Source: a virus
Length of the DNA stretch: 40,221 nt
IMG/VR virus record: IMGVR_UViG_3300028398_000009
Span: 1-40,221 of that record
Reading direction: 5' to 3' (one strand)
This document shows positions 1 to 40,221 of this stretch, piece after piece (the stretch's first letter is position 1; each line of letters starts with the position of its first letter). The position numbers were made by a program, and so were the translations under genes. The notes beneath the pieces are model-generated. The model was not told where the DNA came from and searched no databases. It saw nothing but the letters and a program-made list of their open reading frames with translations.

Positions 1-134
1 GGGACCCTCCCCCCCCCCATGCAAGATACTTGGGTGCCAGTGTTAGCGATATATGGCCAGCAGAAACCAGACCAATTTTAAAACATCTTCACAATTCAAC
101 TAAGTTAATAAGTATGGCCAGCAGAAACCAGACC
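1..134. repeat. Left copy of the terminal direct repeat
   Basis: This stretch recurs at the right end of the window. The only difference I find is the length of a C run after GGGACCCT: 10 C here and 11 C in the right copy. It starts with a GC-rich block in an otherwise AT-rich genome and runs into the second unit of the 61-bp tandem repeat. It is either the overlap left by assembling a circular or permuted molecule, or a true terminal redundancy of the size seen in T7-like phages. Sequence alone cannot separate these. Confidence 0.9.
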
Positions 135-203
135 AATTTTAAAACATCTTCACAATTCAACTAAGTTAATAAGTATGGCCAGCAGAAACCAGACCAATTT
201 TAA
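53..203. repeat. 61-bp tandem repeat, about 2.5 units
   Basis: The block beginning ATGGCCAGCAGAAACCAG starts at 53, 114 and 175, a spacing of exactly 61. The first two units look identical and the third matches for 29 bases before diverging. Each unit contains ACCAATTT, which also occurs at 224. The ACCAATTT starts are therefore 71, 132, 193 and 224. No coding function is apparent. Repeats near a phage terminus are typical of packaging or regulatory sites, but the role here is unknown. Confidence 0.9.
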
Positions 204-262
204 TATTATTATAGAGAAATCTAACCAATTTAATACCATTATAGAGAATTACAATACTCTTC

Positions 263-300
263 ATTTAAGCAAACTTTAAACTAAGTTAAGATATAATTAA
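263..300 (+). promoter_or_regulatory. Promoter for the packaging and virion arm
   Basis: TATAAT lies at 292-297, preceded by T-rich DNA with TTTAAGC and CTTTAAAC and no TTGACA box. This is the arrangement known for Campylobacterota sigma-70 promoters. It is about 18 bases upstream of the small terminase start, whose AAAGGA ribosome site begins at about 303. Confidence 0.6.
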
Positions 301-314
301 CAAAAAGGACTCAA

Positions 315-764
315 ATGAACTCCCTACCAGAAGTACTAAGTGAACTTTATAAGAAAGAATATGAAACCACAGATATAACTATAGATGAGTTACAAGATAA
401 GTATAGTTTACATAATTTTATAATTCCAGAGGATTGGAACAAACGTGCACACACTGCTGAAATTGTAAAACCTAGTGGAACTATAGTCACTCCTGTCAAT
501 ACTAACAATGGTCTCCAATCTACGGAAAATTCTATACATGGCATAACTAGTATACAATCAAAAGTTGAAGAGTTTAAAGAGCTAGCTATAGACCATGCTC
601 TAAAATTTATGAAAAATGATGCACAATTTGCTGAAGTAAAAGAATTTAAGGATATGGTTAGTATAGTAGGCACGATAGAGGCATCATATAAAGACACTAA
701 GCCAGAGAATACTATAAATATAGCTATACAGAATATAGTTAAAGGGTTTACAGATGACTGCTAG
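315..764 (+). CDS. terS: Probable terminase small subunit
   Basis: This 149-residue protein sits directly before the large terminase and overlaps it by 11 bases, the usual place for the DNA-recognition subunit of the packaging motor. The N-terminal third, with LYKKEYETTDITIDELQDKY at about residues 11-30, reads like the short helix-turn-helix of small terminases that binds the packaging site. The acidic helical C-terminal half would suit oligomerisation and TerL contact. No motif is decisive, so the name rests mainly on position and size. An AAAGGA ribosome site precedes the ATG. Confidence 0.65.
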   Translation: MNSLPEVLSELYKKEYETTDITIDELQDKYSLHNFIIPEDWNKRAHTAEIVKPSGTIVTPVNTNNGLQSTENSIHGITSIQSKVEEFKELAIDHALKFMKNDAQFAEVKEFKDMVSIVGTIEASYKDTKPENTINIAIQNIVKGFTDDC

Positions 765-2283
765 TAGCCTTCCTACAGAAGCTAAGGACCTACAGGAGTT
801 TATAGATACTAAACTCTCTAGTAAGTTATGGCGCTTAAATAACCTTTATACTATTGAGGATAAGGACGGACTTAAACAAATAATGAGGCTTAATAGTGCT
901 CAGATGAAAGTACTTACTCAATATAAACATAATAGAAAAATAATCTTAAAGTCTCGTCAGCAAGGTATATCTACACTATTTTTAGCTTATAATTTAGATA
1001 GTTGTATCTTTGGTGAGGGGTTTTCTGCTGGTATACAATCATATGGGCAGGATGAGAGTAATAAGTTACAAAGAAGAGCAGAATTAATGTGGGATGAGTT
1101 CCCAGAAGAGATTAAAACACTCTTAGGAATTAAACTAACTAGTAATAACCAGAAGGGTATGGCATTTAGTAATCGTAGTATTCTTAAGATTGGTAACTTT
1201 AGAGGAGATACTTTACAAAGTTTACATGTATCTGAGCTAGGTAAGATAGCAGCTAAGTTTCCTGATAAAGCTGAAGAGCTAAAGAAGGGGGCATTTCAGT
1301 CTGTAGGTAAGAATAATAAGATAACTATTGAGTCCACAGCAGAAGGACAAAGTGGACTATTTTATGAGATGTGGAAGAAAGCAGAGACTAAGGCTAAAGC
1401 ACAAGTAGAACTTAGTCCATTAGACTTTCAGGCTATATTCCTTAGTTGGGTTCATGACCATGACTGTACACTTAGCTATCTACAAGAAATAACTGAGGAA
1501 CATCAGAAGTATTTTGATAAGGTAGAAGATACCCTTAGTATAGTATTAACAGATGAACAGAAATGGTGGTATGTAGCTAAGAAGGATGAGTTAGGTTCAG
1601 GGTTTGACCAGGAATATCCATATAACTCTAAAGTTGCATTTGAGCAAAGCCTAGAGGGTGCTTATTACCAGGAGGAATATAAAAATCTTATTATTCGCGA
1701 CAATATTTATGACCCTAACCTCCTAGTTTACTCTGCTATGGATATTGGTGTTAATGACCCAACAGCAGTAGTATTTTTCCAAGTAGCCCCAGATGGTACA
1801 CCTAGTATTATAGGTGAGTATGTTAATCAGGGTGGAGGTCTTGAGCACTTCGCCAGCGTCTATAAAGCTCTAAGTACTGAGAAGGGTTGGGTCTTTGGTA
1901 AGACATTAGTACCACATGATATTATGGTTAAGGAATGGGTTAGTGCTAAGACTCGCTGGGACGCTATGAGAGAGCTTGGGTTTAATACAGTACTAGTTAA
2001 AAAACATAGGGTTAATGATGGTATAGAAGCAACAAGGCATATGCTAAAAACTATAATAGTAGATGCTAGTTGTGAAGAAACTATAACAGCCATACAGATG
2101 TATAGGCGTAAGTATGATAAGAAGTTTAATATACTTCTTGATGCACCAGAGCATGATATCTATAGTCATATGGCTGACTCATTAAGGTATATGGCCATGG
2201 GATTAAGGCATGGCGCAATATCACAGTATACAGTTAGGTCTCAGATACAACGACAAAAAATATCAAATAGTTTTGATATTTAA
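754..2283 (+). CDS. terL: Terminase large subunit (packaging ATPase and nuclease)
   Basis: This 509-residue protein is the motor that translocates and cuts phage DNA at the portal. The ATPase half carries a Walker A-like SRQQGIST at residues 67-74, LHVSELGKI at 157-165 in the Walker B and catalytic glutamate region, and a coupling motif ESTAEG at 193-198 followed by a GLFY segment. The RNase H-like nuclease half carries MDIGVNDPT with D330 and ends with HMADSLRYM at 472-480 (D475), both typical of TerL metal sites. Length is normal for the family. Its start lies inside the small subunit gene, which suggests translational coupling. Confidence 0.95.
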   Translation: MTASSLPTEAKDLQEFIDTKLSSKLWRLNNLYTIEDKDGLKQIMRLNSAQMKVLTQYKHNRKIILKSRQQGISTLFLAYNLDSCIFGEGFSAGIQSYGQDESNKLQRRAELMWDEFPEEIKTLLGIKLTSNNQKGMAFSNRSILKIGNFRGDTLQSLHVSELGKIAAKFPDKAEELKKGAFQSVGKNNKITIESTAEGQSGLFYEMWKKAETKAKAQVELSPLDFQAIFLSWVHDHDCTLSYLQEITEEHQKYFDKVEDTLSIVLTDEQKWWYVAKKDELGSGFDQEYPYNSKVAFEQSLEGAYYQEEYKNLIIRDNIYDPNLLVYSAMDIGVNDPTAVVFFQVAPDGTPSIIGEYVNQGGGLEHFASVYKALSTEKGWVFGKTLVPHDIMVKEWVSAKTRWDAMRELGFNTVLVKKHRVNDGIEATRHMLKTIIVDASCEETITAIQMYRRKYDKKFNILLDAPEHDIYSHMADSLRYMAMGLRHGAISQYTVRSQIQRQKISNSFDI

Positions 2284-2320
2284 GTTTATTTTAAGATTAG
2301 TTTAGATATAATATAGTATA
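2284..2320 (+). promoter_or_regulatory. Promoter for scaffold and capsid genes
   Basis: The gap after terL contains TTTTAAGATTAGTTTAGA directly followed by TATAAT at 2307-2312. The periodic T-rich upstream DNA without a -35 box matches the first promoter of this arm. It lies about 35 bases before the scaffold start and could boost capsid gene expression over terminase. Confidence 0.6.
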
Positions 2321-2346
2321 TCATAAAATAAAGATAAGGATAATCA

Positions 2347-2961
2347 ATGAGTAATCCAGAGGTTAAAAAACCAGCTGCTACTCCAGATAAAACTGGTGTA
2401 GACTTTAAGAAACGATTTAAGGACACGCAAAGTGCTTATACTAAGTCACAGCAAGCTCTTAAGGCAGCACAAGCAAAACTAGAGGCTCTAGAAAAGCTTA
2501 CAACACCTAAAGTAGAGATTGATGAGACTACTCGTACAGAGCTAGACCAGTTAAAATTCGATGACCCTGATAAGTGGCACCAACGTATGAATGAGATAGA
2601 GAATTTGGCTATACAAAAACATAGCCAAATTCTTAATGAAGCGTCTCAGGAAGCTATGCGTGCAGCTGAATTGGAACGTCGTGCTCAGGTACTTGAGGAA
2701 TTTAATAGAAGCCGTGGCTTGGATATAACTGACGAGGTAATCCAGTTCGACGTTCCTCCTAGAATTACCAAGAAACTTGAGAACGGTGAGATAAGTTTTG
2801 AGGCTTACCTCGAGGAAGTTTCAGACTATCTTACTAGTCCGAAAACAGTAAAAGGTGGAGATAGTACACTAAACCAACCAGACTTGAATAAAGTAGGCGG
2901 TAGTGATGCTCCAGAAGATAAAGCTACTCCAGCATTTGATTATGCTAAAGTAGTTTTCTAA
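2347..2961 (+). CDS. Capsid scaffolding protein
   Basis: This 204-residue, charged, mostly helical protein lies immediately before the major capsid gene. Residues about 20-60 and 80-120 are rich in Lys, Glu, Ala and Gln with heptad-like spacing, as in coiled coils. The C-terminal part is less ordered and acidic. Low hydrophobicity, helix content, size and position fit a procapsid scaffold that guides coat assembly and then leaves or is degraded. I see no protease motif. A ribosome site AAGGATAA is close to the start. The assignment rests on context and composition. Confidence 0.75.
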   Translation: MSNPEVKKPAATPDKTGVDFKKRFKDTQSAYTKSQQALKAAQAKLEALEKLTTPKVEIDETTRTELDQLKFDDPDKWHQRMNEIENLAIQKHSQILNEASQEAMRAAELERRAQVLEEFNRSRGLDITDEVIQFDVPPRITKKLENGEISFEAYLEEVSDYLTSPKTVKGGDSTLNQPDLNKVGGSDAPEDKATPAFDYAKVVF

Positions 2962-2976
2962 ATATAAAGGAAAATT

Positions 2977-4089
2977 ATGGGTACAGGTAAAGTTGACATT
3001 GGTTCTGATTTAATCAGAAAACAGTGGGTAATGGAAGGACTTATTCAAAAGTCTGCAACTAGTTTCTGGGCACCTTATAAGGGTAGTTCATTTGATTCTA
3101 TTGTTATGACAGCTAATGATGTTAGTGCATCTAAAGGTCACACAGTAGTATTTGATTTTGATGGTAACCTTTCAGGGCGTCCAGTAAAAGGTAACACAAC
3201 TGCAAAAGGTACAGGTGAGCAGAAGAAAAAATTCTCTGATAAACTTGTAGTATCTGATTACCGTTATGTAGTAGATAATGGTACAAAATTTGATGGAGTT
3301 GAAATTGGTGATTTATCTATCAATGAGCATTCTGACTCTCGTGCAAAACTGGCAGACTTATGGGTAAGAAGTGAAGACCAAGCATTCTTTGACCTTGGAC
3401 AACAAGGAGCGGAATTTGGTATGGCTTATGCTTCAGGTGCATTTGATTTAGATGCAGTTGGTGAGATTGAGCAAGTAGTTAAAACAGGTACAGGTTTTGA
3501 TACACATCCAATAGGTATTACTAAGCGTCTTCCACTTAAGCCTTTCAAATTAGCTAATGGCGAGCCAGTATGGTTGTTTGTTATTGATGTAGCTATTAAG
3601 CGTGCATTTATGAAAAATACTCAAGGTGTTCTCCAAACTGCTGACCTTCGTGGTAATGACAATAGACTTCTTAAAGGTGTTATTGGTAAGATTGGTAACT
3701 TTGTATTTGTTGAAGCACAAACATTCTTTGGTGAGACTGTAGGTGATATTCTAACTAATGGTTATTATAACTATGAGAATACAGGTGTTGAGATGTCAGG
3801 TCTTCGCCAATATGATGGTACAAATAGTGCATGGACTGGTGAGAAAAACTTTAGTTCTGCAACAGTATCTCGTGGTTTAGTTCTTGGTGCAGGAGCATTC
3901 CAAAAAGCTAATGGTATGATGCCAGATTATAAGTATGAGTCTACTGACTTTGATAAATTCTCTGAGTCTTGTCTTGAAACATGGTGTGCTGCTAAACCTT
4001 CCAAATTAGTTGCTGAAAATGATGACTATGCAGATGGTAAAGCTGCTGGATATAACTACGGAATTGTATTCGTAGATGTAACTCTTTAA
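2977..4089 (+). CDS. Major capsid protein, N4 gp56/DUF4043-like
   Basis: This 370-residue protein is the likely shell-forming coat protein. It resembles the N4 gp56/DUF4043 capsid family: an N-terminal KQWVMEGL stretch, a FDFDGNLSGRPVKG segment near residue 60, KLVVSDYRYVVDNG near 90, and a SRAKLADLWVRSEDQAFF helix near 120. It follows the scaffold gene with an AAGGAAAA ribosome site. Its codon use is visibly more biased (frequent CTT and GGT) than its neighbours, as expected for a highly expressed gene. N4-like phages carry a virion RNA polymerase; no such gene is present here, so only the fold family is shared. Confidence 0.85.
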   Translation: MGTGKVDIGSDLIRKQWVMEGLIQKSATSFWAPYKGSSFDSIVMTANDVSASKGHTVVFDFDGNLSGRPVKGNTTAKGTGEQKKKFSDKLVVSDYRYVVDNGTKFDGVEIGDLSINEHSDSRAKLADLWVRSEDQAFFDLGQQGAEFGMAYASGAFDLDAVGEIEQVVKTGTGFDTHPIGITKRLPLKPFKLANGEPVWLFVIDVAIKRAFMKNTQGVLQTADLRGNDNRLLKGVIGKIGNFVFVEAQTFFGETVGDILTNGYYNYENTGVEMSGLRQYDGTNSAWTGEKNFSSATVSRGLVLGAGAFQKANGMMPDYKYESTDFDKFSESCLETWCAAKPSKLVAENDDYADGKAAGYNYGIVFVDVTL

Positions 4090-4099
4090 GGAGAATTAA

Positions 4100-4399
4100 A
4101 TGGTTGATTTAAGATTTAAGGATAAAAATAACCAGAAGAAAGAATACAGTGTATTCGCTTCTGGTGTTCTTGATGGTGAAAATGGTGCTCTATTTACACT
4201 ACCAGAAGCATCATATGTAACTGCAATCACAGTTATTGCATTAGATGGTGGTACTGCTGATGGTACTGTAAATGGTATCTCTACTTCAACATACTACCCA
4301 ACTGGTGCTGATGTGTCTGTTAGTGGTATTGTAGGTAAAGAAAAAGTTATAGTTGAGTATATTGAGACTGAACTTACTGAAGGTACATATACAGACTAG
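4100..4399 (+). CDS. Small virion protein, possible head decoration
   Basis: This 99-residue protein sits 10 bases after the major capsid gene behind a clear AAGGAG ribosome site, and a hairpin follows it. The sequence is beta-rich, with alternating hydrophobic residues, Gly/Thr-rich loops, and an acidic tail ending YTD. Proteins of this size and place often decorate or cement the capsid surface. I recognise no named family, so this role is inferred from position. Confidence 0.5.
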   Translation: MVDLRFKDKNNQKKEYSVFASGVLDGENGALFTLPEASYVTAITVIALDGGTADGTVNGISTSTYYPTGADVSVSGIVGKEKVIVEYIETELTEGTYTD

Positions 4400-4408
4400 T
4401 ATATTTAG

Positions 4409-4426
4409 GTCACTCTTAGGAGTGGC
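4409..4426 (+). terminator. Stem-loop after capsid genes
   Basis: GTCACTC and GAGTGGC form a 7-bp RNA stem with one U-G wobble around a TTAG tetraloop on the + strand. The wobble pairs only in + strand RNA, which supports action in the transcript of the capsid genes. The following bases are TTATAATATATT, not a clean T run, so it may be a weak terminator, an RNA-processing site or a 3' stabiliser. TATAAT at 4428-4433 may restart transcription for the lysis and tailspike genes. Confidence 0.5.
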
Positions 4427-4452
4427 TTATAATATATTAATAGGATTATATA

Positions 4453-4809
4453 ATGCCGCACAATAACTTTAATGACATGAACTATACAGCATCATTACTT
4501 GCATTAGTCGCAGGTGTATGGGGCGCTGTTCTAAGCTTTATAAAAAGAGATAATAGAACTCACAGCATAATTAGAAAAATAAGTACATTCATAATGGATA
4601 TGGTTGTAAATGTAGGCATAACAATGCTTATTTATATTGGCTGCGTAGGCTATGGCTTTAATGACTTGCTAAGTGTGGCTGTAGCTGGATTTTTAGGACA
4701 TCAAGGTACAAGAAGCTTTTATATCATGGAATTAATAATCAGTGAAAAATTAGGCGCGAAAGCAACATTTGAACAATTAAAAAAGGAGCAAGAAAATGGC
4801 AAGAGTTAA
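4453..4809 (+). CDS. LydA-like holin
   Basis: This 118-residue membrane protein has three hydrophobic segments at about residues 11-30, 48-67 and 70-85, then GHQGTRSFYIMELI and a charged C-terminal tail. The TM layout and the glycine/histidine/arginine motif after the last TM resemble the holin superfamily III group that includes P1 LydA. A holin forms lesions in the inner membrane so that the endolysin can reach the cell wall. The gene sits well before the endolysin, separated by the tailspike, which is unusual. Its last bases overlap the next start. Confidence 0.65.
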   Translation: MPHNNFNDMNYTASLLALVAGVWGAVLSFIKRDNRTHSIIRKISTFIMDMVVNVGITMLIYIGCVGYGFNDLLSVAVAGFLGHQGTRSFYIMELIISEKLGAKATFEQLKKEQENGKS

Positions 4810-5038
4810 AACAGAAAATATAGCTATTAATAATACTTGGCAACAGATTGAGTTTGAAATTTGTGCAAATATAGGTTCTTATGAACTTGAAATTATGCGT
4901 GCTGATACACAACCAACAAAAAATGAAAAAGGGTATATTCTTAAAGTAGGCCAAGGACTTAGTAGAAATGAGTTGCCGTATGGTTCAAATACATATTTTA
5001 TAAGTCGATATAGAAATGGCTTATTAGCAGTGGATTAG
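4796..5038 (+). CDS. Small protein of unknown function next to the tailspike
   Basis: This 80-residue, beta-rich protein starts inside the end of the holin gene, with AAAGGAG as ribosome site. It contains NNTWQQIEFEI near the N-terminus and a C-terminal SNTYFISRYRNG segment. Small beta-sandwich proteins of this kind often lie beside tail fibre or spike genes. The tailspike follows after 10 bases. I do not recognise a family. A minor virion or tail-associated role is the simplest reading. Confidence 0.5.
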   Translation: MARVKTENIAINNTWQQIEFEICANIGSYELEIMRADTQPTKNEKGYILKVGQGLSRNELPYGSNTYFISRYRNGLLAVD

Positions 5039-5048
5039 GAGGCTTATT

Positions 5049-6815
5049 ATGTTTGGAAAATTTAACGGATTAGCAGGTTTACAAAGCCCTGCAAAAGATA
5101 TTGATGGGATTGTGAAAGGTCTTGGTACTATAGCTGATTTTAAAGCTATGGTGGACTTACCAAAGAAAGTTCATGTTAGCGGTTATCATGAAAAAGATAG
5201 TGGAGAGTTTGGTAGTAATTTCTTTATATTAAGAGATGGGGTTGTACCAAATGGAAGTTACGATAATAGCGGCACAACGATTGAAACAGTTAATGGAGTT
5301 TATGACTTAGCTTTTGATGGAGTTGGAAGAGTTGAGTGGTTTGGTGCAAAAGAAGATGGCATTAGTGACGACTCGCTAGCTTTTAAAAAGGCTAGCATAT
5401 TGGGTTCTGTTGATATATCCGATAAGCACTTATATTTAAAAAGTACATTAGAACTAAATAATGTAAATGTAATATGCTCTGTAAATACTGTTGTGGAAAT
5501 TGTAGGAGACATACAAGGACTAAAAATTGGTGAGAATGTACAATGGGATAATGGGAATATATTAACATATAATAATATTGATATAAATAATACATTAGTT
5601 CTTATATATTCAAATACAAGAAATGATATTAATACAGTTTTTAAACCTAAATCTATTAAAGCGAATAGTGGTTCTTCATCTGAACTATTAAAAATTAAAG
5701 CTGAAGTAGAAAGTGATATAGTTGGACTAACAGTTGATATTGAATACATAAAATATGGGAAAAACGGTGTTGTCTTAGAAACTACAGGAGGTGGTAACGT
5801 ATCATATATAAACTCAAATAATATAAAAATAGGTTTTGCACGATTTGTTGCTAATCCTTTTATAGTATTGAATGGTGTATCAGGGTGTGAAGTTTCAGGA
5901 AATGTAATAGATGTTACAGCACAAACATTTTCAGGATCAGAGTCATACTTCTTAGCTAATGGTGCAAATAATGACTACACATTGTTTGTTTGGGATAGTG
6001 TAGAAACTAATAAAGATTTTATAAATCTTGTTTATGGAAATACGACTGTACCAAATAAATCAAACATATTTAAAACAAATGTGAAATCTTCATCGAGCAT
6101 ACTTAAAAGTATATCAACATTTTCAGCTACTAACACTGTAATATCTTTCGGAGACAATGATAAAATTATTAATAATGTAAATATATTACCAAATGCAGGT
6201 TTTAATTCTTATCTACAATCACCTTTTGACGACATACTGTTACACGCTGACAAACACTCTGAAAAATTCACAATAACTAAAACTAATATGGGATGGGGTG
6301 CGAATACTTTATTTAATCCATCTAGCGATTATGGTAAGTTTAATGGGAATGCTGATAATCCTACATCATCAATACAAATTGATTTTACTACCCCACTGTA
6401 TCTACAAAATTTAGGGTTTACTACAGGTTTCATATATGGGGATAATTTTCCAACAGAAATAAAACTATATAAAACGTTAGCTGATGGTACAACTATTATA
6501 GAGACAATATCAGGGGATGATAATCTTCAAGTATGGCAGAGTGGATTATGCGTATTCAGTTCTATATACTATAAAGAAAAACTTAATAGTATAAAAATTG
6601 AGTTTACAAGCCCTATTAATGGTGCTGCTATATGTAAATTTTTTGCTACACAATCTTCATACTATGCACAGCCATTAGATTTAGATTTTAGATTAAAAAA
6701 AGATAATACATTTGATAATAATGTTTCACCTATTAATCTATTAAATATACCAACAACTAATCAAGGAGTAGGCACAGTTTATTGGAATAACGGTGTACTT
6801 ACACAAGGAAGCTAA
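5049..6815 (+). CDS. Tailspike with pectate-lyase-like beta-helix
   Basis: This 588-residue protein probably recognises and perhaps cleaves a surface polysaccharide of the host. After a roughly 95-residue N-terminal section likely to anchor it to the tail, it has VEWFGAKEDGISDDSLAFKK at about residues 97-116. This is the hallmark opening of phage tailspike and pectate-lyase beta-helix domains. The middle is rich in Asn, Ile and short beta-repeats, as in right-handed beta-helices. The last 190 residues look like separate beta-sandwich modules for trimerisation or binding. Catalytic residues cannot be assigned from sequence alone. Confidence 0.8.
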   Translation: MFGKFNGLAGLQSPAKDIDGIVKGLGTIADFKAMVDLPKKVHVSGYHEKDSGEFGSNFFILRDGVVPNGSYDNSGTTIETVNGVYDLAFDGVGRVEWFGAKEDGISDDSLAFKKASILGSVDISDKHLYLKSTLELNNVNVICSVNTVVEIVGDIQGLKIGENVQWDNGNILTYNNIDINNTLVLIYSNTRNDINTVFKPKSIKANSGSSSELLKIKAEVESDIVGLTVDIEYIKYGKNGVVLETTGGGNVSYINSNNIKIGFARFVANPFIVLNGVSGCEVSGNVIDVTAQTFSGSESYFLANGANNDYTLFVWDSVETNKDFINLVYGNTTVPNKSNIFKTNVKSSSSILKSISTFSATNTVISFGDNDKIINNVNILPNAGFNSYLQSPFDDILLHADKHSEKFTITKTNMGWGANTLFNPSSDYGKFNGNADNPTSSIQIDFTTPLYLQNLGFTTGFIYGDNFPTEIKLYKTLADGTTIIETISGDDNLQVWQSGLCVFSSIYYKEKLNSIKIEFTSPINGAAICKFFATQSSYYAQPLDLDFRLKKDNTFDNNVSPINLLNIPTTNQGVGTVYWNNGVLTQGS

Positions 6816-7205
6816 ATGAACATACTATCAAGCATATTTTCACCATCTATAGTTTCTAAGACTGTAGATGCAGTGATTGACACAGGTGACGCATTAGTTT
6901 ATACGGATGAAGAGAAAGCAAAAGCACTACAACTTGCTACGGAAACAAAGCTAAAAATGCTGCCATTGTATGAGCCATTCAAACTAGCACAGAGATTAAT
7001 TGCAATTACATTTACAATTAACTTCATTTTGGCATTTTGGGCTGGGGTGTTAATATACTTCGTTTTTGGGATTATTCAGTTAAAAGAGTATCTTGAACTT
7101 GTAACAGCTTTTCAACTTGGCTGGATAATATTAGCGATAATCAGCTTTTATTTTGGTGGAGGATTTATAAACAGTTTCAAAGGGGTTAAGAATGTCAAGC
7201 AGTGA
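6816..7205 (+). CDS. Second holin-like protein, GTA_holin_3TM type
   Basis: This 129-residue protein begins one base after the tailspike stop. The N-terminal half is soluble and helical with YTDEEKAKALQLATE at about residues 29-43. Hydrophobic segments follow at about 61-87 (possibly two passes) and 101-118, with a basic end. This order matches the 3TM holin family first described from gene transfer agents. It is next to the endolysin. With the LydA-like gene upstream, the phage has two candidate holins; one could be an antiholin. It ends with TGA overlapping the next small gene. Confidence 0.6.
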   Translation: MNILSSIFSPSIVSKTVDAVIDTGDALVYTDEEKAKALQLATETKLKMLPLYEPFKLAQRLIAITFTINFILAFWAGVLIYFVFGIIQLKEYLELVTAFQLGWIILAIISFYFGGGFINSFKGVKNVKQ

Positions 7206-7284
7206 TATAGAATTAACAATAGCAACAATTGTGTTACTTGAAGTATTGTTTTTAGTTTCTATAAGTAAAAAGGATTTAATGTGA
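7192..7284 (+). CDS. 30-residue single-pass membrane protein
   Basis: ATG at 7192 opens a 30-codon frame that overlaps the holin-like gene before it and the endolysin start after it. The product begins MSSSDIEL and has one hydrophobic segment rich in Thr, Val, Leu and Ile, then a short basic tail (SKKDLM). No lipobox or signal peptidase site is visible, so it is not a clear spanin. Its place between a holin and an endolysin suggests a lysis accessory. There is no known family; it could be non-functional. Confidence 0.45.
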   Translation: MSSSDIELTIATIVLLEVLFLVSISKKDLM

Positions 7285-7688
7285 AAAGTAAGTATTTCAA
7301 GGTACACGAGCTAGTACCTAAAAAGATGTATGAAAAGTATGGTGAAAAAGCATGGAGATATGTAGATGAAAGACTTATTGAGAGTATAGACAAACTAAAA
7401 GAACACTTTAATCTTGGAACTATGACAATTAATAACTACTTTTGGGGTGGAAGTAGAGAATGAAGTGGTATTCGCACTCCAGATAGTCCATATTACAGTT
7501 ATGGTTCACAGCACAGCTTCGCTAATGCTTTTGATATTGTGTTTAGTGATTATAGTGCAGAAGAAGTTAGAAATTATATCATAGACAATCCTCATGAGTT
7601 TCCATACATAAAAGGTTTAGAACTCGTCGTTAACTGGGTACATCTTGATGTGAGGAATGAGGAAAATTTAGTCATGTTTAAGAAATAA
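7281..7688 (+). CDS. M15-type peptidoglycan peptidase endolysin with in-frame TGA
   Basis: Read through TGA at 7461-7463, this frame gives 135 residues from a GTG start with AAAGGA 8 bases upstream. The N-terminal 60 residues include YFKVHELVP and MTINNYFWGGSRE. After the TGA come SGIRTPDSPY, SQHSFANAFDI and NWVHLDVRN. These match the peptidase M15 zinc site, with predicted ligands H78, D85 and H121. Such enzymes cut peptide cross-links of peptidoglycan. The stop replaces one residue, probably Trp (TGG to TGA), and precedes every zinc ligand, so the 60-residue product alone should be inactive. A real nonsense mutation, a sequencing error, or UGA readthrough are all possible. Confidence 0.8.
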
Positions 7689-7698
7689 AGGAGTAGTT

Positions 7699-8331
7699 AT
7701 GAGTATTAATGTTGAAGAACTTATTAGTGATATAAGATTAGTTGTTAGTGATAAGGATAAAACAAGGTGGACTGATGCTGAATTAGTTAGACTAATTTCT
7801 AATGGTGTAACTAATTTTGTTGCATTAACTAAGATATTAATTACCACTAAGTATTTAACCCTAGTAAATAATCAAGACTTATACACTATAAATGATGCTA
7901 TAGAATTTTTAGACTTTGGAGGAATCTTAGTTACAACTAGGGATGATAATTATGATAATACTACTGTTATTATAAATAATAGTATGGCTAATTCTTTTAA
8001 AGTAGCCCCTATTATAACTAATGGTGTAGATACCCAAGTAGCCTTAGTAGATACTAAACCTAGTACGCCTAGTATTAAAATAACTTATGCATATAAGCAC
8101 CCAGCTATAACTGAGACTTCTACCTTATTATTAGATGATATTTATGCACAAGCTATAGTAGCATTTGTTACAGGAACTCTTTTATCTTATGACCAAGACT
8201 CTATAAGTAGAGAACTAGCGACTACTCAATTAGGCCTATTTAACTCATTTGTAAAGATAGCAAATGAAAAAAGTTTTATATACAATAGTATACCAACTGT
8301 GTATACTTCTACTTATAATAAGGCTATATAG
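7699..8331 (+). CDS. Head-to-tail adaptor, DUF6682-like
   Basis: This 210-residue protein has an opening typical of phage adaptor proteins: an N-terminal helix, then SDKDKTRWTDAELVRLISNG at about residues 17-36. A beta-rich middle and a long C-terminal helical region follow, with LDDIYAQAIVAFVTGTLLSY near residue 142. Adaptors form a ring below the portal and connect it to the tail. A GAGTAG ribosome site lies 11 bases after the endolysin. The downstream neighbour is the nozzle-like tail protein, which fits a tail-building block. Confidence 0.7.
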   Translation: MSINVEELISDIRLVVSDKDKTRWTDAELVRLISNGVTNFVALTKILITTKYLTLVNNQDLYTINDAIEFLDFGGILVTTRDDNYDNTTVIINNSMANSFKVAPIITNGVDTQVALVDTKPSTPSIKITYAYKHPAITETSTLLLDDIYAQAIVAFVTGTLLSYDQDSISRELATTQLGLFNSFVKIANEKSFIYNSIPTVYTSTYNKAI

Positions 8332-8332
8332 T

Positions 8333-9850
8333 ATGTTATTAAATGATTTTAGTGGTGGTTATAACTCACGTATAGCTGCTCATTTATTACCAAATAACCA
8401 AGCACAAGAATATAACAATATAGATGCTACATCTGGTAGTTTACGCTCTGTGAAAGGTAATATTGATACTGGTGTAGTTATTAATGAATTTTTTACTTGG
8501 TATTATGCTAAAAATAAATGGTATAGTAGAAGTATAGACTCAGACTTTATTGAGTTTAGAGAAAAATTATATGTATCAGATGGAACTAAGTTAAAAGTTT
8601 ATGATGGTAGTTCACTTAAAGATGTTGGTATATTAGAACCTTCTAATATATTAACTATTTCAGTTACAACTCCAACAACTGAGCCAACTGAAAATACTTA
8701 CTCTTATGTTTATACTTATTACAATAGTATAACAGGTATAGAAAGTAAACCTAGTTTACCTAGTAATGAAGTTACCGGCGCTTTAGATATTACTATAGAT
8801 GGTTTTCAAGCAAGTACACAAAATAATAATGATACTTATAGATTATATCGAATAGGTGGTGGCTTAACTCAATATACATTAGTTAAAGAATTATCTTATA
8901 CCACTAGCTCTACTACAGATACAACTACAACAGATTTAGAATTAGCTGGTAATCATATATTAGATACTATTAATGATGATATACCACCAATAGGACTAAA
9001 ATATATTACAGAAGCTTATGCTATGTTATTTGGAGCTGTTAATGATAAATTGTATTTTAGTAGTATAGCTAGGCCTCATGCATGGCCTGTATTTAACTAT
9101 ATAGATTTTGATGGCCCTATAACAGGTATAGGTGCTATAGCTTCAGGTATATTAGTATTTACTAAATTTAAAACTTACATAATTACTGGAAATACACCAG
9201 GTACATTATCTAAGTTTTTACTTGATGGCTCTTTAGGATGTTTATCACATAAATCAATACAAGCACTATCAGGTTCTATTATTTGGTTATCAAATAATGG
9301 TTTAAGTTTATCTAATGGTAATGGCATACAAACGCCTACATTATCAGTAATAGAGAATCTTAATATAGATACTATATATAGTTCCGCTTTAGTAGATGGT
9401 GTTTATTATCTAAGTTATTATACTGCACTGGGCACTAAAATAGTAGCTTATGATAATAGGTATAATAGTGTACTTAAATTTATAGATGGTTTTGGTAAGT
9501 ATTTACAAGGTTCTAAGAGTAATTTATACCAGTATAATAATGGTACTCTAAGTCAACTATTAGTTGGGTCTCCTATACCTATTAAATATAGGTCTCCAAT
9601 ATTAACAGAAGGTTCTTATACAAATTATAAAACTTATAAGGATTTTTATATAAAGTATAATGGTAATTTTACTTTGCAGATATTTATTGACTCAGTAAAA
9701 GTTTTAAACAAATCTATAGAAGGTAACTCTTGCTATAATGCTAAATCTTTAGGTTTATCTAAAGGTTATGGGTTAGAATTTGTTATTACTGGGATAGGTG
9801 AAGTTAGTGAAATACAATATACAGCTATAGGAAGACAAAATGATAAATAA
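8333..9850 (+). CDS. Tail nozzle / DNA-stabilisation-like protein
   Basis: I place the start at 8333 (MLLNDFSGGYNS), just past the adaptor stop, because the longer frame adds an implausible hydrophobic leader that overlaps the adaptor. The 505-residue product has the pattern of podovirus tail-needle-hub and nozzle proteins such as P22 gp10. After the N-terminal FSGGYNSR come blades with KLYFSSIARPHAWP, PITGIGAIASGILVFT, KTYIITGNTPG and a GCLSHKSIQALSGSIIWLSN segment. Such proteins form a beta-propeller ring under the adaptor and help keep packaged DNA in. P22 family membership is probable, not certain. Confidence 0.7.
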   Translation: MLLNDFSGGYNSRIAAHLLPNNQAQEYNNIDATSGSLRSVKGNIDTGVVINEFFTWYYAKNKWYSRSIDSDFIEFREKLYVSDGTKLKVYDGSSLKDVGILEPSNILTISVTTPTTEPTENTYSYVYTYYNSITGIESKPSLPSNEVTGALDITIDGFQASTQNNNDTYRLYRIGGGLTQYTLVKELSYTTSSTTDTTTTDLELAGNHILDTINDDIPPIGLKYITEAYAMLFGAVNDKLYFSSIARPHAWPVFNYIDFDGPITGIGAIASGILVFTKFKTYIITGNTPGTLSKFLLDGSLGCLSHKSIQALSGSIIWLSNNGLSLSNGNGIQTPTLSVIENLNIDTIYSSALVDGVYYLSYYTALGTKIVAYDNRYNSVLKFIDGFGKYLQGSKSNLYQYNNGTLSQLLVGSPIPIKYRSPILTEGSYTNYKTYKDFYIKYNGNFTLQIFIDSVKVLNKSIEGNSCYNAKSLGLSKGYGLEFVITGIGEVSEIQYTAIGRQNDK

Positions 9851-12800
9851 GCAAATACCTGTAAATATAGACTTAAGTTTAAAACGCTATTTAGCTGAAG
9901 ACCAAAATATAGTTACAAGAAGTAGTGATGAACAACATAGGGCAACTATTTATCCAAATCAAACTATTTTAACAAGAGAACCTACTGTTAGGGAAAGAGT
10001 TAATAATTTTAATAGTGCAGTTTATAAAACTATTGGTAAAGTAGAGGCAGATTTAAAAGAACTTAATATACTAGAGAGAATACCCACTAGTGCAGATATA
10101 ATTGCTATATCTAATAAAGTACTAAAAGAATCTGATTTTCAACAACAACTTACTTCATTACAATCAAATGTAGAAGATAACTATGCGACTAAGGTTGAGC
10201 TTGATACTGTAGTTGTTGATGCTGATAATAAGTATGCTACAGCGTCATCTTTAACTTCATTACAATCAAATATAGAAAATAACTACTCTACTACAAATGT
10301 TATAAATGCTACATATGCTACTAAGACTACAGTAGGTGCTATTTATGGTTTAGATGTTAATGCTAATGGACATATCTCAGGTTATAAGTCGATAGCTACA
10401 GGTGACATTAGTATTTTTCAAATTTATGCAGAGAAATTTTTAATTTCCTCTAGTTCTACTGATGAGGGATATAGCCCATTTCAAATTGATACAGTTAACC
10501 ATGCTATTAATTTAAGTAGTAATGTTTTTATTGATGGTAAAGTTACAGTTATGAGTAATATAGATGCTAATAGTATAGACCCAACAACTATACCAGGAAG
10601 TGCTATACCTACATTAGAGTCTGTAGATACAGCTAGTAAAACAGCAGAGTGGGCTAGTATTTCAGGCCTTTTACCAGAAGATAAAGCAAGTACAGGCTTA
10701 CAAAATGTTAATATTACTATTAATAGTGATGGTACTCTATCTGGTGCTGGTACTGGTCAGGTAACAACCACTGGTATAGGTGCTGAAACACCTGTAGGAG
10801 CTCAAACGAAGGCTGATACAGCAGAAGCTAATGCTAGAGCATATGTAGATACTAATTTTGTATTAACCACAACACATACAAATGATTTAAGCCAGTTACA
10901 AAACCAAATTGATAAAAATATTACCTCATGGTTTAGCGATGGAGAGCCAACATTAACAAATGTACCTGCTAGTGATTGGACTGATAATGCTACTAAGAAT
11001 ATTCACCTTGGTGACTTATATTATGATAATACTACAGGATATTCCTATAGATTTAGGCTTGATAATACAACTTACAGTTGGGTAAAATTATCTGACTCAG
11101 ATATTACACAAGCATTAGTTAAAGCCCAAACAGCTCAAGATACAGCAGATGGAAAAAGAAGAGTATTTGTAGACACTCCAGTAGTCCCATATGATGTAGG
11201 TGACTTATGGGATGTTGGTAATGGTATTGTAAGGAGAGCTACTATAAGTAAAATAGATACTTTTAACTCTAGTGACTGGGTAGATATAGCTAACTATACT
11301 ACAAAAACTAGTGAGTTATCTGATGATGCCCAATTAGGTATAACAGCTGCTTGGTCCTCAGTTAGTGGTAGTGGTAAACCAATGGATAATGCTACAGCAG
11401 GAGCTTTTTATAACATTAATATAAATGACGATTGGGAGTATGGTTTACGTACAGCAGGTAAATATAGTACTAATACTGACCTATATAACAGTAATGTATT
11501 AAGTATACGCCAAGCTAGCTCATCTGATGTTTTGGCACCATCCGATAGGGGTATACTTCAGATACGTCAAGGAAGCCCTATCGGTACTACAGACAAGATT
11601 AGTATATACTTACATCAATTGGATAGTGGAAGTACTCTGGGGTTTCCTGCAGTAGCTGGTAGAAAGTATGCAGCTTCTGCGTATGTAGGAGCACATAGAT
11701 GTACAGCATATATACGTATTGCATTTCGTGATAGTTCAAATAAATGGATTGGTGTTGTTGCCTCAAACTACAATGTAGGAATCGCTGGTGCAGCTAATGA
11801 GAGCAGTAGCACACTATTGTCTGTAGCGGGAATAGCTCCTACTAATACTGCATATGTTCAAATTATAGTATATAAGTCTGATACTGATGCAGGACAAACA
11901 GATTCATATGTATTTGTACATAAACCTATGCTAGCAGAAGTTCCGCTAGATAGCACATACAGTAACACAAAAGCTATACCGTATTTTCCTACTACAGTTT
12001 CAGGTGCAGTTGTAGAAGCTAAAGCAAATTTAGCAGAAGTTACAGCTAAAGCTTATGCTGATGGTATAGTTACTGATGAAGAAGCCAGAGCTATAGCTGA
12101 TGCTCAGGCTAAAGCAGATTTGGCAGAAGCTAATGCTTTAAGTCATTCTGAGCAGTTGGCAGCTATGACAACTGGCGTTATACCTTCTTATACTAATAGT
12201 AACTATTCTACTATTAGTATAGACAAAGCAAGTAATACACTTAGGTTATATTCTACTTTAGATACTACTATTGGTATGACATTAAAACCTTTTAGAGTCA
12301 ATATAGAAAAAGCAGATAAGTATATAATTAAGTTTATGTATAAAACAGATACTGCAGCAACAAGCGGTTTTTATGCAAGAATTTATGAGTATGATAATGA
12401 TTTAGTAGCAGGTAAAACACATATTGTGCAAAGCACTACTGGTGATATAGCAGAGATACAGGCAGCTACAAGACGAAAAAGTATTACTGGACTACCAGAA
12501 AATAGTAGTACTTCTACTAGTTGGACTAAGGTAGAGGTTACATATATACCTACAAATACAGCTAAATGGGCTGGCTTAACATTTCTAAACTGGTCTGGTT
12601 TAAACCATGATAAATTATATATAACTGGTATAGATGTTATAAAGTCATCAACAGTACAAGATGTGTTAAATGACCCATCTATTACTATGGATGCTAATAG
12701 AATAGACCCTAGTACTATACCAAATAGTAATATACCTACTAAACAAAGTGTACTAGATGCAGAGAGTAATGCAGTAACTACATCACTAGCTAGATTAAAT

Positions 12801-13781
12801 GCAGTAGCAGATGATGATATTATAAGTATTGAGGAGAAACCATTATGCTACCAAGCAGAAAATGCGGTTAATAATGAACAAAATAGTTTAGTTGCAGTAG
12901 CTAACACTTATTTAATTGTTGAGGATAGAGATGCATATACCAATAGTATAACTGCTCTTAATAGTTATCTATCTAGTTTGAGTGGTTGGGCAGATAATAC
13001 AGTAAGTACACCAGTAGTCAAAGCAGATTTCTTATCAACCTTTTCTGCAGTATACTATAAAAGGGATGAGTTATCTAAAGCTATAGTTAGTGCACACTTA
13101 TACGAGCAAAACCAAATAACTAAGTATGTTAATAGTGTGTATTCCGCAATTGGTCAGCTTAACAGCTCAATAGATTCTGCAATATACTATGCAGGTTCTG
13201 GTATTTATAAGGTGTATAGGTCTAAAGTATCAAATATATTATATACAGATAACTTTTATCTACATGCTATACTATATGCATATAACGAATTACAGTCAGC
13301 TGTAGATAACCTGAGCTATGACTTAGAAACGTTTCTAGGGTCTGGTACTGAGTATGATAACTATAAGCAAGCTATAAGTGATTTTCAAACATTCACACAG
13401 CCATATACCATAGATACAGGTTCAGACCAAGAAATAGTACCAAATGACTTACATACATCTAAAAGTACAGCGTTAGACGCTACTAGTAATGTTAAACAGC
13501 CTATACTGGATGGTGAGCAAAGTTATTATGATAATACTGCTATACCGACTATTAATAATTTAAGCAAAGTAGTAAATACTGTCGTAGAAGCTACATTACA
13601 AGTAAACTATGCTACAACTACTATTGATGGTGGTAAAATTACTACAGGTACTCTCAGAGCTGATCAAATGTTTTCTAGTAGATTAGTTAATGTATCCGCA
13701 TACAATACTGACGGTACTATTAATGAAGGAGCTGTAACTATGGATATAAATTTAGCTGAAGGGAGTATATATATAAAATGA
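9840..13781 (+). CDS. Large central tail fibre, J-like C-terminal modules
   Basis: At 1313 residues this is the largest protein of the window and probably the host-contact fibre. The N-terminal 70 residues look like an attachment domain. Residues about 100-170 hold short repeats with SLQSN and NYAT or NYST. Next is a DUF1983-like stretch (GLDVNANGHISGYKS, then FQIYAEKF), as in the C-terminus of lambda J-type proteins. A SWFSDGEPTLTNVP module, a carbohydrate-binding-like beta-sandwich at about 550-710, and long helical and coiled-coil segments follow. The segment DANxIDPxTIPxSxIPT occurs twice, near residues 241 and 950. It starts inside the nozzle gene and ends in an ATGA overlap with the next gene. 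Confidence 0.75.
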   Translation: MINKQIPVNIDLSLKRYLAEDQNIVTRSSDEQHRATIYPNQTILTREPTVRERVNNFNSAVYKTIGKVEADLKELNILERIPTSADIIAISNKVLKESDFQQQLTSLQSNVEDNYATKVELDTVVVDADNKYATASSLTSLQSNIENNYSTTNVINATYATKTTVGAIYGLDVNANGHISGYKSIATGDISIFQIYAEKFLISSSSTDEGYSPFQIDTVNHAINLSSNVFIDGKVTVMSNIDANSIDPTTIPGSAIPTLESVDTASKTAEWASISGLLPEDKASTGLQNVNITINSDGTLSGAGTGQVTTTGIGAETPVGAQTKADTAEANARAYVDTNFVLTTTHTNDLSQLQNQIDKNITSWFSDGEPTLTNVPASDWTDNATKNIHLGDLYYDNTTGYSYRFRLDNTTYSWVKLSDSDITQALVKAQTAQDTADGKRRVFVDTPVVPYDVGDLWDVGNGIVRRATISKIDTFNSSDWVDIANYTTKTSELSDDAQLGITAAWSSVSGSGKPMDNATAGAFYNININDDWEYGLRTAGKYSTNTDLYNSNVLSIRQASSSDVLAPSDRGILQIRQGSPIGTTDKISIYLHQLDSGSTLGFPAVAGRKYAASAYVGAHRCTAYIRIAFRDSSNKWIGVVASNYNVGIAGAANESSSTLLSVAGIAPTNTAYVQIIVYKSDTDAGQTDSYVFVHKPMLAEVPLDSTYSNTKAIPYFPTTVSGAVVEAKANLAEVTAKAYADGIVTDEEARAIADAQAKADLAEANALSHSEQLAAMTTGVIPSYTNSNYSTISIDKASNTLRLYSTLDTTIGMTLKPFRVNIEKADKYIIKFMYKTDTAATSGFYARIYEYDNDLVAGKTHIVQSTTGDIAEIQAATRRKSITGLPENSSTSTSWTKVEVTYIPTNTAKWAGLTFLNWSGLNHDKLYITGIDVIKSSTVQDVLNDPSITMDANRIDPSTIPNSNIPTKQSVLDAESNAVTTSLARLNAVADDDIISIEEKPLCYQAENAVNNEQNSLVAVANTYLIVEDRDAYTNSITALNSYLSSLSGWADNTVSTPVVKADFLSTFSAVYYKRDELSKAIVSAHLYEQNQITKYVNSVYSAIGQLNSSIDSAIYYAGSGIYKVYRSKVSNILYTDNFYLHAILYAYNELQSAVDNLSYDLETFLGSGTEYDNYKQAISDFQTFTQPYTIDTGSDQEIVPNDLHTSKSTALDATSNVKQPILDGEQSYYDNTAIPTINNLSKVVNTVVEATLQVNYATTTIDGGKITTGTLRADQMFSSRLVNVSAYNTDGTINEGAVTMDINLAEGSIYIK

Positions 13782-14875
13782 GTTTATTTTTAGGTAAAGA
13801 TACTAATGGCAATAATATACTACATATAACTTCTGAAGTTACAGAACAAGCGCTTATGAAGTCACCTGATAGCATTCCTGCATCATGCTTTCATTCTTCA
13901 ATGAAGTACCTAACTTATAATAAAATTGATATACCGACTATTAGTGGTACTCTAACCTATAATGGTTTTAATGGTGCATTACTTTATAGTAAAGATGAAA
14001 CAGGCTACTTTATTCATTTTAATAGCTCACTTATTTCTAATATAGTTACTAATAAGTTAGTATTTTTAGTATTACTAGGAGACTACATTGTAGCTAATGG
14101 TAGCTCTATAATTACAGATAATGCTAAAATAGTATTTACAGACTCTACTAGTAAGGGAGCTAATAAAGCAAGTAATGTATCAGAGAGCAACCCATATATG
14201 TTTATAGCTACAGCTTTATCAGTCAGTAGTTGTAGTATACTTCTACTTAATGTAAAGTCAGATACTGGATATGTACCACCATCAATAGATATTTCTAAGG
14301 GTATAGTACTTAATTCCAATCAATTTATAATTAATAATATCAATTTATTAGATTTTAAGTACATATCTAATGTGAAAATTAATAATGTAGATCGTGTTGC
14401 TACCACTCTTAATGGTGATATCCAACTTATAAATTCTTCATCCCCTTCTGGCAATTTAACACTAGAATCAAATAGCAACTATAGTAGAATAGCATCAAAC
14501 AGTAATACTATATTTACATCAGAGTATGGCTTAGCTAAACTTATTTATAATAGTGCTTTCACTTCAACACTTCCATCAATCACTATTAGTGGTGGTACAA
14601 CTAAGGATATACTACTAGAAAGCTCAATCGTTAATGGTTTCTATTGTCTTACAGCAGCTATAGTTAATAGTACACCACCTGCAATAACTGTTTTGTATGA
14701 AAATACTGACTTAACAATTACTGTTGATAGGGCTGTTTACCTAGGGGATAGTTTTAGCTTAAAGTTTATACTTACTTCTAGTGGTATAGTCTTTAGATAT
14801 GACCTTTCTAATGTAGATAGTGGTAGTTCAATTACTTTTGATACTATTAATATTACACTATCGTCATTTATATAG
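13778..14875 (+). CDS. Fibre-associated virion protein
   Basis: This 365-residue protein is coupled to the central fibre by an ATGA stop-start overlap. Its opening, MSLFLGKDTNGNNILHITS, is a form I associate with short proteins encoded just after J-like tip proteins. The rest is beta-rich with many Ser, Asn and Thr and no enzymatic motif, as in receptor-binding or fibre-tip proteins. The exact role is unknown. A large AT-only hairpin follows the gene. Confidence 0.55.
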   Translation: MSLFLGKDTNGNNILHITSEVTEQALMKSPDSIPASCFHSSMKYLTYNKIDIPTISGTLTYNGFNGALLYSKDETGYFIHFNSSLISNIVTNKLVFLVLLGDYIVANGSSIITDNAKIVFTDSTSKGANKASNVSESNPYMFIATALSVSSCSILLLNVKSDTGYVPPSIDISKGIVLNSNQFIINNINLLDFKYISNVKINNVDRVATTLNGDIQLINSSSPSGNLTLESNSNYSRIASNSNTIFTSEYGLAKLIYNSAFTSTLPSITISGGTTKDILLESSIVNGFYCLTAAIVNSTPPAITVLYENTDLTITVDRAVYLGDSFSLKFILTSSGIVFRYDLSNVDSGSSITFDTINITLSSFI

Positions 14876-14923
14876 GAAAATTAATAAATTTAGTTTAGTT
14901 TAGAGCTAATTGTTCTTATAATT

Positions 14924-14958
14924 AACATAATTAATATTATTTTAATATTAATTATGTT
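14924..14958. repeat. Perfect 15-bp inverted repeat
   Basis: AACATAATTAATATT and AATATTAATTATGTT flank a 5-base ATTTT spacer. The stem is symmetric, A+T except for one pair, and not followed by a T run. It could be a bidirectional terminator, an operator or an extrusion-prone site. It separates the fibre genes from the ejection-protein block. Confidence 0.75.
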
Positions 14959-14966
14959 ATAATAAA
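14944..14966 (+). promoter_or_regulatory. Promoter for ejection proteins and portal
   Basis: TATAAT at 14958-14963 is preceded by TGT, an extended -10 form, and overlaps the right arm of the inverted repeat. It lies 20 bases before the next gene. A regulator binding the inverted repeat could block it, but no such factor is identified. Confidence 0.5.
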
Positions 14967-14983
14967 ATAAATAGGATATTATT

Positions 14984-15733
14984 ATGGGTTTTAAAATTGG
15001 TGGTTTTGATGTATCTAAAGGTGTTGCTAATTCAATAGCTGGTGGCTTAGCTCTAGGAGGTATTGGTAGTATAGCTGGAGGCCTAACTGGTATGGATATA
15101 GGTATTGGTAGTATAAATGATGTTATTAATCATGCTACAGATGTTATTACTGGTAAGGGTGAGCATGATAGAGCACATAAGGAGGCTCAAGCACAGACAG
15201 ATAGAGCTAATGCATTAACTGATGAGCAAATAGCATTTCAAAGACAACAATATGATGATTGGAAATCTATTTATGGCCCCTTACAGGAAGATTTAGGCAC
15301 TTACTTTAAAAACTTAAATGGCTCTAAGCTTGCTGCACAAGCAATAACAAAAGTTCAAGCTGAAAGTCAAAAAGCACAGCAAAATATAGACAAGGACCTT
15401 GCACAAAGAGGACTTAGTGGTTCTGGTATGGAAGCAGCAGCCCTTATGAATAATGAGTTTACAACAGCTAATCAAAAGGCTAATATTAGAGCAAATGCAG
15501 ATAGTGTAGCTGCTAAGCAAAAGATGGGCTTTCTAGGCCTGGGTTTAGGCCAGGGTACTCAAATGCTTGGTATTAATGCTAATGTAGGTAATACAGGTAT
15601 AAATAGTTCTACTGGCTTAGCAGCTAATTATAGTACACAGGCAACAAATATTGGGCTATCTGGAAGAAACAATATGTTTGAGGTTGGTGGTTCAACTATA
15701 GGTGCAATAGGTTCTGCCCTAGGTAATCTATAG
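14984..15733 (+). CDS. Internal virion / DNA ejection protein (smaller)
   Basis: The 249-residue product has a Gly-rich hydrophobic N-terminal region (SIAGGLALGGIGSIAGGLTG near residues 17-36). A helical section follows with RQQYDDWKSIYGPLQEDL at about residues 87-104 and AQRGLSGSGMEAAAL near 142. Gly-rich segments recur at the end. This arrangement is typical of podovirus inner core or ejection proteins that leave the capsid with the DNA and help bridge the cell envelope. It is the first gene of a cluster of internal proteins and portal. AAGGAGG-like spacing is weak; TAGGATATT precedes the start. Confidence 0.7.
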   Translation: MGFKIGGFDVSKGVANSIAGGLALGGIGSIAGGLTGMDIGIGSINDVINHATDVITGKGEHDRAHKEAQAQTDRANALTDEQIAFQRQQYDDWKSIYGPLQEDLGTYFKNLNGSKLAAQAITKVQAESQKAQQNIDKDLAQRGLSGSGMEAAALMNNEFTTANQKANIRANADSVAAKQKMGFLGLGLGQGTQMLGINANVGNTGINSSTGLAANYSTQATNIGLSGRNNMFEVGGSTIGAIGSALGNL

Positions 15734-15756
15734 TAAGAAATTATAAGGAATAATAA

Positions 15757-17403
15757 ATGGGATTTGCAGCAGGATTAAATGCAGGTAGTAATATGGTTAA
15801 TAATATATATGCTACAAGAAACAGACGTGAAGAATTACAACAGCATGCTAAGCAGCAAGAGTTACAGGCTGCACAAGCTGGGTATACATATGAAGGTACT
15901 AGCTACCAGCCAACTGAGGCAACACTGCAAAAACAAAATGCAGAGGCTTCTCAGTATAAAATACTTAATGATAAACTTCAGGCACAGGAGCAAGCTATAC
16001 AAGCACAAGAAGGCTATATAAATGCTAATACAATAAAAGACTTAGTTTTAGACTGGACTTCTGGTAAACAGAATGATGCTTTAACTAAATTAAATTTAAA
16101 CAAGCCATTAGTAGAAAAGCTTAAAAATTCTCCTTCAATGCAATATTTGAAGTTAGATACGCCTAATTTTAATAACTCTGATGTTCAAAAACAATTAAGT
16201 GATTTAGGTGTAGATACTAGTAAATTAAATGATACAGAAATTAAGGATGCTTTATCTAGAAGCTTTATACAAGCTACTAAGGTTGATGGTTCTATAGAAT
16301 TACTACCTGTAGATAAACTTATAGCAGCAACCAATAGTCATAACTATATGACAAGTGAAGAGCAAAATACATTAGTAAAAAATTATCAAACTATTGAGGC
16401 TATGACTAAAGGTTTAAGACCACAAGATATAGAGCAATCTAATACTATTAAAGATAATGAGTTTGAAGCTTTTAAAAAATGGAGTAATGCTAATCCTAAT
16501 GGTACATATGCTAAATTTAAAGAGTCCCAGATTACACTTGGTAAAGATAAAGAATTAGTTAAAGATTATGAGGCTAATAAGTCTAAATATACTGACTTTG
16601 TAGACTATTTGTCAAAACTATCCACTAGTACATCAAGTAGTAGACGTGATGATTTAGAGCAATTAGTACAAACTTATGAGATGAAGATAGGTAAAACTCG
16701 TAAGAACTGGAATAGACAAGATATGGAAGCTTTTGCTAATACTGCTTGGGCTAAGAAAACAGAAGGTGTAGGTGGAGTAAAAGAAACTAATGATGTTAAT
16801 CAACTTACTAATTTAGTACAGACCAATAACCAGTTATTAAAAGATAATAAGATGGACACGAATACTGCTATAGCTAATGAGCAAGCATATCTTAAACAAG
16901 CCCCAGAGAAAACCGAATTAGTTAAAGTACAGACTGCTATAAATGGTAGTATTGGAACAGTTAAACAAATTGATAATATTTTAAATGGTGCTGCTATACC
17001 TATTGATAAAGACTTAGTTCGTAATGCACAAGATTACTTAACTAAAATATTTGGTAAGGAAGATGCACAAACATTTAAAAATACTAACTATGATACTCAA
17101 GTAGGTATGGTTTTAGCTAACTACTTAAAAGCTACATCAGGTTTAGCTGTAACTAATGAGGAAAGAGCATTTTTAACAAAACTACTAACTAGTGGTAGTT
17201 TTAGTGATGAGAAATATCAAAAAGCTGCTCTTGAAGATTTTAAAGACTTCTTAGCTACTCAAACAATTAAAAATGCTGATACTTATAAAGATAAGTTACC
17301 TTATACATACCTTAAAGCTAAGTCTTTAACTGAAGGTGAGACTAAGGAATATAATGGTATGACTTATGAGAAACAAGGTGATACTTGGGTAAGGATTAAA
17401 TAA
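15757..17403 (+). CDS. Internal virion protein (548 residues)
   Basis: This protein follows the smaller ejection protein and touches the portal gene by overlapping stop and start. It opens with MGFAAGLNAGSNMVNN, continues into a Gln- and Ala-rich coiled-coil-like region (about residues 20-95), and is helical throughout, with LKATSGLAVTNEERAFLTKL near residue 450. The C-terminal EYNGMTYEKQGDTWVRIK looks like a small beta-domain found at the ends of several phage virion proteins. There is no lytic transglycosylase motif. An ejection or inner-core role is inferred from context. Confidence 0.65.
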   Translation: MGFAAGLNAGSNMVNNIYATRNRREELQQHAKQQELQAAQAGYTYEGTSYQPTEATLQKQNAEASQYKILNDKLQAQEQAIQAQEGYINANTIKDLVLDWTSGKQNDALTKLNLNKPLVEKLKNSPSMQYLKLDTPNFNNSDVQKQLSDLGVDTSKLNDTEIKDALSRSFIQATKVDGSIELLPVDKLIAATNSHNYMTSEEQNTLVKNYQTIEAMTKGLRPQDIEQSNTIKDNEFEAFKKWSNANPNGTYAKFKESQITLGKDKELVKDYEANKSKYTDFVDYLSKLSTSTSSSRRDDLEQLVQTYEMKIGKTRKNWNRQDMEAFANTAWAKKTEGVGGVKETNDVNQLTNLVQTNNQLLKDNKMDTNTAIANEQAYLKQAPEKTELVKVQTAINGSIGTVKQIDNILNGAAIPIDKDLVRNAQDYLTKIFGKEDAQTFKNTNYDTQVGMVLANYLKATSGLAVTNEERAFLTKLLTSGSFSDEKYQKAALEDFKDFLATQTIKNADTYKDKLPYTYLKAKSLTEGETKEYNGMTYEKQGDTWVRIK

Positions 17404-19205
17404 TGAAACCAACTATAGAAAACTTAAAAGATACCTTTAAGTATAGTTATGATGTATTTGAGGATTCTCGTAAAGAGGCTCTTAAAACTATAGACTTTTA
17501 TCATAATAGACACTATACTACAGACCAGTTAAATACTCTAAAGAAGCGTGGACAGCCCGCAGAAACATTCAATATTATTAAACTATTTGGTAGAATGCTG
17601 TTGGGCTATTATTCTACAATAGTTAATAGTGTTAAGGTTATTCCTGCTAAAGAAGATAGTGTTATTACTGCACAAGTATTACAAGATACTGTAGACTATG
17701 TTTTTAGAACTAATAACTTTAATAGTGAAGGTGACAAAATTAAGCTTGATATGATACTTACTGGTTTAATGTGTAGTTACACTGATGTTGAAAAGCTTGA
17801 TGAAACTGATGAGTTTGGTAGACCTAAGTATAAGATTAATATCCATCATATACCTAGTTTAGAACTAGCTATTGACCCAATGTCTAGGCTAGATGACTAT
17901 AGTGATGCTAAGTATATACATAGATTTAAGTGGGTAGCTCAAGAAGATGTTGATAGAATGTTTGGTAAAGCTAAGCGTGAGAAAATTGATGCTTATTATA
18001 ACTACTTAAATATTAAAGATGCCGACTTTAGTTATACTTATAAGTCTGAGTTTGTAGGTATGTATAAGAGACATGATAACTATCTTATAGTTCACTCAAT
18101 TATTAAAGATGATGATAAGTCTTATAGTATTTATTGGTGTCAAGATGAAATACTTAGTAAGGAAGAGATTACTTATAAGGAAGTTAAAAATCCTTACAGA
18201 CTTCAAAAGTTAAACACTAGTAATAGAGCAGAATTTTATGGCTTATTTAGAGATATTTTAGAAACACAAAATGCTATTAACCAAGCATTACTTAAAATTC
18301 AACTAATGGTAAACACACAGAAAGCCTTTGTTGAAGATGGAGCTGTTGTAGACTTAGATGCTTTTACTGACCAGTTTAATAGAGTTAATGCTATTATTCC
18401 AGTTAAAAATTTAGCTGGGATTAAAATTGAAAACCTTACCCGTGAGGTACTTGACCAATATACTGTCATTGATAAGGCACTTGATAGAGTTCAGAGAGTA
18501 CTTAGTATCAATGATAGTTTTCTAGGTATGGCATATGCTAGTGACTCAGGTGCTAAAGTTAAGTTACAGCAAAATGCTAGTGCTGTAGCCCAAAGATATT
18601 CAACTAGTAAGATTGAGCAATTCTATAGACTGTTAGGTTGGGATGTAGTAAATTTAATTAAGCAATATTTTACTGCGCATGATATTATTAGAGTATCAGA
18701 TAACTATCAGGGTAATAAGTGGATTGAGCTAAATAAACCTTTAGAGATACAAACACCTAATGGACCTAAGAAGGTGTTTGAAGAAGTTACCCAACCAGAA
18801 ACTGGTAAACCTATGAAAGATAAGAATGGTAATGCAGTAGTTGCACCTATACCTACTATAGATACTGATATAGCTTTTACCAAGGCTGATATTGAGCTTG
18901 ATAGTGTTAGTTTCAATGATGATGATAGTCAAAACCAACAACTATTGGAGCAGTTTATTAATGGCCCATTAGGTAACTTATTAGCACAAGCTAATCCTGC
19001 GGGTTATTTCCAAGCAGGTGCATTAAGTGTTAAAAATACTAAGTCTAAATATAGTTTAGAATTAGCTGGTATTCTTGAGCAAACAGCACAGATGCTAACA
19101 CCTCAACAACAAGCTGCTATGCAACAAGGACAAATGGATGGGCAAATGCCTCAACAACAAGCTATGAATAATATGGCTGGTAGAGCTATGACAGGAGCAG
19201 AATAA
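17403..19205 (+). CDS. Portal protein
   Basis: This 600-residue protein is the likely dodecameric DNA gateway of the head. It has the usual portal pattern. The N-terminal region carries FYHNRHYTTDQLNTLKKRGQ and ETFNIIKLFGRMLLGYYS; a wing includes HHIPSLELAIDPMSRLDDYS near residue 148. A long stem helix starts at about 275 (LFRDILETQNAINQALLKIQ), and the C-terminal tail is Gln/Met-rich. The last part, with QQQAAMQQGQMDGQMPQQQ, suits the barrel or tail seen in P22-like portals. Its place after the ejection proteins, about 15 kb from terL, is unusual. Confidence 0.85.
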   Translation: MKPTIENLKDTFKYSYDVFEDSRKEALKTIDFYHNRHYTTDQLNTLKKRGQPAETFNIIKLFGRMLLGYYSTIVNSVKVIPAKEDSVITAQVLQDTVDYVFRTNNFNSEGDKIKLDMILTGLMCSYTDVEKLDETDEFGRPKYKINIHHIPSLELAIDPMSRLDDYSDAKYIHRFKWVAQEDVDRMFGKAKREKIDAYYNYLNIKDADFSYTYKSEFVGMYKRHDNYLIVHSIIKDDDKSYSIYWCQDEILSKEEITYKEVKNPYRLQKLNTSNRAEFYGLFRDILETQNAINQALLKIQLMVNTQKAFVEDGAVVDLDAFTDQFNRVNAIIPVKNLAGIKIENLTREVLDQYTVIDKALDRVQRVLSINDSFLGMAYASDSGAKVKLQQNASAVAQRYSTSKIEQFYRLLGWDVVNLIKQYFTAHDIIRVSDNYQGNKWIELNKPLEIQTPNGPKKVFEEVTQPETGKPMKDKNGNAVVAPIPTIDTDIAFTKADIELDSVSFNDDDSQNQQLLEQFINGPLGNLLAQANPAGYFQAGALSVKNTKSKYSLELAGILEQTAQMLTPQQQAAMQQGQMDGQMPQQQAMNNMAGRAMTGAE

Positions 19206-21817
19206 TGAAAGACTCTTATCCAGTAGGTCAAGCACCTTGGGAAGTTAATACTAACTCTAACACTGATACTAAACCTGCTGACTCTTATCCAGTAGGTCAA
19301 GCACCTTGGGAAGTTAATACTAACTCTAGCACTGATACTAGTGCCCTAGATAAAATGCAACAACTAAATAGTAAACCTAGTGAGTTATCTGGTATTACTG
19401 ATTATAGTAATAGTGGTGAAGCTATAACTAATTCAGATGGAACTATAAGTACTACTCAAATAACTCCTGAAGCTGCTAATGCTCTAGAGCCTGGAGAGGT
19501 TACAGATAAAATTAATGCCAATTTAGTTGAGCCAGCTAAACAAGTTGTAGCAGGAGCTAGAACTATAACTGCTGGTGGTGCTAGAATAATTAATGATGCC
19601 TTAGCAGAAGCTGGATTACCTAATGAAAAGGGTATTACTGATAAAGCTGCAGAAACATTAAATAACTATATTGAAAAATATAATAATTCTCATCCTACTG
19701 CATTATTACATCCTAGTACATTAGGTAAACTAATGGCTTATACTGTATTACCCATAGGTGATGGCGCATTAGCAGGTGGTGCTAGTATTGGTGGTTATAG
19801 TTTCTTAGAATCTTTGGGTGAGAATAAGGACTATGGTGATGCTGCCTTAAATGGTATAGTAGGTGCTGCCCTTGGTGGAACATCTATAGCTGTAATAAAC
19901 AAAGCTGTTAATGCTTTAGGACTTAAAGAAATGCCTAAAGATGTTGAACTAATGTTAAACCTTAATAGAATGAGTAAAGGTGAAGCTTTAAAAGCACTTA
20001 AGGATATACCAAATAAAGACAGAGCACTTAGTCTTGCTGAGTCAGATGAGATGTTTAAGAACTATTTTAAAGCTACTATAGGTGATAGCTCAAAACTAGC
20101 TGCAGACTTAGATAAGCGTCTTCAGATGAGAAAAGATATATTTGAGCCTTTTACTGCTAATGCTCAAGATATGACTCAAGCTAAACAAACATTTACTAAT
20201 ATGAAATTAGAAGTGGATAAGGCTAGTCCTAATATGTATGATGCCTCTAGTATCTCAAATAAAATAGATGATAAACTTATTGATTTATATGCAACAGACC
20301 CATCTGGTATAGCTACCTCTCTTAAACAGATTAAGTTAGATACAGAAGGGACTATAACTCCTGGACAAGCTTTAGAGGTTAGAGAAAATATAAATGCTAT
20401 ATTAAGAAAACCTGCTATTAAAAAATCTTTTAAAGCTAGGGAAACTATAAATGAGGTTAAAGCTGAGGTAGATAGTTTTCTAGATAGGTCATTGCCTAAG
20501 GATCTTAAACAGCAAGTAGATACTGAAATATCTAAGTATAGAGAGACTATTAATAACTTCAAGTTTGGTGAAATTCTAGAGAAAAATACGAAAGGTAAAA
20601 ATGCAGTTAATTGGGAAGGTGTTATAAAGGATTTAGGGAAAGATGGTTTACACTCAGATAGTATAGACTTAGCATTACCGGTACTTAAAGAATTTACAAA
20701 GAAATTTGCTAATGATAAATTACTTGGTGAAGTAAGTAAACCTACAGGTAATAGCTCATCTGGTGGTTTACTTAGTGCTTGGAGTAAAGCTGTTAATACT
20801 ACATTAGATATCTTAAGCCCACTATATAATCGTAGTAGATATAAGGATATTCAAATAAGAAAAGCTATAGAGAGAAGTCTTAAGAATGCTGACCCTATGG
20901 ACCCTTTAAAATTTGTTGATGACTTAGTTAAAACTACTAGAGGTAAAATATCAAGAGCACAAGCTGAGAGAATTAAAACTGAGGTTGAGCCTCTTATGCT
21001 AGAGTATAAACCAGAAGCTAAAACAACAGGAGATGTAAATGCACAACCTTTATATGGAACCAAGTCAGGCACTGTTAGTACTAACCCTACTGATGCTGCT
21101 CTATATGATGCTCAAACTAACCTAGTTAGAGAAACTTTAGGTAAAGGTTATAGTGATAATGTTATTGAGGCAACTAATAAACTATTAAATAGTAAAAGGC
21201 TTGAACAATTAAGTAAAAGTATTAAAGCTCAGTTTGAAAAAGGTGAGCATACTAGGGCTTTGAATAGAATTAGGTCTGAGGTGGATAAAACTATACAAAG
21301 ATTACAAAAAGATTTAGGTGTCAAGTTGCCTAAGGTGGAAGTAGAGAAACTTTATAAGAATAAAATATTTGAATCTACTAACACTGGTGATAATATTAAA
21401 ACATTGTTTAAGAATGCTTATATAGATGATGGTGCATATAGACTTAACTATAATAATAAATTAGTAGACTTAGAGGATATTGATGGAATAGTTAGATTTG
21501 ATAATAGTTCTTTCAGTAAAGGTACCAGAAATGGTAAAAAATTCTACAATGAGTTATTTAATAGAGCTGAAGCTAATAACATAAAGGTAGGCCCATTAGG
21601 TCCATTAATTGGTGATGCTCAGTATAGATATCCTCTAGCTGTTATGCGTTATGCTAAAGCTGGTGGTAACATATCTAATATTACCTCTAGCTCATCTAAG
21701 TTTTCACCCATAAATTTGCAAATAGAAGCTCGGGATATACTTAGTAGGCTTAAGGCTGGTGAAAAACTAAATTTAAAACCAGAGGATATTAAACTTATAG
21801 AGGGTTATGCTAAATAG
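19205..21817 (+). CDS. Large internal virion protein with duplicated N-terminal PVGQAPWEV motif
   Basis: This 870-residue protein is probably ejected with the DNA or part of the inner core. The first 46 residues are an exact-looking 23-residue tandem duplication carrying SYPVGQAPWEVNTNS twice. Similar short Pro-Trp motifs occur at the start of other ejected phage proteins. A Gly/Ala-rich hydrophobic stretch at about 175-225 could insert in a membrane. The remainder is long, charged and helical, with no lysozyme or protease motif that I recognise. It starts with an overlap of the portal stop and ends tail to tail with the minus-strand helicase gene. Confidence 0.6.
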   Translation: MKDSYPVGQAPWEVNTNSNTDTKPADSYPVGQAPWEVNTNSSTDTSALDKMQQLNSKPSELSGITDYSNSGEAITNSDGTISTTQITPEAANALEPGEVTDKINANLVEPAKQVVAGARTITAGGARIINDALAEAGLPNEKGITDKAAETLNNYIEKYNNSHPTALLHPSTLGKLMAYTVLPIGDGALAGGASIGGYSFLESLGENKDYGDAALNGIVGAALGGTSIAVINKAVNALGLKEMPKDVELMLNLNRMSKGEALKALKDIPNKDRALSLAESDEMFKNYFKATIGDSSKLAADLDKRLQMRKDIFEPFTANAQDMTQAKQTFTNMKLEVDKASPNMYDASSISNKIDDKLIDLYATDPSGIATSLKQIKLDTEGTITPGQALEVRENINAILRKPAIKKSFKARETINEVKAEVDSFLDRSLPKDLKQQVDTEISKYRETINNFKFGEILEKNTKGKNAVNWEGVIKDLGKDGLHSDSIDLALPVLKEFTKKFANDKLLGEVSKPTGNSSSGGLLSAWSKAVNTTLDILSPLYNRSRYKDIQIRKAIERSLKNADPMDPLKFVDDLVKTTRGKISRAQAERIKTEVEPLMLEYKPEAKTTGDVNAQPLYGTKSGTVSTNPTDAALYDAQTNLVRETLGKGYSDNVIEATNKLLNSKRLEQLSKSIKAQFEKGEHTRALNRIRSEVDKTIQRLQKDLGVKLPKVEVEKLYKNKIFESTNTGDNIKTLFKNAYIDDGAYRLNYNNKLVDLEDIDGIVRFDNSSFSKGTRNGKKFYNELFNRAEANNIKVGPLGPLIGDAQYRYPLAVMRYAKAGGNISNITSSSSKFSPINLQIEARDILSRLKAGEKLNLKPEDIKLIEGYAK
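19211..19343 (+). repeat. 69-bp in-frame tandem duplication
   Basis: GACTCTTATCCAGTAGGTCA starts at 19211 and again at 19280, a period of 69 bases or 23 codons. The copies are nearly identical (Asn to Ser late in the unit), which implies a recent duplication or ongoing homogenisation. The reading frame is preserved. Confidence 0.9.
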
Positions 21818-23081
21818 CAGTTCCCTCATAAGTAGAATTATTAAAGTCCATCTTCTTGGACACTCTTTTATATACCTGCTCGCTAATTGCACCCTTAACA
21901 AGGATGTGATTAACGGTAGTAGTATTGCTTCCATTTACATTCACAATTCTGTCTCTTCTTTGTATAAACTTACTACCACTATAATCACTAGATAATATTA
22001 CAAAATGTTTAAGGTGACTTAAGTCTACTCCTTCTGCATGAGCAGATGAGGAATATATTTTAGCATACTTAAAGTACTTCTCTAACTTTTGTCTTTCTCC
22101 AACAAAGTGACACATAATACCTACATCTTCAGTATCACCAAAAGTCTTCTTAATATAGTCAATCTTCTCATTGTTACCTAAGTCAATATAAGTATTATTT
22201 ACTTTAGCTACACCTGACTCAAGCATATGTAATGAAGTCCTGAGTTTCATAGTAGTATCACATACTAAGTCTATTGACTTATCACTATTAGGACACTCTG
22301 GTTCATCAACTAAACAGTTATGCCAAATTAATGCAATGTTATCCTTTTGTAATTTGTTATATAGTCTCTTAGTATTATCACCAAGTTCAATATAGTGTAA
22401 TACATCCTTTGCTTGAACATCATTACTAATACCTGCATCATTTTGAGTCATATAAACACAGAATTCATTTATCTTAGGCATTAGTTTGTCTAAGTTACAT
22501 TTATCATATTGAGCAATATCTCTTCCACCTACTCTAATATAATAAGGTTTACCATACTCTCTAAAAAAATCATAAAAGTTTTTAAACTTAAATGGATTAT
22601 ATTTACTAATACTCATCTGGTGATAAATACTATTAGGTGTTTCTACTATAGCTGTACCACTAAGGTGTATATGAGGCATATCATAGCATAGTGACTTTAT
22701 AGCTTTATATCTTCCAGATGGCTTACCTACTGTGCCTAAATTATGTGACTCATCAATAATAACAAGTTGGTAGTCTTCCAACTTTAGTTTTAGTTCTGCT
22801 TTACGCTTTGAACTATTCCACTTCCCAACTTTCTCATAGTTTGTAACATGATACTTGTGTTTGAGAGTCATATTGTGGAGGAACTTCTCCCATCCCCCAA
22901 TTGCTGCTTTCTTCGTAAGTATCAATACACTGTTTATCTTGTTGCTCTTCTCGGCTACTAAAATACTTGTTAATGTCTTGCCACTTCTGGGCTCCCCTAC
23001 TAAGTAAACATAACCAGTATCTTTTAATATATTCCAACATTGTTCTGCCTTTTCAATTTGATGTGGATATGGTGTAATCAT
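21810..23081 (-). CDS. SNF2-like DEAD/DEAH superfamily 2 helicase
   Basis: This 423-residue protein contains the SF2 motif series: a Q-like YPHQIEKA at the start, Walker A GEPRSGKT (29-36), DESH Walker B (110-113), SGT motif III (141-143), and a C-terminal QRRDRIVNVNG motif VI. The order and the LTKKAAIGGWEKFL motif Ia resemble SNF2-type phage helicases that remodel replication or recombination intermediates. It is the last gene of the minus arm and overlaps the end of the plus arm by 8 bases. An AAGGAG ribosome site precedes ATG. Confidence 0.9.
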   Translation of the reverse strand: MITPYPHQIEKAEQCWNILKDTGYVYLVGEPRSGKTLTSILVAEKSNKINSVLILTKKAAIGGWEKFLHNMTLKHKYHVTNYEKVGKWNSSKRKAELKLKLEDYQLVIIDESHNLGTVGKPSGRYKAIKSLCYDMPHIHLSGTAIVETPNSIYHQMSISKYNPFKFKNFYDFFREYGKPYYIRVGGRDIAQYDKCNLDKLMPKINEFCVYMTQNDAGISNDVQAKDVLHYIELGDNTKRLYNKLQKDNIALIWHNCLVDEPECPNSDKSIDLVCDTTMKLRTSLHMLESGVAKVNNTYIDLGNNEKIDYIKKTFGDTEDVGIMCHFVGERQKLEKYFKYAKIYSSSAHAEGVDLSHLKHFVILSSDYSGSKFIQRRDRIVNVNGSNTTTVNHILVKGAISEQVYKRVSKKMDFNNSTYEGTAI

Positions 23082-23096
23082 TTAATCTCCTTACCA

Positions 23097-23131
23097 GTGA
23101 GCTATATCATACCAGATAATAATTTGCTCAC
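23097..23131 (-). promoter_or_regulatory. Putative promoter and GTGAGC/GCTCAC inverted repeat
   Basis: On the minus strand TGGTATGAT gives an extended -10 (TATGAT, + positions 23106-23111) about 25 bases before the helicase start. The promoter lies between GTGAGC (23097-23102) and GCTCAC (23126-23131), a possible operator or a long-loop stem. The evidence is only positional. Confidence 0.35.
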
Positions 23132-23142
23132 ATATTACTGTA

Positions 23143-23328
23143 TTAACTATTAGTAGTTTTACTAATAGCTTGTTGTTTATTTTGGACTTCATCTAACCAC
23201 TTCTTCCTATATTCATTACGCTCGTCCTCCAATATAGCTATCTGCTGGGATAACTCAGAGAATACTTGAGCTATAGTATCTAATGCTTTTAAGCCAACTA
23301 AATGTGTTAATCCATTACTATTACTCAT
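23143..23328 (-). CDS. Small helical protein of unknown function
   Basis: This 61-residue protein starts inside the end of the VRR-NUC gene with TGGAGG as ribosome site. The middle (LDTIAQVFSELSQQIAILED) reads as an amphipathic helix, possibly a coiled coil. It ends with SKTTNS. No family is recognised. Its tight coupling to nuclease and helicase genes suggests an accessory of replication or recombination, but that is only context. Confidence 0.55.
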   Translation of the reverse strand: MSNSNGLTHLVGLKALDTIAQVFSELSQQIAILEDERNEYRKKWLDEVQNKQQAISKTTNS

Positions 23329-23609
23329 AGCCCTGCCTCCATTAATAGTTCTTTAACCATCTCTACAGACCATGCAACTATAGATATTCCACCTCGTTGC
23401 TCAATCTTACTAAGATTATACTCTTGTAGTTTAGATACATTATTCTTAGTTTCTGGTTTCTTAACCTCTATGGCTACAAACCTACCTTCAATACAACATA
23501 GTATATCAGGTACTCCACCCCTAGATGCTGACACTACTTTAACAGTGTAAGCATCATAAGCCTCCTCTAACATTGTTAGAATTTTCTTCTGTATTTGTTG
23601 CTCAGTCAT
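23325..23609 (-). CDS. VRR-NUC domain nuclease
   Basis: This compact 94-residue nuclease of the PD-(D/E)xK fold is complete. It shows GGVPDILCCIEGRFVAIEVK at residues 31-50, with D35, E48 and K50 as the metal-binding and catalytic set, and Q62 in the following helix (SKLQEYNLSKI), as in VRR-NUC proteins. Phage versions act on branched or flapped DNA and may help resolve replication intermediates before packaging. It overlaps both neighbours by a few bases and is probably translated with them. Confidence 0.88.
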   Translation of the reverse strand: MTEQQIQKKILTMLEEAYDAYTVKVVSASRGGVPDILCCIEGRFVAIEVKKPETKNNVSKLQEYNLSKIEQRGGISIVAWSVEMVKELLMEAGL

Positions 23610-24003
23610 CGCTTAGTATCTCCTTAATTCTCTGGTTCATAGTATCTATAAGCATATAACTATTACTATCTACTTCTTTATTAGACATAGAATCATTAGC
23701 TGCATATGTCTCAAGTAGTTTAAAACTTACTGGAACACCTACTTCCCACATACCTACTATAGCTATAGATAGATTATACTTTTTACCTTTATGGTTAATA
23801 TGTAAATCTTCCCAAGCTGGATAAAGTCTTTCCGCATACTTTAGAGCAATCTTAGTATTTTTAAAAGTTTTCGCTAGTCTTTTAATCTCACGCTTAACTT
23901 TACGTTTAAGTTGTAAGATATTACTAGTACTTTCTTCTAATGTATAAAAGCTAAGTAGAGTGTTAATAATATGCAGTCTTAAGTATTGCTCTTTAGATGT
24001 CAT
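23602..24003 (-). CDS. Hypothetical protein (133 residues)
   Basis: I recognise no domain in this protein. It is basic in its first half (ILQLKRKVKREIKRLAKTFK at about residues 29-48), which could bind nucleic acid, and acidic at its end. YAERLYPAWEDLHINHKGKK lies in the middle. It is coupled to the ligase gene through a TAATG stop-start and to the VRR-NUC gene by overlap, so it is transcribed with DNA-processing genes. Confidence 0.6.
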   Translation of the reverse strand: MTSKEQYLRLHIINTLLSFYTLEESTSNILQLKRKVKREIKRLAKTFKNTKIALKYAERLYPAWEDLHINHKGKKYNLSIAIVGMWEVGVPVSFKLLETYAANDSMSNKEVDSNSYMLIDTMNQRIKEILSDD

Positions 24004-24896
24004 TAGTCTATATCCTCCTTAGTTTTATCATAACGAATACCTACAAAGGTTGGCTGAATATAAGTATCCATAATTTGCTCATATTCTATCTCAATAACTT
24101 TACCTATGTAGTAGCTATTAGTATTTAACCTATCAACATCATCTAGCCCTGAGCCTACCTGTACAGTTCTACCTTTAGAGTCTTCAAGTACTAAGGCTCC
24201 TATCTGTCCTTCATATTTACCTTCACCATCTGTAACATCTATACATAGTAAATCAGCTGTAGGACGGTATTTAAGTTTAATAGCATGATTAACTCTTTTA
24301 CCTAGGAAGTAATGCTGTTCTGGTTCCATAAGCATTATACCTTCCCAGCCATCTTTAACCAATTTCTTGGCATAACTTTGAGCTTCTTTACCTGTCATAA
24401 GTATCTGTTCAGCTACTTGTATTTGACTTGGTGCTAACATTTCTACAGTTTTCATATTATTATATCTAACTGTGAAGTCTAGGTCATTTATAGGTATACC
24501 TTGTGTACTTACTTCTAACATATCAAATAGCATAATGGTTACCTTATCCTCATCAAGTGAGCAAGGGAGTCTCTTGTTAAAGTTTACTCTCTCGGTAGTT
24601 ATTTTACCCTGTACCTTAGTTCTAGAGCCTAATTTACCGTCAGAGTCATAAGACATCTCACCTATTAATACAAGACTACTAGTAATACCAAAAGCCAGGT
24701 CTTTACCTATAGTTGGTAGATTAAATTCTTTCCAGTCTGATGTAAAGAACCTAGTCTTATTATCTTTTACTAGGATAAATATTTGGTTTCCATCATACTT
24801 AGTAGATACATAGTATAAAGTATCATTAAAACTATTAATAGTCTTTTTTGGTAGCTTATCATAAGCTTTACCTTTCTGTGGTTTAAATTGTAGCAT
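24003..24896 (-). CDS. ATP-dependent DNA ligase
   Basis: I choose the start at 24896 (MLQFKPQKG, 297 residues) because the longer frame overlaps the MazG gene deeply and adds an unrelated leader. Nucleotidyltransferase motifs are in order: KYDG with the adenylated Lys33, IGEMSYD (78-84, motif III), EGIMLM (185-190, motif IV) and IKLKY (206-210, motif V). An OB-like region with EGQIGALVLEDSKGR and VIEIEYEQ follows. The enzyme seals nicks such as those left between Okazaki fragments after the phage polymerase and exonuclease act. Short length is normal for phage ligases. Confidence 0.92.
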   Translation of the reverse strand: MLQFKPQKGKAYDKLPKKTINSFNDTLYYVSTKYDGNQIFILVKDNKTRFFTSDWKEFNLPTIGKDLAFGITSSLVLIGEMSYDSDGKLGSRTKVQGKITTERVNFNKRLPCSLDEDKVTIMLFDMLEVSTQGIPINDLDFTVRYNNMKTVEMLAPSQIQVAEQILMTGKEAQSYAKKLVKDGWEGIMLMEPEQHYFLGKRVNHAIKLKYRPTADLLCIDVTDGEGKYEGQIGALVLEDSKGRTVQVGSGLDDVDRLNTNSYYIGKVIEIEYEQIMDTYIQPTFVGIRYDKTKEDID

Positions 24897-25233
24897 TATC
24901 AAATTCCATCTTAAGTTGCTTATACTTAGGGTCTGTAGACTTAATAAAGTTACCATTAGCATTTAAGAACCCTTTGCGGTCTTTAATATCTTCATAGGCT
25001 ACTTCCCAACATCTCTCTAATGTGGTTCCATATAGTGCAGCTATATTAGTTAATACAACTAAGCAATCACCTATATCATCTTCTATATTTGCACCCTTAG
25101 CTATATTATCACATAGCTCGCCAACCTCACTCACTAGTTTTAATCCTTGTGTAGTTAGCTTACCATTAGCAAGAATACCTCTATCATGTGACCAACTTAG
25201 TGTTAAATCTCTAAGTTCTACTAACTCTCTCAT
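24883..25233 (-). CDS. mazG: MazG-family nucleotide pyrophosphohydrolase
   Basis: This 116-residue protein carries the MazG metal site EVGEL (E36, E39) and EDDIGDCLVVLTNIA with D53 and D56. Such enzymes convert (d)NTPs to (d)NMPs plus pyrophosphate. In phages they can remove an unwanted dNTP or feed monophosphates to thymidylate or hydroxymethyl pathways. The gene lies with the deaminase and ThyA-like genes, so a role in nucleotide remodelling is likely. The substrate cannot be read from the sequence. The start forms a TAATG junction with the HTH gene. Confidence 0.88.
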   Translation of the reverse strand: MRELVELRDLTLSWSHDRGILANGKLTTQGLKLVSEVGELCDNIAKGANIEDDIGDCLVVLTNIAALYGTTLERCWEVAYEDIKDRKGFLNANGNFIKSTDPKYKQLKMEFDNATI

Positions 25234-25448
25234 TACTTTTCTCCTAATTCATATTTTAGTGACTCTTCTGCAAATGGATGTAATATTACTTTATCAACAT
25301 CATATGCTCGTAAAGCTACAGCTAAACTAGGGTTATAACTCTTTTTATAAGCACTAATCATACTTACACTTACACACAGTTTTTCTGCTAGCTCGATACT
25401 AGTAATCTCCTCTAACTGAGAAACTACATACTCTTTAATAAATATCAT
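25233..25448 (-). CDS. Small helix-turn-helix DNA-binding protein
   Basis: This 71-residue protein has TSIELAEKLCVSVSMISAYK at about residues 16-35, a typical Cro/XRE-like helix-turn-helix. A short C-terminal part follows. It is the first gene behind a strong promoter and a GGAGG ribosome site, ahead of MazG and ligase. It may regulate this promoter or the switch between arms. It is not evidence of lysogeny, since no integrase or second repressor is seen. Confidence 0.7.
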   Translation of the reverse strand: MIFIKEYVVSQLEEITSIELAEKLCVSVSMISAYKKSYNPSLAVALRAYDVDKVILHPFAEESLKYELGEK

Positions 25449-25464
25449 TTATTCCTCCTATTAA

Positions 25465-25525
25465 AATTATATTATATCATAATTAAGATTAAACTAAACT
25501 TAAATCAATATCTCCTATATGGATA
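25465..25525 (-). promoter_or_regulatory. Promoter for the HTH-MazG-ligase operon with upstream box
   Basis: On the minus strand TATAAT (+ 25471-25476) is preceded by TTTAAGTTTAGTTTAATC, the same T-rich style as the plus-strand promoters. Further upstream, TATCCATAT and GAGATAT (+ 25508-25525) recur at the same distance before another minus-strand promoter near 31288. The box could bind an activator or bend DNA. Confidence 0.6.
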
Positions 25526-25586
25526 AAATTATCTTAGGCGATTAATTATCTGAGATAAAATTTTAAACTCCATATATGTGAGATAT
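25508..25586. repeat. Long imperfect inverted repeat
   Basis: Outer arms ATATCTCCTATATGGA and TCCATATATGTGAGATAT pair with a small bulge. Inner arms AAAATT-ATCT and AGATAAAATTTT also pair with a bulge. The result is a hairpin of nearly 80 bases between the deaminase stop and the next promoter. It may end the upstream transcript or act as an operator. Confidence 0.55.
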
Positions 25587-25590
25587 GTGA

Positions 25591-26175
25591 TTATTTTGAT
25601 TGATTAAAATATATCAGAAACGATATATTTGTCATTGCATGAGCAAGATGAGATAATCCACTTTCAGGGTCTAATTCCTCCCCGCTTCGCCAAGCCTCAA
25701 GATGCCTATATAATGCATCTATGTATCTAGAAGTGTCATCTACTCGCTGCCAATTATTAGGCTTATATTTCTTGGCTCCATATGTTAGTACCTCAGCTAG
25801 TGCCTTAGTAGCCTTTGGTGGTATTAGCCCATAGCGGAGTTTACCACTATCAAACTTCATAAACTCTTCTACAATTACTACTTCTAAGTTGAAAGCTTTA
25901 ATAGCGTTAGAGCAATTTTCACAGGGTGTGTGAGTAACATAAATAGTACTTGCATCTGTTGTAGTAGCATCTAGTTGCTGAATAGCTGCTACTTCTGCAT
26001 GTATAACATCAGGAAAAGTATTACCATTAATGTCCTCGCATAGAGAACCTACTGCTGCATAGTTATGACCACGGCCTAGTATTTTACCAGCCTTATTAAC
26101 TATAATAGCACCTACCTTACGTTTTCTACATGGTGACTTTTGTGCTTCTTTTATTGCTTCTTGTTTAAAATCCAT
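25591..26175 (-). CDS. dCMP deaminase fused to DUF5664-type nucleotide hydrolase domain
   Basis: The N-terminal half (about residues 1-105) is a zinc-dependent deoxycytidylate deaminase: KVGAIIVNK, HAEVAAI with H59 and E61, and PCENC with C85 and C88. It converts dCMP to dUMP. The C-terminal half from about residue 107 (FDSGKLRYGLIPPKATKALA, then YGAKKYKPNNW and DPESGLSHLAHA) is a DUF5664 domain, annotated in some databases as dATP/dGTP diphosphohydrolase. The two are in one frame with no sign of error. Such a fusion links deamination with removal of another nucleotide. The hydrolase activity is uncertain. Confidence 0.85.
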   Translation of the reverse strand: MDFKQEAIKEAQKSPCRKRKVGAIIVNKAGKILGRGHNYAAVGSLCEDINGNTFPDVIHAEVAAIQQLDATTTDASTIYVTHTPCENCSNAIKAFNLEVVIVEEFMKFDSGKLRYGLIPPKATKALAEVLTYGAKKYKPNNWQRVDDTSRYIDALYRHLEAWRSGEELDPESGLSHLAHAMTNISFLIYFNQSK

Positions 26176-26507
26176 AATTCAACCTTTCTATCTTTTACTA
26201 GACACTTAAAGTCATCTAGTCTAAATTCTTTACCTTCTTCAAAGTCTTCAGGACTTCTAGAAACTATTAATAGCTCTGTTTTAGCTAATTCTTTAATAGT
26301 TATAGGAATTCTCATCTGCGGTGCTATTGAAGTATAGCATATAGCCTGTAATGAAGGTGGTAATAGTTTATAACCCCTCTCACTTACTGGATTACTATTT
26401 AGTAATCCTGCTAATAGCTCCTTATCAAATTTTGGACGCTTTGGTAAATTACCTTCAGCATCAACATATTTGTTACTCTTAGTGAGTAATATAGTGCCAA
26501 CTATCAT
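26151..26507 (-). CDS. Possible degenerate dihydrofolate reductase-like protein
   Basis: This 118-residue protein lies between the ThyA-like gene and the deaminase. It has a faint DHFR outline: MIVGTILLTKSNKY at the start, GNLP then a helix FDKELLAGLL, a YKLLPPSL segment, LLIVSRSPEDFEEG near residue 80, and VELWIL at the end, where DHFR has its last core strands. The usual GG of the cofactor loop and the C-terminal strands are absent, and length is short of the normal 160. It may be a truncated or repurposed DHFR fold, or an unrelated phage protein. The reading is tentative. Confidence 0.35.
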   Translation of the reverse strand: MIVGTILLTKSNKYVDAEGNLPKRPKFDKELLAGLLNSNPVSERGYKLLPPSLQAICYTSIAPQMRIPITIKELAKTELLIVSRSPEDFEEGKEFRLDDFKCLVKDRKVELWILNKKQ

Positions 26508-26509
26508 AG

Positions 26510-27211
26510 TTACTCCTTTAACTCAAATTTGAGTGGTTTGTCATAGTCAGCTTTTGTTCTACTAAGTATCTTCCAAGCATTGGTCATATGTTCCTCATAG
26601 ATATGTACATTAGCTAAACTAAATAGGCAGCTACCAATATGTAAATTAGTAGCATTAGCTACATGCTGCATAAAGAGATGCGCTAAGAATACGTCACTTG
26701 GTAATCCTAGCATAGTATCTACAGAGCGTTGAGCCCACACCATGCTTAGTGTGTCTTCTATTACACTAAAGGTTAGGTTATGCCAGCAGCAAGGTAAGCT
26801 TAACTTCCCACTTTTAATATTCTCATGGTTCCATAGACTAATAACATGCCGTCTACTATATGGGTCTGTTTTAATCTGCTCAATTATATCCTCAAGCTGT
26901 GGGTGTAATTGGTCATGATAGTCAAGAACTAATTCGCCATTAGGTCCAGTCCATTTACTCCAGTAGTTACAACCATTAGCCTCAAACTGTTTAACATTTG
27001 TTAGTGACTTAGGGTCTATAAGAGTCTTGAACTCTCCTAATACACCTCTATAATACATCTTGCGTAACTGTAGCTCCCACCCATTTTGCATATCTGTTAT
27101 AGTAAAACTATAGTGCGGTATAATATATTGTTTACCATTCCTACACTCTTGTTTAGAACCTTCCATTAGTACTTGGTCAACTAATTTTTTATACTCATTA
27201 TTGAAGCTCAT
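26510..27211 (-). CDS. ThyA-family enzyme, predicted dCMP (hydroxy)methyltransferase
   Basis: This 233-residue protein has the thymidylate synthase core: phosphate-binding DPYSRRHVISLWN (R120, R121), nucleophile Cys142 in LPCCWHN, WAQRSVDTMLGLPSD and NVHIYEEHM (H203, Y205). It retains the E60 and W84 equivalents. At D173, thymidylate synthases have Asn (Asn177 in E. coli), which reads the dUMP ring. Asp is the residue of T4 dCMP hydroxymethylase, and Asn-to-Asp mutants of thymidylate synthase prefer dCMP. The product could be 5-hydroxymethyl- or 5-methyl-dCMP. A plain TMP synthase is the alternative, favoured by the deaminase next door. Confidence 0.85.
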   Translation of the reverse strand: MSFNNEYKKLVDQVLMEGSKQECRNGKQYIIPHYSFTITDMQNGWELQLRKMYYRGVLGEFKTLIDPKSLTNVKQFEANGCNYWSKWTGPNGELVLDYHDQLHPQLEDIIEQIKTDPYSRRHVISLWNHENIKSGKLSLPCCWHNLTFSVIEDTLSMVWAQRSVDTMLGLPSDVFLAHLFMQHVANATNLHIGSCLFSLANVHIYEEHMTNAWKILSRTKADYDKPLKFELKE

Positions 27212-28103
27212 CCATTTCCTCCTTAGTTCTTAATTTAATATAGAGTTTACCTTCCTTATCCTCTGTTAGTAATCGCATATCTACTAAGTTGAGGGTAAGT
27301 ATAGCATTATCCTCAGTTTTACCTTTTATCTTATAGGCTTCAACTACAGCTTTCCAAATTTCACCATGACTAAATTTACCAGCTATAATTTTCTCAGCTG
27401 TTTTAGGTCCTACTCTATGTAAACCTTCTATGCCATCAGTTTTATCACCAGTAAGAGTTTGTATATATCTCCATGTCATAGCTGTATGCTTAGATACTTC
27501 TTGGAAATGCATATCTTTACTATATAACGCTGACTCATAATAATTGAAATGCTCTCCTTCAATACTATTTAATACATCCTTGTCAATAGCACATAGTATA
27601 TACTTCTCTGGCTCTTTTAGTTTAGCATAAACTACATAATCATCAGCTTCCCAACCATCATGAATAGTACCTTTATACTTTTCAGCTAAATCTCTTTTAA
27701 GTCGTCCTAAACCTGCTGGTGTTCTGCCTGTGCGATTAGCTTTATAATTTGGTGTTATTTTATATCTAAAATTATTTTTACCACCTCCTGTAAAATGTAG
27801 TTCAAACTTAGAGCATCCAGTTTTATCCATAATACGCTGCAATTTATCTTCTGCTTTACTTAGAGCTAAAATAGGGTCAGTAACATATACACAGCCATCT
27901 ACCTCACTATACATAGGGTCATTAACTATAGCGTCCCACTCCATATCTGTATACATATAATCACCTAGTACTTCTTCTGCAACCTCAGTATTTAAGCAGG
28001 TTGTATAGGCAATAGTATCTGCATCCACTAATAATACTTTATCATTCTTTGGTGGCATAACCATCCCTTGGTCATCTATATCTATTTCAACTAGTCCTTC
28101 CAT
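27198..28103 (-). CDS. 5'-3' exonuclease (FEN/T7 gp6-like)
   Basis: This 301-residue enzyme removes RNA primers and flaps during replication. Metal ligands are visible in order: VDADT (D27, D29), EADD (E152, D154, D155), AIDKD (D174, D176) and TGDKTDGIEG (D220, D223). The last leads into the helix-three-turn-helix LHRVGPKTAEKII that grips DNA. The arch carries YKITPNYKANRTGR. It is separate from the polymerase, as in T7. It overlaps the end of the polymerase gene, and AAAGGAG precedes its start. Confidence 0.92.
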   Translation of the reverse strand: MEGLVEIDIDDQGMVMPPKNDKVLLVDADTIAYTTCLNTEVAEEVLGDYMYTDMEWDAIVNDPMYSEVDGCVYVTDPILALSKAEDKLQRIMDKTGCSKFELHFTGGGKNNFRYKITPNYKANRTGRTPAGLGRLKRDLAEKYKGTIHDGWEADDYVVYAKLKEPEKYILCAIDKDVLNSIEGEHFNYYESALYSKDMHFQEVSKHTAMTWRYIQTLTGDKTDGIEGLHRVGPKTAEKIIAGKFSHGEIWKAVVEAYKIKGKTEDNAILTLNLVDMRLLTEDKEGKLYIKLRTKEEMDELQ

Positions 28104-29785
28104 AGTTCTTCTCCTTTTTCTACTTCTTTACAAAAATATCCATTATTATTGGTAAATTCTAATTCCACCGGCATTGGTATATCTTTATAATACAACATAG
28201 GTACCTTACACATTTCTTGCCATCCCTTAGCCATTGCATCAACTAGTCTGGTAGACCATTGGTGTTCTTCGCCTTTAGGAACTCTAAGGTATGCAGCATC
28301 ATGAACTATATTAAAAATATACTTAGTAGCTTCAGGATAATCTGAGCATAAATAATGTACTGCAAGTTTCATAGTCTCAGCTATACATCCTTGAGTAGCA
28401 TAGTTAATTGCATCGGTTCCTAGTCTAGCTTTATTCCTATGACCTAGTGGAGTACTAACCATATGTGTTTTATAATTATTCCACCACTTCTTATGATATG
28501 AACTAATACCAGTATATTTAGTATTATATTTATTATGAATAGCTTGAGACTCTTCTTCAGTAAATACAACACCATAGTTTACATAAGCAAACTCAATAAA
28601 GCTTCTCCAACTTTGCCCAAATATCTTACCAAAACTAACTGCTTTTCCCTTTTGTCTTAACCCTTTATCAATCTGCTCTATAGGAACACCAGAGGCCATA
28701 TTGGCAGCAATCTTATGTAAGTCTAAGTGAGCTTTCAACTCTTTATACATTTCTTCATCTCTCATAATACTTGCACCTGCTCTTAGCTCAGCAGTCGAAT
28801 AGTCAGCATGCACTACTACTGTATCTTCAGTATTAGTATTAAAAATATATTGTAGGTCTCTTGGTATTTGTTGTGCATTAATACCATATTCCATATCACC
28901 ACCAGTTGAAGTAAATCTACCGGTAGCAGCACCAGCAACATTAAAACGTGTATAAACTATTGGAGCATTATAACTATTTAACATAGTTCTACGCTTTAAT
29001 AACCTCCTCTGTTTATATACTATTTCAGCTAATCTATTACCTTGCGCAATTAACTTAATTAATACCTCTTTAGAACTACTATCTGTACCAAGAGCCTCTT
29101 TAACTTGCTTAGGTGAATTAGGATTAAGCCCATTTAATTCTACATAATTAGCTTCAATCTCATCCTCAATAGCATCAAGTTCTTTACGTACTGCAGCTCT
29201 ATCAGGTATTAACCCATTTTGTTGATACTCTATAGCATACTTCATACTAAGTATATCTACTTTATATGCTAGTACTTCTCTAGCTTTTTGTATCTTTTTA
29301 TCTTGCCAAATAAGTGATAAAGCATATACATCTGTTGCGCTATATCTAAGTTGATCTTTACTAAGATAGGCGCCTCTAACAAAACCCATTTTCTGCAGTT
29401 TTTTCTTATCAAGACTATCATAAAGATGTTCATGTCCTAGCATTTTAACTATATTATCTAATGTAAAATTTTGCCATTCTGGGTATGCTATTCTAGCTAA
29501 ATAGAGAGTATCATCAAAACTACTAGTTGTCATATTTAAAGTACCAAAGTCATATGAAGCGCCTTGCCATACTGTGTGGAGTGGTTTTAACCATTGCTTA
29601 ACTTCTTCTAAGTCTACATAGTCGCAATCAATTACATAGATTAGTTCATTAGTTTCTGGTTGATAAACTTGTACTAGTCTTGTATTAATATATAAGCCTT
29701 GTGTCTCAATATCACTAAACGTTGGGTAGTCTAGTGAAAATTGTGGGAGTTCTATTAAGTCTCTAATCTGTTTATACTGTATCAT
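28091..29785 (-). CDS. polA: Family A DNA polymerase with 3'-5' exonuclease
   Basis: The 564-residue replicative polymerase has a proofreading domain with SDIETQG (D25, E27), YD at 78-79 and YSATD (Y148, D152). Polymerase motif A is HADYSTAELR with D328, motif B is RQKGKAVSFGKIFG (377-390) and motif C is VHDAA (H495, D496). Compared with E. coli Pol I, Ile709 is Ala here and the second acid of motif C (HDE) is Ala497. Both are uncommon; the first position affects fidelity and substrate range in Taq. It is shorter than T7 gp5. Its leader has a hairpin shared with the SSB gene. Confidence 0.92.
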   Translation of the reverse strand: MIQYKQIRDLIELPQFSLDYPTFSDIETQGLYINTRLVQVYQPETNELIYVIDCDYVDLEEVKQWLKPLHTVWQGASYDFGTLNMTTSSFDDTLYLARIAYPEWQNFTLDNIVKMLGHEHLYDSLDKKKLQKMGFVRGAYLSKDQLRYSATDVYALSLIWQDKKIQKAREVLAYKVDILSMKYAIEYQQNGLIPDRAAVRKELDAIEDEIEANYVELNGLNPNSPKQVKEALGTDSSSKEVLIKLIAQGNRLAEIVYKQRRLLKRRTMLNSYNAPIVYTRFNVAGAATGRFTSTGGDMEYGINAQQIPRDLQYIFNTNTEDTVVVHADYSTAELRAGASIMRDEEMYKELKAHLDLHKIAANMASGVPIEQIDKGLRQKGKAVSFGKIFGQSWRSFIEFAYVNYGVVFTEEESQAIHNKYNTKYTGISSYHKKWWNNYKTHMVSTPLGHRNKARLGTDAINYATQGCIAETMKLAVHYLCSDYPEATKYIFNIVHDAAYLRVPKGEEHQWSTRLVDAMAKGWQEMCKVPMLYYKDIPMPVELEFTNNNGYFCKEVEKGEELWKD

Positions 29786-29792
29786 CTCAGGT

Positions 29793-29829
29793 TCCTTTAA
29801 TTTAGTTGTATCTCAATTTAATGAGAAAT
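29793..29829 (-). promoter_or_regulatory. polA leader hairpin with ribosome site
   Basis: In minus-strand RNA a small stem (TCTCA/TGAGA) is followed by ACAACTAAA and AAAGGA before the polA start. Nearly the same leader precedes the SSB gene at 30538-30573. The placement just 5' of a ribosome site suggests an RNA-processing, stability or translational control element. Confidence 0.5.
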
Positions 29830-29861
29830 AAAAAGAGTGTACTCTAAAAAGAAGTACACTC
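29830..29861 (-). terminator. Rho-independent terminator between SSB and polA
   Basis: On the minus strand GAGTGTACT and AGTACACTC make a perfect 9-bp stem with a 9-base loop, followed at once by TTTTTATTTC. It is positioned right after the SSB stop. It would partly insulate polA from the abundant SSB transcript. I see no matching T run on the plus side. Confidence 0.8.
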
Positions 29862-29882
29862 ACTTATAAAATAAGAATATCT

Positions 29883-30530
29883 CTAAAGTGCTGGGCCTTC
29901 TTGAGTACCTTCAGTAGGAATAGCACTAACTGCATCACCAAGGTCAATGTCTTCACCATCAATTTCCTCAGTCTCAACTTCATTACCTTCATATTTAACT
30001 AGTTTAGCTAGCTGAATAGCTGTGAGATATAGAGTTACTTTATGAGTACCACCAATATTATTACCAATACAAGAGCCATGTATGATACCAGTAGAACCAT
30101 TGCCAATACTCCAAGGTGCATTTGTCACAGCTGCTGTAATATCATTACCTTTATGGTCATAAACTTTAATTATTTGTGGGTTACCATCAGGCCACTTAGT
30201 ATTTGTTTTAAATGTTGCAATCACATTACCAGTTGGTATTTTTTTAACCTCTTCAGTAGCTGGGTCAATTTCACCACTAGGGTCCTTAGTCATTTCATCT
30301 TTAATACCATTGGTTTTTGGTAGGCCTTTAACACCAAATTTTTCTTTGTAAGCTTTCCACTCTGCCTCAATTTGTTCTAATAGAAACTTATGTTCTGGCC
30401 CATCTTTTTTCATAATAGCACTAACTACATACTGCATACGTGGCTCATCACCTACTAATGCTTGATTGCGGCCTTCACCATCAATAAATACATATTTTAA
30501 ATCTACTACTTTTGTTTTACACTTTGCCAT
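29883..30530 (-). CDS. Single-stranded DNA-binding protein (gp2.5/DUF2815-like)
   Basis: The start at 30530 (MAKCKTKVVDLKY, 215 residues) is chosen because AAAGGAG lies 8 bases before it. The longer frame would place that site inside the coding region. The sequence has a basic, beta-rich OB-like core, with VIATFKTNTKWPDGNPQIIK near residue 105 and NAPWSIGNGSTGIIHGS near 140. Its very acidic C-terminal tail (ETEEIDGEDIDLGD) is a hallmark of phage SSBs that recruit polymerase and helicase. It sits between two structured RNA elements, ahead of the terminator. Confidence 0.82.
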   Translation of the reverse strand: MAKCKTKVVDLKYVFIDGEGRNQALVGDEPRMQYVVSAIMKKDGPEHKFLLEQIEAEWKAYKEKFGVKGLPKTNGIKDEMTKDPSGEIDPATEEVKKIPTGNVIATFKTNTKWPDGNPQIIKVYDHKGNDITAAVTNAPWSIGNGSTGIIHGSCIGNNIGGTHKVTLYLTAIQLAKLVKYEGNEVETEEIDGEDIDLGDAVSAIPTEGTQEGPAL

Positions 30531-30537
30531 CTTTGAC

Positions 30538-30573
30538 TCCTTTGTTTTAGTTGTTCTCAATTGTTAGAGAAAT
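30538..30573 (-). promoter_or_regulatory. SSB leader hairpin, copy of the polA leader
   Basis: In minus-strand RNA TTCTC/GAGAA pair around an 8-base loop, then ACAACTAAA and AAAGGAG lead into the SSB start. The arrangement and much of the sequence match the leader of polA. The copies differ in the loop but keep the stem. Confidence 0.5.
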
Positions 30574-30605
30574 GTTCTAGAATTGTCTTGACAAATCACA
30601 CTAAG

Positions 30606-30686
30606 CCCTTATGACTTAAGTAGCACCTCAGGAAACGTCTTCCTGGTAGCTTGAGATGCTACTTAAACCATCTCCCATAAGGGAGA
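30606..30686 (-). ncRNA. Structured intercistronic RNA element
   Basis: TTAAGTAGCACCTCA (30616-30630) pairs with TGAGATGCTACTTAA (30652-30666) over 15 bp. The single non-Watson-Crick position becomes G-U in minus-strand RNA, which supports a role in that transcript. An inner GGAA/TTCC hairpin lies in the loop. CCCTTATG (30606) can pair with CATAAGGG (30676) outside the stem. Alternatively TCTCCC and GGGAGA (30671-30686) form a local tetraloop hairpin that uses the same bases. Two exclusive folds suggest an attenuator or processing site between the upstream gene and SSB. Confidence 0.6.
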
Positions 30687-30695
30687 CATATAAGA

Positions 30696-31187
30696 CTACT
30701 CTGAGTCTTCTAAAAGACCTACACTTGAATAGTCTGGTTTTTTAGCTTTTGCAGCTTCAAGAGCTTCTTTAGCTTCATCTGGAGTTAAATCACCAGAAAG
30801 TACATCAGCCATGATTGCTTTTTCAGAAGCTTGTTGAGCTTTCATGAATTGCTTACGAACAGACTCCGCTTGGCGAGAAAGACGTTTAAGATGTGACCCA
30901 TCAGTACCTTCAATACCTTTACCTTCAGCTTTTTCCTCATAGAAATACTCTTTAGTTGCTGGGAGCCATACACCACTAACTGAACATTGAATTTCAGTAA
31001 TTTTACCATTTGCATCTTTACGAGTTACTTCATCTAGGTTAACTGTCATACCAGCTGTTTTTGGTGCTAAGTTATCTGCAATAATAGCTTGAAGCTTTTC
31101 ATTGAATGCTGTTGGTGTTTTAAACTGAGTGCATAGTGCCTCAACTGCTTTTGCTGTTGTTTCGAAGATTTCTTTTTTAGTTGCCAT
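30696..31187 (-). CDS. Early protein of unknown function, paralogue of the right-end gene
   Basis: The N-terminal half of this 163-residue protein (TKKEIFETTAKAVEAL, then FNEKLQAIIADNLAPK) matches the N-terminus of the 149-residue gene at the far right in spacing and key residues (EKL..I..NL.PK..G.T.N). The middle (QCSVSGVWLPATKEYF) corresponds to that protein's Cys/His segment, but only one Cys remains. The C-terminus is acidic and helical. It has its own promoter and sits before the structured RNA and SSB. Its codon use is less biased toward TA-rich codons, like the capsid gene, hinting at strong expression. Confidence 0.65.
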   Translation of the reverse strand: MATKKEIFETTAKAVEALCTQFKTPTAFNEKLQAIIADNLAPKTAGMTVNLDEVTRKDANGKITEIQCSVSGVWLPATKEYFYEEKAEGKGIEGTDGSHLKRLSRQAESVRKQFMKAQQASEKAIMADVLSGDLTPDEAKEALEAAKAKKPDYSSVGLLEDSE

Positions 31188-31282
31188 ATTATATCCTTTA
31201 AGTGCCTTGGCAGGCGAATTTAGTTAGACTCTTTACGGCGGTTCATTTCCGATTAAGAAGATTTATATCCTCTTAATTGATA

Positions 31283-31345
31283 ATATAATTATAACGTAAT
31301 AATTATTAAACGAAGATTAAACGTATATCTCTTCAATATGGATAT
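31283..31345 (-). promoter_or_regulatory. Promoter for the SSB operon with upstream box
   Basis: Minus-strand TATAAT is at + 31288-31293, preceded by CGTTTAATCTTCGTTTAAT. ATATCCATAT and GAGATAT (+ 31325-31345) repeat the box found at the same distance before the HTH-MazG promoter. The leader to the first gene is about 95 bases long. Confidence 0.6.
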
Positions 31346-31350
31346 TTATT

Positions 31351-32547
31351 TTAAATATAGATAATATGTCTTGCACGAGAAATTGAGACGTATAACATAC
31401 GCGCATACGTCATATAATATGTATTATTTAAAACAGATTTTTGAATATCTTTTTTATCTATAAATATAGTATTCCATTCATTTCCTTGACTCTTATGAAC
31501 AGTACTAGCGAAACTATAATCCATAATAAATGCTCTATTTAAAGCATAAACATCCTTATAATTCTTTCTCTCCTTAATAGCCTTCTCTTTAGTTTGTTTA
31601 ATTACTAAGTTAGCTTTACCTATTCCAACTATTACAGGATATACTTTGTCTTCACTAACTATAAACTCAATGTTCTTATTTTTTATAAGGGCATGTAAGG
31701 AAGCCTCTAAGAATTTTTTATTAATCTGGTTATTCTGTAATACTAGTATGCCAAGTTCTCTCCAAGCTAATAGGTCTTCTAAACTAGGTTTTATAAATTC
31801 ATCACAAACTATAGTGTCTAGCATATTACCTAGTTGTACTTCTTGCCCGATATAAGATTTAATACCTAGTTGCTTAGCTATCTTTTGGTTCCACTCTCCA
31901 ACAGCTTTATTTGTATAAGCTAGTAATCTATCACCTTCTTTAAACTTATTAATATCAAAGGGTTTAACATGTTCCGAATAAGGAGTACTTAAGTCACTAG
32001 TGTTAGTACCCTTAAGATAATTAACCATCTTAGTAAAAAGTGCTACTATGTCTGGACTCTCTGAACGATGTTGAGTAGTTAATTCTACTGTCGTTGTTGG
32101 GTCTGTTTGTATCTGCTGCCCTTTTACTGGTAATAATTGATATGGGTCACCAAAGCAGTGTATTTCTACATCTATTTCAGTAGACTCTGCAAATACTGAG
32201 TACTCTTCGACTTTACCTACTATATCTAAGAACATCTCTTCAGACATCATACCCATCTCATCAATAACTATATGAGTATATTCTTCTAGAGGTTTATCTA
32301 GCTTAGCTGTTGAGTCTATATGGTTAATATGCTTAGCATTCTCATTTATAGTTGGTATCCACCCAAGTAATGAGTGTATAGTTTTAACTTCTATATTATT
32401 AGGTAGATATTGCTGTAACCTATGCAATGCTTTATGAGTAGGAGCTATAATAACACTTGTTTCTGGTGGTAATAACTTAGCTTTTTTAATAAGCTCTGTT
32501 GACTTCCCTGTCCCAGCCATACCTATAGTATAATTTATCTTAAGCAT
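31351..32547 (-). CDS. RecD/Dda-like superfamily 1 helicase
   Basis: This 398-residue protein has a full SF1B motif set: Walker A GMAGTGKST (9-17), IAPTHKA (motif Ia), VIDEMGMM (D96, E97), GDPYQLLPV (133-141, motif III), TTQHRS (motif IV), SFASTVHKSQGNEW (motif V) and YVSISRAR (motif VI). T4 Dda is the closest well-known analogue, a 5'-3' helicase active in replication start and recombination. It overlaps the preceding small gene by 13 bases and has AAGGAA as ribosome site. Confidence 0.92.
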   Translation of the reverse strand: MLKINYTIGMAGTGKSTELIKKAKLLPPETSVIIAPTHKALHRLQQYLPNNIEVKTIHSLLGWIPTINENAKHINHIDSTAKLDKPLEEYTHIVIDEMGMMSEEMFLDIVGKVEEYSVFAESTEIDVEIHCFGDPYQLLPVKGQQIQTDPTTTVELTTQHRSESPDIVALFTKMVNYLKGTNTSDLSTPYSEHVKPFDINKFKEGDRLLAYTNKAVGEWNQKIAKQLGIKSYIGQEVQLGNMLDTIVCDEFIKPSLEDLLAWRELGILVLQNNQINKKFLEASLHALIKNKNIEFIVSEDKVYPVIVGIGKANLVIKQTKEKAIKERKNYKDVYALNRAFIMDYSFASTVHKSQGNEWNTIFIDKKDIQKSVLNNTYYMTYARMLYVSISRARHIIYI

Positions 32548-32798
32548 TTTAAATTCCTTATAATTTCTTTATCACTAGTTCTAAGGGTAGGATGGTTTAA
32601 ACACTCCTCAATATTAAAGTGTAAAATTGAAGCAATACTAGTTATCTTCTTATTGTTCCTTACATAACTAAATGTTCCCATTTTATATATGCCTAAATTT
32701 CTACGCTGCATTCTCTTAATAAATGCTTGCTTATCTTTGTTAGGCAGCTCTATTTCTTGTGATGTAAATTCTTTCTTTTTATTACCATTTTTATCCAT
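32535..32798 (-). CDS. Small basic protein of unknown function
   Basis: I choose the start at 32798 (MDKNGNKKK, 87 residues) because GGAGG lies 8 bases before it; an ATG 24 bases further up has no ribosome site. The sequence is strongly basic (FIKRMQRRNLGIYKMG in the middle), which could bind nucleic acid. The family is not recognised. Its start lies inside the end of the upstream HTH-like gene, and its end overlaps the helicase start. Confidence 0.55.
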   Translation of the reverse strand: MDKNGNKKKEFTSQEIELPNKDKQAFIKRMQRRNLGIYKMGTFSYVRNNKKITSIASILHFNIEECLNHPTLRTSDKEIIRNLKCLR

Positions 32799-33190
32799 AT
32801 TGTGAACCTCCAAAATTCCCATAATTTAACTGATACTTTATAGTTTAAAAGACTTTTATCATTATAAGCTGTTGAGAATAAGACTAGTGTCATCCAAGTA
32901 TTCCAACTAGTGGGGGTATTACCTAAATATTTAGATAATACTTTAGCTAGTTTAAATTGACTAGCTCCATCAATCAGTTCATAATAGTTATCTGTAGCTT
33001 CTAACCAAACTCTCTTGTAAAAGTCTCTCCTTCTAATAAGTGCTTTATGGTTAATATAAACACTATTACCTATTTTCATAACATAGGGGTTATTTGTTTT
33101 AGTGTATGCTGTACTATCTGATAAGCTATACATCTCTGCAAACTCTACAGCGCTAATCCATCCTTGTTGACTTAATTGTAAATGAGCCAT
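32750..33190 (-). CDS. Putative HTH DNA-binding protein
   Basis: The start of this 146-residue protein, WISAVEFAEMYSLSDSTAYT at residues 11-30, then NSVYINHKALIRRRDF, resembles the excisionase/HTH_17 type: helix-turn-helix plus a short wing. The rest is helical. The last roughly 25 residues (VIKRKNLHHKK at the end) look compositionally unlike the rest and overlap the next gene by 49 bases. They may reflect a frame extension after loss of an earlier stop. Role: possible regulator or DNA-binding accessory. Confidence 0.55.
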   Translation of the reverse strand: MAHLQLSQQGWISAVEFAEMYSLSDSTAYTKTNNPYVMKIGNSVYINHKALIRRRDFYKRVWLEATDNYYELIDGASQFKLAKVLSKYLGNTPTSWNTWMTLVLFSTAYNDKSLLNYKVSVKLWEFWRFTIWIKMVIKRKNLHHKK

Positions 33191-33191
33191 T

Positions 33192-33626
33192 TTAATCTTC
33201 TAAAAGTTTACGTGCTTTTTTAACCCAATCAGGTTCATTCTCTGGAAAGATTTTTTCATAGTTGTCATAAGGTGCACCACCTCTATCTCCTTCAAAATCA
33301 AAAGTAGTATTATTGTAAGCATCCCAGAATTTTAGTCTTCTTACAGTAATATCACTACTATCCCAGCACCAAATTGCATCTTTATCATGTAGCTTATTTG
33401 GGTCTTCAACTTGTTCCCAAACATCAGTATTGGTATGAGCCCTCCATTTAGCTTTCTTTCCAGTAATTTTATTATACTTATCAGCTATTACTGCTATACC
33501 TTCATCTATAGAAGTAAATTTAATTACAAGACCAGTGTATTTATTTTTAAACCACATTGGATAAGTAAACTCTTGCTGTTTAGGTGTTAGTGTATATTCT
33601 ACACCATCTATTGTAATTTCTTTCAT
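33192..33626 (-). CDS. Phage hypothetical protein (144 residues)
   Basis: Opens with MKEITIDGVEYTLTP. Its C-terminal half contains DAIWCWDSSDITVRRLKFWD, an FDFEGDRGG loop and DNYEKIF. This Trp-rich pattern (a Val/Ile-Trp-x-Asp strand, Arg, then Phe, then a Gly-rich turn and Asp-Asn-Tyr-Glu) is common in phage early proteins of unknown role. The next gene has a similar pattern. It is coupled to both neighbours with few intervening bases. Function unknown. Confidence 0.6.
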   Translation of the reverse strand: MKEITIDGVEYTLTPKQQEFTYPMWFKNKYTGLVIKFTSIDEGIAVIADKYNKITGKKAKWRAHTNTDVWEQVEDPNKLHDKDAIWCWDSSDITVRRLKFWDAYNNTTFDFEGDRGGAPYDNYEKIFPENEPDWVKKARKLLED

Positions 33627-34105
33627 TTTAGTTCTCCTTTATATAAATCATCACAAGTTACTGGTTTAGCATATTTCCAACTTCCACTAGCACAGATGTA
33701 TTCATACATTAAATTATTATCATACTTATGAAATGTAGAAATTTCCCAATCATCTAATTCATTGTCTCTAATCCATACAGGTTTACCAACCATATCCAAG
33801 TCTTCAAACCATTCTTTAGGCTTAACCCTGTACTTTATATTTGTGTTCCAACTAGGCATATTTGCACTTACCCATACTTTAGCTATAGGCTCATAGTACT
33901 CAAACTTAGTATTAGGCTCATCAATCTGTAACTTACGCAACTCAGCATGTTTATCATCTACTATGTATATATAATGGTCTACAGCCCAAGTAGGTAATTG
34001 TATAAGACTCCATGTAATTGGGTTATCTATATCATTAGTCCAGACAGGAGGCTTTCCAGCATCAATCCATCTAGAAAATTCCTTTTTAATTTGTTCATTT
34101 GTCAT
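33623..34105 (-). CDS. Phage hypothetical protein (160 residues)
   Basis: Contains an N-terminal helix (QIKKEFSRWIDAGKPPVW), a central KYRVKPKEWFEDLDMVGKPV segment, then VWIRDNELDDWEISTFHKYD and a SGSWKYAKPV turn. The last block has the same layout as the C-terminal part of the following gene, so the two may share a small beta-domain. Such proteins are frequent in phage early regions and have no known function. It overlaps the next start by 4 bases. Confidence 0.6.
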   Translation of the reverse strand: MTNEQIKKEFSRWIDAGKPPVWTNDIDNPITWSLIQLPTWAVDHYIYIVDDKHAELRKLQIDEPNTKFEYYEPIAKVWVSANMPSWNTNIKYRVKPKEWFEDLDMVGKPVWIRDNELDDWEISTFHKYDNNLMYEYICASGSWKYAKPVTCDDLYKGELK

Positions 34106-34116
34106 TTTATTTTCCT

Positions 34117-34317
34117 TTACTCTGTAGTATAAAACTTAATTATAGTTAAGTCTATGAATTTAATAGTAAAATTTTTAATCTCATCTAAAGCTTCCTCTTC
34201 TGTATCATAAACCCATTTAAACATATAATTATCAGGGCATTCTACATCAATATTAAAATCTCTATAAGTTGGAATTTCTCCTGTATCTAAGTAAACAACT
34301 CTATAGTATATTTTCAT
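34117..34317 (-). CDS. Small hypothetical protein (66 residues)
   Basis: This protein begins MKIYYRVVYLDTGE and includes CPDNYMFKWVYDTEEEALDE, a beta-strand and acidic helix pattern reminiscent of small phage beta-alpha proteins. An AAAGGAG site lies 10 bases upstream. There is no named family. It belongs to a run of short early genes separated by a few bases. Confidence 0.55.
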   Translation of the reverse strand: MKIYYRVVYLDTGEIPTYRDFNIDVECPDNYMFKWVYDTEEEALDEIKNFTIKFIDLTIIKFYTTE

Positions 34318-34330
34318 CTTACCATCTCCT

Positions 34331-34423
34331 TTATTTTAATATCATAATAGTACTTAAACTACCAACTAGTATACCTATAACTAATGTTACTATTACATTC
34401 TCTACCCTATCATATATATTCAT
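34331..34423 (-). CDS. 30-residue membrane peptide
   Basis: ATG at 34423 opens a 30-codon frame with a GGAG site before it. The product starts MNIYDRVENVI and continues as one hydrophobic segment rich in Val, Ile, Leu and Gly, ending MILK. It fits a single-pass membrane peptide. The 5' part of the gene is duplicated at 34769-34826, where the frame is broken. No family is known; it could be an early inhibitor or toxin-like peptide, which is speculation. Confidence 0.5.
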   Translation of the reverse strand: MNIYDRVENVIVTLVIGILVGSLSTIMILK

Positions 34424-34434
34424 CTAGTCTCCTT
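34376..34434. repeat. Imperfect direct repeat, copy A
   Basis: About 59 bases starting TATAACTAATGTTA and ending near AGTCTCCTT match 34769-34826 at roughly four of five positions, with one base of length difference. Copy A covers the ribosome site and first half of the 30-residue membrane peptide gene. Confidence 0.75.
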
Positions 34435-34752
34435 TAATAATATTTTTAGCATATCATACTTAGTAAGCTGCATTTTTATTTCTATATCATATAGAAGTCT
34501 TAAAGCTTCAAAGTTACAATCATTAAAAGCTTCAGAATCTCCATCATATTCTTTTCCACTAAATATAAGTACAACTTTACCAGTCTCCTTAATTATTTTT
34601 GTATCAAAACTTATTGTTATTTTACTTATATTATCTGCTACTGTAACTTCTATAGCAAAAGCCTCCTTAGATGTTTTTACCAAACTAGTATTTAATATTT
34701 CAAATTTTGAAGACTTTATATAATCAAAACTTGCTACCTTAACTCCTTCCAT
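34420..34752 (-). CDS. Hypothetical protein (110 residues)
   Basis: This 110-residue protein lies between the two copies of the local repeat. The sequence alternates short beta-strands (FAIEVTVADNISKITISFD at about residues 32-50) and ends in a helix rich in Leu and Lys. A strong AAAGGAG site precedes it. No family is recognised. Its last bases overlap the start of the 30-residue membrane peptide, which suggests translational coupling. Confidence 0.55.
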   Translation of the reverse strand: MEGVKVASFDYIKSSKFEILNTSLVKTSKEAFAIEVTVADNISKITISFDTKIIKETGKVVLIFSGKEYDGDSEAFNDCNFEALRLLYDIEIKMQLTKYDMLKILLKETR

Positions 34753-34768
34753 TTTTAACTCCTTTATT

Positions 34769-34826
34769 TATAACTAATGTTATCATTACAGTCTAACCTC
34801 ATCATACATATTCATCCAGTCTCCTT
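34769..34826. repeat. Imperfect direct repeat, copy B
   Basis: Degenerate copy of the 34376-34434 stretch. On the minus strand it would start MNMYDEVRL and then stop, so it is a broken remnant of the membrane peptide gene. It overlaps the end of the upstream coiled-coil gene. Confidence 0.7.
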
Positions 34827-35017
34827 GTTTCCTGTTTATTTACAACTTCAGCTAGTTGAGCTGTAAGTGAGCCTATCTTTTGTTCTTTATCCTCATTTAA
34901 GGCCTTTAAGACTATAACCTCTCTTCTCAATGTTTTAAGGTCTTCTATAGATACTATTAGCTCATTAACACCTTCATAATCTGCAAGGTTAATACCTTTA
35001 AGTAAATTATCTAACAT
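34802..35017 (-). CDS. Small coiled-coil protein
   Basis: In this 71-residue protein, residues about 22-60 (SIEDLKTLRREVIVLKALNE and on) have regular Leu/Ile/Val spacing, typical of a two-stranded coiled coil. The N-terminal 20 residues carry LLKGINLADYEGV. It may mediate dimerisation of an early factor. There is no family. It is preceded by AAGGAG and coupled to the gene before it by a TAATG junction. Confidence 0.55.
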   Translation of the reverse strand: MLDNLLKGINLADYEGVNELIVSIEDLKTLRREVIVLKALNEDKEQKIGSLTAQLAEVVNKQETRRLDEYV

Positions 35018-35229
35018 TACATCTCCTTATTATATAGCTCTGATTTTTCTATATCTAATTTATGCAATACTCTATACTCATTTAAGTCTAAACCCAGCAT
35101 CAATATAGTATTACTCATAGATATCCAAGTACCACTAGGTAATTTAAGTTTTGCCCATTCTTCTAATGTTATTATATTGTTATCTAGGTTAGTAATTTCA
35201 TATAGCGTATTATTATCAAAGGTTTTCAT
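35017..35229 (-). CDS. Small hypothetical protein (70 residues)
   Basis: Contains ITLEEWAKLKLPSGTWISMS near the middle and a C-terminal helix. I do not recognise a family. It is coupled by TAATG junctions to its neighbours on both sides, within an early operon that begins at the promoter near 35480. Confidence 0.55.
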   Translation of the reverse strand: MKTFDNNTLYEITNLDNNIITLEEWAKLKLPSGTWISMSNTILMLGLDLNEYRVLHKLDIEKSELYNKEM

Positions 35230-35453
35230 TACATCTCCTTAAATACATCTAGTGGGCTCATCTCCCACCCATACTCACTTAGCATATCAGCGGCTTTTTT
35301 AAACTTCTCATAAGCCTCTTGAAGCTCAAAGTCATCAGCAACTTTTTCAATAATATAGTTGAAGTCAGTTCTAAGAAGTCTCTCAGTGTATTCTTCCTCT
35401 CTAGCCTCTTCTAACATCTCTTGTCTTAACTCATCTTTTTCTTGCTGTGTCAT
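35229..35453 (-). CDS. Small acidic helical protein
   Basis: This 74-residue, strongly charged protein begins MTQQEKDELRQEMLEEAREE and is helical for most of its length, ending SPLDVFKEM. High Glu content may mimic DNA or contact a basic partner, but nothing proves this. It is the first gene of its operon behind a promoter and an AAAGGAG site. Confidence 0.55.
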   Translation of the reverse strand: MTQQEKDELRQEMLEEAREEEYTERLLRTDFNYIIEKVADDFELQEAYEKFKKAADMLSEYGWEMSPLDVFKEM

Positions 35454-35473
35454 TCTTATCTCCTTTATTTATA

Positions 35474-35500
35474 ACTATATTATAACGAATAATATATTAA
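35474..35500 (-). promoter_or_regulatory. Promoter for the small early gene operon
   Basis: Minus-strand TATAAT (+ 35479-35484) follows AATATATTATTCGT and lies about 25 bases before the acidic protein start. It sits just downstream of the hairpin that ends the primase gene. Confidence 0.55.
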
Positions 35501-35510
35501 TTTATAATAT

Positions 35511-35542
35511 AATTCTTAGATTAATTTATAAATCTAAGAATT
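35511..35542 (-). terminator. Stem-loop after the primase gene
   Basis: AATTCTTAGATT and AATCTAAGAATT form a perfect 12-bp stem with an 8-base loop right after the primase stop. On the minus strand it is followed by ATATTATAAATTAAT, with no pure T run, so termination may be weak. It may also stabilise the 3' end. Confidence 0.6.
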
Positions 35543-35549
35543 CTTTAAA

Positions 35550-37763
35550 TTATGAGAGGTCTATATCTTCTCCTTGCACTTCTTCAATTTCCTTGGGTGC
35601 ATTTAATATAGTTATGTATTTATACTTTCCAGAGTCAAATATAACCCTTTTATTATTATTAGTCCTAGCAACTATATTATCTACAGTTTTAGAAAGTATA
35701 TATGATGCACCAGATGCTTTTAATTTATCTTGTAGGCTCTTAGCATTAACTAAGTAGTCATTCGACTTGTTATACTTGTACTCTATATCTGCTGGAGAGA
35801 GCTGGAACATCTCTAATACCTTACTATATGTCTCATATCTCTGGTCTTTATATAATAAGTTAGAAGCTGTGTCGGATTTGTCTGAAGTAGCTTCAATGTA
35901 TGTGAGATATGACTGCGACTTCTGTCGTGAGTAGGCACTACTATATTCCTCTCTAGTTATAGTTATAGTACACTCATTCCCTAACCAATAGTAGAAGTCG
36001 AGTAGTGAAGCCTCAGACATTAAAGCATCAAGGTCACTCTTGTCATAATTACCACCTCTTAGTTTCTCTAGTGGCATTGGCATATAAACAGTATGTATTC
36101 TACGTGACGAGTTAATATCAGTGTGGAGCTTAGCCCAATTATTACCAGTAACCCATATCTTAATTATACTCTGCACTGTTGTTGCTGTCTGCTGCATTCC
36201 ACGATATGTTACTATACCATTAGAGCCTGATATAGTCTTAAGCCTCTCTAGCATATCATCTTGTTCTGCAAATTTCCACTCACCAACCTCTGAAAATATT
36301 ACATTCTCTTTAGTTTGCCAATTAGAGTGCTTATCCTTCATTAGAGTGTAGTCGAGGCTTTGCGCTGGCTCTGAGAACCCCTTAGTCATTATATTTATAG
36401 AGAGGTCTTTACCTGTGCCTTCCTCCCCAACTATATGCGTAACTACTGGTGTGTACTCAAATGTTGAATATCTATACTTCATAGCACCTATAAGATACTC
36501 ATACTCATCACCCCACATATACTCTAAAAGCTCTATAAATTCTTCTGGCGTAGTATATGTGTCAGGCTTAGCACCATTAAATGCTTGTAGGTAACGATTA
36601 TGTATCGCTATATTAAACTTATTGTCATTATAACCATAGTCCTTAGAGTAGTCACTATATATAGATACCGTTTTTATCCTAGTAGTATCTCTACGTAATT
36701 GTTCTGGGCGTACTCTAGTTATCTTCTCCATTAGCTCTATATAAGCCGACTTATTCTTTAAGTGGTGAAGCATTTGTTGTGCTCTACTATTTTTATACGA
36801 GACTAAATATTCCCCAGTATCAGCATCATAAAAAACTTCTATCGGTGTCTTAGTCTCCTTGTGTGTTACTATATATGTTACCTGCTTAGCTACTGCATCA
36901 GGGTCATATCTCCATAGTCCATTAGTGTTGTTTAGCATTCTCTGAATGTGCTCCGAGTGTAGTTCCGCCTGAGTCTTCCTACCTGTATAGTGGTTATACT
37001 TCTCCATTGTAGCTATATAGTCCTCGTGACTAATCGTTAAGTCTGAAGCTAGGCGAGTGCTTAAGCGCTTATATACCTCATTTGATTGTTGAGGTGGTAT
37101 AGGGTCTGGCAAGCTATAGAACTCATTAAACTGCACCTGTGTTATTAAGTTCGCTAAGTACTCCTTAATCAGTGAGGCTGCATTGTCTGAGTTCCTTTCT
37201 AGTGGAGACAGTGCTATTACCCTAGCATTCTTAGGGAGTGAGTTAATAACTATATTTGATATTAGAGTGTTTATAGCAGTGTTGTATGGTGTTAGAGTGT
37301 AAGTATCAGAGTGATATAGCACCTCTTTACCTGTCTCTGCTAGCGTTGGTGCAATAACATTATGAGCTGGTCCACTAAGTATGTCTAGTGTAGACTGTTT
37401 AGTGTGTTGTGCTGGTAGCTGGATTTCTTTATTCTCTAAGTAGTAGAAGTGTCCACCCTTCCTTAAACTCTTAACTATATATGCACACTGATATTGTTGT
37501 TGTAGCTGTGAGTTATATCTTAGTGCCTCCTCGAAACTATCATCTGTGTCGAAGTCTATTATAGTGAGGCCTGTAGTTGGTACTATATACACTGTGTCTA
37601 ATGTAGATAGTCTGTCGAGCGTTATAGTGCTCTGATTTTCTATAGAACTCCACTTTACTTTCTTGTAGTATTGGCTTAGCTGTTTCTTGGTTTCTGGTGT
37701 TACCTTAAAGTCCTTAGGTGTGTTAAGTGATACTATTTGTATGCTTGTACTAGTACTAGTCAT
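35550..37763 (-). CDS. PrimPol-SF3 helicase fusion (replication initiator)
   Basis: This 737-residue protein combines priming and unwinding. The N-terminal PrimPol domain has the DxD site in GLTIIDFDTDD (D70, D72), KGGHFYY with H105, and LDILSGP with D127. After a linker region (about 200-400), the SF3/D5-like ATPase has Walker A GEEGTGKD (446-453), NVIFSEVGEW (487-496), sensor TGNNW (539-543) and arginines 554-555. Such proteins often bind and open the origin. The gap upstream, holding the GTCTT array, is only one small gene away. Codon use includes more GTGT and CTCT runs than its neighbours. Confidence 0.88.
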   Translation of the reverse strand: MTSTSTSIQIVSLNTPKDFKVTPETKKQLSQYYKKVKWSSIENQSTITLDRLSTLDTVYIVPTTGLTIIDFDTDDSFEEALRYNSQLQQQYQCAYIVKSLRKGGHFYYLENKEIQLPAQHTKQSTLDILSGPAHNVIAPTLAETGKEVLYHSDTYTLTPYNTAINTLISNIVINSLPKNARVIALSPLERNSDNAASLIKEYLANLITQVQFNEFYSLPDPIPPQQSNEVYKRLSTRLASDLTISHEDYIATMEKYNHYTGRKTQAELHSEHIQRMLNNTNGLWRYDPDAVAKQVTYIVTHKETKTPIEVFYDADTGEYLVSYKNSRAQQMLHHLKNKSAYIELMEKITRVRPEQLRRDTTRIKTVSIYSDYSKDYGYNDNKFNIAIHNRYLQAFNGAKPDTYTTPEEFIELLEYMWGDEYEYLIGAMKYRYSTFEYTPVVTHIVGEEGTGKDLSINIMTKGFSEPAQSLDYTLMKDKHSNWQTKENVIFSEVGEWKFAEQDDMLERLKTISGSNGIVTYRGMQQTATTVQSIIKIWVTGNNWAKLHTDINSSRRIHTVYMPMPLEKLRGGNYDKSDLDALMSEASLLDFYYWLGNECTITITREEYSSAYSRQKSQSYLTYIEATSDKSDTASNLLYKDQRYETYSKVLEMFQLSPADIEYKYNKSNDYLVNAKSLQDKLKASGASYILSKTVDNIVARTNNNKRVIFDSGKYKYITILNAPKEIEEVQGEDIDLS

Positions 37764-37977
37764 TAGTGGACTCCTTAATTGTGCTAGCTATTGCTAGTAT
37801 AAGAGGCTTTAAATTACTTAGAATTGAGCCACTGTTGATATTGAGCCGTCGCTGTACTATATGTTGTTTATAGTCTCTAAGGTCGTTAGCTATCTCGGGT
37901 GCAAAGGTAACTATATGTTCCCAGTAGAGTGGGTCCTTGTTCGTTTTAATATACTCTAGCCATTGTTCGTATGTCAT
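37756..37977 (-). CDS. Small hypothetical protein before the primase
   Basis: This 73-residue protein overlaps the primase start by 8 bases. It begins MTYEQWLEYIKTNKDPLYWE and is mostly helical, with a hydrophobic C-terminal helix. It is the first gene downstream of the repeat-rich putative origin and has AAAGGA as ribosome site. A replication accessory or regulator is plausible from context only. Confidence 0.55.
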   Translation of the reverse strand: MTYEQWLEYIKTNKDPLYWEHIVTFAPEIANDLRDYKQHIVQRRLNINSGSILSNLKPLILAIASTIKESTND

Positions 37978-38007
37978 TATATTCCTTTAATTGGGTATAC
38001 GTTTGTT

Positions 38008-38030
38008 TATGTATTATATCATATTATTTA
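38008..38030 (-). promoter_or_regulatory. Promoter for the primase operon
   Basis: Minus-strand TATAAT lies at + 38013-38018 in an all-AT context, about 35 bases before the small gene that leads the primase operon. No -35 box is visible. The GTC array lies just upstream of it, so initiator binding could also control this promoter. Confidence 0.5.
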
Positions 38031-38079
38031 TTAAAAATATATTAAAATTTTATATTAATTTTTTAATTTATGTGAGATT

Positions 38080-38361
38080 GCTAGTCTTATTAGTCTTTTG
38101 GGAGAATTCGCTTGTCTTATCTGTCTTTTGGGAGAATTCGCTTGTCTTTCCTGTCAAATTGGTCTTATTAGTCCTTAAAACAGTTTAGTTGTGCTGCGAT
38201 ATGCCCGAAAAGACTGAGGACAGAAGACGGGAGCTCTTTATGTAAGGGAAAGTGGTTCAACTGTGTAGTCTCGGTTAGCTTATTAGTCTTTTGTGTCTTT
38301 TGTGTCTTTTATATAATTTTATATTGTCCTTTTAGTCTTTTTTGTCCTATTAGTCTTATTA
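38080..38361 (+). repeat. Phased GTC(T/C)T iteron array
   Basis: GTC-led units start at 38084, 38093, 38114, 38123, 38144, 38153, 38162, 38171, then 38268, 38286, 38295, 38304, 38326, 38335, 38344 and 38353. Most steps are 9 bases (or 18); the larger steps are 21 and 22, about two helical turns. The first cluster also has a 30-bp higher-order repeat ending GGGAGAATTC. Between the clusters, 38208-38230 holds three GTC units in opposite orientation at 7-base steps. The consensus is close to GTCTTATTA or GTCTTTTGT. Confidence 0.85.
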
Positions 38362-38416
38362 TATTTATTTATATTTAAAATAGATAATAAAAAATAACAA
38401 AATAGAACAAGTGCGA

Positions 38417-38513
38417 GGTAAACTATAGTTAGCGATTGGTAACCAATTCTAGCACAATCAATACCAATACCACTAGTAACCATACGCAGTGATAGCTAAA
38501 ACTATAGTTAACC
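38417..38513. repeat. Inverted repeat pair with central palindrome
   Basis: GGTAAACTATAGTTAGC (38417-38433) is mirrored by GCTAAAACTATAGTTAACC (38495-38513). Both contain the 10-bp palindrome AACTATAGTT. Between them lies ATTGGTAACCAAT (38435-38447), another near-palindrome, and two CCAATACC units. The symmetric sites look like binding sites for dimeric proteins beside the GTC array. Confidence 0.6.
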
Positions 38514-38538
38514 TATTGCTAATAGTGAAAAGATTATA

Positions 38539-38739
38539 TCACCCATGTTGAATACCACTTAGTTGTTTAAACATCTCATTACTAAGCTTCGACACGCGTA
38601 TGCACTTAGTTAGCAAGTCTTCAACACTATTAGAGTCTATTGGCACCTCTAGCTTATATAGTTTATTATCAACTAGTCTACTACAATATATCATAGTAGA
38701 CTCCATAGTTATAGTTGTAGTTTTATACTTAATTGTCAT
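38539..38739 (-). CDS. Small early protein (66 residues)
   Basis: I take the start at 38739 (MTIKYKTTTITMES) because GAGGAG lies 7 bases before it, and a longer start 15 bases up would swallow that site. The product is beta-rich at first, then helical. No family is known. The start overlaps the end of the preceding gene by 11 bases. Confidence 0.5.
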   Translation of the reverse strand: MTIKYKTTTITMESTMIYCSRLVDNKLYKLEVPIDSNSVEDLLTKCIRVSKLSNEMFKQLSGIQHG

Positions 38740-38935
38740 GATTGAACTCCTCATATAGTTTTAAAGCTCTATAGTTAGTCTTAAAGACTTCATAGTTGCC
38801 ATTATTGCTCATTTGTGTGCAAGCTTTACTAGCTGGACAATTATCACACTCTTGAGTACATTCGAAATCATTCTCTAAGAAGTCGAAGATGTAATCAACT
38901 TCTCTTAATTGCTCTATAATCTTATTTTTGTTCAT
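38729..38935 (-). CDS. Small Cys-rich early protein
   Basis: This 68-residue protein holds ECTQECDNCPASKACTQ in the middle, a C-x3-C-x2-C-x5-C cluster that could bind zinc or an iron-sulfur centre. The flanks are helical and charged. The gene starts behind GAAAGGAT and overlaps the end of the upstream gene. Early phage proteins with such clusters often bind host factors; no specific target can be named. Confidence 0.55.
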   Translation of the reverse strand: MNKNKIIEQLREVDYIFDFLENDFECTQECDNCPASKACTQMSNNGNYEVFKTNYRALKLYEEFNHDN

Positions 38936-39098
38936 TTAATATCCTTTCAATCATATTTATAAAGCCTTTATCTGGCTCACAATCAACACTTATTAAGCCC
39001 TCTATAAAACCTATATAATAAACTATAGTCTCACGAAGCTCTATGTTATCATTATTTTTAATATAATCTTCTAATTTATCTCTATACTCTTTTAACAT
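38922..39098 (-). CDS. Small early protein (58 residues)
   Basis: The start at 39098 (MLKEYRDKLEDYI) is preferred because AAGGAT lies about 9 bases before it; the longer frame start lacks a site. The protein is acidic and helical with one Cys. Its end overlaps the next gene by 14 bases. No family is recognised. Confidence 0.5.
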   Translation of the reverse strand: MLKEYRDKLEDYIKNNDNIELRETIVYYIGFIEGLISVDCEPDKGFINMIERILNEQK

Positions 39099-39140
39099 TA
39101 GTATATCCTTAGTATTAATATGATACAATAGTATCTATAA

Positions 39141-39158
39141 GACTCTCCGAAGAGAGCC
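39141..39158 (-). terminator. UUCG tetraloop hairpin after the first early gene
   Basis: In minus-strand RNA GGCTCTC and GAGAGTC form a 7-bp stem, with one G-U pair that exists only on this strand, capped by TTCG, a very stable tetraloop. It lies just past the stop of the first early gene. No strong T run follows, so it may be a partial terminator, attenuator or processing site. Confidence 0.6.
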
Positions 39159-39166
39159 CTAAGAGA

Positions 39167-39616
39167 CTATCTAAAGTTAGCCCAGTCTTCATCATAGTTA
39201 TAAGTCTCCGGATTATTAAGAGACTCTTTAAGCTCTTTGGCCTCTTGCGCTATAGCTTGAGCACTCTCGAAGTCGCCATTAGCCATTGCGTCTACAGCTT
39301 GTGAGTCAAGTTTCTTAATTTGACTATTGATTTTATTCCACTTTGATATTGAAGCTTTACAATAGCCTTTAGACTTATCTTTAGACATAACCATATCGTC
39401 TTGTAGCTCATATCGTTGATGAAAGCGACAATAGTAGTGCATAACACCGTCAATCTCTTTTGGTGGATTCATAGTATTACCGCCACTCTTTGGTCTTAAG
39501 TTAGTATCTAAAATATTAGATAGTTTTTCTTTAAACGCTTTTGACAACTTTGGTTGTGACTCTAGTAATTCAAGTACCTCAGTACTAACTTTGTTATATA
39601 ATTCTGTCTTAGTCAT
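39167..39616 (-). CDS. First early gene, paralogue of the gene before SSB
   Basis: The N-terminal third of this 149-residue protein (FKEKLSNILDTNLRPKSGG) matches the N-terminus of the 163-residue gene at 30.7-31.2 kb. The middle holds HYYCRFHQRYE and KGYCKASISKWNK, a Cys-x2-His plus Cys set that resembles a small zinc-binding motif. The tail is acidic and ends YDEDWANFR. It is the first gene read from the right-end promoters, with AAAGGAG as ribosome site, so it is likely expressed earliest. Function unknown. Confidence 0.65.
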   Translation of the reverse strand: MTKTELYNKVSTEVLELLESQPKLSKAFKEKLSNILDTNLRPKSGGNTMNPPKEIDGVMHYYCRFHQRYELQDDMVMSKDKSKGYCKASISKWNKINSQIKKLDSQAVDAMANGDFESAQAIAQEAKELKESLNNPETYNYDEDWANFR

Positions 39617-39639
39617 AATAGACTCCTTTGTTTTGATAA

Positions 39640-39690
39640 TTAAATTATATCGTAAGAAAGATTAGTTTAAGCTTAAATTGAAAAGAATCT
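39640..39690 (-). promoter_or_regulatory. Early promoter, proximal
   Basis: Minus-strand TATAAT (+ 39644-39649) follows TTTAAGCTTAAACTAATC, the T-rich type seen elsewhere. It lies about 30 bases before the first early gene. Confidence 0.6.
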
Positions 39691-39729
39691 TTCTAATCAA
39701 ATTAATCTTACGCTTTCTTGCTTTTGATA

Positions 39730-39775
39730 CTTAAATTATAATGCAGTTTAGCTTAAAGTTTTATTAAATAGAACT
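39730..39775 (-). promoter_or_regulatory. Early promoter, distal
   Basis: A second minus-strand TATAAT (+ 39735-39740) is preceded by CTTTAAGCTAAACTGCAT. Stacked promoters before the first gene suit strong early transcription by the host polymerase. Confidence 0.55.
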
Positions 39776-39878
39776 TAAATTTATATTAAATTTTTATATT
39801 AATCTGGATATTATATTAGATTTTAATCTTTATTATGCTATTTACGCGTGCGTTGTGCGATTATATGAGACGTACACG

Positions 39879-40052
39879 CGAATACCATAGATTGGCTTAA
39901 AGTTTAATATGATATTGAAATTAATTATTATATCTAAGATTATTTTAAGTATTTAGAGTAGGGTACGAATACCATAGATTGGCTTAAAGTTTAATATGAT
40001 ATTGAAATTAATTATTATATCTAAGATTATTTTAAGTATTTAGAGTAGGGTA
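39879..40052. repeat. 87-bp tandem duplication
   Basis: The unit starting CGAATACCATAGATTGGC begins at 39879 and again at 39966; both copies look identical over 87 bases and end GAGTAGGGTA. A third CGAA follows at 40053 before divergence. It contains no gene. Exact identity implies recent origin, an assembly duplication, or conserved function near the end. Confidence 0.9.
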
Positions 40053-40086
40053 CGAAGAGTAGTATGGATTAGTGACCGGCTTCTTA

Positions 40087-40221
40087 GGGACCCTCCCCCC
40101 CCCCCATGCAAGATACTTGGGTGCCAGTGTTAGCGATATATGGCCAGCAGAAACCAGACCAATTTTAAAACATCTTCACAATTCAACTAAGTTAATAAGT
40201 ATGGCCAGCAGAAACCAGACC
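40087..40221. repeat. Right copy of the terminal direct repeat
   Basis: Matches bases 1-134 except for one extra C in the poly(C) run. It stops inside the second unit of the 61-bp tandem repeat, a place where assemblers often break. If the copy is an overlap, the unique genome is about 40,086 bases. Confidence 0.9.

Follow-up and report, generated by a model that had tools for sequence, protein, structure and literature searches.

Our analysis indicates that a noncoding array of short GTC-led repeats in the window (the whole 40,221-nt stretch of viral DNA analyzed here, IMG/VR record IMGVR_UViG_3300028398_000009) is probably where the phage starts to replicate, an origin built of short iterons in inverted arms and loaded by a PrimPol-SF3 initiator. 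A candidate origin carrying initiator sites, which the initial annotation had put forward, was the best explanation of the array, and its arm layout and ~9-bp pitch recur in relatives.

Architecture of the array

The window is a podovirus genome of ~40 kb, with late genes running rightward from 0.3 kb and early genes running leftward from 39.6 kb. Within a 560-bp noncoding gap (37978-38538) lie 16 units beginning with GTC, together with a trio in inverted orientation. On the + strand, the first eight GTC starts are at 38084, 38093, 38114, 38123, 38144, 38153, 38162 and 38171, and the last eight are at 38268, 38286, 38295, 38304, 38326, 38335, 38344 and 38353, so that the spacings are 9, 21, 9, 21, 9, 9, 9, 97, 18, 9, 9, 22, 9, 9 and 9 in order. 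These positions and spacings agreed with the initial annotation, as did the 7-base steps of the trio (GAC at 38212, 38219 and 38226; steps 7, 7). Its label of a GTC(T/C)T array was slightly too broad, since 14 of the 16 fit and the units at 38153 and 38268 read GTCAA and GTCTC, respectively. It had also placed the trio simply in the middle, and missed that the trio makes up one of the two opposed arms. The essential layout consists of an inverted arm (AAGAC x3), a core of 49-69 bp and an opposing arm (GTCTT x7), to which a direct block is added (Table 1). The array is bordered by AT-rich DNA at either end, and a single small gene stands between it and the PrimPol-SF3 gene, in agreement with the initial annotation; the AT-rich DNA lies outside both arms, and the core of the window is not itself AT-rich.

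Table 1. Coordinates of the array, its flanks and the adjoining genes in the window
Feature	Position	Strand	Remarks
737-aa PrimPol-SF3 replication protein, proposed initiator binding the units	35550..37763	-	Identified by sequence profile and fold
73-aa protein between array and PrimPol, alternative binder	37756..37977	-	No family match
AT-rich block	38012..38047		No more than one of 36 bases varies among the three closest genomes; possible unwinding element
TATAAT, -10-like element for the leftward 73-aa/PrimPol genes	38018-38013	-	Inside the AT-rich block 38012..38047
Extra direct block, 8 GTC units (38084 to 38171)	38084..38175	+	Unit number differs among the two close relatives
PrimPol-proximal arm, inverted (AAGAC, AGGAC, AAGAC)	38210..38228	-	7-bp steps; 7, 7 in L139 and 9, 7 in L140
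Core separating the two arms	38229..38285		Includes the conserved segment 38233-38265
Distal arm, 7 GTCYT units (38286 to 38353)	38286..38357	+	Spacing 9, 9, 22, 9, 9, 9 in each of the three genomes; another GTC lies at 38268
AT-rich flank	38358..38410		Shared by the three closest genomes; may be an unwinding element

The 9-bp register and the inverted trio are far above chance. In 2000 dinucleotide shuffles, exact 9-bp GTC pairs averaged 0.05 with a maximum of 2, compared with 10 observed, and GTC counts averaged 4.4 with a maximum of 11, compared with 16 observed. The array holds 14 GTCYT motifs in 282 bp, against at most 3 per 282 bp elsewhere in the window, and all eight of the 9-bp GTCYT pairs of the whole window fall inside it. 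All six reading frames are interrupted by stops in the window and in two close relatives, indicating that the array is noncoding. RNA folds of its central part were not better than shuffles on either strand, and an Rfam RSV_RNA match, which scored 21 bits where the gathering score is 105, was judged to be due to chance. The GC skew of the window is confounded by gene direction and does not decide the question of an origin.

Several other repeats were observed in the window. Positions 1-133 and about 40085-40221 repeat each other except for the length of a C run, and the contig is therefore circular or circularly permuted. Noncoding DNA ahead of the terminase genes contains a 61-bp repeat in 2.5 copies (52-203) and a perfect 87-bp repeat in two copies (39879-40056), and a nearly perfect 69-bp tandem repeat (19211-19340) lies at the start of an 870-aa gene.

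Recurrence of the layout in related podoviruses

The same array was found at the same place in two close relatives, IMGVR_UViG_3300023439_000002 (L001/L140) and IMGVR_UViG_3300026510_000012 (L124/L139), whose PrimPols are 88-91% identical to that of the window; the major capsid protein (MCP), compared for one of the two, is 84% identical. TerL and the array are contiguous in L140. The spacing of the right block was unchanged in all three genomes although its 4-nt spacers vary, and these spacers change in concert, being mostly ATTA in L140 and ATTT in L139. Identical columns among the three genomes made up 58 of 70 within GTCYT units and 163 of 270 outside them. Also conserved in these genomes were the two AT-rich flanks and a 33-bp core segment, GCTCTTTAYGTAAGGGAAWGTGRTTSAACTGYG (38233-38265), which was absent from every other viral contig searched. 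A pattern scan of IMG/VR for four GTCTT on a 9-bp step returned mostly Asp/Glu-rich or other repetitive coding sequence and no relatives, and a 9-bp repeat in L146 was set aside because it reads as a Cys-rich coding repeat.

Distant relatives, with PrimPols ~20% identical or less to that of the window, were gathered by an MCP search. Many of them have an AT-rich noncoding region between PrimPol and TerL, in which a motif of their own is repeated in opposing arms around a core. Altogether, this arm-core-arm layout, with a virus-specific motif of 5-7 bp and a pitch of 8-10 bp, was found in ~22 further podoviruses of the KF-1/VPMS1/Amaethon family, one array per genome. GTCTT is replaced in these viruses by AGTAG (L189, AGTAG x3/CTACT x6), GAGTC (L201, GAGTC x4/GACTC x6), TATTC (L197, TATTC x6/GAATA x7), ATACA (L200, ATACA x3/TGTAT x6), CAATA (L202, CAATA x3/TATTG x5) or AAATCC. 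For the 5-mers, the gap from the last unit of one arm to the first unit of the other was 49-69 bp in the best cases, and the core is AT-rich in L202, L201 and L189, unlike that of the window. Cultured KF-1, Amaethon and VPMS1 also have the layout, with the array several kb 5' of PrimPol, at 3.4-3.6 kb in KF-1, 4.5-4.6 kb in Amaethon and 42.2 kb in VPMS1.

A broad scan for exact 6-mers with at least two units per arm identified 30 loci in ~22 viruses and had no matches in block shuffles or in 1.07 Mb of other viral contigs; these contigs had been picked by GTC-repeat pattern and are unmatched in base composition. The internal control of a strict scan is the better one. The strict scan covered 44 genomes and gave 16 matches, every one within the TerL-PrimPol interval, and none in the remaining 628 kb of these genomes. 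No matches were obtained at pitches of 5-7 or 11-16, and three were obtained at the double pitch of 17-19, in viruses also matched at 8-10. Hence, conservation of the 9-bp spacing in relatives, which had been suggested as a check on the array, was borne out as a ~9-bp pitch across the PrimPol-TerL arrays. The 28 genomes without a strict match, PH1 included, may have diverged motifs or a different arrangement. The 7-bp steps of its inverted arm meant that the window itself was recognized only via L139 and L140.

Noncoding arrays of another kind, with an 8-bp pitch, immediately follow TerL where the early genes begin in PH1 (L132, 23110-23450, e.g. AGACGTCC), L152 (2700-3090), L174 (3730-3890), L221 (1-170), L225 (1110-1260) and L216 (1-110). 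L171 appears to carry both this kind and an inverted-arm array, and the two are therefore kept apart. Short tandem repeats closer to TerL were also observed in the window-like viruses L199 (5990-6080, GGACAGCTA x10), L197 (7086-7180, TATTC-type 18-mers), L195 (5380-5570, 21-mers) and L204 (6611-6894, CTAACA x13).

The candidate initiator and comparison with known origins

On the basis of its sequence and a structural model, the 737-aa protein is assigned as a PrimPol-SF3 protein with NrS-1 polymerase as its nearest relative. It has the AEP aspartates, Walker A motif and arginine pair common to phage 'DNA polymerase/primase' proteins; D70, D72, D127, K452 of Walker A and R555 are invariant among 48 proteins, and R554 is nearly so. 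No Pfam family matched it above the cut-off, and a profile of the PrimPol family matched only NrS-1 polymerase in the PDB (6k9e, E 3e-16). AlphaFold reached a pLDDT of 71 with the 48-sequence alignment, compared with 34 from the single sequence. The best fold matches of the model were the NrS-1 C-terminal region, followed by poxvirus E5, AsfvPrimPol and the PriRep1 initiator. Confidence in the model is moderate, and domain edges are therefore uncertain; the C-terminal domain, a likely site of origin binding, was modeled at low confidence.

Across 171 virus pairs, and with both proteins considered together, motif sharing increased as the PrimPols became more alike but showed no such trend for TerL. 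Because the motifs were chosen by eye and the pairs are not independent, this correlation counts as support, not proof, for PrimPol as the protein that probably reads the units. Within the window clade (e.g. L189, L192, L197, L201, L202, L204 and L220), PrimPols are ~20% identical or less to that of the window although capsid identities are mostly 68-78% (about 50% in L220), and this divergence suggests that whole replication modules have been exchanged among these phages. The 73-aa protein resembles, by eye, an L201 protein that has a helix-turn-helix-like stretch. Viruses differ in which small gene they have at this place, and its product is thus a weaker candidate binder than PrimPol.

Previously, PICI origins were shown to contain two iteron sets flanking an AT-rich melting region, a layout that, according to that study, no other known bacterial replicon has, and the rep-ori replicon of the EcCICFT073 PICI was active in plasmid tests (PMC6092414). 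Reading the EcCICFT073 origin directly, we found TCTACC/GGTAGA 11 times in opposing sets, with spacings of 9, 46, 22, 11, 9, 31, 11, 22, 46 and 9. DUF5906 is present both in its PriRep and in five PrimPols of the window clade, and the PriRep aligns to the phage PrimPol profile across the helicase core. In SaPIs, two hexamers of Rep appear to bind the iterons (PMC7581432). PICIs and SaPIs thus resemble the window in having two opposed sets of short, element-specific iterons (in EcCICFT073, a motif of 5-6 bp at steps of 9/11 bp), and in PICIs the adjoining gene encodes a D5/SF3-type initiator with DUF5906. However, the PICI origin lies directly 3' of rep, whereas the array lies 5' of PrimPol and one small gene away, and a PICI is a satellite, whereas the window is a whole podovirus genome in which no satellite genes were seen, and its array has a longer core plus an additional direct block. 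In view of the PICI origins and the EcCICFT073 layout, the array is best read as a variant of an established kind of origin and not as the new type initially suggested. Its setting is new, 5' instead of 3' of the proposed initiator and with a direct block added.

Other initiators share single features with this proposed system. SV40 T antigen and papillomavirus E1 are SF3 initiators that recognize short sites in opposed orientation and load a pair of hexamers, but their origins have far fewer sites and these proteins have an N-terminal origin-binding domain and no PrimPol. SCCmec Cch2 is a self-loading D5-type helicase that requires the 5-nt iteron AAGTG and may bind as two hexamers (PMC7581432); it differs in having only three direct iterons, in needing no opposed arms for binding and in working with a separate primase, CCPol-MP. 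NrS-1 PrimPol (NrSPol), the nearest solved relative of the window PrimPol by profile and fold, likewise combines PrimPol with an SF3 helicase, but has two 8-nt recognition sites in mid-genome, and an array was not described (PMC7102993). The ORF904 protein of pRN1 is also PrimPol-SF3, and phage P4 alpha, like the proposed window initiator, is a single protein that binds the repeats of its origin, ori/crr, and also unwinds and primes (PMC4234260). Alpha has a TOPRIM-type primase, and pRN1 has a single perfect stem-loop 3' of the gene and no iterons. A classical RepA/Rep_3 iteron origin was rejected, as it would be expected to have iterons of ~17-22 bp and a Rep of those families, in contrast to units repeating every 9 bp next to a PrimPol-SF3 gene.

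Alternative explanations and proposed mechanism

The array might instead be an operator, at which a small phage DNA-binding protein (e.g. the 73-aa protein) covers the units and thereby regulates the leftward 73-aa/PrimPol promoter, with no need for origin function. In the window, and in six of the seven relatives examined, a -10-like element separates the array from the operon (the match in L201 was weak and was set aside), small genes, several of them helix-turn-helix-like by eye, often precede PrimPol, and pRN1 has a repressor gene paired with its PrimPol gene (PMC4234260). However, the layout is constant although the small gene is not the same across viruses, the distance to PrimPol in KF-1, Amaethon and VPMS1 is several kb, and opposed arms at a fairly fixed gap exceed the needs of an operator, so that we consider this explanation unlikely. 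The -10-like element nevertheless means that autoregulation may accompany origin function. It is quite improbable that the arms pair into a stem-loop or cruciform recognized by the initiator, as proposed for pRN1 (21-nt stem, 58-nt loop). The array and the pRN1 stem-loop are similar in dimensions, both being inverted elements of ~100 bp (PMC4234260), and DNA folds exceeded shuffles in L202 (z -9.6), L201 (-7.5), L139 (-5.6, for a different segment) and L199 (-4.6). Yet inverted repeats of a single motif fold for free, the fold is weak in the window (z -1.7) and missing in L204 (z 0), and the window arms, with steps of 7 and 9, cannot pair in register.

Primase start sites, with synthesis beginning at template GTC as by the T7 primase, had also been suggested initially. 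NrS-1 polymerase uses TTTGGTTA and GTG-type sites (PMC8718748), and preferred starts of CCPol-MP, the SCCmec primase, map to a putative origin, centered on a direct repeat (PMC7581432). Since relatives keep the geometry and exchange GTCTT for other motifs, the T7-like idea was not supported; furthermore, priming needs neither a fixed pitch nor opposed arms, and GTC and GTCYT are found along the whole genome too. Priming at the units may be a second role, and we regard it as highly improbable as the explanation of the array. Finally, the array could be a packaging (pac) or partition site for the small terminase or a centromere-binding protein; in favor of this are its position toward the terminase side and the clustering of other repeats around TerL. 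Several genes separate array and terminase in the window clade, motif sharing does not track TerL, and no partition genes were seen among the genes examined; this possibility therefore appears extremely remote.

The replication origin thus remains our preferred reading, and we propose the following mechanism. Subunits of the 737-aa PrimPol-SF3 protein would bind the ~5-bp GTCTT units at ~9-bp pitch and form two oppositely oriented sets, one on the AAGAC arm and one on the GTCTT arm, flanking the ~60-bp core. The bound sets would melt the core or the adjoining AT-rich DNA, and two opposing helicase rings would be loaded, making replication bidirectional. The PrimPol domain would then make the first primers, and the forks would be extended by the phage family-A polymerase and a Dda-like helicase.

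In the literature that we searched, no origin has been mapped for podoviruses with this PrimPol-SF3 replication, and the array marks a single site that can be tested in about 25 viruses, the cultured phages KF-1, VPMS1 and Amaethon among them. More tentatively, and with some doubt on our part, these viruses could represent a tailed-phage family with an exchangeable PrimPol-origin module, in which the motif diversifies fast while the ~9 bp pitch and the arm-core-arm geometry stay fixed. The occurrence of a PICI-like layout in phages bears on the source of PICI replicons, and the many motifs on one geometry provide a natural series for how SF3 initiators read DNA. If such a module exists, this geometry, with one unit per helicase subunit and two opposing arms, would be a conserved code for loading two PrimPol-SF3 rings.
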